Shown here one piece after another: positions 1 to 42,735 of a DNA stretch of 42,735 nucleotides. The DNA lies in IMG/VR virus record IMGVR_UViG_3300033141_003703, positions 1-42,735 of that record, one strand, 5' to 3'. Numbering within the stretch: position 1 is the first letter of the stretch; each line of letters opens with the position of its first letter. A program made the translations under genes and the position numbers. This DNA is from a virus. The notes below the pieces were generated by a model. The model had not been told where the DNA came from and searched no databases. It saw only the letters and a program-made list of their open reading frames with translations.

Positions 1-114
1 CAACCCCTGAATGTTTTTGAGAGGGCGACCAATTTTCCTGACGCCATTGAACCCAATTCAATCAATCTTATTGACTACTTGGAAGTCAGCCAGGATTTCT
101 ATGCAGTGGGTGAA
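1..114. repeat. Terminal direct repeat, left copy (circular overlap)
   Basis: This stretch is identical, base for base, to the last 114 bases of the window. A helicase reading frame runs through the right copy and continues in frame here, so the repeat reflects a circular molecule or circularly permuted assembly of 42,621 unique bases rather than two separate elements. A genuine short terminal repeat of a linear virion genome is possible but less likely, because it lies inside a coding region. Confidence 0.93.
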
Positions 115-378
115 ACCATCAGGGAAATATTTGACAATCTTGACCAGGGTATTGCAGTTATTGCCATACAAAAAAAGAGGGGAGCAGATTTAGGCCGGGG
201 TGCGGATTTTACCCTGGAAAAAGCCAGGTTGTATCTCAGCATGGATTCTGGCAAATGTTGCATTGTCAAGGGTAAGAATTGGGCTAAACCGGGGTTGAAT
301 CCCAGCGGTATTGAGTTCACCTTTAAATTGGTGGATGGTTGTAAATTCGTGAATGTAAATTGGAGAAAAGGAGATTAA
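1..378 (+). CDS. Primase-polymerase/helicase, C-terminal part (continues from 41362)
   Basis: This is the 3' end of the replicative helicase whose 5' part starts at 41362 at the other end of the window. Joined across the circle, the gene has 545 codons. The part here covers the end of the RecA-like ATPase core. It includes the segment IAVIAIQKKRGADLGRGADF, typical of phage AAA-type helicases, where the Q/K/R cluster would be the DNA-contacting and arginine-finger region. It ends with TAA at 376-378, one base before the SSB start codon, so helicase and SSB are very probably translationally coupled. An internal ATG at 79 is not the true start, because the frame is open upstream. Confidence 0.85.
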   Translation, partial: QPLNVFERATNFPDAIEPNSINLIDYLEVSQDFYAVGETIREIFDNLDQGIAVIAIQKKRGADLGRGADFTLEKARLYLSMDSGKCCIVKGKNWAKPGLNPSGIEFTFKLVDGCKFVNVNWRKGD

Positions 379-379
379 A

Positions 380-751
380 GTGGCTAGGGGTCTTAATCAG
401 GTTAATCTAATTGGATACTTGGGGCGTGACCCGGAGTTACGCTACACACCCCAGGCAACTGCGGTGTGTAATATGTCCTTGGGAGTAACGGAAAGATTCA
501 AGGAAAAAGAAAGAACCACTTGGGTTGAATTGGTAGCGTGGGGTAAGCTGGCTGAAGTTTGCGGCGAATATCTGACCAAGGGTAAGCAGGTTTTTATTAG
601 TGGTTCCCTGCAAGAGCAACAATGGGAACGAGATGGGGTTAAGCAGCGCAGGATGCAGGTGCGGGTTAATGAAATGGTTATACTTGGTGGAGGTGGGAGT
701 GGAAGTGGAAAAAGTAACGTCACCGATTCTAATGAAGATATACCCTTTTAA
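380..751 (+). CDS. ssb: Single-stranded DNA-binding protein
   Basis: The 123-residue product coats single-stranded DNA during replication and recombination. It begins with the OB-fold pattern of bacterial SSBs (NQVNLIGYLGRDPELRYTP at residues 6-24, then a WVELVAWGKLAE segment) and ends in the acidic tail NEDIPF, which in this family recruits partner proteins. A Gly/Ser-rich linker joins the two. The start is GTG at 380, after the AGGAG-like site at 368-373. It is shorter than cellular SSBs (about 160-180 residues), as is usual for phages. It follows the helicase directly, consistent with a replication operon. Confidence 0.95.
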   Translation: MARGLNQVNLIGYLGRDPELRYTPQATAVCNMSLGVTERFKEKERTTWVELVAWGKLAEVCGEYLTKGKQVFISGSLQEQQWERDGVKQRRMQVRVNEMVILGGGGSGSGKSNVTDSNEDIPF

Positions 752-766
752 TTTTTTAACCTTAAA

Positions 767-781
767 TTAACTGCACAGTAA
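767..781. promoter_or_regulatory. Operator-like palindrome upstream of the SleB-type lysin gene
   Basis: The sequence TTAACTGCACAGTAA has arms ACTG/CAGT around CA and abuts the AAGGAG ribosome binding site of the next gene. It belongs to the dispersed palindrome family seen at 7561, 12626, 14912, 32041, 38212 and 38761. No clear core promoter was recognised here, so it may act on translation or on read-through. Confidence 0.45.
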
Positions 782-795
782 GGAGTTGATTGACA

Positions 796-1521
796 ATGTA
801 TAAGTTCTGCACTCCCAAAATGTATGCCCTACTAAGAACGGTAGGTCCATACTACGCATTAAGCCGGAATATTTGGGCCGAAGCCAGGGGTCAAGGTAAA
901 CGCGGTATGGAAGCAGTTGCTACCCTTACCTTAAATCGGGCCTTTTTCTACCTTTGGGGCGAGAACCACGGGGTTAAGTCACCTTGGCCTCCTGGGGATA
1001 TAGTGGGGGTAATTGCTCAATACCTGCAATTCAGCTGGACGAGAAGTAATGATCCCTCCTACAAGGCCGCTTTCAGGCCTTGGAAACATAGCCTGTTAAA
1101 TTGGAGAGAGGCTAAAAATGCAGCAACCCAAGCCTTACTGGGTGAGGTTGATCCCTTGGATGGTGCCCTCTTTTACCTTAATCCCCGTGCCTGTAGCCAA
1201 ATGGGTTATGGGCTGCCTAGGTGGGCCATGGAATTTGAGAAGGTTAGGGTAATCAGGGATCACCATTTTTATAAACCCCCTTATGCCAAGGGCTTCAAGG
1301 GATACCTGGACTACTACCCGGAGATCAAAGACGGATTATTATCCTATCTCCCTGTTGGTGCAATCCCGGAAGACAAGCCTCTTATTACCACTCCCGATGT
1401 TGACCGTTACTCCATGTTTATCACGCAACCACCCGTAACTAAAGAGGATAAGGATATTGGAATCAAGGAAATTATTCTGGTTACTCTCAAGAGTATCATG
1501 ACAAGGGTAGGGATTGTTTGA
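796..1521 (+). CDS. SleB/CwlJ-type cell-wall hydrolase
   Basis: The product (241 residues from ATG 796) resembles the SleB/CwlJ hydrolase family (Hydrolase_2), which cleaves peptidoglycan glycan strands. The diagnostic segment is LSRNIWAEARGQGKRGMEAV near residues 22-41, whose Glu in AEARG matches the family's catalytic Glu. It is followed by TLTLNRA and a GVIAQYLQFSW segment. No signal peptide is visible, so release would need the holin of the late block. AAGGAG at 780-785 could also serve TTG 790, which adds two residues. It is odd that the lysin lies in the replication block, far from holin and spanins. The C-terminal 90 residues are unassigned. Confidence 0.8.
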   Translation: MYKFCTPKMYALLRTVGPYYALSRNIWAEARGQGKRGMEAVATLTLNRAFFYLWGENHGVKSPWPPGDIVGVIAQYLQFSWTRSNDPSYKAAFRPWKHSLLNWREAKNAATQALLGEVDPLDGALFYLNPRACSQMGYGLPRWAMEFEKVRVIRDHHFYKPPYAKGFKGYLDYYPEIKDGLLSYLPVGAIPEDKPLITTPDVDRYSMFITQPPVTKEDKDIGIKEIILVTLKSIMTRVGIV

Positions 1522-1532
1522 AAGGAGAAATA

Positions 1533-1901
1533 ATGAAGATTATCGCATTAATACTTTCCTTTTCCCTGGCCCTGCTGATGTGGGCTGTAACTCCCACGCG
1601 GGGCGCAAATCAGGAAAATGAAAAAGTTATACCTTCCAACCCCCTAATACCACAAAAGCTGACTAGAGAAGATGCAAGTAAAATTGCAGGTATCTATTTA
1701 GATACAACAAGGATAACCGTGTATGGTGGTTTGGTTTTTTGTGGTAAAGAGGAAGCAAAACTTATTGTAATTAAAGTAAGGGATAACATTAATCACAAGA
1801 AATACAACCTAATGATTGCCTGGAAGGATGAGAAAATTCTCAAGGCATGGACTGTGGAAGTCCAGCAGGGACCCTTGGGGGAAGGAGATTTATGGATTTA
1901 A
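1533..1901 (+). CDS. Secreted protein of unknown function with Sec signal peptide
   Basis: The 122-residue product opens with a classic signal peptide: MK, then a hydrophobic stretch of about 18 residues (IIALILSFSLALLMWAV), then a small-residue region with probable cleavage near TRGA. The mature part is polar, with no recognised domain. ATG 1533 is chosen because AAAGGAG lies five bases upstream; a TTG at 1518 would add five residues but has no such site. The gene directly follows the SleB-type lysin and overlaps the dCMP deaminase start by 10 bases. It may be a lysis or envelope accessory protein, but that is inference from position only. Confidence 0.7.
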   Translation: MKIIALILSFSLALLMWAVTPTRGANQENEKVIPSNPLIPQKLTREDASKIAGIYLDTTRITVYGGLVFCGKEEAKLIVIKVRDNINHKKYNLMIAWKDEKILKAWTVEVQQGPLGEGDLWI

Positions 1902-2398
1902 TTAAACTCAAGGAATGGGATGCCTACTTTCACTCCATGTGTTGCACTGTAGCCCAAAACAGCAAGTGCCTGAGTCGGCAGATCGGAGCCATCCTGGTGC
2001 GGGATAATGTAGTAATTTGCACTGGATACAATGGACCTCCACGCGGGTATCCCCATTGTGATTGGGTAGATGCGGAAACGGGAAAGAAAACTTGCCCCCG
2101 GCGCATCCTGGGTTACAAGTCGGGAGAGGGCTTACATATTTGCCCTGCCGCACATGCAGAGCGTAATGCTATTGTGCAGGCAGCCAGGCTTGGTATTCCG
2201 GTTAAGGGTTCAACCCTTTATCTTAATACCGGGGTGCCTTGCAAGGATTGCCTTATAGAAATCATCAACGCCGGGGTGCAGGAGGTGGTATGTGAGAACT
2301 TTGCTTATTATGATGATCTTTCCCAATCCTTGATTAAATACTCCGACCTCAAGTTGAGATTGTTTACCCATCTTGCAGGAGAAGTGGCTGATGCCTGA
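1892..2398 (+). CDS. Deoxycytidylate (dCMP) deaminase
   Basis: The 168-residue enzyme converts dCMP to dUMP, feeding thymidylate synthesis. It carries the zinc-binding signature of the family: HAE at residues 88-90 (zinc ligand plus proton-shuttling Glu) and PCKDC at 116-120 (two zinc Cys). The TGYNGPPRG stretch at 44-52 is typical of ComEB/T4-type dCMP deaminases. GAAGGAG at 1881-1887 sets the start at ATG 1892; an in-frame codon at 1847 lacks a site. It overlaps both neighbours by a few bases, in an operon with other nucleotide-metabolism genes including the reductase at 3455. No thymidylate synthase is seen in the window, so the product presumably enters host metabolism. Confidence 0.93.
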   Translation: MDLIKLKEWDAYFHSMCCTVAQNSKCLSRQIGAILVRDNVVICTGYNGPPRGYPHCDWVDAETGKKTCPRRILGYKSGEGLHICPAAHAERNAIVQAARLGIPVKGSTLYLNTGVPCKDCLIEIINAGVQEVVCENFAYYDDLSQSLIKYSDLKLRLFTHLAGEVADA

Positions 2399-3428
2399 AT
2401 ATAATGTGTTAATCTGTAATGCCCTGGAAGCTCTTGAAAGGATGCAAACCGAAAGCGTGGATTGTATCGTTACTTCTCCCCCCTACTATGGGGTAAGGGA
2501 TTATGGATTGCCTCCTATAGTATGGGATGGTGATCCCCATTGCAAGCACGAGTGGGGTATGGAGGGGTTTAGGGATAAAAGATGGAGCTTGGATAAATGT
2601 TTATCAAATAAGCAAGCTACTAACAAGGGTAGTGTTTTTAAAGTAAGTCAAGGGCAATTTTGCATTAAATGCAAGGCATGGAGAGGGTGTTTGGGTTTAG
2701 AACCCCATCCCGATATGTATGTTAAACATTTAACCATAATTGCCAAGGAATTAATGAGGGTGCTCAAACCAACAGGGATATTCTGGTTAAACATTGGAGA
2801 TAGTTATGCCCAGTCGGGGGGGAGTGGGTCAGGGGAATACCAGGAAAGGCACAGACAATTCGGCAAAATCATTCCCCAGGGAACCCGCCAGAATCCCAGG
2901 AAAGCGCCTGCGGGATTCAAACCCAAGGACCTGCTCGGTATTCCCTGGATGATTGCCCGATCCTTCATGAGAGAAGGATGGTATTGGCGGCAATGGATAC
3001 CCTGGGTTAAACCTGCCTCCATGCCGGAACCCCACAAGGATAGACCCAATACCAGTGTGGAAGTGGTGCACCTGTTTACCAAGTCGGGAAAAAAATATTA
3101 TAGCGATATGGAATCCGCCAAGGAATGCTTGGGAATCAAGCGTAATTGGCGTAATGGGGATGCCTTGTTATTGCTACAATGTAATCCCCCCAAGATCAAA
3201 AGCGGGAAAAAGCACCACGCTGCTTTCCCGCTGGACTTGATAACTCCCTTGATCTTGTTCGGCTGTCCCCCTGGAGGAATAGTGCTTGACCCGTTTATGG
3301 GCACAGGAACCACTGGAATAGCGGCCCTGAAACATGGCCGGAATTTTATCGGAATTGAAATGAATGGTGAATATGCCAATGAAATAGCCATTCCCCGGTT
3401 AAAACAAGCACATAAAAATCTTTTTTAA
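2391..3428 (+). CDS. Beta-class DNA methyltransferase (N4-cytosine or N6-adenine)
   Basis: The 345-residue enzyme belongs to the N6_N4_Mtase family. Catalytic motif IV (TSPPY, residues 28-32) comes before the SAM-binding motif (DPFMGTGTTG near residue 300), which is the beta-class order. SPPY is more typical of N4-cytosine than N6-adenine enzymes, but this does not settle the target base. A middle stretch with CIKCKAWRG and LGLEPHPD is common in phage members. The ATG at 2391 overlaps the deaminase stop, with AGGAG at 2377-2381. No cognate restriction gene is seen, so it is an orphan enzyme, probably anti-restriction or regulatory. Confidence 0.9.
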   Translation: MPEYNVLICNALEALERMQTESVDCIVTSPPYYGVRDYGLPPIVWDGDPHCKHEWGMEGFRDKRWSLDKCLSNKQATNKGSVFKVSQGQFCIKCKAWRGCLGLEPHPDMYVKHLTIIAKELMRVLKPTGIFWLNIGDSYAQSGGSGSGEYQERHRQFGKIIPQGTRQNPRKAPAGFKPKDLLGIPWMIARSFMREGWYWRQWIPWVKPASMPEPHKDRPNTSVEVVHLFTKSGKKYYSDMESAKECLGIKRNWRNGDALLLLQCNPPKIKSGKKHHAAFPLDLITPLILFGCPPGGIVLDPFMGTGTTGIAALKHGRNFIGIEMNGEYANEIAIPRLKQAHKNLF

Positions 3429-3454
3429 AACCAATTTATAGGAGATATTAATAT

Positions 3455-6061
3455 ATGGAGCAACTTACCGAAAATGCCTTGAGGGTGCTTAGAAGGCGTT
3501 ATCTCAAAAAGGATACTGACGGCAAGGTAATCGAAACACCACAGGAGCTTTTTCAACGGGTAGCGCAGTATGTTGCCAATGCAGACTGTCTGTATGGCGG
3601 TCCCGGCAATCATGAAACCAGGGATCGGTTTTACAGCATGATGGCTAACCTGGAATTTCTGCCCAATAGCCCTACCCTAATGAACGCTGATAGACCCTTG
3701 GGGCAGCTATCGGCTTGTTTTGTATTGCCGGTAAAGGATTCCATAGACAGTATCTTTGATGCAGTTAAGAACGCTGCCATAATCCATAAAAGCGGGGGAG
3801 GCACAGGGTTTTCTTTTTCCAATCTCCGGCCCGAAAACTCTGTCGTGTTTTCCACGCATGGCGTAGCTTCCGGCCCTGTATCCTTTATGGAAGTTTTCGA
3901 TGCGGCAACCGAAGCCATCAAGCAGGGTGGAACCCGCCGGGGGGCCAACATGGGCATCCTGCGGATTGACCACCCGGATATTGAGAAATTTATTACGTGC
4001 AAAAATGATACGACACGTTTGAATAATTTCAATATTTCAGTTGCCATAACTGACAGATTCATGAAGTGCCTTCATGCAGGAGAGGCTTTTGGATTAGTGG
4101 ATCCGCGTAATCCTCACAAGGTGGTTACTTGGGTTGATCCTGAGCATCTATTTAATTTAATAGTGGATAGTGCGTGGGCCACGGGAGAGCCGGGGATTAT
4201 TTTTATTGATGAGATTAATCGTCATAATCCGGTTTCCCATTTAATGGATATTGAGGCAACCAATCCATGTGTAACCGGTGATACCATGGTTGCTACTCCT
4301 ACCGGCTTTCGTCCTGCCAAGGATATCCAGATAGGCGATAAGATCAACACGGTCAAGGGAGTAGGCATTGTTGCAAAGCGAGAAGTGCATGAAAAAATGC
4401 CAGTATTCCGGGTTGATTGTTCAGATGGGGGGTATATCAGGGTTACCGCATCGCACCAATTTTACGCTGCCAAAAGAGGGGTATGCACCATTAAGAATCA
4501 AAGTAATTCATTGTTCACCCCAATTAGGTTGGATCAATTGGAACCGGGTGATTCAATTCAATTGAAACCCACCAAGAGTCCTTTCGGAATATTACACCCC
4601 CAATTAAACAGGGTAATCATTAACAATATCACTCCCGATGGTTTCGATACGGTATATGACCTGTATGAACCTACTACCGATACGTGGATTACCAATGGTT
4701 ACGTATCTCGGGGATGTGGAGAGCAACCCCTGTTACCTTACGAGTCCTGCAACTTGGGTTCAATTAACTTGGGAAAATTTGTCAGGGGTGGGCAAATAGA
4801 TTATGACCACCTATCCCATGTAGTCAAGGATGCAGTGCATTTCCTGGATAATGTTATTACAATGAATCGGTATCCCCTGCCTATTATTGGAGATCGAACC
4901 AAGTTAACTCGCAAAATCGGCCTGGGGGTAATGGGATGGGCCGATATGCTGATTAAGCTAGGAATGCCCTACGAATCGGATAGTGCTATACATTTGGCTG
5001 AAAAGGTAATGGGGTTCATTAAAGAGAAGGCCATCACCAAGTCAATTGAACTTGGGGCTGAACGGGGAAGCTTTCCGGCTTTCAAGGGTTCTCTTTGGGA
5101 TAACAATGGTTTAAAGCATATGCGCAATGCTACCGTAACTACCATTGCCCCCACAGGAACCCTTAGTATTATTGCCAACTGCTCCAGCGGGATTGAACCC
5201 TTGTTTGCGGTATCGTATGTGAGACGTGCCCTGGATGGTAAGGAAATGGTTTGCCTCAACCCGGAGTTTGAGTGGATCGCCAAGACAAGGGGTTTCTGGT
5301 CTGAGGACCTGGCTCAGAAGATCGGGGAAAGGGGTGACGTGCAGGATATAGGAAATGTTCCCCAGGATATCAAGGAATTGTTTAAAACCGCCCATCATAT
5401 TACTCCCCTACAGCACCTTCGGATGCAGGCGGCTTTTCAGGTCCATACTCATAATGCGGTATCCAAGACTATTAATCTTCCAGCCGATGCTACCCGTGAA
5501 GACGTAAAAGAGGTTTTTTTAGAAGCTCATGAACTGGGCTTAAAGGGAATCACAGTTTACCGGGATATGTGCAGGCCCTACCAGGTGCTGAATTGCCAGG
5601 GAACCCTGAGGGCTGTTCCCGCCCCTCGGCCAAAACAAACCAAGGGTATTACCGAATGTGTCAAAACCGGTTGTGGCAAGCTCTACGTGACAGTTAACCA
5701 TGATGATAAGGGGATTTGTGAAGTATTTGCCCAGATGGGTAAAAGTGGGGGGTGTGTAGCCTCTCAGATTGAAACCATAGGCAGGCTGATTTCCACCGCC
5801 CTCCGATCGGGAGTGGGGGTGGAACCGATTATCAAGCAGTTATCGGGAATCAGATGCCCTAATCCCATTTGGAATAATGGAGATATGATCTTATCCTGTT
5901 CTGATGGGATTGCCCGAGTGCTTAAGGAGGTAACGGGTATCGAGGCAGTGGATGCAGATGAAAATATCGGTGTTCCCATATGCCCGGATTGCGGCCATAC
6001 TCTTATCTCTCAAGGAGGCTGCCTGACCTGTAACCATTGTGGTTACAGCAAATGTTCCTAG
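3455..6061 (+). CDS. nrdJ: Class II (B12-dependent) ribonucleotide reductase with in-frame intein
   Basis: The 868-codon frame encodes an adenosylcobalamin-dependent reductase that makes deoxyribonucleotides. Without the 149-residue intein (residues 272-420) it would be 719 residues. Visible hallmarks are the N-terminal redox Cys (QLSACFVLP), the finger-loop core TNP...CGEQPLLPYESCNLGSINL, and the phosphate-binding segment around IAPTGTLSIIANCSSGIEP. The Cys-rich C-terminus has CPDC...CLTCNHCGYSKC, a zinc ribbon carrying the thioredoxin-linked redox cysteines. The intein sits immediately before the Cys expected to be the active-site radical cysteine (residue 421), so unspliced protein should be inactive. 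No separate small subunit is needed for class II. GGAG at 3441 supports ATG 3455. Confidence 0.95.
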   Translation: MEQLTENALRVLRRRYLKKDTDGKVIETPQELFQRVAQYVANADCLYGGPGNHETRDRFYSMMANLEFLPNSPTLMNADRPLGQLSACFVLPVKDSIDSIFDAVKNAAIIHKSGGGTGFSFSNLRPENSVVFSTHGVASGPVSFMEVFDAATEAIKQGGTRRGANMGILRIDHPDIEKFITCKNDTTRLNNFNISVAITDRFMKCLHAGEAFGLVDPRNPHKVVTWVDPEHLFNLIVDSAWATGEPGIIFIDEINRHNPVSHLMDIEATNPCVTGDTMVATPTGFRPAKDIQIGDKINTVKGVGIVAKREVHEKMPVFRVDCSDGGYIRVTASHQFYAAKRGVCTIKNQSNSLFTPIRLDQLEPGDSIQLKPTKSPFGILHPQLNRVIINNITPDGFDTVYDLYEPTTDTWITNGYVSRGCGEQPLLPYESCNLGSINLGKFVRGGQIDYDHLSHVVKDAVHFLDNVITMNRYPLPIIGDRTKLTRKIGLGVMGWADMLIKLGMPYESDSAIHLAEKVMGFIKEKAITKSIELGAERGSFPAFKGSLWDNNGLKHMRNATVTTIAPTGTLSIIANCSSGIEPLFAVSYVRRALDGKEMVCLNPEFEWIAKTRGFWSEDLAQKIGERGDVQDIGNVPQDIKELFKTAHHITPLQHLRMQAAFQVHTHNAVSKTINLPADATREDVKEVFLEAHELGLKGITVYRDMCRPYQVLNCQGTLRAVPAPRPKQTKGITECVKTGCGKLYVTVNHDDKGICEVFAQMGKSGGCVASQIETIGRLISTALRSGVGVEPIIKQLSGIRCPNPIWNNGDMILSCSDGIARVLKEVTGIEAVDADENIGVPICPDCGHTLISQGGCLTCNHCGYSKCS
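4268..4714 (+). other. Mini-intein (Hint domain) with non-canonical C-terminus
   Basis: This 149-residue in-frame insertion splits TNP|CGEQ of the reductase. Block A is intact (Cys1 then VTGDTMVATPTG). Block B has the expected TxxH as TASH (intein residues 60-63). Block F reads VYDLYEPTTDTWITNG. The length leaves no room for a homing endonuclease. The C-terminal block G reads YVSRG then Cys+1, where canonical inteins read VVHN then Cys/Ser/Thr. Both the penultimate His and the terminal Asn, needed for Asn cyclisation, are replaced by Arg and Gly. N-terminal acyl shift therefore looks possible, but normal C-terminal cleavage does not. The frame is open, arguing against simple decay. Confidence 0.85.
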
Positions 6062-6070
6062 GAAGCAATT

Positions 6071-6478
6071 ATGTTTGATTGGCACAAAATCACCAAGGGT
6101 CGGTGGCAATTGAACAAGCAGGAGGAATGGGGCTTACTTTCCAAGGATGATCGCCATGCAAACAAGGCATGGATTTTGGGCATTCCGTGCCAGGATGGTG
6201 GATTCATTTACCTGTTCCGGGAGAACCTGGATAACCCTTGGAAATCCATTCTCTGCTACTACACCCCCAGGAAACGCATTACGGTTTTATCTCTTTATGA
6301 GGAATTGAAGCACGAAAAAGGGGTATGGATTGATACCCATATAGAGGGCCGGGAAACCCTGTTTTATTTTCCGGTTGGATTATTGCCCACAGTGGCCGAA
6401 AAAATGAAGGCGTTTCGCAAAAGAAGGTTATCTCCCCGAACTCGCCAAGACCTAGCTAAGCGTTTTCAAAAAGGGTAG
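6071..6478 (+). CDS. Hypothetical protein, 135 residues
   Basis: I do not recognise this product. It is rich in aromatic and charged residues, with no signal peptide, membrane segment or Cys pair, and ends in a basic stretch (FRKRRLSPRTRQDLAKRFQKG) that could contact nucleic acid. It begins nine bases after the reductase stop with a weak AGGAAG site at 6058-6063. The following 69-base gap contains a small CCCC-GTTT-GGGG hairpin and no gene. Confidence 0.65.
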   Translation: MFDWHKITKGRWQLNKQEEWGLLSKDDRHANKAWILGIPCQDGGFIYLFRENLDNPWKSILCYYTPRKRITVLSLYEELKHEKGVWIDTHIEGRETLFYFPVGLLPTVAEKMKAFRKRRLSPRTRQDLAKRFQKG

Positions 6479-6547
6479 GGTTGCGTCCATAAGATTGCCC
6501 CGTTTGGGGTTAAATTTGAACGAAAAAGGGGGAATGAATAGGAGAGC

Positions 6548-6778
6548 ATGGCTAGGGGTAAAAGAGGGCAAAAAAAGGCTTCTGAAACGCAATCGCATGA
6601 AATAGCTTGCGTGGATTGTGCTCATTTACACCCTCATTGCTGCCAGAGTCTTGAGGGTCAATTGTTTGAATGCATGGCCCCTAATTGGAAATCTCACGTA
6701 GCCAGGCCCATGTTAATAAACGGATCGCAATATGTTTTACACCCATGCGATCATTTTCAACCCAAGGTAAAAGAATGA
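6548..6778 (+). CDS. Small Cys/His-rich protein
   Basis: The 76-residue product has CVDCAHLHPHCCQ near residues 22-34, then FEC and HPCDHF. This Cys/His spacing is typical of small zinc-binding phage proteins. The N-terminus is basic (ARGKRGQKK). AGGAGA at 6540 precedes ATG 6548. Its stop overlaps the start of the RuvC-like gene as ATGA, implying coupled translation and perhaps a shared role in DNA processing. No specific function can be assigned. Confidence 0.65.
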   Translation: MARGKRGQKKASETQSHEIACVDCAHLHPHCCQSLEGQLFECMAPNWKSHVARPMLINGSQYVLHPCDHFQPKVKE

Positions 6779-7218
6779 ACGTTTGGTTGGGTATAGACCC
6801 AGGAGTAAATGGAGCTTTTTGCGTATGGCATTATAACCGAATCAAAAAATACCGTGAAGCCAGGATGGGCAGATGGGATAATCTCGATGATTTGCACAAC
6901 CTTCGTATCCTATCTGGTAAATTTCCATGTGCCATTTTGGAAAAAATAAACATTTGGAGTAATGATATCGCCGTGATTAAACGGCAGGAATCCTTGGTGG
7001 TTAATTACGGGCAATGGTTAGGCTACTTATTCGCCCTGGGTATTCCAGTCAAAACTGTCAAGCCGAGAACGTGGCAGGCGTTTTGGGGGTTGGATGGCAA
7101 TAAAAAAGCTCATATAGTCAAAGCCAATCAACTGGTTAACCAAACTATCATCAACCACGATCAGGCTGTAGCCCTGCTACTGGCCGAATATGGGAGAAGG
7201 ATATGGATAAAGAATTGA
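6775..7218 (+). CDS. RuvC-like Holliday junction resolvase
   Basis: The 147-residue product has the RNase H-fold pattern of RuvC-type resolvases, which cut four-way DNA junctions during recombination and before packaging. The acidic sites are placed as expected: D8 in GIDPG, E56 in AILEK, and H128-D129 in NHDQAVALLLAEYGRR. The first strand ends VNGAFCVW. ATG 6775 is chosen because it forms the ATGA overlap with the preceding stop; an in-frame codon at 6685 would add 30 residues inside the upstream gene. It overlaps the MazG-like gene by 16 bases. It fits with the ERF and exonuclease genes as a recombination set. Confidence 0.82.
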   Translation: MNVWLGIDPGVNGAFCVWHYNRIKKYREARMGRWDNLDDLHNLRILSGKFPCAILEKINIWSNDIAVIKRQESLVVNYGQWLGYLFALGIPVKTVKPRTWQAFWGLDGNKKAHIVKANQLVNQTIINHDQAVALLLAEYGRRIWIKN

Positions 7219-7544
7219 ATTTTGATACCTACCAGGAAGCAGCTAAAAAAACCGCTGTTTATCCTTGTGTAGGTAATAACTATATTTACCCTTGCTTAGG
7301 ATTGGCCGGGGAAGTGGGAGAACTACTGAACAAAATAAAAAAAATACAGAGAGACCAGGATAATAAATTATCGACTATTACCATAGGGGAATTGGCCTAC
7401 GAGATTGGTGATATACTGTGGTATATAGCTACTCTTTGTAGTGAATTGAAGATTGGTTTGGGTGAAGTTGCACACACTAACCTAATCAAACTGCAACACA
7501 GGATGCAAAAAGGCATGCTGCACGGAGCCGGAGATTACAGGTAA
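7203..7544 (+). CDS. MazG-like nucleotide pyrophosphohydrolase
   Basis: The 113-residue product matches the all-alpha MazG/dUTPase-like NTP pyrophosphatase fold. It has GLAGEVGELLNKIKK (the ExxE half of the metal site, near residues 33-47) and ELAYEIGDILWYIA (the ExxD half, near 64-77). Such enzymes hydrolyse (d)NTPs to monophosphates; in phages they may adjust dNTP pools or lower host alarmone levels. ATG 7203 lies within the end of the resolvase gene. It is followed by a 52-base gap with a strong promoter, so it is the last gene of this transcription segment, although read-through is possible. Confidence 0.88.
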   Translation: MDKELNFDTYQEAAKKTAVYPCVGNNYIYPCLGLAGEVGELLNKIKKIQRDQDNKLSTITIGELAYEIGDILWYIATLCSELKIGLGEVAHTNLIKLQHRMQKGMLHGAGDYR

Positions 7545-7550
7545 TTTTCC

Positions 7551-7579
7551 TTGACTTAATTTTTACTGTATAGTATATT
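7551..7579 (+). promoter_or_regulatory. Sigma-70-type promoter with operator palindrome in spacer
   Basis: TTGACT (7551-7556), a 17-base spacer and TATATT (7574-7579) form a near-consensus promoter in the gap before the gene at 7597. The spacer holds the palindromic element TTTTACTGTATAGTA (7561-7575), which reappears in reverse orientation in the promoter at 38748. A protein bound there would block RNA polymerase directly. Confidence 0.8.
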
Positions 7580-7596
7580 TAAGGTAGGAGGAATAA

Positions 7597-7788
7597 GTGA
7601 GAGGCACAGTGGCTAAACGATTAAGAATAAAAGCTTATAATGGTAATTACTCCCATGAACGCGATTACCAGCTGCAACTCCACAAAATCGTAGAATACAA
7701 GGGAAATCAAATTCCCGTTTTTACGGTTGTAACCACGGGTAGTCGCCGGAAATACCAGGATTTAAAAACCCAATATAAGAGAGTGTAA
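7597..7788 (+). CDS. Hypothetical small basic protein, 63 residues
   Basis: The product is strongly basic and hydrophilic, with GSRRKYQDLKTQYKRV at the C-terminus, suggesting nucleic-acid contact. I recognise no family. GTG 7597 follows a very good GGAGG site at 7587-7591; another GTG lies four codons in. It is the first gene after the promoter at 7551, and its stop overlaps the next start (TAATG), so it belongs to an operon running to 8308 or beyond. Confidence 0.6.
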   Translation: MRGTVAKRLRIKAYNGNYSHERDYQLQLHKIVEYKGNQIPVFTVVTTGSRRKYQDLKTQYKRV

Positions 7789-8129
7789 TGGACTACAAAA
7801 AGTTTTTAAGCGCAAAGGTTAAGGCAAGGATAGGGTTGGAGGAACCTCGGGAACCTGTGGAAGTGCTCAGGTTGGAGTTCCGAGATAATGAAAACTGCCT
7901 ACGGTGTATGAGCTTTACCAGTGACCATCAAGTTTTTTGCCGAAGTGATGATCTTAAGAATGGTAAAAGCACGGGGTGGAGAGCGCGGCCAGGGCAAGAC
8001 AGGTGGGATAACTTTGACAGGTTGATCCAGGCCGCCGCCAAGGTTAGTCGCATGGGGGGATTGGTGCTCTGGAACCCCGAATATGAACCGGGAATTTGTG
8101 AGCTTACCCAAAGAGTGAATTTTAACTAA
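7788..8129 (+). CDS. Hypothetical protein, 113 residues
   Basis: Unrecognised product. It is mixed in charge, with ENCLRCM and HQVFCR, Cys that could bind a metal but too few for a clear zinc ribbon. A GLVLWNPEY segment lies towards the C-terminus. The start overlaps the upstream stop and the stop overlaps the next start, so it is tightly coupled in the operon driven from 7551. No membrane segment or signal peptide is seen. Confidence 0.6.
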   Translation: MDYKKFLSAKVKARIGLEEPREPVEVLRLEFRDNENCLRCMSFTSDHQVFCRSDDLKNGKSTGWRARPGQDRWDNFDRLIQAAAKVSRMGGLVLWNPEYEPGICELTQRVNFN

Positions 8130-8308
8130 TGGAACGGATTATACCCTGTCCAAACTGTGAGAAAAGCGCCATGGTGCATGGTGGGGAGGCTAAACTTCCT
8201 ACCAGCCTAACTTGCCCTGTTTGTGGTATGAAGATAGACCTACAGAGGCATGGAACCCTTTGGTGGGTTACGCCAAGATACTCATTGGATTTTATGATAG
8301 AGGAATAA
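8129..8308 (+). CDS. Small zinc-ribbon protein, 59 residues
   Basis: The translation begins MERIIPCPNCEKSAMV and continues with LTCPVCGMKIDLQ. Two CPxC knuckles 21 residues apart are the signature of a zinc ribbon. The ATG at 8129 overlaps the upstream TAA (TAATG), and a stop lies at 8306-8308. Small single-ribbon proteins like this are common in phages and often act as transcription or inhibitor proteins, but no specific role can be read here. Confidence 0.7.
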   Translation: MERIIPCPNCEKSAMVHGGEAKLPTSLTCPVCGMKIDLQRHGTLWWVTPRYSLDFMIEE

Positions 8309-8313
8309 GCAGA

Positions 8314-8432
8314 TTTTAGCGGGGCGGCTATGCCGGGGGAAAGAGACCAGGAGCGGAAGGGTAAAAAAAACAGAGAACTTCAGCAACCCTTTAGGGTTGG
8401 AAGCCGGGTGGGAATCCGGTCCCCGCTGAATT
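8314..8432 (+). ncRNA. Structured leader RNA, candidate riboswitch-like element
   Basis: The 140-base gap before the gene at 8449 is GC-rich and can fold into a multi-branch junction. A closing stem AGCGGGG (8318-8324) pairs with CCCCGCT (8421-8427). Inside are CGGC/GCCG (8325-8335), CAACCC/GGGTTG (8384-8399) and GCCGG/CCGGT (8403-8420), with an A-rich linker near 8363-8370. The last arm, GCCGGGTGGGAATCCGG, resembles part of the cobalamin-riboswitch core, but the B12 box is not found in its proper place. The closing stem ends about ten bases before the GGAAGGAG ribosome binding site, as expected for a translational switch. Class unknown. Confidence 0.5.
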
Positions 8433-8448
8433 TTGGAAGGAGAAAGGA

Positions 8449-8667
8449 ATGAAATCCAATTACTTCGAGGCAGTCATATTTGATCGTGATGTTTATTGCA
8501 TTGACTGTCTTCCACCTGGAGTAACGGTAAACGATAATGACGTCATACCTATCTTTGCAAGCGACAAGTGGCGTTGTTACCCCACCTGTTGTGTCTGTGG
8601 TCGAATTCATGACTATGTTAACATTACTCCATTCAAAACAATCAAACACAAAAAACGTCACTTATGA
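8449..8667 (+). CDS. Small Cys-rich protein downstream of structured leader
   Basis: The 72-residue product has YCIDCLPPG near residues 16-24 and YPTCCVCGRIHDY near 44-56, a paired CxxC arrangement seen in many small phage zinc proteins. GGAAGGAGAAAGG lies directly upstream of ATG 8449, giving a strong binding site that the structured leader at 8314-8432 could mask. Its end overlaps the C5 methyltransferase start by four bases, so the leader may control both genes. Function unknown. Confidence 0.7.
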   Translation: MKSNYFEAVIFDRDVYCIDCLPPGVTVNDNDVIPIFASDKWRCYPTCCVCGRIHDYVNITPFKTIKHKKRHL

Positions 8668-9623
8668 AGGTTGGCTCTTTATTTTCCGGCATAGGCGGCC
8701 TGGATTTGGGCCTGGAGAGGGCCGGGTTTGAAATTGCCTGGCAAATCGAAATTAACGATTTCTGTCAAAAGATTTTAAAAAAACATTGGCCCGATGTTCA
8801 AAAATACCAGGATATATTCTCAGTTGACTTTACTAAACTCCCAAGAGTTGACCTTCTCTGCGGAGGATTCCCATGCCAACCCGTATCATGCGCCGGGAAA
8901 AGAAAGGGGTCACAAGATGAGCGTTGGCTCTGGCCGGAATTCAACCGGGCCATTTGCGAGATTAAACCCCGGTGGATTCTGGTTGAGAATGTACCGGGGC
9001 TTTTGTCAGCTGAGAATGGACGGCTCTTTGGAGGAATACTCGGGGACTTGGCCGCGGGCGGGTATGATGCGGAATGGGATTGCATACCCGCGGCCATCTT
9101 TGGTGCCCCGCACCTGCGTTACAGGGTGTTCCTGGTGGCCTACTCCAACCGCAGCAGACGGCAGGATTTGACCAAGACATCAAGGAAGAACTGGGATGCT
9201 GACTTTGAGAGAAGCAGTAAAAAAGGCGAATCAGACATGGCCCACTCCCTCGAGCAGGGATTGGAAGTCTTCCCATGCCAGTCAGATAACTTTATCTCGG
9301 AACTCAAGGCCACTAAACGAGGCAGTGAGTGGTGGCAATGGTGGTCCACTGAACCCAACGTGGGTAGAGTGGCTCATGGGGTTCCCTCTCGGGTGGACCG
9401 AATTAAAGGACTAGGCAACGCGGTTGTTCCTCAGGTTGCAGAGTGGATAGGAAATTTGATTTTGGAAGCGGAGAAAAAAAACGTTCTAAAAGGAGAAACT
9501 AAAAATGGAGTTAAGAATAACAAAGGAAGATTATCTCGCAATTGCCACTCCTCAGCAGTGGGACGTATGGCTAACAACACAGGCCTCAGTTCGATCTCGC
9601 AAGAATCGTCTGGCCTTGAATAG
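8664..9623 (+). CDS. dcm: C5-cytosine DNA methyltransferase
   Basis: The 319-residue enzyme transfers methyl groups to carbon 5 of cytosine. Motif I FSGIGGLDLG (residues 7-16), motif IV GGFPCQPVS with catalytic C71, motif VI ENV (108-110), a motif VIII-like RYRVF, and the final KGLGNAVVPQVAEWIG motif are all present. The segment between motif VIII and the end, normally the target-recognition domain, is short. The frame does not stop after motif X but runs 119 bases into the next gene, adding an unusual Ser/Asn-rich tail. A second frame through this gene also encodes recognisable methyltransferase-associated segments. No restriction partner is seen. Confidence 0.92.
   Translation: MKVGSLFSGIGGLDLGLERAGFEIAWQIEINDFCQKILKKHWPDVQKYQDIFSVDFTKLPRVDLLCGGFPCQPVSCAGKRKGSQDERWLWPEFNRAICEIKPRWILVENVPGLLSAENGRLFGGILGDLAAGGYDAEWDCIPAAIFGAPHLRYRVFLVAYSNRSRRQDLTKTSRKNWDADFERSSKKGESDMAHSLEQGLEVFPCQSDNFISELKATKRGSEWWQWWSTEPNVGRVAHGVPSRVDRIKGLGNAVVPQVAEWIGNLILEAEKKNVLKGETKNGVKNNKGRLSRNCHSSAVGRMANNTGLSSISQESSGLE
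8794..9171 (+). other. Alternate-frame ORF within the C5 methyltransferase gene, first part
   Basis: This frame, offset from the methyltransferase, encodes MDGSLEEYSGTWPRAGMM, then NGIAYPRPSLVPRTCVTG and SWWPTPTAADG. The pattern of SLxxYSGTWPRxGMMRxGxxY followed by WPTP is one I associate with a family of phage proteins annotated as methyltransferase-related. Finding it inside a clearly conserved C5 methyltransferase frame suggests overprinting. A TGA at 9169-9171 ends this part; the same frame resumes at 9196. I see no ribosome binding site in front of ATG 8794, so translation is uncertain. Confidence 0.35.
9196..9414 (+). other. Alternate-frame ORF within the C5 methyltransferase gene, second part
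   Basis: This ORF is in the same frame as 8794-9171 and encodes TWPTPSSRDWKSS, RNSRPLNEAVSGGNGG and LNPTWVEWLMGFPLGWTELK. The last segment is a well-known C-terminal motif of phage methyltransferase-associated proteins. The same bases, read one frame over, encode TEPNVGRVAHGVPSRVDRIK of the C5 methyltransferase, also a conserved motif. The two ORFs are separated by only one stop codon and eight further codons. Whether either is translated is not known. Confidence 0.35.
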
Positions 9624-9825
9624 AAAAAGGTATAACTATATTGGAAATAAACATTGTCTAATTTGCAAAGCTGCTGAAATGGCCCATAAGAGATTGGGTT
9701 ACTCTGGAACTCCTTGTATGATCTGCTTAGCAGGTCGAAACCTTTATCGTTGTGGTCAAATATCGCTAGAGGAGTTAATCGACCGTGCGATTGAGCGCTT
9801 AGAGAATGTGGGGTTGTGGAATTAA
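9505..9825 (+). CDS. Hypothetical Cys-rich protein, 106 residues
   Basis: The product has two CxxC pairs, KHCLICKAAE (near residue 51) and TPCMICLAG (near 71), suggesting a structural zinc site. They are flanked by a basic N-terminal half (SRKNRLALNRKRY) and a helical, acidic C-terminus. AAAGGAG at 9489-9495 gives ATG 9505 a strong start, even though the start lies inside the end of the methyltransferase frame. No family is recognised; a small DNA-binding or regulatory role is conceivable. Confidence 0.7.
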   Translation: MELRITKEDYLAIATPQQWDVWLTTQASVRSRKNRLALNRKRYNYIGNKHCLICKAAEMAHKRLGYSGTPCMICLAGRNLYRCGQISLEELIDRAIERLENVGLWN

Positions 9826-9838
9826 GGAAGGAGAATAA

Positions 9839-10099
9839 GTGAAAGCTCTTAATATACCCGATTTAATGTGTTTTAAAGATATTGCTCCCGTTTTGTTAGA
9901 GGGGTTTTGCACGGTTGAATCTCCTATAATCTATGGGCAAAAAGATTCCCCTGATACCATGGCGGTTGTTCTGGACGGCCCAGCGGCACAAGACCCGGAG
10001 CGCCTTAATGGGCTTTTGGAATTTCTTGAGTTCTATGGTAGACAACAATTAAATCACAAGTTCAGAATTTATAATGTTTCACAAAATTTGAAAGGTTAA
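9839..10099 (+). CDS. Hypothetical protein, 86 residues
   Basis: Unrecognised, mildly acidic product without Cys pairs or membrane segments. GTG 9839 follows GGAAGGAG at 9825-9832 at good spacing. The gene is AT-rich like its upstream neighbours and ends just before the sharply GC-richer gene at 10104, so it marks the last native-looking gene of the early block. Confidence 0.6.
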   Translation: MKALNIPDLMCFKDIAPVLLEGFCTVESPIIYGQKDSPDTMAVVLDGPAAQDPERLNGLLEFLEFYGRQQLNHKFRIYNVSQNLKG

Positions 10100-10103
10100 A
10101 AAA

Positions 10104-10721
10104 ATGGATAAACAGCAGAATTTTGACCTCGTGACTCATTACTCTGAGCATTTGGCGCCATTATTAGGTCAGGCGCCTTACATTCTTAAAATCACCACCC
10201 GGCAGGATTCTCCGCCCCTGGAATTGGTAGTCCATGAACAGCGGGAGTCCCGCGGCGAGAGCAATAATTGGGGCAGGGCGCAATTATCCCAGCCTCGGAA
10301 AAAAACTTTGGTGGAAATAGGGCGTATCTGGGGAGGGGCATTACGCCGCACCTTGCCGGTCCTGCGGCAGATTGTCGCCAAGGTAAGAGACCAAGCCGGT
10401 ATTCCCCTGGAACTGCAACGCTACCTTACTCTGTTTGGGTTGCGCCTGAGGTTTGGTCTGCCCCTGGATGAAGAGGCTGGCGCCAAGCTCGGCCTGATTT
10501 TCCGCCTGCAACTCCGGGTCAAGAATTTGGACCGGGTGGAATTGCTCGCCCGGCGAGTCGCCAAGTTCACGCGGGAGGAAGCAGCTTACATGCTATTCAG
10601 GACTACCAGCTTCGGCCCCGATGCCAATCGTTGGGCCATCTACGGATTGAGAATTATGCTAGCCGGTCAGCCCGGAGATGCCGCGGTTGGTCACATGTTA
10701 GAGCGATTGCGGATTAATTAA
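10104..10721 (+). CDS. GC-rich unknown gene at the early/late boundary (possible moron)
   Basis: The 205-residue protein is rich in Arg and Leu and looks folded and cytosolic, with segments such as HEQRESRGESNNWGRAQ and FGPDANRWAIYGLRIML. I believe similar conserved proteins exist in bacterial chromosomes, but I cannot name a function. Composition stands out: bases 10201-10260 and 10321-10380 are about 63% and 67% G+C by my count, against about 30% for 9601-9660. A lone GC-rich gene at the convergent end of the early block fits a recently acquired cargo gene. A weak AAAGG site precedes ATG 10104. Only seven bases separate it from the late block, and I see no terminator. Confidence 0.75.
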   Translation: MDKQQNFDLVTHYSEHLAPLLGQAPYILKITTRQDSPPLELVVHEQRESRGESNNWGRAQLSQPRKKTLVEIGRIWGGALRRTLPVLRQIVAKVRDQAGIPLELQRYLTLFGLRLRFGLPLDEEAGAKLGLIFRLQLRVKNLDRVELLARRVAKFTREEAAYMLFRTTSFGPDANRWAIYGLRIMLAGQPGDAAVGHMLERLRIN

Positions 10722-10728
10722 TCGGTAA

Positions 10729-10989
10729 TTATTCCTGTAACTTATCAATAATGGTTTCATCTACGTCAAACTTGGTTTGTGACTCCCAGAAATACCGAAG
10801 CACCTTCTCCATAAACGACCGGGGAGTTTGTATAACCTCTTTCCTAGTTATCTTTGGAGGTATCGGCCGAGGGTAGGGTTCTAACCTTACCCTTGGCGTA
10901 TTGGCGCACCCGATCAAACTCAGCCAGGATATTATCAACATCCCCGTTATCCATAACTTCCCTGATACGATCAAACTGCTTTTTCTCAT
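10729..10989 (-). CDS. Outer-membrane spanin (o-spanin, Rz1-like lipoprotein)
   Basis: The 86-residue product has a positively charged start, a hydrophobic segment (LWITGMLIISWLSLI) and a lipobox LIGC, giving lipid attachment at the Cys. A proline-rich stretch (PYPRPIPPK) follows, as in Rz1-type o-spanins. The start at 10989 has a GAAAGGAAAGAG site. It begins inside the i-spanin gene in another frame and extends past its end, the classic overlapping Rz/Rz1 layout. Spanins fuse inner and outer membranes at lysis, so the host should have an outer membrane. Confidence 0.75.
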   Translation of the reverse strand: MRKSSLIVSGKLWITGMLIISWLSLIGCANTPRVRLEPYPRPIPPKITRKEVIQTPRSFMEKVLRYFWESQTKFDVDETIIDKLQE

Positions 10990-11182
10990 GCTCTTTCCTT
11001 TCGGTTCTAACCTTCTCAACCTCCAGGGCTACCTTGTATCGGCGTGCCTCTCTCTCCGCCTCCCGGCGTTTTCGGCCTACCCACCACAACCTCAGCATTA
11101 CCCCCAACCCCGCCATAATAGCCAGGATTTTACCAAGACCCACACTAAGAATGTTTGACAGAACACCCCAAACGCTCCACAT
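10844..11182 (-). CDS. Inner-membrane spanin (i-spanin, Rz-like)
   Basis: The 112-residue product has one N-terminal membrane segment (about residues 11-34, ILSVGLGKILAIMAGLGVML). A basic patch (GRKRREAEREARRY) and a long charged, coiled-coil-like region running to the C-terminus follow. This is the topology of Rz-type i-spanins: a transmembrane anchor with a periplasmic coiled coil that meets the o-spanin. The partner lipoprotein is nested at its 3' end, and the holin lies directly upstream. Sequence similarity to named spanins was not recognised; the call rests on topology and overlap. Confidence 0.72.
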   Translation of the reverse strand: MWSVWGVLSNILSVGLGKILAIMAGLGVMLRLWWVGRKRREAEREARRYKVALEVEKVRTERKEHEKKQFDRIREVMDNGDVDNILAEFDRVRQYAKGKVRTLPSADTSKDN

Positions 11183-11184
11183 GA

Positions 11185-11436
11185 TTACCTCCTGCTGAAT
11201 AGTGAGGCTACGAAACTGCCTCCGCTCAATCCCATCAGCCCCGATGCAAGCGTGGTCAGGTTGGAACCGATATCTTGCTGTAACACGAAGGCATAGTAGA
11301 TAAAAGCCGACAATCCCGCCACAAACCCTATACAGGCAAATACCGCAGCAGTATTTACCCTGGTATTGTCTATGGCTACAAAATCCTTGGCAAATTCCCC
11401 AATGGCTTTTTTAGCCCTTCCAAATTTCCCCACCAT
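11185..11436 (-). CDS. Holin-like membrane protein with two membrane segments
   Basis: About 83 residues with a basic N-terminus (GKFGRAKKAIGEFAKDF) and two hydrophobic segments, VNTAAVFACIGFVAGLSAFIYYAFV and TTLASGLMGLSGGSFVASLF, a class II holin topology. The start is taken at 11436 because GGAG lies nine bases upstream; an ATG at 11451 would add five residues. It overlaps the phosphoesterase gene and is two bases from the i-spanin gene, making a compact lysis cassette. The peptidoglycan hydrolase it would release is probably the SleB-type protein at 796. Confidence 0.7.
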   Translation of the reverse strand: MVGKFGRAKKAIGEFAKDFVAIDNTRVNTAAVFACIGFVAGLSAFIYYAFVLQQDIGSNLTTLASGLMGLSGGSFVASLFSRR

Positions 11437-12241
11437 AACTAAACGCTCCATTGATTATAATTGGCACATAGGGGGTAAAGGAACCATCCCCTCGCACCTC
11501 AAAAATCCCAAAGGCATTTACCCAATTATTAGGCTGATTTCTGCGATAATGAGGGTTGCGGTTACACAAGCAACCTATTGACATGGCAATATGGGGTTCC
11601 TGGTCTGGTCGCATCCGAGGGACCGCCATTTGCACATCATGAGTATGCCCATAAAAAACATTATCGGCTATCGCTTGAATGGTAGCCTGGGCATGGTATT
11701 TATTGGTAAACCACCCATGGATAAAGTTGATCTTGCCGATAGTAAGGATGGCATTTTCCTCAACTATCTCTATATCCATTTCATTCAGGCCCAAGTCTAT
11801 TCCTAGATCCAACTTGCCCTCCAGGGCAGGGTGTTCATCTACATAGCGATCCAACCATGCCTCATGGTTACCCTTCATAAAAATCATTCGCTTGCAACAT
11901 GGCCGGAGTTTTTCTATTCTCTCCCGCATATGCTGGCAGTCCCTGACATATCGCTTACCTTCCATTAACCTTGGTTTGCCCTTATTCCAATGACAGAAGC
12001 ACCCCATTTCCATGGCATCACCAAGGTAAATGATGATCTCGGGGTGCACCTCCAAAATAAAGTTTTCTACAGCCAGGTAAGATTCATGCCAAGGTTTATC
12101 GTGTTCAGAATGAATATCGGGGAGAGCCACTATCCGATATCCCCTACTGGCTTCTCCCCTACATTTATGAGAACAATAGCTGTCCCCACGACCCTGATAG
12201 ATTTTACCGCAAAAATCACATCGCCTGGTCTTGATCCGCAC
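11411..12241 (-). CDS. Calcineurin-like metallophosphoesterase with N-terminal zinc finger
   Basis: The 276-residue product has all metallophosphoesterase metal motifs in order: PDIHSEHD (near residue 41), YLGDAME (near 92), GNHEAW (near 144), IHGW (near 194) and YGHTHD (near 216). It could hydrolyse phosphodiesters such as nucleic acids or cyclic nucleotides. It opens with CDFCGKIY and SYCSHKC, a four-Cys zinc finger suggesting nucleic-acid targeting. It starts with GTG after GGGGGAG. Its location between small membrane proteins and the holin in the late block is unusual; substrate unknown. Confidence 0.85.
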   Translation of the reverse strand: MRIKTRRCDFCGKIYQGRGDSYCSHKCRGEASRGYRIVALPDIHSEHDKPWHESYLAVENFILEVHPEIIIYLGDAMEMGCFCHWNKGKPRLMEGKRYVRDCQHMRERIEKLRPCCKRMIFMKGNHEAWLDRYVDEHPALEGKLDLGIDLGLNEMDIEIVEENAILTIGKINFIHGWFTNKYHAQATIQAIADNVFYGHTHDVQMAVPRMRPDQEPHIAMSIGCLCNRNPHYRRNQPNNWVNAFGIFEVRGDGSFTPYVPIIINGAFSYGGEIWKG

Positions 12242-12261
12242 AACTCCCCCGAATTACAGGT

Positions 12262-12489
12262 TCACGCATTAATAGAGCGTTCCACAGCCTTTTCAAACAG
12301 GTATTTAAGAATCACCCTATCCCCGTACTTCCAGGCTGAAGTCTGCTGAATCTTATCCATTTCTCTCCGTAGCCTTTTTTCTATGGCACATTTCCCATTA
12401 ATCCCGCAGCCGGAGCAAACCCTCGATGTGGGAAATTCTCCCCTCGTGGTTTTTATTGACTCTACATTGCTGGTCGTGGCGGTTTTCAC
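12262..12489 (-). CDS. Small Cys-containing protein, about 75 residues
   Basis: Proposed start is GTG 12489, six bases after AAGG, inside the gene at 12398-12604 in another frame. The product has RVCSGCGINGKCAIEKRL, a three-Cys cluster, followed by a charged helical C-terminus. The same frame is open upstream to an ATG at 12600, which would give 112 residues. That longer N-terminal part only overlaps the neighbour and reads poorly. Function unknown; possibly a lysis accessory by location. Confidence 0.45.
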   Translation of the reverse strand: MKTATTSNVESIKTTRGEFPTSRVCSGCGINGKCAIEKRLRREMDKIQQTSAWKYGDRVILKYLFEKAVERSINA

Positions 12490-12604
12490 AGTTTTCCTTA
12501 AATTCCTTAAACTCCAAACGCAAGCACCTGATAAAATTAAGCAAAATCCCCAACAGAGATGAGATAAGAACTCCAAGGATGGTATTAAACAAATCTGCAT
12601 TCAC
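12398..12604 (-). CDS. Small membrane protein with coiled-coil tail (XhlA-like topology)
   Basis: The 68-residue product has an N-terminal hydrophobic helix (ILGVLISSLLGILLNFI) followed by a charged region (RLEFKEFKENCENRH) likely to be helical. This resembles small membrane-tethered lysis accessory proteins of the XhlA type, but the similarity is only topological. GTG 12604 follows GGGGGAGAAG closely. It is the first gene after the candidate -10 and operator palindrome at 12620-12643, so the lysis cassette may have its own promoter. Confidence 0.55.
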   Translation of the reverse strand: MNADLFNTILGVLISSLLGILLNFIRCLRLEFKEFKENCENRHDQQCRVNKNHEGRISHIEGLLRLRD

Positions 12605-12619
12605 CTTCTCCCCCCCTTA

Positions 12620-12643
12620 ATTATATTTTACTACATAGTAAAA
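12620..12643 (-). promoter_or_regulatory. Candidate lysis-cassette promoter with perfect operator palindrome
   Basis: On the minus strand a perfect TATAAT (12620-12625) lies directly downstream of the 18-base perfect palindrome TTTTACTACATAGTAAAA (12626-12643). A matching -35 box is poor (AAAACT at 12643-12648). The palindrome would overlap the spacer region, as at 7561 and 38761, so this promoter may need an activator or be repressed by the same factor. Confidence 0.6.
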
Positions 12644-12659
12644 GTTTTTTGTAATAAAA

Positions 12660-14900
12660 TTATGTAGACAAGTTAGCCATATTCACCCAGGTTCCGGGAT
12701 CGCCACTAGTCACACATACAGCTCCAGGAGGGTTACCAGCGCTAGGACTGGTAAAGATTATTTGGTCCCCGGCTACATGTTCACCGTGAGTGGGAATCGA
12801 ATTACCAAAAAAGATTCGTTTCCCGCAAGAGTGCACAATGGCATTTTTGTGAGTCAGGTATTGGTAGGGAGTTAAATCTCCTACCGGTTGCCATGCCAAA
12901 CCGCTTATATGACTACCGCAGTCATAGAGTATTAATTTTGAATGCTTTACGGGAATATCCACATAATGCGTGTAGGTTCCTGTTGTAGTGCCCCGGAACA
13001 AGCGAACTAACACATAGGGTATTTTCAAATCAAATATGAATTTGATAACCTTATCCGCTTCCGTAACATTAACTGAAAACTCCCCGGTTTTTCCCTTGCC
13101 TGTATCGGTAATGGTATTCAAATAGTAGAAGTATTCATCAACCGCCAAATCCGATGGGCCAACATCTGCTTTGGCTATAAATTGATGGGATTTTTTTTCT
13201 GGATTGGTGCAATAAAAAGCTTCCCTTATTGCATGAGGTGGCCCTACTGCATAACTGCCATCCCCGTTTTTGGCAATTATCTCCAGTTCTCCACACCATA
13301 AATTCGGAAGAGCTGCCAAGGCGTCATTCAAATTGCTGTCTTCAGCAGTTATTTTCAGCCCATTTTCACCTTGGCGTTGTGCCAATGCCTTAAAAACAGA
13401 AATATTATTTTTTAAGGTAATGGAACCATCCTGTTGTAGATTCTTTATGTATAGATCGGAAGTGGCCTTGTCAAATGGAGAACCATCACCGGAATACCAC
13501 GCAGTTACAAAATAATTTTCATTTAAGGTTAAGCGGGTAATTACTTTACTTGTCGCTGTATTGTCGTTAATATAGACGACGTGGTAGTCCCAATTATTTT
13601 CCAGGAAACAACGGTTAATCGTTACCTCCGAACCGTTCAAAACCATCCAACTACTATTGGCTAAATCACTACAAGAGCAGTTTTCAACATGGCAACCATT
13701 AATGGTTATACCATTGGAGTTTCTTATTTCAAACCTGCCCCCAATACAACAGTCAATTACCGCACCCTTGCACTCACTGGTTTTTAAAATACCATAAGAG
13801 TGTATCTTGCAGTTATTGGCGGTCTGGAAGTCAGAGCTTTGGTGAACGTTAACATTCTCCATTCGGAGATTGTCACCTGCATCGCTGGCAAAGTTCATTA
13901 GGAAACCACTGGGTTTGCAGTTCTTAACATTAATATTCTCAAAGACAAAACCATCACAGTAATCCTCAGCCTCTACGCAGTCGATAAAACCCTCGAATCG
14001 AACATTGCGAAAAATGCCTCCCCGTTCCCGCATTTTTATAAAATCTACGGCTGGAACCCCATCTCCCGCATCAGTCTCAAAAAACACATCTTCAAACAGC
14101 ACGCTTGGATAAGTAGGGAAGCTCCAAACCTTATCACCATCTGCATTTTCGTTTCTTTTTACACAATAACCGGAAGTGAAATTGGTAAACTTAACCCTGG
14201 TTTCTATTCCCAAGCCCTTGAATACATAACCATGATACCCGCTATGAGCACCATCGTTATTTAGATAAATAGTTGTATTATTAATTACGTATGTGCCCCT
14301 TGCCCCCGATAAACAGGGCCAAGCATCAAACGCCGCCTGGAAAGCGGGAGCACAATTAGTGCTGCCGTCAGCTATTGCCCCCCACCATTCAGGAGCAGCA
14401 TAAATCAGGGAACCCTCACCAAAGGCCACTTTACCCGTGCCCGTCCAAGTAAAATACTTATAGCGCCCACCCCTTAATCCCCCATTGATGGTCAGGGTCT
14501 TGGTATCGGCTATATCCAGCACTGCCCCGCGCTCTATCCAAAGGGTGATATTAGAGGGAATGGTCAGATCAGCAGTAATACTCCATGTAGCAGGAACCAA
14601 CCGCAAGGTTCTTAAGTCAGAACCAATGGCAGTAATAGCTGCCTCAATGGCTGCCTGGGTTCCCTTGGTTCCATAAGCGTGAGCATCTACAATGGCATCC
14701 TTAAAAGCCGCCCCCTCAATTACTATATCTTGAAGGGTTTTTTGACCAGTAATGATTTGATCTGAGGATAGGTCAACACAGTTAATCTTGGTTTGCTTTT
14801 TAATATTGCGAAGCTCGTCATCAATTTCTGGGGTGGCAGTGCCAGGAGGCAAATTACTATCGTCAGTTTTCCACTCGGCCCAAGTATCATTTACAGCCAT
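12660..14900 (-). CDS. Tailspike / receptor-binding protein with beta-helix
   Basis: The 746-residue product is probably the receptor-binding spike. The N-terminal 80 residues (TWAEWKTDDSNLPPGTATPEIDDELRN) look like a virion-anchoring domain. From about residue 85 to 520 it shows the short-turn, Asn/Gly-rich repetition of right-handed beta-helices (NITLWIERGAVLDIADTKTLTI, NGITINGCHVENC, GSEVTINRCFLENN), with an EWWGA segment common in pectate-lyase-like spikes. The C-terminus ends in GAVCVTSGDPGTWVNMA, a small module echoed at 22921-23247. GGAG precedes ATG 14900. It may bind or cleave a surface polysaccharide; no catalytic site was pinned down. Confidence 0.85.
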   Translation of the reverse strand: MAVNDTWAEWKTDDSNLPPGTATPEIDDELRNIKKQTKINCVDLSSDQIITGQKTLQDIVIEGAAFKDAIVDAHAYGTKGTQAAIEAAITAIGSDLRTLRLVPATWSITADLTIPSNITLWIERGAVLDIADTKTLTINGGLRGGRYKYFTWTGTGKVAFGEGSLIYAAPEWWGAIADGSTNCAPAFQAAFDAWPCLSGARGTYVINNTTIYLNNDGAHSGYHGYVFKGLGIETRVKFTNFTSGYCVKRNENADGDKVWSFPTYPSVLFEDVFFETDAGDGVPAVDFIKMRERGGIFRNVRFEGFIDCVEAEDYCDGFVFENINVKNCKPSGFLMNFASDAGDNLRMENVNVHQSSDFQTANNCKIHSYGILKTSECKGAVIDCCIGGRFEIRNSNGITINGCHVENCSCSDLANSSWMVLNGSEVTINRCFLENNWDYHVVYINDNTATSKVITRLTLNENYFVTAWYSGDGSPFDKATSDLYIKNLQQDGSITLKNNISVFKALAQRQGENGLKITAEDSNLNDALAALPNLWCGELEIIAKNGDGSYAVGPPHAIREAFYCTNPEKKSHQFIAKADVGPSDLAVDEYFYYLNTITDTGKGKTGEFSVNVTEADKVIKFIFDLKIPYVLVRLFRGTTTGTYTHYVDIPVKHSKLILYDCGSHISGLAWQPVGDLTPYQYLTHKNAIVHSCGKRIFFGNSIPTHGEHVAGDQIIFTSPSAGNPPGAVCVTSGDPGTWVNMANLST

Positions 14901-14909
14901 TTTTTACTC

Positions 14910-14938
14910 CTATTACTATGTAGTTAATATTGTGGCAA
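14910..14938 (-). promoter_or_regulatory. Weak promoter with operator-like palindrome before the tailspike gene
   Basis: On the minus strand TTGCCA (14933-14938), a 17-base spacer and TAATAG (14910-14915) lie between the giant ejection protein gene and the tailspike gene. The spacer carries ACTACATAGTAAT, part of the palindrome ATTACTATGTAGTTAAT (14912-14928). The -10 is poor, so its use is uncertain; the position of the palindrome matches the other sites. Confidence 0.4.
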
Positions 14939-14943
14939 AATTA

Positions 14944-17900
14944 TCAGTTTTTAAGGTTTTGGCTTACCCGATTCTTTAATTCGTAAAACATTTTATTCCC
15001 CTGTTGAGCAATGTGGGTTTGGGTCAAAAATATCCAATTTATCCATTCTCTCTTCAGCTCGGGCGTAAACTGGGGGGAAAAGTATAAAAAACGTGCTATC
15101 TTGTCCAAGTTGAGTAGACCCCGATAATGAGAGTTAAGCTTGACAAATGCCTGGGGGTGTTGAGCCATGGCCCGTAGTGCCTCTCCCGGCTTTTGTTCCT
15201 CAATTAACCGTTTAGCTCCCTGTTGCCATTGGCTGGCACTCTCATAATTGCGGTAAAACTCCTTGACCACTTCCCCCTTGACCGGATACCGGCTTTTAAA
15301 AGCCCTAAGTATAGGAATATCAGACAACAGGGGGGTGGGCTTACTCACATCATCCAGGAGACCCATCTTCCGCAAACCCACATCAGCCATTTCCAACAAC
15401 AGTCTGCCGCCTCCCCCAAATAGACTGCGAATGGCATACTCAATTCGCTTTGGGGAAGCCCACGGGGTTTCCCCTATAAGTGGAAGCTGCCCAAGCAACT
15501 TACCCACAGTTTTGGTAAGCTCCCGGTCATAAGGGCCATAGCGCATTGAGTAGGGTAACCCCTGTAACCCTGGTCCCTCAATAGGTTGCTGTAAAAAGTG
15601 ACTCCAATTTGATCCCAACTCGTGAGGGAGCAAAAAACCCAGGGGCATAAAACCAGGATTGAAGGTTTCTATACTTTTCGCTATAGTCCTCAATGCCCTA
15701 CCACTTGCTCCGGGAGTTTGATCCAAATACCACTCTAAAGCCATTTGGGGAACAGTGGCAAAGAACATGCCCAAGCCCGGAGGCTTTGGAATGCGCCAAG
15801 GTTCAGCATTGGGATCAAGGGGCATGATATGCCAAAACAGAGCCTTTTCCCACTCTGGAGCGTTTTGATACCGCGGGTCTTGATGGTTAACCAAGGTTAA
15901 GAGAATAGACGGTAAAACTATACTACCACCTATCTTACCCCACATTACTGCAGCTTTTTTTGGGTTGCGGGTAAGTTCCCGCATCATTTTGTCCAACCCC
16001 TGGATATTAACATTCCAGAAGGGAATTACAGCATTGATTGCTCGACCGTAAGCCCCAAATCTATTAAAGTCCAGGGTGATATCCCTGGCGGCCAACCCTG
16101 CTTTCTGAATACCCTCAAAACTCCGGCCCCCAGCCTTAAGACCTCTTTCAAACTCTGCCAAACGGGTAGCACATTCGCCATACTCTGTAAGTAATCTTAA
16201 TACCTTGGGAATATCCTTGGGAAAAGTAAGGATATGTTTAACAAGATGCTTGGCTCCCTTCTGTTCCAGGATTTCCTCTAACCGCTTGCCCACAAATTCC
16301 CGATCCATGCGGGTAATCATGGCAGTGGGAGCACCGGACCTTACCCAATCCCAGTAAACATCATCCTTTTTGATAGCATGGAACATACCCCGTATAAAAT
16401 CATACCCTGGCCTAAATCCGTATTTGGTATAGACAAAAGCTGCAAACATATCCCGGAAGGGATTGCGGATAGCAAATTCAGGATTGTAAACTACCGCTCC
16501 CGATCGCAACCATCTGGCCGGATAGTTAAGAATCTTGGTTACCAAATTCATGTTCTGGCCGTCCAGGGCACGGTAGGATCTAGCCAAATCTTCAGGAACT
16601 CTAAAGATTTTTTCTTTACCATTCAAATAGATAGCAATATGATTGGCGTCGCGTTGCCACATGGAAGGGCGAAATATGGTAAAATCCATATCACCCATCT
16701 CATACAGATCAACCAAATCCTTGAGTTCCGGGATACCCCGCACCACCTCATCTATAGTTCCCTTGATCGGCATGAGCTTGGGAGGAAGCGGCCCCTCCAT
16801 TAGTCGGCCCTTACTTTCGGCCCGTTTGTGCAGTTTATAGAGGGCTAACCCCACCCTGTTACGTTCCGCTGCATACATAAAAGTGTAGAGGTTGCGAAGT
16901 ATGCTTTCAAGGGGACTGTGAATTTCCCGATCATTACCCTTGATGCGCTTGATTAACCGATTGTGAGTTTCCACGCCCTTGGGCTGAACACCAGTTAAAC
17001 TAGTAAGGGCATCATTTTCCATAACCCGATAGAAAGGCACATAAAACTTATTCAACCGCCTCATGCTATGGGCTACAACACGACTTATTAGTTGAGCATC
17101 CACCAAATATTGCACCATATCATCCTGGAACGCCAAGAGTTCCTTGAATACGGGAAAAAACTCCTGTTCATACTTGGCAATGGTGCGCTCTATTACATCA
17201 TCCCGGAACCCCGATGCCTTACCCCTGGATTCAAGCTCACGGGCGCGCTTACAGGCAATGTAATGTTCAAATTCCTTGATACGATCCTTGACAGGGGCCA
17301 AAATCTCCTTAAGGGATTTACCGATTTCCTTGCCCTTAAAGTTGAACCGTTTATATTCCAGCCAAGCCTGAGGCTTACCTTGCCAACCAGATAACAAACG
17401 GGCCTGGGCTACAGGGGAAAGGCTAGGAGGCAACTCCCTGCCCTCTGCCATAAGTCTTTCCACTTTTTCCAGGGGCCAATATTCATCCACAAAATAATAC
17501 TTAATCTTATCAAGGGTATCCAGTAGAGGCTTTTGAGAGGGTGCCCCATCTGCACCCCGGCGAATTCGGGATTCCAGATAGGTGGCATCATCCATTTTCA
17601 TCCATGTCTCATAGGCCTTGGAAACATCTAACAACTGGTTGTAAATATAAGGGTCTTTGGCCTTGAGAATATCCTCGAAATACCTATAGAAATTGGGAGC
17701 TTCTATTGCAGCCCTATCGGGTTCGGTTATATAATACCTGATAAACTCCGCAAAACCCTCTATAGCCTTGGGTTCCCTGGCCCCCGGATAGGCCATCGGG
17801 TCCAACTCGTGGAGATACGGCTTCCACTCCTGGGGAACAATCAGGGTTGAATCTCCACTCTTGGTTTTCCTGAATCCGGTTTCAGGATACAGGAGCTTGT

Positions 17901-20133
17901 GGAGATGATGCCCCGTTTCGTGAGCAATTACAGGAATATCCTCTGCATGACCTTTAGCCAACCTGGTTACCAACTCACGAGTCTTGGCAATCCCCAAGAC
18001 TTTCCGGGAACCACGGCCTAATCTAAACCTACCGTCCCGAATGGGAGCGATAAGAGCATCTATTTTTGCCCGAATATCCTGTAGGCGCACTAATTCCTTA
18101 CCGGTCCCCTCAGCACCACCAAGTCGAATTTGGGCCATTATATTGGGAGGGGCCAAGGGTTCAACCTGGGCAGGTTGCGCTAAAAGTGCCTGGGTTCCTC
18201 CCATAAGATCGCCCTCTGAGCGCACAGGAGGGGCTTTTTGCTCCTGGGGAATGGTAGAGGGTAGGGTCTTTTTATAGATTTTCTCATAAACCCGAGCCAT
18301 ATCCTTGGCATTCTCTACGGGCACACCCTCTTGATAACGCAAGCGGGCATAGATTTTACCAGGATTCAACCAATCAATCGCAACCCTGGCACCCCGATCC
18401 TGCACTACCCCTCGTAGTTCAGCTTCAATCCGGGCCTCATCCCTGGATTTTATCAACCCGTAAAAATCTTCAAGAGTAACTGTTTTATTAATCTTGACCT
18501 GACGGGGAGGTAGGTTGGGATCAGGCATGAAGGTTTCAGCCGATCCGCTAACAGCCCTTTCCCCCGATCGCTTCAGGGCATTAATGTATAAAGTTTCATT
18601 TCTGGAAATATTACGGGCTACATCCTCTGGCATGGTGGGAAAGATTTCTTTTAATCGATGGTAGCGACCCTCAGGGGTGGAAACATCAAAAGCGGTCACC
18701 GGCGCAGGCCGGATTGCCCGAGCAGAGGGAGATACTTTCATGACGTTGGCATAATCAACATCAGACTGGGCAATCTCCTTGGCAGTGGTTTTATCCATGC
18801 CAGGATATTCTTTTTGTAGCCTGGCAATGCGCTCTTGCTGTAAATCTACAGGCCGCTCTGGAGCTTTTGGAAGTGGACCCCTCCAACCCAAAGCAGACAA
18901 CCCGCCCATAATTCCCGCACTGGTTAACAGGTCTATGGGATCAGTGGAACCATGGGCCAACCCACTAGCCCCACCTAAAGCACCCCCCAACAAGGCAGCT
19001 ATGCCCCGTCCAGGTATCCTGAGTAATTTGCCCTTGAGGGCGGGGGCCATGCCAGCACCTACGATACCAGGGCCGGTTAATGCTCCTACTGCACCACTCC
19101 TTACCGCCCCCTCAATGCCTCCCTCATGGTAGCCCCTAAGAGCATCCACTACCCCCATCTCACCTGCAACCTTGGCAGCGTGTCCCGCGGGAGTGGCAGC
19201 TTTAAGGGGAGCAGCTATTTGCCCCACTACCAAATAGGGAGCCAACCCCTCAACGATACTGGAAGGAATTGCAGCAATTTGCTCCACAGTATTGCGGGGT
19301 TTACTCCACTCCGGCCGCGCACCCTCAGCCAACTTATCAAACACTTGGGATATTATAGGATCAGCCTTTTGATCGCCCCCCAACCATGCACTGAAATCCT
19401 CAATAGCCTTAGCGCCGCCCCCAAGAGTTTCCCATAAAGAAGGCCATGTAAGGGCGGGATACATCAACTGCAAACCCCGTATAAAGCCCTCTGCGGGTTT
19501 ACCTAAAGCCTTATTTGTATCCTTAAGAGCTTGACCTACCTCCGAGGGCTTGATTACTTCCACCGTAGCTTCAGGAATATCGTAAGAAGGTATTTCAACA
19601 GGTTCCTCTTTAACCACCCTCCACTGCTTGGAGGTAATGGGTTCCTCCTTGACTACCTTCCATTGCTTTTGGGGTTGTTTCTTTTGCCCACCCACAAACC
19701 TCCGCATTACTTCCCTAACACCCTCATTCCTGGAATCACCAAGGATTTTTTTGACATACCTTTGTGTTTCGGGGTAAGGAGGTATTCCCCCATGCTTCTG
19801 CACAGCCCCCGGCCCCGCATTATAAGCAGCCAGAGCTAATGCCGGTTCCTTGAATTGATCCAGCATCATTTTTAGATACCTGACTCCGCCCTCAATGTTT
19901 TCCTCTATAATATCGGGGTTAACTCCCAACATATCAGCAGTATCAGGCATTAACTGCATTGGTCCCCTGGCACCCGCATGGCTTACCCATTTATTGGGAT
20001 CATACTCAGCACGATGCACCCTGATGGCTAATTGAGGATCAACACCATACCGTTGAGCATATTTGGAAACCAAGTCATCGTAATAAGGATTTTCCCCCAA
20101 GGGTTCCTCTTTTACGATCCTCCATTTTCTCAT
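14944..20133 (-). CDS. Giant ejection/polyvalent protein: lytic transglycosylase plus zincin-like motif
   Basis: The 1729-residue protein is probably packed in the capsid and injected with DNA, like the large internal proteins of podoviruses. Residues about 14-130 form an SLT lytic transglycosylase (E43 in the catalytic position, AGARGPMQLMPDTA, ALAAYNAGPGAV) that would open peptidoglycan during entry. Short RxVKEEP repeats follow. A Gly/Ala-rich hydrophobic region lies near 330-410. A zinc-protease-like HETGHH lies near 738-743. A segment near 1218 (NPEFAIRNPFRDMF) resembles the large polyvalent-protein domain LPD38, and a hydrophobic stretch lies near 1405. This is the largest gene, about 12% of the genome. 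Confidence 0.85.
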   Translation of the reverse strand: MRKWRIVKEEPLGENPYYDDLVSKYAQRYGVDPQLAIRVHRAEYDPNKWVSHAGARGPMQLMPDTADMLGVNPDIIEENIEGGVRYLKMMLDQFKEPALALAAYNAGPGAVQKHGGIPPYPETQRYVKKILGDSRNEGVREVMRRFVGGQKKQPQKQWKVVKEEPITSKQWRVVKEEPVEIPSYDIPEATVEVIKPSEVGQALKDTNKALGKPAEGFIRGLQLMYPALTWPSLWETLGGGAKAIEDFSAWLGGDQKADPIISQVFDKLAEGARPEWSKPRNTVEQIAAIPSSIVEGLAPYLVVGQIAAPLKAATPAGHAAKVAGEMGVVDALRGYHEGGIEGAVRSGAVGALTGPGIVGAGMAPALKGKLLRIPGRGIAALLGGALGGASGLAHGSTDPIDLLTSAGIMGGLSALGWRGPLPKAPERPVDLQQERIARLQKEYPGMDKTTAKEIAQSDVDYANVMKVSPSARAIRPAPVTAFDVSTPEGRYHRLKEIFPTMPEDVARNISRNETLYINALKRSGERAVSGSAETFMPDPNLPPRQVKINKTVTLEDFYGLIKSRDEARIEAELRGVVQDRGARVAIDWLNPGKIYARLRYQEGVPVENAKDMARVYEKIYKKTLPSTIPQEQKAPPVRSEGDLMGGTQALLAQPAQVEPLAPPNIMAQIRLGGAEGTGKELVRLQDIRAKIDALIAPIRDGRFRLGRGSRKVLGIAKTRELVTRLAKGHAEDIPVIAHETGHHLHKLLYPETGFRKTKSGDSTLIVPQEWKPYLHELDPMAYPGAREPKAIEGFAEFIRYYITEPDRAAIEAPNFYRYFEDILKAKDPYIYNQLLDVSKAYETWMKMDDATYLESRIRRGADGAPSQKPLLDTLDKIKYYFVDEYWPLEKVERLMAEGRELPPSLSPVAQARLLSGWQGKPQAWLEYKRFNFKGKEIGKSLKEILAPVKDRIKEFEHYIACKRARELESRGKASGFRDDVIERTIAKYEQEFFPVFKELLAFQDDMVQYLVDAQLISRVVAHSMRRLNKFYVPFYRVMENDALTSLTGVQPKGVETHNRLIKRIKGNDREIHSPLESILRNLYTFMYAAERNRVGLALYKLHKRAESKGRLMEGPLPPKLMPIKGTIDEVVRGIPELKDLVDLYEMGDMDFTIFRPSMWQRDANHIAIYLNGKEKIFRVPEDLARSYRALDGQNMNLVTKILNYPARWLRSGAVVYNPEFAIRNPFRDMFAAFVYTKYGFRPGYDFIRGMFHAIKKDDVYWDWVRSGAPTAMITRMDREFVGKRLEEILEQKGAKHLVKHILTFPKDIPKVLRLLTEYGECATRLAEFERGLKAGGRSFEGIQKAGLAARDITLDFNRFGAYGRAINAVIPFWNVNIQGLDKMMRELTRNPKKAAVMWGKIGGSIVLPSILLTLVNHQDPRYQNAPEWEKALFWHIMPLDPNAEPWRIPKPPGLGMFFATVPQMALEWYLDQTPGASGRALRTIAKSIETFNPGFMPLGFLLPHELGSNWSHFLQQPIEGPGLQGLPYSMRYGPYDRELTKTVGKLLGQLPLIGETPWASPKRIEYAIRSLFGGGGRLLLEMADVGLRKMGLLDDVSKPTPLLSDIPILRAFKSRYPVKGEVVKEFYRNYESASQWQQGAKRLIEEQKPGEALRAMAQHPQAFVKLNSHYRGLLNLDKIARFLYFSPQFTPELKREWINWIFLTQTHIAQQGNKMFYELKNRVSQNLKN

Positions 20134-20135
20134 GC

Positions 20136-21107
20136 CTATCTAATCCTTATGGGTTGACCGTTTTTGAGCATCCAAACCGACCCATCATCAAAAGTGGTCT
20201 GCACTCCCTCCTTAAGTAGTTCTCTAGGGGGAGTATCTTGGGTTTTGGTAGCTTGGGTCCCGGAAACCACCCCAGGAGGTTTTTCCCCTGGCTTGGGCAT
20301 TGAAATTTCCCCACCCTGCCCCCTCAACATTTGGGCAATAAAAGCCTTGAAGGGATCGGTTTGCACCGGTATGGCCCCCGGCGGGGGGTTCTGATTGATA
20401 GGAATCCTGACTATACTACCATCCTGCAATTGCCAGGTATCCGGCTTCCAACCCTGGTGCTGCATCTCAAAGAGCTTGATCCCAAAATTAAGCATATCCT
20501 CATCACCCATCTCAATGGCTTTCGAGATAAACTGCACAGGGTTACTAACATCACCCTTATTGCTCTGTAACTCTATCCATTGTTTAGCTAACTCCTGCTG
20601 TTCGGGGTTCCCGGAAGCAAATAGGCTAAATGGTGTAATATTTTGAGTATTGGGTTTCATGGCGTTATACCAATCAACCGCAACCTTGGATTTTTCCAAT
20701 CCCAATTTTTCCCGCTCCAACTCACTTTTAGCCTTGGCTTGTTTTGCCCTCTGCTTCAAACTGGCCCAACTCAAAAGGGTATAAGGGATTGCCTGGGCCA
20801 TCCCTGCCCCCCGCCGCCACGCAGGTTGCATCATATTAGCCCCAAAACCCAATAGACCCATCCCCAAGGGAATCATGGGATTGTCCAACCAATCATCCTG
20901 GACCCTTTCCTGGGTAACCTGTCGGGGCTGCCCTGGTTGGAGTTGTGCTTGCTTTTGAGCCTGGTAGTCCTGGTAAGCCCTCAAAAAATCAGACTGAAGA
21001 TCAGGATTTGCCATGGAAACAGGGTTTAATTCGGGTAACATGGGTTGCCCCCCACTCAACAGCGCCCCCAAGATTCGTTGTGCAGCAGAGCCGTTTAAGT
21101 CAAACAT
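20136..21107 (-). CDS. Putative internal virion / ejection protein, 323 residues
   Basis: Located between two putative ejection proteins, with two-base gaps or less. The sequence is Gln/Pro-rich at the N-terminus (QDYQAQKQAQLQPGQPRQ), then has a hydrophobic patch (IPLGMGLLGFGANMM), a Lys/Glu helix (KQAKAKSELEREKLGLEKSK) and a Pro/Thr-rich C-terminal part. No enzyme motif is seen. Position and composition suggest a DNA-ejection protein travelling with the giant protein, but no family was recognised. Confidence 0.6.
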   Translation of the reverse strand: MFDLNGSAAQRILGALLSGGQPMLPELNPVSMANPDLQSDFLRAYQDYQAQKQAQLQPGQPRQVTQERVQDDWLDNPMIPLGMGLLGFGANMMQPAWRRGAGMAQAIPYTLLSWASLKQRAKQAKAKSELEREKLGLEKSKVAVDWYNAMKPNTQNITPFSLFASGNPEQQELAKQWIELQSNKGDVSNPVQFISKAIEMGDEDMLNFGIKLFEMQHQGWKPDTWQLQDGSIVRIPINQNPPPGAIPVQTDPFKAFIAQMLRGQGGEISMPKPGEKPPGVVSGTQATKTQDTPPRELLKEGVQTTFDDGSVWMLKNGQPIRIR

Positions 21108-21560
21108 TTAAAAGCCTCCACCAAATGCCTGTCGAAAAATGTTTCCAGGCATAAGTTGAAGTGAAGAAGGATTATTTCCCAATTGGGGCATTGGGGGTAT
21201 CATGCCCGGAGGGATAGCAATACCACCCGATCCCCGCACCTGGGAAAATATATTGCCCGCAGGTGAAATTGGCATAGGAGCAGGAACATGAGGTGGTTTT
21301 TGACCCTGACCATATCCCATCATCTGTAACATGAGCATTTTTTGTAGAGTATTCTGCTCAACCGGGGGCTTCATGATCCCTGCTCCGGTTTGAGGCATAC
21401 CTGCACCGGTAGCCGCCTCATTAGCTATAGCATCAATAATACCCAATCCCCCCGCCCGAGAACTAGCCGCAGCCGCAGCATCGGAAGCAGGATTAGGAGA
21501 ACCCATTGCATTTAATAACATACTCATTAAGTTTCTCCTTTCACTAGCTGAATAATCCAC
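21108..21560 (-). CDS. Putative small virion protein, Gly/Pro/Met-rich
   Basis: The 150-residue product is dominated by Ala, Gly, Pro, Met and Gln, with stretches such as SDAAAAASSRAGGLG and IAIPPGMIPPMPQLG, and little predicted structure. It begins 17 bases before the end of the gene upstream and its stop joins the next start (TAAATG). Low complexity and location point to a flexible internal or ejection-associated virion protein. The role is inferred from position only. Confidence 0.6.
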   Translation of the reverse strand: MDYSASERRNLMSMLLNAMGSPNPASDAAAAASSRAGGLGIIDAIANEAATGAGMPQTGAGIMKPPVEQNTLQKMLMLQMMGYGQGQKPPHVPAPMPISPAGNIFSQVRGSGGIAIPPGMIPPMPQLGNNPSSLQLMPGNIFRQAFGGGF

Positions 21561-22446
21561 CTAAAAAAGGAATAAGCCCCAATCCTCCGGCCAGGAACGG
21601 ATTCATACCCATGCTAGCGGCCAAAAGTCCAGTTCCGATACCACTGGCCGCCCCTCCAAACATGCTGGATAGGGGGCTGGTATAGTAGGGGTTGTAGCCC
21701 TTGGATACGCTACTACTGGCCCCACCCACTGCTGTAGGAAGTGCTCCCGCTAACACATTGAGGTTATAAAGGGGAGCCAGTTTGCTCTCTCTCCACCGTG
21801 ATTGCCGTTCATTCAGCTTTTCCTGATTATATTGCCGTAGAACATCGCCTACTCCCATAAGGGCCGTAGCATCCCGGTAATCATAATCAGCCATTTGTGG
21901 AGCAAAGAACATGGATTTTAATTGGTTACTCCGCTCCTGCTCGTAGTTTTTGCCATAAATATTACTAGCTAGATCTCCTAATTCCTGGGCTAAACCCCTG
22001 GCTGCCTCACCCGCCAAAAGCTGGTGAGAGCTTCCCCCAAACGCCCCGCTACGGTTAGCCATAGCTTGGATTTGGGGGAGAACGGATTTTTCCCATTCTC
22101 TAGTCACATCACCCGCGCTAGCCTCATACAAACTCTTGATATAGGGATTAGTATTGGGAGAAAGGTAATCTCCCAACAAGGTCCTGGAGAGTTCACTCTG
22201 TGCTGCATTAACTACGGGAGACCCTTCCCGAGCGCGATTACTAATCATTTTCAAGGCTTCGTAATGCTGCGGATACAACCTGGATACCGTAGAATAGGGA
22301 TATTTCCAAGCACTGGGACCACGATAGGAAATTTTTCGTGCGCGTCTCAAGACCTCTTTGGCATAAGGTTTTGCAAAGGGAGGTAAACTTACCTTGGTGG
22401 TTTGGGTAACATGCCGTGGCCCACCACTACTACCACCCATACTCAT
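21544..22446 (-). CDS. Putative ejection / internal core protein, 300 residues
   Basis: The product has a helical N-terminal two thirds (SPNTNPYIKSLYEASAGDVT, FGGSSHQLLAGEAARGLAQE, LGDLASNIYGKNYEQER) that resembles a podovirus internal-protein type I have seen annotated, and a Gly/Ala-rich hydrophobic C-terminus (GIGTGLLAASMGMNPFLAGG) able to enter a membrane. Such proteins form part of the trans-envelope channel for DNA entry. The start shares a TAATG overlap with the gene upstream. The family is not firmly identified. Confidence 0.65.
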   Translation of the reverse strand: MSMGGSSGGPRHVTQTTKVSLPPFAKPYAKEVLRRARKISYRGPSAWKYPYSTVSRLYPQHYEALKMISNRAREGSPVVNAAQSELSRTLLGDYLSPNTNPYIKSLYEASAGDVTREWEKSVLPQIQAMANRSGAFGGSSHQLLAGEAARGLAQELGDLASNIYGKNYEQERSNQLKSMFFAPQMADYDYRDATALMGVGDVLRQYNQEKLNERQSRWRESKLAPLYNLNVLAGALPTAVGGASSSVSKGYNPYYTSPLSSMFGGAASGIGTGLLAASMGMNPFLAGGLGLIPFLGGLFS

Positions 22447-22907
22447 TATTCTACCTCCTTGAAGTAAACAATCTTGTAGGGTTGAAAGTTAAAGTTTTTC
22501 AATCTGCGCTCCCATCCCCTACGAGTAGTCTGCATCTCAATTTTTTTAAAACCCACAATCCGGGCAAGCATTTCTGCCAATTCCATACCTTCTTTTACAC
22601 AATCAATACCGGCCTTATGTAACCAGGGTTCCCCCCAAGCCAACCATATCAAAAGCCTGTCACCCCTGTGAAACGGCTTAAATACCATGAAACCAGCATA
22701 ATTACCGTAGTGCTCACCTTGCCCCGAACCAATCCATAACCATGCTGATCCCCCAAGCAACTGCTTATAGAGTTCCAGGGGCGTCCAATCCGGTACAGGT
22801 AAACCGGCATGAATTGATCTAACTCCCGGAAGCACCTGATCCCAAAACAGGGGAACCCGAATGGGGGGAATACAGGTAAACTTTATATTGCCAAAAGTGC
22901 AGTCCAT
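22446..22907 (-). CDS. GNAT-like protein in the tail module
   Basis: The 153-residue product has a GNAT-acetyltransferase-like layout: an early helix after PVPDWTPLELYKQLL, central strands WLWIGSG and YAGFMVFKPF, then LLIWLAWGEP, a helix (GMELAEMLARIVGFKKIEM) and GWERRLKNFNFQPYKIVYFK, like the GNAT C-terminal strand pair. The acetyl-CoA loop is not clear. GNAT-like proteins of unknown function occur in podovirus tail and ejection modules. It may be structural rather than enzymatic. Confidence 0.6.
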   Translation of the reverse strand: MDCTFGNIKFTCIPPIRVPLFWDQVLPGVRSIHAGLPVPDWTPLELYKQLLGGSAWLWIGSGQGEHYGNYAGFMVFKPFHRGDRLLIWLAWGEPWLHKAGIDCVKEGMELAEMLARIVGFKKIEMQTTRRGWERRLKNFNFQPYKIVYFKEVE

Positions 22908-22920
22908 TTTTACCGTCCAG

Positions 22921-23247
22921 TTAATTTCCGGTTAAAAATCTTTGCTCCACCCAGACTCCAGGTTCCCCACTGGTAAGGCAAATCCACCCTCGAATAACAT
23001 ATTTTGACCCCGCATCCCCCAACTCCTGGGGATTACTATTCCTTACTTCATCTCCTTTCATCCACTCCCCGGTAGTGGGGGGTGCTGTTGTGGAATAGAA
23101 ACCCGATATTCTACCCTGGGTAATAGAATTAAACTTAGCAGAGAGATCGCGCCAAGCAGTATTGATAATGCGCCGAAGTTCAATAGAGAAACCCCTGATA
23201 TCCCCATTAAATATTGGAGTTTTCAAGTCCTCTGAAAGATTAGGCAT
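22921..23247 (-). CDS. Tail-associated small protein, 108 residues
   Basis: The N-terminal half is helical (DIRGFSIELRRIINTAWRDL). The C-terminal half (GEWMKGDEVRNSNP... WICLTSGEPGVWVEQ) is a small Trp/Gly domain also found at the end of the tailspike (AVCVTSGDPGTWVNM). The shared module suggests contact with, or attachment to, the fibre assembly. It lies between the stabiliser and the GNAT-like gene with short gaps. Confidence 0.65.
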   Translation of the reverse strand: MPNLSEDLKTPIFNGDIRGFSIELRRIINTAWRDLSAKFNSITQGRISGFYSTTAPPTTGEWMKGDEVRNSNPQELGDAGSKYVIRGWICLTSGEPGVWVEQRFLTGN

Positions 23248-23249
23248 TA

Positions 23250-24701
23250 TTACCTCCGAGTAAAGGGTCGCTCAACTACATAGTGCCCCAGGAACTCAAA
23301 ATCGCCGGTCAAGCTATATTTAACATTAGAAAATCTACCACTTACTAAAACATCACCCTTACCATCAACCATGCTTACATCGGTCCCGACATGCACAGTT
23401 CCCCCCAGTGACGACCTGGTCTTGGGAGTAATAAGACAGGTAGTGGGTTCAGTATTAAAAATGGGCCAAACCCTATAAGTTTTGTGTATATTCTCAACCT
23501 CACCCCAAAACCCGGTTTCCACGTAGCTGTTCAGGGGATCACCGGATAAATACTGTAGTTGATGGCTGCCGTTGATAATCCCCACGGTATAGAATGATGC
23601 ACCCCACCAAGGGTGATCGTAAACAACATTAATATCGTTGTAGGTAGCAAAATGATTCCCAATGCTATCGTAAATGATCTTGGGAGCCAAAATATTGGCA
23701 GCCGCCTCTACCGTCTGATTCCACCTGCCGAATCTCCCGGAAGGATAATGCAAAATAATACTATCCGAGGGAATATCCTGATCGGTAGTTGGAAAAAACC
23801 AGAAGATCAAACGCCGCCAGGGATCAAAACAGTGAATGGTATTTTTAAGAAAATAGGTATCCAATTTACTGAAGAACCACTTGCGAATCCCGTAACCGAT
23901 CTGGCGTTGCAGGGATGCCCCGTCAAAATAATAGAAATCATCATGGCCGATAAAATAAACCCCACTTTCAGTTACCGCCACGGCTTCCTGGGCAAAGGTT
24001 CCCGCCAATTTAGAAATCAACCTGAATTCCCAAACCAGAGGGGGGCCAATATATGAACCCAAATACAGGGCACGATCCTTGAAAACTAATATATAATTCC
24101 CCAACTGAACCAAACCTGTTATGGCTCCAGGGGTATCATCCAGGTTAACCCATCCCGCCTGAGTGGATAGAGAAGGAGTCCAATCGGTAAAATCTCCCTG
24201 AGCGCACCACCATACCCTGTTACCCTGGGTGCCGTCAGTAGTATCATAGGTATAGGCAGCTATGACAAAATTCTGACAAGTGGCAATAAACTTAGCCTTG
24301 GGTTCGGCTACCAAGTCTGAAAAATCAGTGCTTGCACTCTTTTGGATGGGATCGCTGAAATTGGTAGCAACAACATTAGTTCCCCATCCCGTAAACCGCC
24401 ACTTCTCCCCGCTGGTCCCGGAATAATCTCCGGCCCTGCTTCGATCTATCCAAGCATTATTCCCCAACTCGTAGAGCTTGGTTTGTGTGCCCCCAATAAT
24501 ACGAAAGTTGTTAGTAGGAGTTTGAAAGGAAAATAACCCCAAGCACCTACTCGGTAATGCGGTGGCAATATTCTCGGGAGATGGTAGGGGAGCTATACCC
24601 CCCATCTCAGTAGGATAGAAGGCATCCCCATCTATAATAATGCCATCCGCAATCCTAAGGGGATTGAGATCAGGAGCAAAATTATTAACCGGATAAAACA
24701 C
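23250..24701 (-). CDS. Tail stabilisation / hub-type protein, 483 residues
   Basis: The beta-rich sequence (FRIIGGTQTKLYELGNNAWI, GVYFIGHDDFYYFDGASL, repeated aromatic-Gly strands with Trp) looks like a beta-propeller. It resembles podovirus DNA-stabilisation or tail-hub proteins of the P22 gp10 type. It follows the connector gene and precedes the spike-associated protein, matching that order. It would plug the portal and connect to the spikes. The call rests on order and fold impression, not on a fixed motif. Confidence 0.65.
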   Translation of the reverse strand: MFYPVNNFAPDLNPLRIADGIIIDGDAFYPTEMGGIAPLPSPENIATALPSRCLGLFSFQTPTNNFRIIGGTQTKLYELGNNAWIDRSRAGDYSGTSGEKWRFTGWGTNVVATNFSDPIQKSASTDFSDLVAEPKAKFIATCQNFVIAAYTYDTTDGTQGNRVWWCAQGDFTDWTPSLSTQAGWVNLDDTPGAITGLVQLGNYILVFKDRALYLGSYIGPPLVWEFRLISKLAGTFAQEAVAVTESGVYFIGHDDFYYFDGASLQRQIGYGIRKWFFSKLDTYFLKNTIHCFDPWRRLIFWFFPTTDQDIPSDSIILHYPSGRFGRWNQTVEAAANILAPKIIYDSIGNHFATYNDINVVYDHPWWGASFYTVGIINGSHQLQYLSGDPLNSYVETGFWGEVENIHKTYRVWPIFNTEPTTCLITPKTRSSLGGTVHVGTDVSMVDGKGDVLVSGRFSNVKYSLTGDFEFLGHYVVERPFTRR

Positions 24702-24709
24702 GACTACCC

Positions 24710-25393
24710 CTAAAATTCATGGTAGGCGGTTCGACCCATCCCAACATTACGACCCTCTACACTCCTAAATTCAGCTTTGGCCTGTCGCATACGATATTCC
24801 GCCTTGCTATATTCAGTTTGGTTATCCAGAAAATCCCACGCCTCCATGAGAGTCGCCTCAAAAGTAATAGGCCATGCCTTGTCAATCCAATCGTTTGTAT
24901 CAGCCGCACTAACCAAGGCAGGCAAGCTCCTGTAGTAATACAGGGTAATATTATAGACATCGTCGGGAATAGGCAGAAAATAAACCTTGGTGCCCATAAT
25001 GCAGTAATACTCGGGAATTGCATCAGAAACATTACTGCTGGCCTGGCCCTCCATGATATACCCGGAGTGTCGCTTTTTCAGCCAATTACCATCAGGAGTC
25101 AACAGGCAGCCGGAGTAATACTTCCCCGGCATGTATGCCTCCTGAATAAAGTCAGAGGGTAAATCAAGATAACCTTGGCCTTGGTTAGTAGTAAGAACAC
25201 TAGAGGTTTTTTGAAACTCAAAACACTCCCATTCCAATTTCTTGATGGCCTTCTCAATAAATACCGGAATATCAGTATCCAGAGTGGTTCCCCGCCTTAG
25301 GAGCGTCCTGATCCGGCTTTGAAACTCAGAATATTGCATGGATTTTTTCGTAGTATTACGGGGGGGCTTTGCACCCCCCGCCAAGTTAGGCAT
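24710..25393 (-). CDS. Head-tail connector / adaptor protein, 227 residues
   Basis: The product has a helical N-terminal portion with SEFQSRIRTLLRRGTTLDTD and IPVFIEKAIKKLEWECFEF, followed by strands (YLDLPSDFIQEAYM), a pattern seen in gp4-type adaptor and tail-tubular A-like proteins that ring the portal. The ATG at 25393 overlaps the preceding gene by eight bases. Just inside is a G6/C6 hairpin (25360-25379 on the plus strand). A second ATG at 25339 lies past that hairpin and could be the real start, but has no good ribosome site. Confidence 0.7.
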   Translation of the reverse strand: MPNLAGGAKPPRNTTKKSMQYSEFQSRIRTLLRRGTTLDTDIPVFIEKAIKKLEWECFEFQKTSSVLTTNQGQGYLDLPSDFIQEAYMPGKYYSGCLLTPDGNWLKKRHSGYIMEGQASSNVSDAIPEYYCIMGTKVYFLPIPDDVYNITLYYYRSLPALVSAADTNDWIDKAWPITFEATLMEAWDFLDNQTEYSKAEYRMRQAKAEFRSVEGRNVGMGRTAYHEF

Positions 25394-25808
25394 CCATAGA
25401 ATAAAGAACGATCAGGTTCAACGTCCCGGAAGTTTTCCCGCTTCCGGGAGCAGTAGTTACCTTCACGTCAATGGTATCGTCAGCAGTCATCACATACCCG
25501 AAGCCATCAACCTGGTTCATATGCTCCACACCCCCGGCTTGACCAATGGTAGAACCGGTGATAAACTTATCAGCCGCACCGGGTCCACCAACCGCCAGTA
25601 CGAGATTAGTTCCGTCGTCCAGATCATCAGTAGCCAGGATCACGTCGAGAATAACAGCATTTTTGGGAACCTTGACCATCTGGATAACATCATTAAGCAC
25701 CAAGGCCGCGCTGATCTCATACTGACCGTGAACCGCCAGCACCCCGGAAGGCACAAACTTTTCCATTACGCCAGCAGCAGCCTTGGCAGCAGTAAAAGTA
25801 GAAGCCAT
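25386..25808 (-). CDS. Putative capsid decoration / head protein, 140 residues
   Basis: The 140-residue product follows the major capsid gene and is rich in small and beta-forming residues (VHGQYEISAALVLNDVIQMV, AVILDVILATDDLDDGTNLV). Its acidic, repetitive, beta-strand-rich character and position fit a capsid decoration protein. GGAGGAAAC precedes the start, and a hairpin at 25837-25851 lies between it and the capsid gene, perhaps to tune relative amounts. The family was not firmly recognised. Confidence 0.65.
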   Translation of the reverse strand: MASTFTAAKAAAGVMEKFVPSGVLAVHGQYEISAALVLNDVIQMVKVPKNAVILDVILATDDLDDGTNLVLAVGGPGAADKFITGSTIGQAGGVEHMNQVDGFGYVMTADDTIDVKVTTAPGSGKTSGTLNLIVLYSMDA

Positions 25809-25836
25809 AGTTGTTTCCTCCTAAATTATTTACAGA

Positions 25837-25851
25837 GGGAGACTATCTCCC
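25837..25851 (-). promoter_or_regulatory. Intercistronic hairpin between capsid and decoration genes
   Basis: GGGAGA and TCTCCC pair around a TAG loop. No T-run follows on the minus strand, so this is more likely an RNA-stability or partial-attenuation hairpin than a full terminator. It lies 12-26 bases before the next ribosome binding site. Confidence 0.4.
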
Positions 25852-25858
25852 CCATCGG

Positions 25859-26902
25859 TTACGCCGCAGCCGCGGTATCCAGGGCAATCACGCCAAAGTC
25901 CTTGGAATTGAAGCGGGTCTTTTTAACACCCCAAATAACCCGTGCACTCACTTCCAGGTCCTTGCCATGATCTTCCATTTCCTCGTGCCAAGTCATCTTA
26001 TCCACACCGTTATTGGAGCCGAAAGCAACTACACCTGCTTGAGCTCCTAAGAATAAGGCACGGGCAGCAGCTACATTCCCCCCCGATCCATAATCGGAGT
26101 AAGTCTTGATCCGATTGCTGACATAGAGGATACACTGGTTGTAAACCCCCAGAGCACCAGTAAAAAGCGGGTTATCCTTGATTTTGCCGCCCATCAACAC
26201 CGATTTCTGAATATCAACCCATTGGGCAGTATTGGTATTGGTGCGGAGATCGCGGGCCTGATAAGGATGAAGTAGGATCACGTAAAAATCTTCACCCTCA
26301 ATCCGCACGGGGCGAATATCAGGAGAAAGCACCTGGGCTTTTACTACCGCTCTTTCGATCAGGGTCAAGTCAAACTTGTCATTGGCATCCACATCGTTCT
26401 TGGCGGTAGCATTACCGCCATATAGGATGTGGTCAGCATCAGGAGCTTCCCCGGAGTTACCGGCAAAAGACATGCTGGTATCACCGGAAAGGTAGTTAAT
26501 CATGTAGGTATCGAAACGATTGGCCCACCAATCAGACAGGGCATCCCGTGCTTCAACCCGCAGGTCATACTCGGTGCGCTGCTGAGAAATGGTAGTATCT
26601 ACAGAAACACCGTGACGCATCAGGTCAATCATCACAGCATCACTGTAAAATTCAAGAGCTTCCAGGTTACCCTTGAGAGTTTGCTGGCCGGTTCGCCCAT
26701 CACCTACAAGCTGCATGCGCAAACCGAAAGTGATCTTATCCCCTCGACGCTTCTGAGTGTCAGATAAAATCTGAACAATACTGGACTTGCCAGTCCCCAT
26801 GAACCTGCGGAAGTAAGTCTTTTTAAGACTTTCCCGCATAAGCTGCTTGGACCAAAGTTTTGCAGCAAGAGAGTCGGCGGACTCAATTAAGGTAATAGCC
26901 AT
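25859..26902 (-). CDS. Major capsid protein, N4-gp56 family
   Basis: The 347-residue product matches N4-gp56-type capsid proteins. The diagnostic stretch is FRRFMGTGKSSIVQ (near residue 32), then GDKITFGLRMQLVGDGRTGQ and TLKGNLEALEFYSDAVMIDL, followed by a long HK97-like body. It forms the icosahedral shell. GGAGG precedes ATG 26902. The 201 bases upstream (26903-27103) hold no gene; they include a perfect CCTGAAT/ATTCAGG hairpin at about 27066-27080, an ACGG/CCGT hairpin and a half-site of the operator palindrome (TAGTAAAA, 26919-26926). This suggests extra control of capsid synthesis. Confidence 0.9.
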   Translation of the reverse strand: MAITLIESADSLAAKLWSKQLMRESLKKTYFRRFMGTGKSSIVQILSDTQKRRGDKITFGLRMQLVGDGRTGQQTLKGNLEALEFYSDAVMIDLMRHGVSVDTTISQQRTEYDLRVEARDALSDWWANRFDTYMINYLSGDTSMSFAGNSGEAPDADHILYGGNATAKNDVDANDKFDLTLIERAVVKAQVLSPDIRPVRIEGEDFYVILLHPYQARDLRTNTNTAQWVDIQKSVLMGGKIKDNPLFTGALGVYNQCILYVSNRIKTYSDYGSGGNVAAARALFLGAQAGVVAFGSNNGVDKMTWHEEMEDHGKDLEVSARVIWGVKKTRFNSKDFGVIALDTAAAA

Positions 26903-27103
26903 TTGAATTTTTCCTCCGTAGTAAAATTTTAGTCAAAACTTAAGATCACAATTTGTGTAACCACACCACTAACGCTAGGTGTAAGCGGAGGAAAATAACT
27001 TATTACGGTAGTCAACCGAAAAATAACGAAGCAATAACGGCGCTCCGAACCGTAGAGTGGAAACACCTGAATTATTCAGGCGCCCCCTGGGTTACCACAT
27101 TGG

Positions 27104-27988
27104 TCACCCGGAAAGTTTTTTAAGAATATCATCCACCTTACCGGGATCAATCCGGCTAAATTCATCATCACTCATCTTGATAAGGGCTTCTGCCCGTTCC
27201 TGCAAGGTTCCCTTGACAGGTGTCTTACCCCCGGACATGGTGCTCATGGATACCTGGGCGGGAACAGGGTTAGGTGAAGCGGGATTATGTTGAGAAGTTG
27301 TTCCTCCATATCCCAGGACCTTAGCTACCCTGTAAACCGCCCGTGGACCCTCGGGATGCTGGTAAACCCCAAACCTCATGCCATCTATCACCTGTCTTTG
27401 CATCTCGGGTTGATGGGGATACAAGGCCTGGGCATACCTAGTTACCACATCAGACAAATACTGCTCCGCCTGGGGATAATCCTGGGCCTCCTCCCGCATA
27501 AATTGATAGGCTTTGTTAGCATATTGCTCTTGCAGTAAATCAACTTGGTGTTTAAAAGCCAATTCCTGTAAAATAGCATCCCTTTGGCTCATTTCACTCT
27601 GCAATACCTGCTGAGCCTGTTCCCTGGCAATACGCTGTTCCTCACTTAAATCCTGATAAGGATCGGGTTGGGATTGCTGCCCTTGCATGTTTTCCAGCTT
27701 GTTGACCAACCCATCCAGAAACCCCTTGTAAGTCTTGGATTTTTCTCGTTCCTCCTGTAGGGCAACCTTGAGATTCTCATACATTGCCTTAAAATCTTCA
27801 CCAGACTGAGATTCGGAATTCGGATCAGGATCAGGCTGAGACTCGGAATTCGGGTCAGGCTGAGACTCGGAATTCGGGTCAGGATCGGGATCAGACTGAG
27901 ATTCCGATTGAGATTTTGGGTCCCTCATCTGCTCCTTGTCTTTATCGGTTAATTCTGGAAAGAGCTCGTCAAACTCCGTTTCCTTCAT
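27104..27988 (-). CDS. Scaffolding protein with acidic tandem repeats
   Basis: The 294-residue product lies between portal and capsid genes, the standard scaffold position. It is acidic, Gln-rich and mostly helical (EEQRIAREQAQQVLQSEMSQ), and its C-terminus is basic-acidic and helical, as needed to bind the shell. Residues 25-65 form a low-complexity repeat of DPNSESQ units encoded by tandem DNA repeats. It would be removed or degraded after assembly. GGGGGA precedes ATG 27988. Confidence 0.78.
   Translation of the reverse strand: MKETEFDELFPELTDKDKEQMRDPKSQSESQSDPDPDPNSESQPDPNSESQPDPDPNSESQSGEDFKAMYENLKVALQEEREKSKTYKGFLDGLVNKLENMQGQQSQPDPYQDLSEEQRIAREQAQQVLQSEMSQRDAILQELAFKHQVDLLQEQYANKAYQFMREEAQDYPQAEQYLSDVVTRYAQALYPHQPEMQRQVIDGMRFGVYQHPEGPRAVYRVAKVLGYGGTTSQHNPASPNPVPAQVSMSTMSGGKTPVKGTLQERAEALIKMSDDEFSRIDPGKVDDILKKLSG
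27800..27910. repeat. Imperfect tandem repeats encoding DPNSESQ units
   Basis: Within the scaffold gene, a unit of about 24 bases containing GACTCGGAATTCGGGTCAGG recurs about three to four times with small changes. It encodes alternating Ser-Glu-Ser-Gln and Asp-Pro-Asn. Such slippage-prone repeats may vary in copy number between related phages. Confidence 0.7.
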
Positions 27989-28004
27989 ATATCCCCCTGT
28001 TTAT

Positions 28005-29852
28005 TTAAAGATTAGGCTGAGCCATTTTTGGCGGTGAGGGAATCCCCTTGTCAGGTGGCCCCGCCGCCTGGTTATTCATAAACATCTCAAGCATACCCTT
28101 CCACTCTTGAACCAAATCAGGCGGTAAATCCAAGTAATCCAACACCTTTGGAGGAATCGGAATACCCATTTGGGTCATAATGGGTATGATCTGTTGAAGC
28201 ATCATAAAAGTCTCATTGCGGCGGTTAGGCGACCAAGGAGATTCTTCTATAATCAAATCATAATCACCGATCGCCATCTCCGGCCCCAACTGCTGGTATT
28301 TTAAACCATCCTGCCCGTTGATAGCCATGATCCGGCCATCACTATAATATTGCTTGATAAATTCCAATAAAATCTTACCCATGATCTTGGTGGACCGGGT
28401 GAGGTTATCAAACAAATTCTGTAAGATAACAATACCTTGGCGAATACGCTGCGAAGTTACTATCCCTGGTGTATCCTTCTGCGATAACCCCAACATCTCA
28501 ATATTGAGGCCGGATACCTCACGAATATCCATTTGGGATAACTTTTCCAACTCAATAAAGGTGCGGGGCACATCGGGAGGTCGAATCTGTTCCGGTGGCT
28601 TTCCCCCCGGAGGAGTATCATATTCCAACACCACCCCAGGCTTGGAGCTTTCCCCCTCCCAACGTTCTTTTTCCACAAACGATCCACGTGCCCCAATCCA
28701 ACCATACTTGGCTGCACGATTGAGAATATGTAATATCTGCACCCGCCGTTTATTGCGCTCCATTTGGGGATCACGCATCGGTTTAACAATACCTAACCAG
28801 CGGCCGGTATAACGATCCTTTTTACCAAAATAGGGAACATAGGGATAACCCTTATATTGGTGTGGAGAGGGACGGTGCAGGAGAATCAGGGAACCTACCA
28901 TAAAACATTGATAAAAAACCGTATCCCATCGAGGCTTTTCCTGGTATTGCAAATCAGGCATCTCGGCAAGCAAAATTGCCAAAGACTTGTCATCCTTGAT
29001 AGGTTCCCAGGAATTGGTTTCCGGGTTGAACGCCTCGTACTTTTGAACCTGCTCCACCTGCTTATACCAGACCTCTAACATCTCATAGGTATTATCCTCC
29101 GGGTCAAAAGCCCGTTTCCAGATGGCTTCATACCATTCGTTATCAGGAGCATCCAATTCATCGGTGTTGAGATAAACAGGAGCATCATGCTCCCCCACAA
29201 TAAATGCCTTGGATAATTCCAATAATTCCTGGGCTTTATCTGGAAACGCTTCCAAAATACTTTCCAAGGTCATGCGCTGCGTGCGAATAATATAACGGGC
29301 ATCGGAAAGATCATACTCCCGCGCCGTGGGATCGAGTAGCATCTCCTCAGGTTGCACGTAAACGATCCTGATCTCACCCCGCGGGTTTTTGCGAGTATCA
29401 ACGATAACCTCATTGAATCCCCGCCCCCCGATAACCATATCCCTGAATGCCTCAGACCGGGAAAAATCAGAATCACCCCGCTCCTGAATTACTCGGGCCA
29501 CTTCGGAAATCAGCTCGGCCTTGAGAATATCACTCTGGTTATCTACAGGTAAATACTTGATGCGATTGCGGTTCGACCTCTCCTGGCCGCATACCAAGTC
29601 AACCGGAGTAGCACATACGTTCAGGGTTAAAGGCACACGACCGGATTCCTCTATCTCCCGCATATCGGCAGTTGACCACTGGTGACCCCAATAGAACTGG
29701 AAATCCAACTGCTCATCTTCAAACCAGGATTCCCTGGCCTGCTTGGCTTCGTTAACCCAAGACCTAACCCGTTTCAGGAAACCATACTCCTTTTCGGCAC
29801 TGGCCCCCTGAACCATAAAGCGGGTATCAGAGATTTTCTTTAGATCGACCAA
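28005..29852 (-). CDS. Portal protein, P22-like
   Basis: The 615-residue product is the dodecameric gate for DNA at the capsid vertex. It has the order and signature stretches of P22-type portals: an N-terminal helix pair (YGFLKRVRSWVNEAKQARES), GRVPLTLNVCATPVDLVCGQ, RNRIKYLPVD and YVQPEEMLLDPTAREYDLSD. A long C-terminal part contains MDIREVSGLNIEMLGL. It starts with TTG 29852, with GGGGAG eight bases upstream, and overlaps the terminase end by 13 bases. It ends 17 bases before the scaffold gene. Confidence 0.88.
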   Translation of the reverse strand: MVDLKKISDTRFMVQGASAEKEYGFLKRVRSWVNEAKQARESWFEDEQLDFQFYWGHQWSTADMREIEESGRVPLTLNVCATPVDLVCGQERSNRNRIKYLPVDNQSDILKAELISEVARVIQERGDSDFSRSEAFRDMVIGGRGFNEVIVDTRKNPRGEIRIVYVQPEEMLLDPTAREYDLSDARYIIRTQRMTLESILEAFPDKAQELLELSKAFIVGEHDAPVYLNTDELDAPDNEWYEAIWKRAFDPEDNTYEMLEVWYKQVEQVQKYEAFNPETNSWEPIKDDKSLAILLAEMPDLQYQEKPRWDTVFYQCFMVGSLILLHRPSPHQYKGYPYVPYFGKKDRYTGRWLGIVKPMRDPQMERNKRRVQILHILNRAAKYGWIGARGSFVEKERWEGESSKPGVVLEYDTPPGGKPPEQIRPPDVPRTFIELEKLSQMDIREVSGLNIEMLGLSQKDTPGIVTSQRIRQGIVILQNLFDNLTRSTKIMGKILLEFIKQYYSDGRIMAINGQDGLKYQQLGPEMAIGDYDLIIEESPWSPNRRNETFMMLQQIIPIMTQMGIPIPPKVLDYLDLPPDLVQEWKGMLEMFMNNQAAGPPDKGIPSPPKMAQPNL

Positions 29853-31372
29853 TTACTAGCTCCCCTAACCCTGGCCCTACGCTTACGGCGCGGAGCATCA
29901 GGTAAACTCGGCGCATCTATCGGGCGTTGCACATTCATTGCATCATCCCTGATCCGGGCAATAGCATCCAACATATCATCATGGCGGGAAAACGGAAAAA
30001 GGGAATACTCTTGAGTTAAGAAAACATGAATAAGGTTGGTATTCCCATCAATAATAGGATTAAGAGGTAAAAAAAACTTTTGATTACTAAACAAAGGAAT
30101 TAACTTGCGAATCCGATCCACCTTGGCTAATCTGCCCTTGAGGGGAGTTATATTAAAGTAAACCCCATCCTCCTGTTGCATCTGTCGCATATACTGTATA
30201 TCGGCCTGGATACCATATTCCTCATAACCCACCCTGATTACATCAGGATGCTTTCTAATCATTTGACAGAGTGAAGACCATCTTTCATGCAGTGCAAGAC
30301 GGGCACGAATCATATCTATCAAATAATAGTTGCCAAGCCGATCAATCCCGATTACCACCATAACAGTATAATCAGAATCCCTCTTTTTACTGTTGGCAGG
30401 ATCAACCAGGAGATACTTGTTTAGCGGAGAGGGAAGTTTTTGATAGTATTGAACCCATTCACCCTTGAATTCCTGCAACTCATCAGCTACGGGGTTCTGT
30501 AAATACTGGGCACTATAATTATAGGGGCCGTTGTCTGCATACCTGTCATCAAGCTCCTTGCGAGTCATGAAAAAGGTATTACCATGCTCATCTTCAGCAA
30601 CACGTATCCGAACTATCCAGGTGCCACTATCTATCATATCCTGGTAGAGATCGTTGAAGTGGTAACGTGTCCCTATTGCCCTGATCTTTCCATTGCGCTG
30701 CCCCAGGTTGGTTGACAGGGCAAAGCAATCCTTGGTTTTCTTGATTTGCTCCGGGGTGGAAACCGAATCCCTGACTACCAAGTCATCATAATTAAGAATG
30801 GAAAAATGCTTACCTGTAGGCATCCCGTCAGTAACACCATGCGCCTCAAAAGTAGCCTCCAGGTAATTTCCCTTGCGCTTGACAATCAACCCATCACGCT
30901 CCGACCATTTGGGGGCCTGGTTTTGGGGATCATCCCAAAAAATATCGGGATAAGTTGCTACAAGAAGTTTGTTATTTTCCAGGGTATGCTTGATGCGACG
31001 CAGGTGATCCCTGGCTATATCCTTGGTATGACTAAAAATACCAATACTGGTTTCAGGACTTCGGATAACTTCCTGTATACTTTTAGCGTAAGTAATGATC
31101 GTGCTCTTGTAATGTTCCCGCGCCCACAAATCAAGGGTGCGGTTGCAACAATCATCTACCTCGTAAACCCTTTCAACTAGCCACGGATGATTAATTTCTC
31201 GTATCCCCAAAATAAAATATATAAGAAAAAATAGATCGTCCTTGCCCCAAAGCTGTAAATGCCCATGCACAGTAGGCATATCATTGCCAGCAATAGCATC
31301 ATTCAGTTCCCTTGCAATGCGGGCATAGTCAAACCTGTATTTGGCTCCGGGTTGATCTTGCCAGAGAAACAT
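29840..31372 (-). CDS. terL: Terminase large subunit
   Basis: The 510-residue packaging motor has a Walker A variant (AREHYKST, residues 84-91), Walker B (FSILNYDD, D196-D197) and a C-terminal RNase H-like nuclease starting at YLLVDPANSKKRDSDYT, where the first acidic metal ligand is Asp, with a late acidic site in HDDMLDAIARI. The basic C-terminal tail (RRKRRARVRG) may contact DNA. It overlaps the small subunit (TAATG) and the portal. It forms the ATPase-nuclease that cuts and pumps genome concatemers. Confidence 0.93.
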   Translation of the reverse strand: MFLWQDQPGAKYRFDYARIARELNDAIAGNDMPTVHGHLQLWGKDDLFFLIYFILGIREINHPWLVERVYEVDDCCNRTLDLWAREHYKSTIITYAKSIQEVIRSPETSIGIFSHTKDIARDHLRRIKHTLENNKLLVATYPDIFWDDPQNQAPKWSERDGLIVKRKGNYLEATFEAHGVTDGMPTGKHFSILNYDDLVVRDSVSTPEQIKKTKDCFALSTNLGQRNGKIRAIGTRYHFNDLYQDMIDSGTWIVRIRVAEDEHGNTFFMTRKELDDRYADNGPYNYSAQYLQNPVADELQEFKGEWVQYYQKLPSPLNKYLLVDPANSKKRDSDYTVMVVIGIDRLGNYYLIDMIRARLALHERWSSLCQMIRKHPDVIRVGYEEYGIQADIQYMRQMQQEDGVYFNITPLKGRLAKVDRIRKLIPLFSNQKFFLPLNPIIDGNTNLIHVFLTQEYSLFPFSRHDDMLDAIARIRDDAMNVQRPIDAPSLPDAPRRKRRARVRGASNWSI

Positions 31373-31866
31373 TATTTCTTAATATAGTCCTCTTTGCAAA
31401 TCTGCTTGATTGCCATGCTCATGGAACTCTTGTGAATCTCATGCACATTATACTTGGCAGGCTCCAAGCCCAAGAGAACGGTAATATACTTGATTATATT
31501 GAACCTGAGGTTATAGTCTGGAATTTCCTTGTCACCTATAATTCTAACCGCTTGTTTAAAGATATTTTGTAACTGCTCTGCTATCCAGTGCTCATTTATT
31601 CCCTGGCCCCTAAAAGCCACATGGATCGGGTTCCCGTCAGCATCCTTGACGTAAGACTGGAAAGGCGCATGAGGCGGGGGAACCTCAATCCTGGCGGGAA
31701 TCCGGCTGACTTCCAACGGGTTCCCAACTAGTTCTTCCACAGGCTTCAAGGAACTGGTTTCCACAGTAGGGGCATCGCACGTATCCAAGGGGAATGGATT
31801 TTTTTTGGGAGGCCGCCCTCGTTTCCTTCCACCCTTCGTAGATTCTGATTTCTCTGGTTTTGCCAT
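31372..31866 (-). CDS. Putative terminase small subunit with AT-hook
   Basis: The 164-residue product directly precedes terL, the usual small-subunit position. The N-terminus has an AT-hook-like basic patch (GGRKRGRPPKKN, residues 12-23), and the C-terminal half is helical (EHWIAEQLQNIFKQAVRI, FNIIKYITVLLGL). It would recognise phage DNA for packaging. AAGGA precedes ATG 31866. The call rests on location and DNA-binding features, because small terminases are poorly conserved. Confidence 0.65.
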   Translation of the reverse strand: MAKPEKSESTKGGRKRGRPPKKNPFPLDTCDAPTVETSSLKPVEELVGNPLEVSRIPARIEVPPPHAPFQSYVKDADGNPIHVAFRGQGINEHWIAEQLQNIFKQAVRIIGDKEIPDYNLRFNIIKYITVLLGLEPAKYNVHEIHKSSMSMAIKQICKEDYIKK

Positions 31867-31987
31867 AATTCCTTCTTTGGTTTATTTCATGTTGTAGATC
31901 AGCTAAAGAATCAAGAAAACGTATGGTATAATCTGATACGCCTCGGTTTTCCCACCATAACTCCATAAACCATAAAAAGGTTGTCAT
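31685..31987 (-). CDS. Possible first late gene, 100 residues, overlapping the small terminase
   Basis: ATG 31987 has an AGGGGAT site and lies just downstream of the late promoter at 32028-32058, so ribosomes probably initiate here. The product begins MTTFLWFMELWWENRG, has a helical middle and RCPYCGNQFLEACG, one zinc-knuckle-like element. It overlaps the small terminase by 182 bases in another frame. The extent of overlap makes the second half doubtful. It may act as a leader ORF. Confidence 0.4.
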   Translation of the reverse strand: MTTFLWFMELWWENRGVSDYTIRFLDSLADLQHEINQRRNYGKTREIRIYEGWKETRAASQKKSIPLGYVRCPYCGNQFLEACGRTSWEPVGSQPDSRQD

Positions 31988-32027
31988 ACCATCCCCTGAG
32001 TTTTGGTGTTCCTACCTTTCTATTTTA

Positions 32028-32058
32028 ATTATAACATATTTTTACTGTACAATCAAGA
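32028..32058 (-). promoter_or_regulatory. Late promoter on minus strand with operator-like element
   Basis: On the minus strand a perfect TATAAT (32028-32033) is preceded at 19 bases by TTGATT (32053-32058). The spacer contains GTACAGTAAAAA, the reverse of TTTTTACTGTAC (32041-32052), a member of the dispersed operator family. The promoter faces the terminase and structural genes. The long spacer suggests a weak or activator-dependent promoter. Confidence 0.65.
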
Positions 32059-32161
32059 TAAAAATATCGAACAGTAGATTTTCTCATCGAGAAGACTAAA
32101 GGTAACTGTGCTTCCAGGCATCAACCACCTCAACCAAAAAGGCGCGGGAGTTTACCCAAGA

Positions 32162-32220
32162 TGACGACACTTGACGACAATGACGACACTTGACGACAAT
32201 GATGACGACAAATGACGACA
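32162..32220 (+). repeat. Iteron array A: six TGACGACA copies
   Basis: Exact 8-base TGACGACA units start at 32162, 32172, 32181, 32191, 32203 and 32213, with a repeat interval of 9-12 bases, close to one DNA turn. All six point the same way and are spaced like iterons bound side by side on one face of the helix by a replication initiator. Confidence 0.85.
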
Positions 32221-32422
32221 ACGCTATATGTACCTAGTAGTACTATAATAGAAAGTACTCTAGGTACCCTAGTACTCTAGAGTACGTTATAGTACTCTAG
32301 GTACCCTAGAGTATATATATAATAAAAACATGCTCTAGATATATTTATATATTATATATAATGCAATAAGCATGCCAATACCCTGGATTTCTTAACATGC
32401 TAAAAACTCAAGGTTTTTTGCA
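32221..32422. other. Candidate replication origin core: AT-rich, palindrome-rich
   Basis: Between the two iteron arrays is a gene-free 202-base core. Its first half has two direct copies of AGTACTCTAGGTACCCTAG (32254-32272 and 32291-32309), each containing CTAG/GTAC palindromes able to form hairpins. Its second half (about 32310-32366) is almost pure A/T and suited to strand opening. The iteron-flanked, AT-rich layout is what iteron-type origins look like. It lies between the late block and the early genes. Confidence 0.7.
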
Positions 32423-32480
32423 TGACGACAAATGACGACAATGACGACATTTGACGACAAAATGACGACACTTGACGACA
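32423..32480 (+). repeat. Iteron array B: six TGACGACA copies
   Basis: Six exact TGACGACA copies start at 32423, 32433, 32442, 32452, 32463 and 32473, in the same orientation and nearly the same spacing pattern (10, 9, 10, 11, 10) as array A. The matched copy number suggests two initiator assemblies facing a shared core. Confidence 0.85.
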
Positions 32481-32743
32481 AATCCGGGAAACGTAGGAAT
32501 GACGTGGCTTTTGGGGAATTGGAGATCGCATGAACTTCCCATGGTATGGTGGATGCGATTACTTGGGTTGAGGAAAATTCTCCGGGGGGTGGATGTGGGG
32601 GAAGTATCTATGTATAGAGAGAGGAAACGGGACTCCGGGCCGGGCTTGGCACCCCCCCCTACCTGCCTGGTGCTTTTGGGTAGGCAATCTCCGGTGGACT
32701 ATCTGCTATCTTGGCAGGTTGTCTAAGGCATGATTGCTGGTTA
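32481..32743. other. Gene-free stretch between iteron array B and zinc-finger gene
   Basis: This 263-base stretch shows no convincing gene. It is GC-richer than the core and has a small ATGATTG/CAATCAT hairpin at 32730-32751 that includes the stop codon of the neighbouring minus-strand gene. A plus-strand frame begins inside array B at a TTG but lacks a ribosome binding site. It may contain further origin elements. Confidence 0.5.
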
Positions 32744-33424
32744 TCAATCATCTTTGCGCGCTTTTTTGCGCGCTTTTAGATAGCTTCTCCTGCCGCGCTT
32801 TCTATCTCTGATCTTAGCTAGTTTCCTTTGCTCCAGTATTCTGAATGGGTATGCCATTAATATCAGTAGGTTGTTTAACAAGCTAGTTTTGGTCTGGTAT
32901 CTTTTGTAACTGCTAAAAACTCTAGCTCGGGAATAGTGATAAAGGATAGGATTGTAACTGCACAACAATTCCAATCCCAGACATTTATAACATGCAAGCT
33001 TGCCTGGCATCTCTGCCAAGCACAATTCCTGGCACACTCTTTTACACTCGGGACACACGAAAAAATACCTGTTATACTTATCAATAGCGCATTCAATTAT
33101 CCAGTAATTATAATAAACTCCTTCTGGATCATCCCAGTAAGGATTAGCTGTGACTAATATCTTTTTTATACTTGGTGAACGCGGGCCGTCTTGTTTGCAA
33201 GCTTTTTTATTCAAGCTTCCACTCGGTCGCCCGAGTTTTTTCCAGGATTCATACCACCATAGCTTAAATATTGCTAGCGTGTTACCTCGCCAATCTATCC
33301 AGGGTATTTTAAATGGCTTTTTTCTCTTTCCGCGCCAATTTCCGGTATCGCGGAAAAAGTTTTTACTCTGGACGTATTTCGCGTCCAGGGTAAAAGCTAA
33401 CTCCTTAATCCTTTTCACTCGCAA
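32744..33424 (-). CDS. Basic zinc-finger protein beside the origin
   Basis: The 226-residue product is very basic at both ends (GKRKKPFKI; RDRKRGRRSYLKARKKARKD). It holds a four-plus-Cys cluster, FVCPECKRVCQELCLAEMPG then ACYKCLGLEL, similar to a zinc motif with CxxC, CxxxC and CYxCxGL common in phage and mobile-element proteins. It starts with TTG 33424 after AGGA (or GTG two codons later). Its place next to the iteron arrays and its DNA-binding look make it the best candidate initiator or origin regulator, but this is inference. Confidence 0.65.
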   Translation of the reverse strand: MRVKRIKELAFTLDAKYVQSKNFFRDTGNWRGKRKKPFKIPWIDWRGNTLAIFKLWWYESWKKLGRPSGSLNKKACKQDGPRSPSIKKILVTANPYWDDPEGVYYNYWIIECAIDKYNRYFFVCPECKRVCQELCLAEMPGKLACYKCLGLELLCSYNPILYHYSRARVFSSYKRYQTKTSLLNNLLILMAYPFRILEQRKLAKIRDRKRGRRSYLKARKKARKDD

Positions 33425-33430
33425 GTTTTC

Positions 33431-33444
33431 CTATACGGTAAAAA
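33431..33444 (-). promoter_or_regulatory. Operator-like element in the leader of the zinc-finger gene
   Basis: CTATACGGTAAAAA is, on the minus strand, TTTTTACCGTATAG, one base away from the element in the promoter at 7551. It lies 7 to 20 bases upstream of the start codon, in the transcript leader. Confidence 0.5.
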
Positions 33445-33538
33445 TCCTTAAACCTGTATAAAAATTTTAAACCGCCCATTTATTTATATATTACCACAAT
33501 TTAGGTTGTTTTGCAACTGAATTTTGGTATGACTTGGT

Positions 33539-33567
33539 ATAAAATTTTATACTGGATAGTTAGTCAA
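33539..33567 (-). promoter_or_regulatory. Candidate promoter of the zinc-finger gene, with operator-like element
   Basis: On the minus strand TTGACT (33562-33567), 17 bases and TTTTAT (33539-33544) form a moderate promoter. The spacer holds ACTATCCAGT (33551-33560), a family member of the palindrome. The site overlaps a perfect 16-base palindrome GTATAAAATTTTATAC (33537-33552), which also carries an extended -10-like TGGTATAAA on the plus strand. Divergent transcription from this point is therefore possible. Confidence 0.5.
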
Positions 33568-33575
33568 GTTATTGA

Positions 33576-33588
33576 TTTTACTGTGCAG
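33576..33588 (+). promoter_or_regulatory. Operator-like element in the early control region
   Basis: TTTTACTGTGCAG, with ACTG/CAG arms, belongs to the same family. The 289-base gap 33425-33713 between divergent genes otherwise holds the palindrome at 33537, an isolated TTGACA at 33619-33624 without a good -10, and no gene. I could not fix the plus-strand early promoter. Confidence 0.5.
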
Positions 33589-33713
33589 GAATAATTGGCA
33601 CATGCATTGCAATACACGTTGACAAGACTAAAGGAAAGCTTCAGACAACCTTCTACAGAATAGGAGAAATCTTCATAGGATTTTTGTTAACCTTAACAGA
33701 AAAGGAAAAAGAC

Positions 33714-34088
33714 ATGGAGCAATTTGGTAAGGCAGTATGGAATCGCTACAAAGAAGGTAGCAATGGATATTGGTTGGTCCGGTATAAAACCGGACATAAC
33801 CCTGGCTGGTATGCTGGATGGGAATTGGGTAGTAATGGCAATCACAGCTGCCATGGTCCTTTTCCAACAAAGGAATGGGCAATACTGGCTGCCAACTACC
33901 ATGGTTTTGGGGAAGATTTACCTGAATCTGTGGTAAGGGAAGTTGATCGATACCGCAGGAAACTTGAAGACACTTTAAGGAAAAGTCATTCTTTATGGAC
34001 GGTTGAAGTCTTATGGCAAATCGGTTTTGGAGAGTATCCTAAAACCGAAATTACTAACTACCACCTTCAAAAAGGAGAAGGACAATGA
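33714..34088 (+). CDS. Hypothetical early protein, 124 residues
   Basis: Unrecognised product, rich in Trp, Gly and Tyr at the N-terminus (WNRYKEGSNGYWLVRY) with charged C-terminal helices. No Cys pair or membrane segment. AAAGGAAAAAG precedes ATG 33714, which I prefer over an in-frame codon at 33684. The next gene overlaps its stop by four bases. It is the first gene of the small-protein early block. Confidence 0.6.
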   Translation: MEQFGKAVWNRYKEGSNGYWLVRYKTGHNPGWYAGWELGSNGNHSCHGPFPTKEWAILAANYHGFGEDLPESVVREVDRYRRKLEDTLRKSHSLWTVEVLWQIGFGEYPKTEITNYHLQKGEGQ

Positions 34089-34555
34089 GGGATCATAAAT
34101 TGATTGCAACCATGTATCACACTATCAATAAAGGTTGGGATGATTATTCATTCGGACACATTAATTTTAGGATCACCGCAATCGACGACAATGGAGAAAC
34201 CCTACTTTTCGATCAGCCGGAGTATTGCGGTATTATAATCTCATGCCAATACAACGCGGACGAGGTCGATGCAGACAATCCAAGGTTTTATGCTTGGGAT
34301 ATCTCATATGAGTGTCACGGAAGTATAAATCTTGAATCTGCGGAAAGGAAATATAAATCTCTTAAAAAGATTGATAAAAAATTGGAAAAGTATCGTAAAG
34401 AGTGGGGCGTCGCCAACACGTATGCCGATTATGTTAAGCGTGCGTTAAAGGCAATGGGAGTTACGAGAATCATAAAAGCCGAAACCGGTAGTTCCTTGTC
34501 TATCCAGGATATAGACTTTTCAATCGCAATGAGTGTGAGAGAAAAACATAAATAA
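34085..34555 (+). CDS. Hypothetical early protein, 156 residues
   Basis: Unrecognised product with a beta-rich first half (FGHINFRITAIDDNGETLLF, CGIIISCQYNADEV) and a Lys/Glu-rich helical second half. It overlaps the upstream gene and has AAAGGAGAAGG before ATG 34085. It is followed by a perfect nine-base-pair hairpin. A small cytosolic protein, possibly acting on host functions; no evidence beyond context. Confidence 0.6.
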   Translation: MRDHKLIATMYHTINKGWDDYSFGHINFRITAIDDNGETLLFDQPEYCGIIISCQYNADEVDADNPRFYAWDISYECHGSINLESAERKYKSLKKIDKKLEKYRKEWGVANTYADYVKRALKAMGVTRIIKAETGSSLSIQDIDFSIAMSVREKHK

Positions 34556-34567
34556 TAACCAACTACC

Positions 34568-34592
34568 AGGGCATGGTTAAAATCCATGCCCT
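34568..34592. promoter_or_regulatory. Intercistronic hairpin
   Basis: AGGGCATGG and CCATGCCCT form a perfect nine-base-pair stem with a seven-base loop, between two small early genes. No T-run follows on either strand, so it is not a standard terminator. RNA processing or protection of the upstream message is more likely. Confidence 0.55.
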
Positions 34593-34615
34593 AAAAATTA
34601 CTATGGAGAAAAGAT

Positions 34616-34810
34616 ATGACTAAAAAGAATTTTAAAAGAATAGCTGAAATTATAGCAAGTGAAAAGGAAAGGGTTATGCACGAGAGAACTTATCCCGAAA
34701 GGGCTGCAACAATTTATTGTATTGCCATGGACTTAGCCGAGTATTTCGCGGAAATTAATTCCAAGTTTGAGATGAGGGAATTCATGAAAGCGTGTGGATT
34801 TAAAAACTGA
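34616..34810 (+). CDS. Small phage protein of a widespread unknown family, 64 residues
   Basis: The product has FKRIAEIIASEKER at the start, AMDLAEYFAEINSKF in the middle and FMKACGFKN at the end. This is a pattern I associate with small, widely distributed phage proteins of unknown function (FxxIAxIIxxE... LAxYFAxxNPxFDxxxFxxACG). A GGAG site lies at 34603-34606, before ATG 34616. It sits between two hairpins in the early block. Confidence 0.7.
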   Translation: MTKKNFKRIAEIIASEKERVMHERTYPERAATIYCIAMDLAEYFAEINSKFEMREFMKACGFKN

Positions 34811-34867
34811 TTAATTCCTTTGCTTAGTGCGCGGCTGTAATAGCCGTGCACCTAGTTAAGGAATTAA
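34811..34867. ncRNA. Long two-part hairpin, possible small structured RNA
   Basis: TTAATTCCTT (34811-34820) pairs perfectly with AAGGAATTAA (34858-34867). Inside, TAGTGCGCGGCT (34825-34836) pairs with AGCCGTGCACCTA (34842-34854), allowing one G-T pair and one bulged C, closing a five-base GTAAT loop. The whole element lies in the 99-base gap between two early genes, with an A-rich stretch behind it. It may be an RNA-processing site or an independent small RNA. Confidence 0.6.
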
Positions 34868-34909
34868 GTGAAAAACAAAAAAAAACAACAATAACAAAGG
34901 AGATTCAAA

Positions 34910-35506
34910 ATGGAAGTAAAAAAGGTAACAGTTTACAGTTTTTCTGAATTATCAGAGGCTGCCCGAGAGAGGGCATGCCAGGATTATGTAGAAGAGTTTC
35001 TCAACTGCTTCAAGTGGTACGAGGCAGTTGAAGATGATTTTAAAAGGATTGGCGATATATTAGGCTTGAAAGTGGATAATATCTACTTCAGCCTTTACTG
35101 CCAAGGAGAAGGAGCTTGTTTCGAGGGAAGTTACCGGTATGCTCCAGGTAGTGTTTTAAAAATAAAGGAGTATGCACCGACAGATAAAAGGTTGCATACT
35201 ATAGCCGAGAACCTGGCATTGCTGCAAAGACGGCACTTTTATCAGTTGGAAGCGGAGATTATGCATTGTGGTAACTGTGAGAACGAGTACTGCACCAGGA
35301 TTGAGGTTTATCACAGGAACCGCGATGTTGACGAGGTAACCCAGGATCACCTGGCAGAATTGCTAAGGGATTTAATGCGTTGGTTATATATCCAATTACA
35401 GAAGGAGTATGAATGGCAATGCTCGGAAGAATGCATTGCAGAAATAAGTGAAATTAATGAATGGAGATACCTAAAGAATGGAGAGTTTTACTATGAAAGG
35501 ACGTAA
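34910..35506 (+). CDS. Phage protein of the family often labelled antitoxin-like
   Basis: The 198-residue product matches a widespread phage family: ELSEAARERACQDY at the N-terminus, FKRIGDILGLKVDNIYFSLY, CQGEGACFEGSYRYAPG and LLRDLMRWLYIQLQKEYEW. Members are often annotated as antitoxin of a toxin-antitoxin stability system, but I know of no proof for this label and see no toxin gene beside it. AAAGGAG precedes ATG 34910. It overlaps the next gene by 14 bases. Confidence 0.75.
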   Translation: MEVKKVTVYSFSELSEAARERACQDYVEEFLNCFKWYEAVEDDFKRIGDILGLKVDNIYFSLYCQGEGACFEGSYRYAPGSVLKIKEYAPTDKRLHTIAENLALLQRRHFYQLEAEIMHCGNCENEYCTRIEVYHRNRDVDEVTQDHLAELLRDLMRWLYIQLQKEYEWQCSEECIAEISEINEWRYLKNGEFYYERT

Positions 35507-35789
35507 GCCACGCTATATAAGAGTTTATGATAATGGAGGCGATACCGTGGATAGATACACGGTGGTCTTCACGGGCCGCTATAGGCACAAGACCTTTCGA
35601 TATATTTCCATGAATGGTGCTCCATATCATCCCCAGGGCTTCTATCAACATGGCGAAAGCCATGCACCAGTAGATAAGCCTACACATGAGCACTTGGGCC
35701 GCAGGATTAAATTTGAAGATTTACCCCGAGATTGCCAGGATGCCGTTTGGGATGATTATAAAAATCTGTGGAAAAGGGCAAATATTTAA
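35493..35789 (+). CDS. Conserved small phage protein, about 98 residues
   Basis: The product has RYIRVYDNGGDTVDRYTVVF, TGRYRHKTFRYISM, HPQGFYQHGES, a Thr-His-Glu-His patch, LGRRIKFEDLPRDCQ, and a C-terminal helix. These stretches recur in a widespread phage protein family of unknown function that often lies next to the preceding family. ATG 35493 is preferred over 35478, because GGAGAG lies eight bases upstream. Likely an early takeover protein, by context only. Confidence 0.72.
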   Translation: MKGRKPRYIRVYDNGGDTVDRYTVVFTGRYRHKTFRYISMNGAPYHPQGFYQHGESHAPVDKPTHEHLGRRIKFEDLPRDCQDAVWDDYKNLWKRANI

Positions 35790-35800
35790 TGCTCTGAAAT

Positions 35801-35831
35801 TTACTGCACAGGGGGAGATAAGCTCCCCCTG
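35801..35831 (+). promoter_or_regulatory. Operator half-site plus GC-rich hairpin before a micro-ORF
   Basis: TTACTGCACAG (35801-35811) matches the dispersed operator core. It overlaps a perfect hairpin CAGGGGGAG/CTCCCCCTG with an ATAAG loop (35809-35831). No T-run follows; an AAAGGAG ribosome site comes directly after. The hairpin may attenuate transcription or protect mRNA, and the overlap would let a bound protein and the RNA fold act at the same place. Confidence 0.5.
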
Positions 35832-35845
35832 GAAAGGAGAGAAAA

Positions 35846-35914
35846 ATGATGTTGCTACTAATCATATTAACGGTTATCGCTATTATGTTGTTTTTAAATA
35901 TAAGGAGAGATTAA
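35846..35914 (+). CDS. 22-residue membrane micropeptide
   Basis: ATG 35846 has a strong AAAGGAGAG site. The peptide is almost wholly hydrophobic (MMLLLIILTVIAIMLFLNI) and ends in RRD, i.e. a single membrane helix with a basic end. It lies between the hairpin at 35809-35831 and the next zinc-ribbon gene. It could act on the host membrane during takeover. It is very short, but start, site and composition fit a real gene. Confidence 0.5.
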   Translation: MMLLLIILTVIAIMLFLNIRRD

Positions 35915-35918
35915 AAAA

Positions 35919-36098
35919 ATGTTGTCGCAAGGAAAAAATATCAAAACCACTCCACGAGGTTGGGTAGTATGTCCCAGATGCGGGGTAAAGAGAAGGGATT
36001 ATACCATGAAAACAAAAAATGTTTACCTACTTTGTGAGAAGTGTTATAGTGTAACAGTCCTAACCATGTATGACCGCTTGGAAGGAGAAAAACTATGA
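35919..36098 (+). CDS. Small zinc-ribbon protein, 59 residues
   Basis: The product has VVCPRCGVKRRDYTM and LLCEKCYSVTVLTM, two CxxC knuckles about 24 residues apart, typical of a zinc ribbon. The ribosome site AAGGAGAG lies at 35902-35909. Its stop overlaps the next ATG (ATGA), so they are co-translated. A minor transcription- or translation-binding role is possible but not shown. Confidence 0.7.
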   Translation: MLSQGKNIKTTPRGWVVCPRCGVKRRDYTMKTKNVYLLCEKCYSVTVLTMYDRLEGEKL

Positions 36099-36379
36099 AA
36101 AAAATAACAATAGTGGGATCAGCCTATGGATTTTTCGAGGAATCGATCGATGCCGATCTTGATCTTACCAGTTTGTCTGGAGGGTCAGAGGCCGAACCCT
36201 GGGACTTGACCGGGACGGCTTACACAAAAGAAGAGGGCCGTCCATACCTTGGTCAAACTGAGGTTTTAGGTTTTCCTATTTGGGGGATCAAACAAAAATA
36301 CACTAAGGTCTGGAGAGTTACTCTGACAAAGGACGGCTGGATTGGGCAGCCAGTGCCAGGTGCTCAAGGAATCAAATAA
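36095..36379 (+). CDS. Hypothetical protein, 94 residues
   Basis: Unrecognised, acidic at the N-terminus (GFFEESIDADLDLTSLSGGS) and beta-rich afterwards (KVWRVTLTKDGWIGQPVPG). It is coupled to the zinc-ribbon gene by an ATGA overlap, with AAGGAGAAAA upstream. The following gap contains a G-rich run and a perfect AAGGAGGT site for the next gene. Confidence 0.6.
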   Translation: MKKITIVGSAYGFFEESIDADLDLTSLSGGSEAEPWDLTGTAYTKEEGRPYLGQTEVLGFPIWGIKQKYTKVWRVTLTKDGWIGQPVPGAQGIK

Positions 36380-36444
36380 GTTAAGGTTGGAAAGGGGGGG
36401 GGCGCTCCTCCTTTCTAAATAAAAAAAAACTAAGGAGGTAAAAA

Positions 36445-36699
36445 TTGAGATATTTAAATGGATACGCAATTGTTGAGTTGGGGTTACACACCGAATATCA
36501 ATGGATTGCTGGAAATGAATTGGGTAGTTTGTTTGGGAATCTCGCTCCTGAAAACCGGGGTGAGGGAGTCATTAAACTGGATTGCGGATGCCTGCGGCTG
36601 GCCCATCAGAGATTTTTTATCGAAAAGGGTAAATGGGTATGCCCTTTTTGTGCCAAGGGTACCCTAAACCCTCTCTATTATTTCGACCCTGATTTATAA
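36445..36699 (+). CDS. Small Cys-containing protein, 84 residues, TTG start
   Basis: A perfect AAGGAGGT (36432-36439) sits five bases before TTG 36445, which sets the start despite the rare codon. The product has LDCGCLRLAH and WVCPFCAKG, a four-Cys zinc-site pattern near the C-terminus, and ends YYFDPDL. Function unknown. It is the last gene before attP, so the early rightward transcript may end here or run into the attP region. Confidence 0.65.
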   Translation: MRYLNGYAIVELGLHTEYQWIAGNELGSLFGNLAPENRGEGVIKLDCGCLRLAHQRFFIEKGKWVCPFCAKGTLNPLYYFDPDL

Positions 36700-36708
36700 A
36701 AGCTCAAA

Positions 36709-36732
36709 ATTGCGCGAATTATTGCGCGATTA
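36709..36732 (+). repeat. Left pair of TTGCGCGA arm-type repeats beside attP
   Basis: ATTGCGCGAATT and ATTGCGCGATTA lie head to tail at exactly 12 bases. An equally spaced pair flanks attP on the other side at 36906-36929. Repeats placed on both sides of the core are what arm-type integrase or excisionase sites look like. Confidence 0.6.
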
Positions 36733-36830
36733 AGAGCTAAAAAAGGTAAAAAATGGGGATTACAGGGTAGCTCCCATTTTTATTTCATCCAGGAAAGAAG
36801 GGAATTTTGGGGGATTCCCATTATCTCCCA

Positions 36831-36878
36831 CTTGCCTTGGGAGCAGGAGGTCGGCGGTTCAAATCCGCCCGTCCCGAC
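36831..36878 (+). other. attP core containing a tRNA-Pro(UGG) 3' half
   Basis: The sequence folds as the 3' half of a tRNA. The anticodon arm is CTTGC-CTTGGGA-GCAGG with anticodon TGG, then variable AGGTC, a T arm GGCGG-TTCAAAT-CCGCC, an acceptor strand CGTCCCG and discriminator A. No 5' half (D arm, 5' acceptor) precedes it, so it is not a full tRNA gene. With the integrase beginning 50 bases away, this is the phage attachment site. Integration would occur in the host tRNA-Pro(UGG) gene and rebuild it. Confidence 0.8.
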
Positions 36879-36905
36879 TATGTTTCAGTTGTTTAGGGGA
36901 AAGTG

Positions 36906-36929
36906 GTTGCGCGATTCATTGCGCGAATT
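36906..36929 (+). repeat. Right pair of TTGCGCGA arm-type repeats beside attP
   Basis: GTTGCGCGATTC (36906-36917) and ATTGCGCGAATT (36918-36929) are again spaced by 12 bases and run up to the integrase stop codon. An inverted copy (AATTGCGCGAC on the minus strand, 36997-37007) lies inside the integrase end. Confidence 0.6.
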
Positions 36930-37980
36930 ATTTGAAGTCTGATAGCACTATTCCCTGGTTGGAATGGATATCCGGCCGGGGTAGTTGCGCAATGGCGTCG
37001 CGCAATTCTTCTCCTATGGAGTGTAGATAAATTTCTGTGGTTCTGAGATTGGTGTGCCTTAATAACTTGCTGATAGTCAGGGTGTTGACTTGGGGATTAA
37101 GCCTCAGTTGGCTTGCCACGTAGTGCCTAATGGCATGAAAACCAAAGTGCCTGATTCCTGCCTTTCGGCATAAATTCCGCATTAGCTTGGGACGGTGGTA
37201 ATACCTGGTTTGGGTTACCGGGTTAAAGAAAACCCATTGATCGCTTTTCCGGTGGCGATAAAGGGATTGCAATACCTTGCAAAGCTCGTTCCCCATTGGA
37301 ATAGCGTCATAAGCCATTTCTCCATTAGCCCTCTTTCGAGTTCCCAGGAGCACCACCTTGTTGTTGAAGTCTACGTGCTCCCATTCCAACCTGAGCACCT
37401 CGTCCACTCTAGCCAGGGTATAATATAACACCTGTAAGAAAGGCCGATCTTCTCCAGCTACCAGAAACAACCTCCCTATTTCTTCTGGTGTAGGAATAAT
37501 TTTTCTTGCTTTTTCTACTGGCAGCCGATCAATATAGGCGCAAGGGTTGGAAGTTAGGAAGGCCCGTTTGATTCCCCAATTAAATAATGCACTTAGTTCC
37601 TTGCGGTGGACGTTGTAATTATGGTTGGAGGAGCGGGTTTTAAGATAGTTCTCCACCGTTATTGGGGTTATGGTTTTGATGGGCATATTACCCACCGCCT
37701 CCAGAAAGCTTTTGAATACAAAGAACTTGTATTTGTGGGTTTGCAAGGTGTGTCGCCTTTCTGAAAACTCTAAATACTTATTGGCGAAATCCTTAAAGTC
37801 TATACCGTCCCGTTCCTGTCTCTCCTGCTTCGCCAATTGTGCTTCCAGTTCTACTCTGGCCTGAGCTAGCCCTCTTTCTGCCTCTGCCTTGGTAGCATAC
37901 CCTGCTTTGGTGCAAATCCTTTTGCCGCGGTAAAACAGGGAGAACCGCCATTTGGCTTTTTTGTCTTTCCAAATACTCAT
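36928..37980 (-). CDS. int: Tyrosine integrase
   Basis: The 350-residue site-specific recombinase has an N-terminal arm-binding segment (KAKWRFSLFYRGKRICTKAG), a SAM-like core-binding domain, and a catalytic domain. Catalytic residues visible are Arg in ARVDEVLRLEWEHV (first R), HAIRHY (HxxR), the second His in LLRHTNLRTT and the Tyr in EIYLHS. It integrates the phage into tRNA-Pro through the attP about 50 bases downstream. GGAGG precedes ATG 37980, and these ribosome-site bases lie inside the excisionase-like frame. Confidence 0.94.
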   Translation of the reverse strand: MSIWKDKKAKWRFSLFYRGKRICTKAGYATKAEAERGLAQARVELEAQLAKQERQERDGIDFKDFANKYLEFSERRHTLQTHKYKFFVFKSFLEAVGNMPIKTITPITVENYLKTRSSNHNYNVHRKELSALFNWGIKRAFLTSNPCAYIDRLPVEKARKIIPTPEEIGRLFLVAGEDRPFLQVLYYTLARVDEVLRLEWEHVDFNNKVVLLGTRKRANGEMAYDAIPMGNELCKVLQSLYRHRKSDQWVFFNPVTQTRYYHRPKLMRNLCRKAGIRHFGFHAIRHYVASQLRLNPQVNTLTISKLLRHTNLRTTEIYLHSIGEELRDAIAQLPRPDIHSNQGIVLSDFK

Positions 37981-38125
37981 ACAAATCTCCCTCCCTGAAT
38001 CGTAACAATCTACCTATCCGGTAACTTAACCCCTTAAATTTATTATACACTAATTTTGGGGAAACCTGCAACCTTTCTGCTACCTGTTTAACTGTTAAAG
38101 CTTTGTTGGAATTTTTTTCAAACAT
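37793..38125 (-). CDS. Excisionase-like HTH protein with tail overlapping int
   Basis: Residues 9-55 (ALTVKQVAERLQVSPKLVYN ... FREGDLYEYLERQ) form a helix-turn-helix of the excisionase/HTH_17 type, which binds attachment-site DNA and directs integrase to excision. The domain should end near residue 60, but the frame stays open another 50 residues inside the integrase gene in another frame, giving a Gly/Arg/Ser-rich tail. The overlap is 188 bases. No good ribosome binding site precedes ATG 38125, and the divergent promoter at 38132 begins only seven bases away. Confidence 0.72.
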   Translation of the reverse strand: MFEKNSNKALTVKQVAERLQVSPKLVYNKFKGLSYRIGRLLRFREGDLYEYLERQKSQMAVLPVLPRQKDLHQSRVCYQGRGRKRASSGQSRTGSTIGEAGETGTGRYRL

Positions 38126-38131
38126 TTTTTA

Positions 38132-38202
38132 TTGACAATCCTTACTATTTGGTTTAAATTAGAATTAACAGGATAGGGAAAAGTTCGTTTGTCCTGTTAA
38201 TT
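38132..38202 (+). promoter_or_regulatory. Promoter and inverted-repeat operator of the HTH regulator gene
   Basis: TTGACA (38132-38137), 17 bases and TAAATT (38155-38160) make a good plus-strand promoter. Directly downstream AATTAACAGGA (38163-38173) and TCCTGTTAATT (38192-38202) form an 11-base perfect inverted repeat with an 18-base gap. It covers the expected transcription start, as an autoregulatory operator would. The divergent excisionase-like gene starts upstream, so the region may hold the lysogeny switch. Confidence 0.65.
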
Positions 38203-38211
38203 ATAGTTTAG

Positions 38212-38226
38212 ACTATGCAGTAAAAT
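38212..38226 (+). promoter_or_regulatory. Operator-like element in the leader of the HTH regulator gene
   Basis: ACTATGCAGTAAAAT carries the ACTATGCAGT core with T/A-rich flank and lies about 45 bases upstream of the start codon. It is the dispersed palindrome family, distinct from the 11-base inverted repeat at 38163-38202. Confidence 0.5.
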
Positions 38227-38270
38227 TTTTCAACCTTAAAATGGTTCGGGGGAGACTGGAGGAGATAAAA

Positions 38271-38705
38271 ATGCCAAAAGAGCGAACTAGACAAGTGGCT
38301 CCCCAAGACAAAAAGATTGACGAGGTGCTTGATTTTCTTAAAAGGGAATTAGAGAAGATCAAGGAAGAGGAGTGGGGCAATCTATCCGATAGTGCGCGGG
38401 AGTGGGGCGTTACTCCTAAGAATATTTCTGATTTTATGACCTATGGTCCACAACGCGATCCCTCTTTCAGAACTACTGCCAAGATATTGATGGGAGTATT
38501 GGGGTTTGATCCCTTTAAGGGGATGAGTGTAAAAGAGATGAAATCAGGCAAACCCAGGGATCGGGTAAAAGCTAAATTAGCATTAATATTAAGAAAGGTA
38601 AACGAGTTTTCCCCGGAAATGATAGAGATAGTGGAAGGGACGCTAGATGGTTTAATTGTAGCTACCAAGATAAGTTCCCAATCTATCAATGGTCATCCTG
38701 CCTAA
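38271..38705 (+). CDS. Putative HTH repressor/regulator, 144 residues
   Basis: The product contains WGNLSDSAREWGVTPKNISDF in its middle, a helix-turn-helix-like stretch (ARxxGVTxxxISxF), preceded by a charged helix and followed by a helical C-terminus. It is not a full cI-type repressor with a protease domain. GGAGGAG at 38258-38264 marks ATG 38271; an earlier in-frame ATG at 38241 lacks a good site. It has its own promoter and operator-like repeat and is followed by a terminator. Likely the lysogenic or early regulator. Confidence 0.65.
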   Translation: MPKERTRQVAPQDKKIDEVLDFLKRELEKIKEEEWGNLSDSAREWGVTPKNISDFMTYGPQRDPSFRTTAKILMGVLGFDPFKGMSVKEMKSGKPRDRVKAKLALILRKVNEFSPEMIEIVEGTLDGLIVATKISSQSINGHPA

Positions 38706-38717
38706 CTCTCTCGTAAA

Positions 38718-38746
38718 AGGAGCATTTTTTGCTCCTCTTTTTTTTT
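38718..38746 (+). terminator. Rho-independent terminator after the HTH regulator gene
   Basis: AGGAGCA (38718-38724) and TGCTCCT (38730-38736) form a seven-base-pair stem with a T-loop, followed by C and nine T. It isolates the regulator transcript from the replication operon starting at 38748. Confidence 0.88.
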
Positions 38747-38747
38747 G

Positions 38748-38776
38748 TTGACAAACTTTTCCTATACAGTTATATT
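38748..38776 (+). promoter_or_regulatory. Early replication promoter with operator palindrome in spacer
   Basis: TTGACA (38748-38753), 17 bases and TATATT (38771-38776) form a near-consensus promoter in front of the exonuclease/ERF/primase operon. The spacer contains CCTATACAGTTA, the reverse of the ACTGTATAG core seen at 7561. A factor bound here would block the whole early operon, consistent with repressor control of replication. Confidence 0.85.
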
Positions 38777-38834
38777 GTAAGTGTAGGGAAAACACACCAC
38801 AGGAAAAAACAAATCAATAATCCAAGAGGGAAAA

Positions 38835-39809
38835 GTGGAGCCAATCAAGCTTAATGCTTTTGACGTCGGGGCCTGTGCGCGGAAAGTGGTTTATAAACAC
38901 TTGGGTATGGAACCCAAACCATTTACCCAAAGACAAAAACGAATATTCAAAATGGGGGAACTTCTAGAGGGATTAATTTTGGATAATGCTCCATATGAAG
39001 TTGTGGGCCGGGGATACCATTTACAGGTAGATGTGACCTACCTAACAGGTATTCCAGCTTACTTCAGCCTGAGACAAGACGGGATGGCCTCTGACCCCCT
39101 GGATCGGAATGGGGATTGGATAGTAGAGGCAAAGTCAATGAATTCTAGGGCGTTTGCTCATGCAAAGGCCGAGGGGATCGCGGTATCGCATCCCCAATAT
39201 TTATGGCAAGTAGCGTGCTATCTCAAGGCTTCGGGGGAGAATGATTTTGAGGGAGTTATTTTTGAAATCCTTAATAAGGATAATGCTCAGACTTGGCGGG
39301 AATTTATAGAAAAAGATGTGCTGCTGACTGCCTGGGCACAGGTAGAAGAACGAGCAGCTTACCTAATAAATTGTATAACCAAGAAAGTATTACCTGGTCG
39401 GTCCAGCAATTTACCAACTTGGGCGTGTCTTGGTTCCTATTGTGAATACAGCCATATATGTGAATATGGAGAAGGCCAACGAGAGCATATTCACCACGAT
39501 ACCAACCCTGTAGATAACATTGAAAGTCTTGAGGAATATCACGACTTTTTGTCTTATTGTCAAAACTATATGATTTACCATCAACAACAAAAGGAGGCTG
39601 AAGATCAAAAAAAGACAGCCTACAACAATATTAAAGCCATTATGAAACAATATGGCTTGAAAAACGTTGTTTCCGGTGGGTTTAAGGTAACTTACTCAAG
39701 GTACCCCAGGCAAAGTGTCAACCTTGATCTGATTCCGCCGGGAATTTTGGCAGAGGCAACTACTACTAAAGAAATCAGCAAAATCAGCATCAAAGAGGTC
39801 GAAAAATGA
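38835..39809 (+). CDS. PD-(D/E)XK exonuclease (RecB/Cas4-like)
   Basis: The 324-residue product has a nuclease core with D82 (RQDGMASD), ExK at E98-A-K100 (WIVEAKS) and a following Gln in HPQYLWQVACYL. Cys13 and three C-terminal Cys (WACLGSYCEYSHIC) suggest an iron-sulphur cluster as in Cas4/AddB-type enzymes. It probably resects DNA ends for the ERF annealing protein encoded downstream. It starts with GTG 38835 after GAGGG. The next gene overlaps by four bases. Confidence 0.85.
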   Translation: MEPIKLNAFDVGACARKVVYKHLGMEPKPFTQRQKRIFKMGELLEGLILDNAPYEVVGRGYHLQVDVTYLTGIPAYFSLRQDGMASDPLDRNGDWIVEAKSMNSRAFAHAKAEGIAVSHPQYLWQVACYLKASGENDFEGVIFEILNKDNAQTWREFIEKDVLLTAWAQVEERAAYLINCITKKVLPGRSSNLPTWACLGSYCEYSHICEYGEGQREHIHHDTNPVDNIESLEEYHDFLSYCQNYMIYHQQQKEAEDQKKTAYNNIKAIMKQYGLKNVVSGGFKVTYSRYPRQSVNLDLIPPGILAEATTTKEISKISIKEVEK

Positions 39810-39988
39810 AATGTCCATTTTTAACTTCTACACATGACCATCAGTGTAGGGGGGAGGAGTGTGGATTATGGAGTCCTACCTTCAACCAATGCTCTTTGGC
39901 CGCGATAGCTGAAGTAATGGAAGAGGTGGTAGGGGAACTTGAGGAAATTAAAGAACATTTGGAAATTATTTACCAAAGGGGGTATTAA
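39806..39988 (+). CDS. Small Cys-rich protein, 60 residues
   Basis: The product begins MKCPFL, has CRGEECGLWSPTFNQCSL and then an acidic helix (AEVMEEVVGELEEIKEHLEI). The pattern of CPF...C.GEEC.LW...QC.L followed by a helix is common in small phage proteins placed next to recombination genes. It may bind a metal. The start and end overlap the neighbours, so it is part of the exonuclease-ERF unit. Confidence 0.7.
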   Translation: MKCPFLTSTHDHQCRGEECGLWSPTFNQCSLAAIAEVMEEVVGELEEIKEHLEIIYQRGY

Positions 39989-40656
39989 TGCACTCTGAAA
40001 CAATAGGTAAGTTAGTAGAAGCGTTAGCCAAGGTCCAGCACAAAATACAGAACCCCACCAAAAACGCAGACAATCCGTATTTTAGAAGCAAATACGCGGA
40101 TTTGCCTCATGTTTGGGATTCCTGTAAAAAGCTCTTAAACGAAAATGGCCTAGTGGTGATGCAGACCATGCGCAATGAGAATGATGCTATTACGGTTTAT
40201 ACTATCCTGGCCCACACTTCGGGAGAGTGGGTTCGGAGTGCATTATCTGTTACACCCAAGCAAGATAAAGATGGTTTTATTACCGCCCAGGCTATCGGTA
40301 GCGCCATTACCTATGCGCGCAGATATGCCTTGTCTGCCATTGTGGGGATTACTCCCGATGATGACGACGACGGGGCGGTAGCATCGGGAACAGTAGCACA
40401 ACAAGCACAAAAAAATGCTCCCAAGGTTGAGTTGAATTCAAATGTTTCCGATCAGAGTAATGAGCATAAAAAGGCAAGTCCTGCCCAAATCAAGTATCTC
40501 AAAACCTTGGCGTTGAGAAAACAGGTGGATATAAAAGCATTGTTGCAATACCTGGGGGTCAAGAGCATGGAAGATGTGCTCTTTACTGAGGTTGACAAAG
40601 CTAAAAAATGGATTGAGGAAAAGGCAAATGAAAGAGGAAACAATTCAACTAATTAA
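39988..40656 (+). CDS. erf: ERF-family single-strand annealing protein
   Basis: The 222-residue product matches the ERF superfamily: LVEALAKVQHKIQNPTKNADNP, then FRSKYADLPHVWDSCKKLLNENG, AIGSAITYARRYALSAIVGI and an acidic TPDDDDDGA stretch. It anneals complementary single strands in phage recombination or circularisation. The C-terminal part (PAQIKYLKTLALRKQ...) resembles the helical tail of such proteins. It works with the upstream exonuclease and the SSB. Confidence 0.92.
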   Translation: MHSETIGKLVEALAKVQHKIQNPTKNADNPYFRSKYADLPHVWDSCKKLLNENGLVVMQTMRNENDAITVYTILAHTSGEWVRSALSVTPKQDKDGFITAQAIGSAITYARRYALSAIVGITPDDDDDGAVASGTVAQQAQKNAPKVELNSNVSDQSNEHKKASPAQIKYLKTLALRKQVDIKALLQYLGVKSMEDVLFTEVDKAKKWIEEKANERGNNSTN

Positions 40657-40864
40657 TACCCTAACGATAATGGCCCTTAGTAAAATGCGGAAGGAAATGG
40701 AATTATCCTGCACCTTTTCCAATATGGATTTATTATATATTGTGATTAGGGCTAAATTTCCCTACCTTTCGATATCAGAAAGAGAGGCCATCCTGGAAGA
40801 TTTTCGGCAGTCAATTATTATGTCAATTCATCTACCAGAAAAGGAGTTAGAAAATAATGTATGA
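40628..40864 (+). CDS. Hypothetical protein, 78 residues
   Basis: Unrecognised, with alternating hydrophobic and charged residues (NTLTIMALSKMRKEMEL, LSISEREAILEDFRQSI) and no Cys motif. ATG 40628 is chosen because it lies within the ERF end with an AAAGG-like lead; a codon at 40574 would add 18 residues buried in the ERF gene. It overlaps the next start by eight bases. Confidence 0.55.
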   Translation: MKEETIQLINTLTIMALSKMRKEMELSCTFSNMDLLYIVIRAKFPYLSISEREAILEDFRQSIIMSIHLPEKELENNV

Positions 40865-41354
40865 CAAAATAATTACTCCGGGAAGTAATCAAAATATTGA
40901 TCCCTTTTGTCCATACAAGACTGAACCCCAACCATATGCACCACCGGAACGCTGTTGGGAGGGCCAAATAACGGAACAGGAAACCATTCAATGGCCCCCG
41001 CCCCAAGCTAAACGGAGTAATGATGCAGATAACGTCCGTTATGATCTTATTACTCCCGTGGGCCTCCGGCGATTAGCCGAAACATACCGTGAGGGTTGTG
41101 AAAAATATGGAGATCATAATTGGCGGAATGCCACTAAGGATAATAAGGGTTTTCAGTTCTCAGACTTAATTAACCATGCTATAAACCACATCTATCTTTA
41201 CTTAATGGGGGATAATGCAGAGGATCACTTGGCTCATGCCGTGTGGAATTTAATGACTCTTATGCACTTTGAAGAAGAAAGGCCGGAGTTGAACGATATT
41301 AGAACGGTAATAGGGGATCGGCAGAAGTTCAACAAGGTATCTCCCAAGGAATAA
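40857..41354 (+). CDS. dATP/dGTP diphosphohydrolase-like protein (DUF5664 type)
   Basis: The 165-residue product has RYDLITPVGLRRLAETYREG, EKYGDHNWRNA, FSDLINHAINHIYLYLMG and DHLAHAVWNLMTLMHFEE. This is the pattern of the phage dATP/dGTP diphosphohydrolase N-terminal family, a MazG-fold-like helical domain. It probably trims dNTP pools. The N-terminal 50 residues are Pro-rich and low in structure. No PurZ-type gene is present, so there is no sign of a modified-adenine pathway. AAGGAG at 40840-40845 serves ATG 40857. Confidence 0.82.
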   Translation: MYDKIITPGSNQNIDPFCPYKTEPQPYAPPERCWEGQITEQETIQWPPPQAKRSNDADNVRYDLITPVGLRRLAETYREGCEKYGDHNWRNATKDNKGFQFSDLINHAINHIYLYLMGDNAEDHLAHAVWNLMTLMHFEEERPELNDIRTVIGDRQKFNKVSPKE

Positions 41355-41361
41355 TTTTGCC

Positions 41362-42735
41362 TTGAAACTTACGGAACAGTTAAAAAAAGCAGCCTTACAA
41401 TACGCTTACCGGGGATGGCACGTGATCCCCATACACGGAATAATAAAGGGTATCTGCACCTGCAATCATGGCAGGGGGTGTGCTTGCCCAGGCAAGCACC
41501 CCCTAACTAAAAACGGACTTAAAGACGCTACCATTGACCCTCAGGTTATTGAGGGGTGGTGGAAAAAATGGCCCAATGCCAACGTGGGTATCGTGACTGG
41601 AGCTATCTCTGGTCTGGTGGTATTGGATATTGACTGTAAGAATGACGGCCTGGAAACGATTTATGAGGTTGAAAAGACACATGGGCAGTTACCCAAAACG
41701 CCCATGGTTTATACCGGGGGAGGGGGGCTTCATTATTTCTTCCAGTATATCGGTAGGATAGGTTCCCGGAACGGGCTTTTGCAGGGGGTTGATGTAAAGG
41801 GAGATGGGGGATACGTGGTCGCACCACCATCCCTCCATGTCAGCGGCAGTCAATACCAATGGGGTGAGGGGGGGACTCCTGAACCTCTCCCTAGCTGGTT
41901 AATCAGGTTAATGGTCAATGGGGAAAACTTCAATCAATCCAAGGTTGACTCTCCCTTCAAGCGTGGGAGTAGGGTAATAAATTTCAACCAGGGGGGGCGG
42001 GATGAAACACTGTTCCATATTGCTAATTCCCTAAAACGGTCCGGCATGAGCATAGAAGATACAATCATGGTTGTTTGCGCCCTTGCCAACCAATGTAACC
42101 CCCCTTTTGCGGAGCGCGATGCCATTGCAAAGGTCGAATCGGCCTATAAGCGATCTGATAATCTATCCCAAGAGGTAAGGGAATGGGTATTGGCTGCTCC
42201 TGGCATTTTCAAGTTAAATGATCTCATAAGGGATTTGGGAATTACTGATAGGGGTTCCAAAAAAAATATATCCAAGATTTTGGAGCGTTTAGTGAGTGAG
42301 GGACTGATCTCTCGTACGGGCAAACAAAGGGGGGTTTTTAGGAGAAAAGACGATGCCCTGGAGAAGATTGACTTTATGAACGCTGACACTACAAGGATAT
42401 TACCCATAAAGTGGCCTTTTGAACTGGAAAACTTTGTCAATATCTACCCCAAAAATATTGTCGTGATAGCAGGAGCATCCAATGCAGGGAAAACCGCTTT
42501 TATGCTGGAATTGGCCCGAATTAATCTTGATCGGTTTCCCATTCGCTACCTGTCTTCAGAGATGGGACCGGAGGAATTAAAGCTCCGGTTGTCAAAGTTT
42601 GATATACCCATGGAATATTGGCAACCCCTGAATGTTTTTGAGAGGGCGACCAATTTTCCTGACGCCATTGAACCCAATTCAATCAATCTTATTGACTACT
42701 TGGAAGTCAGCCAGGATTTCTATGCAGTGGGTGAA
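41362..42735 (+). CDS. Primase-polymerase/helicase, N-terminal part (continues at base 1)
   Basis: TTG 41362 opens a 545-residue gene that crosses the circle joint. Residues 1-190 form a bifunctional primase-polymerase domain: a Cys/His segment (CTCNHGRGCACPGKHP), D89-I-D91 for metal binding, H124, and VDVKGDGGYVVAPPS. A linker with a winged-helix-like segment (near 280-340) joins a RecA-like ATPase with Walker A AGASNAGKT (370-378). It primes and unwinds DNA at the phage origin; no DNA polymerase gene is present. The ribosome site is weak (AAGGA near 41346). Confidence 0.88.
   Translation, partial: MKLTEQLKKAALQYAYRGWHVIPIHGIIKGICTCNHGRGCACPGKHPLTKNGLKDATIDPQVIEGWWKKWPNANVGIVTGAISGLVVLDIDCKNDGLETIYEVEKTHGQLPKTPMVYTGGGGLHYFFQYIGRIGSRNGLLQGVDVKGDGGYVVAPPSLHVSGSQYQWGEGGTPEPLPSWLIRLMVNGENFNQSKVDSPFKRGSRVINFNQGGRDETLFHIANSLKRSGMSIEDTIMVVCALANQCNPPFAERDAIAKVESAYKRSDNLSQEVREWVLAAPGIFKLNDLIRDLGITDRGSKKNISKILERLVSEGLISRTGKQRGVFRRKDDALEKIDFMNADTTRILPIKWPFELENFVNIYPKNIVVIAGASNAGKTAFMLELARINLDRFPIRYLSSEMGPEELKLRLSKFDIPMEYWQPLNVFERATNFPDAIEPNSINLIDYLEVSQDFYAVGE
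42622..42735. repeat. Terminal direct repeat, right copy
   Basis: This stretch is identical to bases 1-114; see the left copy. When the copies are merged, the helicase frame is continuous, which supports a closed circular sequence. Confidence 0.93.

Follow-up and report, generated by a model that had tools for sequence, protein, structure and literature searches.

Gly-terminal inteins at the radical-cysteine site of class II ribonucleotide reductase form a conserved lineage that probably splices without cyclisation of the last residue

How might an intein release its C-extein when its last residue is a glycine? Passages of a published account of intein chemistry name Asn, Gln, Asp and Glu as the C-terminal residues whose cyclisation performs this release (PMC4031507). 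The question is raised by the nrdJ gene of a phage genome, in which an in-frame intein ends in Ser-Arg-Gly. The window (the whole stretch of DNA that was analysed, 42,735 nucleotides) is that of a temperate tailed phage, and nrdJ lies among genes of nucleotide and DNA metabolism that span positions 1847-7544 (Table 1).

Table 1. Features of the nrdJ locus and of its genome context (positions are those of the window)
Feature	Position	Strand	Basis
dCMP deaminase-like	1847-2398		
N4/N6 methylase	2373-3428		
nrdJ precursor	3455-6061	+	PRK08665, TIGR02504, PF02867, PF00317, TSCPD, 1xje match
N-extein, end ...IEATNP	3455-4267	+	translation; aligned to 1xje up to residue 322
Gly-terminal mini-intein, 149 aa, without homing endonuclease domain	4268-4714	+	alignment; predicted Hint fold
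Block A, Cys1, CVTGDTMVATPTG	4268-4306	+	Cys1 in 15/15 Gly-type, 33/33 other inteins
Block B T-A-S-H (Thr60, His63)	4445-4456	+	T60, H63 in 15/15 Gly-type
Short linker at the endonuclease-like insert position of larger relatives	4565-4618 (approximate)	+	alignment
Block F VYDLYEPTTDTWITNG: Asp131 (F:4) kept, Asp138 (F:13) replaces His, Trp140	4652-4699	+	
Asp138 (F:13) codon, candidate step-3 catalytic residue (putative role)	4679-4681	+	conservation
Block G YVSRG replaces xxVHN: Ser147 G:5, Arg148 G:6, Gly149 G:7	4700-4714	+	
Cys+1, also expected thiyl-radical cysteine of NrdJ	4715-4717	+	aligned to 1xje residue 322
C-extein CGEQPLLPYESCNLGS..., 448 aa, with stop codon	4715-6061	+	translation, Pfam, 1xje match
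Holliday junction resolvase-like	6754-7218		
MazG	7203-7544		
Portal	28005-29852		
Terminase large subunit	29840-31372		
Integrase	36928-37980		
Cas4-domain exonuclease	38835-39809		
ERF recombinase	39988-40656		

The nrdJ open reading frame encodes an 868-residue precursor of a class II (B12-dependent) ribonucleotide reductase. The protein matched two NrdJ profiles of NCBIfam (PRK08665, 1077 bits; NrdJ_Z, TIGR02504, 689 bits) as well as the Pfam families PF02867, PF00317 and TSCPD. The insert runs without a stop codon, starting with CVTGDTMVATPTGF and ending with VYDLYEPTTDTWITNGYVSRG. It lies between ...EATNP and CGEQPLL..., and its C-terminal junction reads TDTWITNGYVSRG/C (here and below the slash marks the junction). 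In an alignment with the NrdJ of T. maritima (1xje), the match of the N-extein stops at residue 322 and that of the C-extein begins at residue 321. Since the two matches meet at residues 321/322, the insert is located directly before the Cys that aligns with Cys322, which we take to be the thiyl-radical cysteine of the T. maritima enzyme.

Profile and structure comparisons were used to characterise the insert. Residues 1-66 matched the NCBIfam model intein_Nterm (TIGR01445) with 25.1 bits for a cut-off of 24.5, a score that dropped to 20.5 bits, under the cut-off, when the whole NrdJ protein was the query. Matches of the insert to Hint_2, Hint and Intein_splicing of Pfam remained under their cut-offs. 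The same was true of a match to Pfam DUF7454 (PF24253) on Hint residues 16-59 (positions 4313-4444); this uncharacterised domain may correspond to a piece of a Hint domain. The insert was modelled with AF2 together with 15 flanking extein residues at either end, and the model reached a mean pLDDT of 78.5 and a pTM of 0.75. The pLDDT was at least 90 in large parts of the Hint core, fell to about 60 at the C-terminal junction, where the Hint domain is modelled with least certainty, and lay under 50 in the exteins. Its best PDB match was the Ssp DnaB mini-intein 6frh (Foldseek, E 7.6e-9). The insert is predicted to fold as a Hint domain. A first-pass annotation of this DNA had described an in-frame Hint domain of 149 residues seated before the radical cysteine with SRG/C at block G, and the translation, the fold model and the 1xje alignment confirm this description. 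The same annotation had called block F intact, which holds for the Asp at F:4; at F:13, the His has been replaced by Asp.

We identified 15 distinct Gly-terminal inteins at the NP/CGEQ site of NrdJ, in six viral contigs (the window, L036, L084, L227, L228 and L249) and nine bacterial genomes (L114, L124, L136, L143, L148, L197, L198, L199 and L237), with three phyla represented. Thirteen of them end in SRG and two in QQG. These Gly-type inteins were compared with 33 others from the NrdJ site, but this set of 48 distinct inteins was enriched by profile and motif searches, so that 15 of 48 is not to be read as a frequency. The selection rule of the set required a Cys at position 1 and yielded 47 inteins; the canonical copy of L136 was added by hand, which gives 33 rather than 32 non-Gly inteins. 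The set was assembled from terminal-motif scans, from viral contigs scanned with a profile and from genome searches in three phyla (400, 379 and 5 genomes). Matches were obtained in 91 of the 400 genomes (E 1e-10) and, at E 1e-40, in 2/379 and 1/5, each count including the central genome of the draw. The eight strongest matches among the 400 genomes (E <1e-90) were four Gly-type inteins (those of G001, which was the centre, G281, G033 and G134) and four Asp-type inteins. In this search the intein ends were read for the best 30 loci, and the end of L210 was unreadable.

Across the best 80 of 113 viral NrdJ loci, the site was without insert in 71, carried an insert in eight and was undetermined in one. 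The insert interrupts, in frame, a conserved site of its host protein (NP/CGE) for which empty alleles exist. One of the eight insert-bearing viral loci, L036, ends in QQG. A motif scan of genome contigs returned 77 stretches, five of which were in-frame Gly-type NrdJ inteins (L114, L124, L136, L143 and L148), the rest being unrelated; because the motif demanded an N-G pair, it could not return members with E-G or D-G, which makes five a lower bound. A further candidate, L250, was rejected as an out-of-frame chance match. With the window intein as query, only two viral loci were matched, weakly, and no match at E 1e-5 was found in 50,697 phage records. The L124 intein used as query matched 120 phage and 3 plasmid records, all with <60% identity and irrespective of the last residue; 4,422 phage records presented a ribonucleotide reductase match. 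An insert in which LAGLIDADG-like motifs were identified by eye is present in 13 of the 15 members. The other two, those of the window (149 aa) and L143 (143 aa), are natural mini-inteins without the endonuclease-like insert in which the splicing residues are kept.

Other arrangements were observed at and around this site. Six of the 47 inteins are Gln-terminal (L004, L204, L207, L213, L220 and L234), and four of these (L004, L204, L213 and L234) also have no penultimate His. L243 (G281) is a single NrdJ open frame of 2098 aa with three inteins: HN/C at the ACFV site, SRG/C at NP/C and HN/T further on. In the Microgenomates L136 (G002) and L148/L178 (G005), three NrdJ-like genes lie in tandem, one of them with a Gly-type intein, and in G002 this site is occupied in the next NrdJ copy (L136:6244-7419) by a canonical HN intein.

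From a single contig alone, one could suppose a dead intein or a sequencing error at its end, and a gene that is merely an open frame without function. Against this supposition, 15 distinct sequences have frames that stay open through the insert, and the reductase of the window keeps the aligned 1xje core, with an N-x-C-x-E motif that is divided by the insert and is whole only once the insert is removed. The codons of the terminal residues have turned over as well: the 13 SRG members use five codons for Ser (TCT, TCC, TCG, TCA and AGT) and five for Arg (CGG, CGA, CGC, AGA and AGG), and all four Gly codons were seen in the 15 members. This indicates that the terminal residues are held by selection at the protein level. 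Synonymous change was saturated in 5/5 pairs tested, with dN of 0.14-0.39, so that dN/dS ratios are not computable. Together, codon turnover and saturated synonymous change argue against a sequencing error, a recent pseudogene or a constraint on the DNA sequence. The same-site relatives sharing Arg-Gly by which the first-pass annotation proposed to check its reading do exist and are conserved, and the dead frame or sequencing error that it had allowed for is consequently very unlikely.

We then asked which residues accompany the terminal glycine. All or all but one of the 48 inteins share Cys1, Gly54, Thr60, His63, Val129 and Gly144. Gly149 (G:7) defines the Gly-type group (15/15 vs 0/33), and Asp138 (F:13) follows exactly the same distribution, being found in every Gly-type member and in none of the 33 other inteins at the site. 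The patterns that retrieved two members, L228 and L249, required Asp at F:13; the other 13 were retrieved without that requirement. Glu39 is likewise present in all 15 members vs one of the others, and Trp140 in all 15 vs four of the others, those four being Asp-terminal sisters. At G:6, the Gly-type inteins present Arg (13) or Gln (2) and no His. The residues of steps 1-2 are invariant in the group. In class 1 inteins, as passages of PMC4031507 describe them, the His at F:13 assists Asn cyclisation (step 3) and G:6-G:7 is a His-Asn pair; according to part of PMC5050341, phage inteins are known that lack only the G:6 His and tolerate this loss. On the evidence of residue conservation, the set of step-3 residues has changed together in the Gly-type inteins and the residues of steps 1-2 have been retained. 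The replacement of His by Asp at F:13 is probably the most telling feature of the lineage. Few residues that offer a usable side chain are invariant: Cys1, Glu39, Asp53, Thr60, His63, Asp131 and Asp138, in addition to Cys+1.

Cys+1 was present in the window and in 13/13 aligned rows. It was required by two terminal-motif scans and by the selection rule of the set, and was not required in the 400- and 379-genome searches, the viral profile scan and one terminal-motif scan. Because this Cys is required by the reductase itself and by most of the search patterns, its presence is no proof of splicing.

Phylogenetic trees place the Gly-type inteins together with four Asp-terminal inteins (SLD/C; L200, L201, L202 and L203), which come from four Chloroflexota genomes and share the insertion site in NrdJ. 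The two groups form one side of a branch with a support of 100/100 in a 47-row tree, and again with 100/100 in a 40-row tree inferred without the last 13 residues and without seven long-branched rows. Canonical rows are split from this clade by about 1.2-1.4 changes per column in both trees; the canonical copy of L136 was in neither. Within the clade, the QQG pair groups with the Asp-terminal inteins (91/88 with 47 rows, 95/86 with 40 rows), and a single Gly clade was not rejected by a topology test (p-AU 0.288). With the Asp group nested beside the QQG pair, the terminal Gly may have had one or two origins. In the Asp-terminal sisters, the Asp is at G:7 and F:13 is occupied by Leu or Ile. Gly- and Asp-type inteins alike therefore possess one carboxylate at F:13/G:7, which suggests that this carboxylate may work from either position.

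Our results suggest that the Gly-terminal inteins at NP/CGEQ are a conserved lineage which probably excises itself, ligates the two halves of NrdJ and cleaves the Gly/Cys+1 bond without cyclisation. Steps 1-2 would proceed as in class 1 inteins, with a thioester at Cys1 followed by transfer of the N-extein to Cys+1. Since the last residue is Gly and has no side chain, step 3 cannot be a side-chain cyclisation; some other group in that active site would cleave the Gly/Cys+1 amide instead. Foremost among the candidates is Asp F:13, which is invariant and takes the place of the step-3 His usual in class 1 inteins. Asp138 could act as a base, either on water or on the Cys1 thiol that step 2 sets free, or could itself be the nucleophile. 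The reductase halves would be ligated, and Cys+1 would become the radical cysteine. We favour Asp138 because the F:13 neighbourhood is known and because this Asp changes with Gly; Glu39 also changes with Gly but is less favoured, as it lies outside the known splicing blocks. We regard as evenly balanced the more general proposal that these inteins represent a further intein chemistry, in which C-terminal side-chain cyclisation is replaced by the attack of another group on Gly/Cys+1. In one variant, Asp F:13 would take over the carboxylate role of the last residue of the Asp-terminal sisters. In another, Cys1 would act twice and the excised intein would be closed head-to-tail into a circle.

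The second variant can be formulated as a distinct route. The thiol of Cys1, once freed, would attack the carbonyl of Gly, and the resulting Gly thioester would shift to the Cys1 amine, giving spliced NrdJ and a circular intein. In favour of such a route, no thiol of the intein other than that of Cys1 is invariant, and Gly is an unhindered acyl donor. However, it leaves the pairing of Asp F:13 with Gly unexplained unless Asp is the base, and we consider it rather improbable. Cleavage might also occur elsewhere, for example at the Asn of an N-G pair located seven and six residues from the end, given that Asn-Gly is prone to succinimide formation. This residue is Asn in nine members, Glu in five and Asp in one, and cleavage there would not yield a product with NPCGE restored. 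The succinimide route was rejected because the Asn is not conserved across the 15 members, and C-terminal cleavage away from the junction appears highly improbable in general.

Cleavage without ligation is another alternative. The Cys1 thioester would be hydrolysed, as in hedgehog or BIL domains, to leave a two-piece reductase or a fusion of the intein to the C-terminal half. Block G has none of the residues known to release a C-extein, and type B BILs without block G similarity are described in part of PMC4031507 as cleaving without splicing. In contrast, a break or a retained insert would here fall at the radical cysteine, and in four of the nine Gly-type host genomes (G001, G004, G033 and G524; draft assemblies) the intein-bearing gene was the single one detected with PF02867. 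The other five genomes contained further ribonucleotide reductase genes or fragments; the control of this search was positive in 11/14 named genomes. Class III NrdD was detected in 0/9 host genomes (draft assemblies; control positive in 6/14). In the four single-gene genomes, the monomeric class II family matched the same genes only, under its cut-off, and an R2-like match was found in G001 only (PF00268, 81.7 bits). In addition, BILs have no +1 nucleophile and sit in variable regions, whereas these inteins have Cys+1 at a catalytic site, and a conserved Ser-Arg-Gly at the far end would serve no need if cleavage at Cys1 were the only reaction. Overall, cleavage without ligation seems unlikely.

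Several observations favour true splicing instead. With a LAGLIDADG-like insert in 13/15 members, a non-splicing form would break each gene that it invaded, and large inteins with endonuclease-like motifs can spread only if the host gene is not disabled. A canonical ...HN/C intein is found in the same polypeptide as the Gly-type intein in L197 (G281) and L227. The hosts with a single detected reductase, the endonuclease-like inserts, the mini-inteins that keep their splicing residues and the co-resident HN inteins together favour splicing. Of the three possibilities raised by the first-pass annotation, splicing by an unusual route is thus the one that we favour, with the conditional force given above. 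Its dead frame has become very unlikely, and its N-terminal cleavage or two-piece reductase is disfavoured by the position of the insert at the radical cysteine of the only reductase detected in 4/9 hosts.

No report of a Gly-terminal intein was found in the portions of the open-access literature searched. The retention of Gly in an essential enzyme, with a coordinated change at F:13, implies either an undescribed third step or a cleavage-only element tolerated at a radical site. If the third step is real, last-residue cyclisation can be replaced, and the excised intein would end in Gly or be circular. With the two mini-inteins (window and L143) the question of splicing can be tested directly, and splicing without Asn would be a useful tool for protein ligation.

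We compared the Gly-type inteins with known systems, first with class 1 inteins that end in Gln, Asp or Glu. Both types share the Hint fold, Cys1, T-x-x-H, Asp at F:4, Cys+1 and the loss of Asn at G:7. The last side chain of these class 1 inteins can cyclise, whereas Gly-type inteins have none and present in addition Asp at F:13 and Arg/Gln at G:6. Examples given in PMC4031507 of class 1 inteins with these ends include the ribonucleotide reductase intein of Chilo iridescent virus and archaeal Pol II inteins. The Chilo iridescent virus intein resembles the Gly-type also in its reductase host. Canonical NrdJ-site inteins (e.g., L136:6244-7419, ...THSFIANGIVVHN/C) have the same insertion site and architecture as the Gly-type but possess His at F:13, His at G:6 and Asn at G:7, all three of which are missing from the Gly-type. 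The Asp-terminal L200-L203 are closer: they share the site, the 100/100 clade and a similar VYD-[LV]-YEP-x-T-x-x-W-[IV]-TNGY-x-S motif, and differ in having the carboxylate at G:7 (Asp) and Leu/Ile at F:13.

Type B BILs resemble the Gly-type in having a Hint domain without a canonical block G. BILs have no +1 nucleophile (parts of PMC4031507) and sit in variable regions (parts of PMC5874633), in contrast to the Cys+1 at a catalytic site of the Gly-type. Block G of the Gly-type keeps the spacing and G-x-V of inteins and differs from them in the last residues. In the Hog domain of Hedgehog, the Gly-Cys pair forms the N-terminal junction, with no C-extein after it. The insert of the window shares the Hint fold with Hog, but its Gly/Cys is at the C-terminal junction and is followed by a reductase C-extein of 448 aa; nor is it a C-terminal Hint domain with a sterol-recognition region. 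The Gly-Cys bond of Hog is rearranged to a thioester (part of PMC5874633). Finally, the insert differs from class 2 and class 3 inteins, which have no Cys1/Ser1 nucleophile, by the presence of Cys1. It agrees with class 1 in its predicted Hint fold, Cys1, T-x-x-H, Cys+1 and a conserved site with empty alleles, and the Gly-type departs from class 1 in having no cyclisable terminal residue and no His at F:13 and G:6, two residues that are usual but not obligatory in that class. If splicing were shown, the Gly-terminal lineage would merit a class of its own.

Follow-up and report, generated by a model that had tools for sequence, protein, structure and literature searches.

Two proteins from overlapping frames of one phage gene: evidence for a dual-coded C5 cytosine methyltransferase of probable heterodimeric structure

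Can a single stretch of phage DNA encode two conserved proteins in overlapping frames, and, if it does, is the second protein part of the same enzyme as the first? The question is raised by a 42,735-base IMG/VR record (the window), which derives from a tailed, temperate phage. The initial annotation had described, at positions 8794–9414, two conserved protein families in overlapping frames of one gene and had recognized the offset frame as a known phage pattern. Both sets of sequences are indeed present: frame 0 contains C5 methyltransferase motifs and includes TEPNVGRVAHGVPSRVDRIKGLGNAV, and frame +1, just as had been claimed, holds TWPRAGMMRNGIAY and LNPTWVEWLMGFPLGW together with two WPTP segments. 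Only two points had been missed: the start of frame 0 is at 8664, and the second set very probably belongs to the same enzyme. We refer to the frame 0 product as alpha and to the frame +1 product as beta; both lie on the plus strand of the window.

The alpha gene (8664–9623) specifies a 319-residue catalytic chain of a C5 cytosine methyltransferase that has motifs I–VIII and X and lacks motif IX. It thus has the composition of the large chain of a two-chain enzyme and not that of a canonical single-chain enzyme, in which motif IX is found together with motifs I–VIII and X. Alpha matches phrog_363 (E = 3.6e-84) and PF00145 (E = 5.5e-53), the latter over positions 1–177 of the 324 in the profile only. 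The catalytic Pro-Cys-Gln of motif IV is located at 8871–8879, with C71 and Q72 being invariant in one alignment of relatives (A2) and C71 in another (A5), and motif X (GNAVVPQ, 9414–9434), whose columns are nearly invariant in both alignments, begins at the beta stop codon. AlphaFold2 predicted a confident catalytic domain (residues 1–165, mostly with pLDDT >90), an unstructured stretch of low pLDDT at about residues 180–245, and a motif X helix (pLDDT 88–97). In a Foldseek search of the PDB with this model, M.HhaI was matched over about 165 of 327 residues only, corresponding to the catalytic domain. The tail of alpha past the motif X helix (9505–9623) overlaps the next ORF (9505–9825) by 119 bases in a different frame.

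The beta frame in the window is not a single intact ORF. As the initial annotation had noted, one in-frame TGA (9169–9171), in the linker between the WPTP blocks, divides it into ORFs of 8794–9171 and 9172–9414. A single phage family, phrog_1008, is matched by both halves. The N-half (8794–9171, 125 residues to the TGA) matches it with an E value of 1.7e-17 and scores 100 bits against a beta profile; the C-half, counted from its own ATG (9196–9414, 72 residues, with a TAG stop at 9412–9414), matches phrog_26627 (9.8e-10) as well as phrog_1008 (7.5e-9) and scores 89 bits. The first WPTP block (9136–9147) lies over the alpha residues VAYSN, immediately 3' of motif VIII, and the second, as read from the +1 translation, is at 9238–9249. 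The C-half contains a WPTPSSRDWK block and ends in a motif IX sequence, GPLNPTWVEWLMGFPLGWTELKD (9343–9411), the same bases being read as TEPNVGRVAHGVPSRVDRIKG in alpha. As to initiation, ATG 8794 lacks a clear Shine-Dalgarno sequence, and TTG 8824, which sits where members of the beta family usually start, has an AGGA 11 nucleotides upstream. A possible Shine-Dalgarno sequence for the C-half (AAGGA, 9182–9186) is found 9 nucleotides 5' of ATG 9196.

The offset frame is widespread. When the two halves were joined, with an X in place of the stop, 123 phage records were matched, in each case inside an annotated methyltransferase, and all 122 of 122 alignment members were found in phrog_1008. We counted 370 distinct alpha/beta pairs in phages and bacterial genomes, the host genomes representing roughly ten bacterial phyla as judged by record titles; Paenibacillus phage Shelly and Mycobacterium phage ShroomBoi are among those whose pair is intact. 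Searches of plasmids and of E. coli returned prophage-type relatives only.

The simplest objection to a second protein is that beta is a mere shadow of alpha, with conservation of the alpha protein and codon usage holding the +1 frame open although nothing is made from it. We therefore used peptide patterns derived solely from alpha to collect 80 viral loci, representing 71 distinct alpha genes, and permuted synonymous codons within each gene, which leaves the encoded alpha chain and the codon usage of the gene unchanged, counting stops from motif IV to motif X. A beta ORF was present in frame +1 of all 71 genes. Frame +1 contained 8 stops as compared to 190.4 in the shuffled sequences (70 genes, one run; 8 versus 181.8 for 67 genes in a second run), and all eight were located at the extreme ends of the tested stretch, whereas the 473 stops in frame +2 were as expected from the shuffles (479.8). 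Likewise, a beta profile trained on other phages gave a median score of 139 bits for the natural genes and 46 bits for the shuffled ones, and every one of the 71 genes, including that of the window, outscored all of its own shuffles. For the window itself the score was 173.8 bits, somewhat flattered by the presence of its own C-half among the 12 training sequences, as compared to a best of 81.6 and a mean of 59.7 for 20 synonymous-codon shuffles. In 12 phages of various hosts, with third-position GC ranging from 0.42 to 0.68, the beta frame was open in all and frame +2 was rich in stops.

Some similarity does come from alpha. The shuffled genes still scored 46 bits, implying that part of the resemblance in the beta N-half, but not in the C-half, is inherited from alpha motifs. 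Canonical control genes, which were relatives of Streptococcus phage SpGS-1, also gave weak +1 matches to the beta profile and showed a mild deficit of +1 stops (768 versus 915 in shuffles), with none of the genes being stop-free. Shuffles, canonical controls, and the codon phases described next leave to the shadow explanation only that part of the N-half similarity, and as an account of beta as a whole we regard it as scarcely credible. It is further contradicted by the enrichment of internal start signals and by separate copies of the beta C-half whose beta frame is open and whose alpha-equivalent frame is closed (see below).

To look for selection in both frames, we compared 46 independent pairs of relatives and recorded differences at each alpha codon position. 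Third-position differences per site were 0.461 in the N-terminal region of alpha, 0.250 over motifs IV–VIII, 0.344 in the linker between motifs VIII and IX, and 0.136 over beta motif IX, rising again to 0.436 from motif X onward. The wobble sites of alpha are thus slow over beta motif IX and not beside it, which counts against a shadow. Over that motif the fastest position was the first of the alpha codon, equivalent to the third of the beta codon (a share of 0.48), and alpha position 1 was again the fastest in the linker (0.423), where beta accordingly appears to be the more constrained frame. The canonical controls exhibited a third-position excess throughout, although they too were slower over motifs IV–VIII. 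The window conforms to this pattern: it differs from its nearest relatives at 1–3 third positions in the 19 codons of motif IX and at 12–18 third positions in the 20–25 codons that follow. Judged by codon phase, then, both frames are under selection. Start signals point in the same direction, in that a beta-frame ATG with a Shine-Dalgarno sequence was found no more than 24 codons upstream of PCQ at 101 of 215 loci, about seven times the 13.4 found in shuffles. The initial annotation had staked its two-frame reading on a homologue search and on codon variation in each frame; homologues proved to be numerous and selection was detected in both frames.

What, then, does beta contribute? Its C-terminus, LNPxWVEWLMGFPxGW, corresponds to motif IX of C5 methyltransferases, the very motif that alpha lacks, and the two-frame reading, though well supported, had not gone so far as to see that beta supplies it or that M.EcoHK31I provides a precedent. 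Using a pattern made to admit both forms of the motif, we found motif IX in the alpha frame of 65 of 78 canonical controls but in that of 1 of 235 overlap genes; in beta it was found in 185 of 235. The best local hhalign match of beta to a canonical methyltransferase profile fell on motif IX (kLTPrECwRLQGFPD, E = 0.022), and the beta profile aligned to single-chain actinophage methyltransferases at their motif IX with an E value of 5.7e-8. These comparisons place the motif in the alpha frame of canonical genes and in the beta frame of the overlap family. Thus, in the window and its relatives alike, a small chain carrying motif IX is nested in another frame of the large chain. Other searches with beta were negative: there was no credible match in Pfam, none when the sequence of a Paenibacillus beta was run against the PDB, and none in a fold search with a model of beta alone, which was itself poor (pLDDT 58.8) except for helices near motif IX.

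We propose that alpha and beta very probably constitute a heterodimeric C5 cytosine methyltransferase produced from one dual-coded gene. Alpha, read from frame 0, would fold as the catalytic domain with motifs I–VIII and X; beta, initiated within alpha in frame +1, would provide the motif IX helix and probably also much, or at least part, of the target-recognition surface; and either chain alone would be an incomplete enzyme. A role for beta in recognition is suggested by the constraint on its codons and by the disordered linker of alpha, and association of the chains and methylation of DNA are inferred. The interruption of beta in the window, and the weakness of its upstream start there, count against a dual-chain enzyme, as does the low confidence of the model of beta alone; the prediction that the recognition domain of M.EcoHK31I is in the large subunit (PMC3404938) counts against a recognition role for beta.

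Two other explanations take beta, or its frame, to be translated. One is that beta is a genuine but independent overprinted protein, such as a regulator or an anti-restriction protein, and not a methyltransferase subunit. The lack of a Pfam match, and an N-half that resembles no known domain, would suit such a protein, but beta carries the motif IX that is absent from alpha and in frame in single-chain relatives, the same division of motifs has been published for M.EcoHK31I, and beta was only ever found within alpha, apart from a single additional C-half next to an intact pair; we consider an independent protein improbable. The other is a programmed frameshift, in which ribosomes would pass from the alpha frame to the beta frame after motif VIII to create one polypeptide with motif IX. 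Single-chain actinophage enzymes do occur, and at one locus (L324) an indel fuses alpha motifs I–VIII to beta motif IX in a single ORF. Yet because beta ends 5' of motif X, the shifted product would lack that motif; moreover, the beta N-half is open and conserved far upstream of any such shift, and an internal ATG with a Shine-Dalgarno sequence is enriched, all of which makes programmed frameshifting very improbable.

How a dual-coded heterodimer might have arisen is suggested in part by the motifs themselves. The initial annotation had offered overprinting or descent by frameshift, and each seems to apply in part. The beta N-half looks as if it was overprinted on alpha motifs IV–VIII; motif IX is ancestral, and its shift to frame +1 therefore looks like descent by frameshift, with the VGRVAHGVPSRVDR stretch of alpha overprinted on it. 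A quick tree built from the catalytic domains joined the overlap family to the single-chain enzymes of actinophages (SH-aLRT 99) and separated both from the canonical genes. The tree is compatible with a single origin of the overlap and with change in either direction.

We return to the TGA that interrupts beta in the window. Among the 370 distinct pairs, the window alone has a lone stop in beta with both halves remaining in one frame; in all other nested relatives beta is intact unless truncated or shifted by an indel. The remaining exceptions were loci that are truncated or have an indel by which both frames are shifted (L374, L357, L310, L314, L324, and L338), together with two loci that are the mirror of the window, having an alpha stop in the linker between motifs VIII and IX and an open beta (L041 at about 2806–2808 and L065 at about 643–645). 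Reading of TGA as a sense codon was rejected, as the ORF immediately upstream (8449–8667) terminates in TGA, its stop and the start codon of alpha overlapping in the usual ATGA form. Since the two halves score like intact betas, the break must have occurred recently, be tolerated, or reflect an error. The C-half may act alone as a mini-beta, or beta may have been newly lost (the C-half retains motif IX and a start signal of its own), or a base may be wrong in the contig.

Our tentative proposal is a three-chain form consisting of alpha, a beta N-half ended by the TGA at 9169, and a separately initiated mini-beta of 72 residues from ATG 9196 that would be the sole source of motif IX, and, in phages generally, a beta with variable WPTP blocks that would be the recognition subunit of the dual-coded methyltransferase; we hold the whole of this to be possible at most. 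A natural precedent for a free mini-beta exists. In L033 (2123–2350) a second, free-standing beta C-half of about 75 residues, with a WPTP block and motif IX, lies just 3' of the alpha stop, and the same free C-half follows an intact alpha/beta pair in four contig records (L425–L428, one of which is the L033 contig). In these copies the beta frame is open and the alpha-equivalent frame contains 6 stops. Of 214 relatives, just 11 have an internal ATG with a Shine-Dalgarno sequence of at least 5 bases in a stretch comparable to that of the 9196 site. That the stop is an error of sequencing or assembly in this uncultivated contig, with the natural beta being intact, is in our view rather unlikely. 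A single base event in an IMG/VR contig would suffice for it, the halves are still open and score highly (100 and 89 bits), and a lone stop is absent from every other sampled pair; on the other side, a fair Shine-Dalgarno sequence and an ATG come after the TGA, and the nearest alpha available for comparison is about 52% identical.

Several other variants deserve mention. In two contigs of Oscillospiraceae metagenome-assembled genomes (L314 and L338, about 3500–3560), RERERE is read in all three frames inside the overlap, as would be expected of an (AG)n dinucleotide repeat, and both alpha and beta shift frame across the tract. From its sequence the tract looks like a slippage (phase-variation) switch that would act on both subunits together. 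Enzymes of Escherichia, Salmonella, and Klebsiella phages (L339–L341) have a rearranged N-terminus, with YNEIDP before FFAGIG, as well as a +1 beta and several WPTP blocks; enterobacterial phage enzymes of this type are more distant relatives of the overlap family. In Mycobacterium phage Jinglebell (L178, 1522–2227) the annotation fills the methyltransferase region with two hypothetical ORFs on the antisense strand, although alpha is matched, in two pieces, by the sense strand.

The neighboring genes bear on function. Other genes in the window encode an integrase, a terminase, a portal protein, a ribonucleotide reductase, a Holliday junction resolvase, and a MazG-like protein, and a second DNA methyltransferase (2373–3428, phrog_67) is unrelated to alpha. 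Because no restriction enzyme cognate to alpha/beta was recognized among the genes examined in the window, the likely role of the pair is to modify phage DNA and so protect it against host restriction.

If both proteins are parts of one enzyme, their long same-strand overlap, conserved in phages and prophages of about ten bacterial phyla, would be a rare instance of selected dual coding that can be put directly to the test. It would explain how many short phage methyltransferases might function although they have neither motif IX nor a folded recognition domain. The second subunit is usually missing from annotations, and recoding or codon-optimizing such genes for cloning would destroy beta.

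How does this arrangement compare with known enzymes? In M.EcoHK31I, too, the small chain is encoded within the large one, in a different frame. M.EcoHK31I is a two-polypeptide C5 methyltransferase that recognizes YGGCCR (Lee et al. 1995 NAR 23:103, cited in PMC3404938), with motifs I–VIII and X in the large subunit and motif IX only in the small one (PMC3404938). The division of motifs is the same as in alpha/beta, the likeness being to the published description. There are also differences: M.EcoHK31I is part of a restriction-modification system, whereas the gene studied here is in a temperate phage with no cognate nuclease recognized nearby; its recognition domain has been predicted to lie in the large subunit (PMC3404938), whereas the corresponding stretch of alpha looks disordered; and beta in the window, unlike its counterpart, is interrupted. 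M.AquI is a heterodimeric C5 methyltransferase with motifs I–VIII in alpha and IX–X in beta (PMC3404938), whereas here motif X is on alpha; the window pair, with its nested genes, lacks the AquI arrangement of non-nested genes and both IX and X on the second chain. An AquI-like locus was seen in Gordonia phage Gmala1 (L515, 394–1267), where two non-overlapping ORFs have motifs IX and X on the second. In single-chain actinophage methyltransferases, whose catalytic domain falls in the clade of the overlap family, motif IX is in frame and a nested beta is absent. For example, gp92 of Mycobacterium phage KyMonks1A has a very similar motif IX, SAEFYEWLMGLPRGW, directly 5' of motif X (LLGNGVVPQ), and a scan seeded with it, which yielded 5 loci only, revealed motif IX in frame. 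Traces of beta exist in public resources. PHROGs 1008, 26627, 27243, and 31772 contain it under the label "DNA methyltransferase" or as unknown, with its nesting in alpha unmentioned, and gp56 of Paenibacillus phage Shelly is an intact beta ORF recorded as hypothetical, with the note "g55 internal gene" and without a function or family. We found no description of the phage-wide nested arrangement in the open-access literature searched. Two-polypeptide methyltransferases of this kind were already known from M.EcoHK31I; the dual-coded form is far commoner than has been described.
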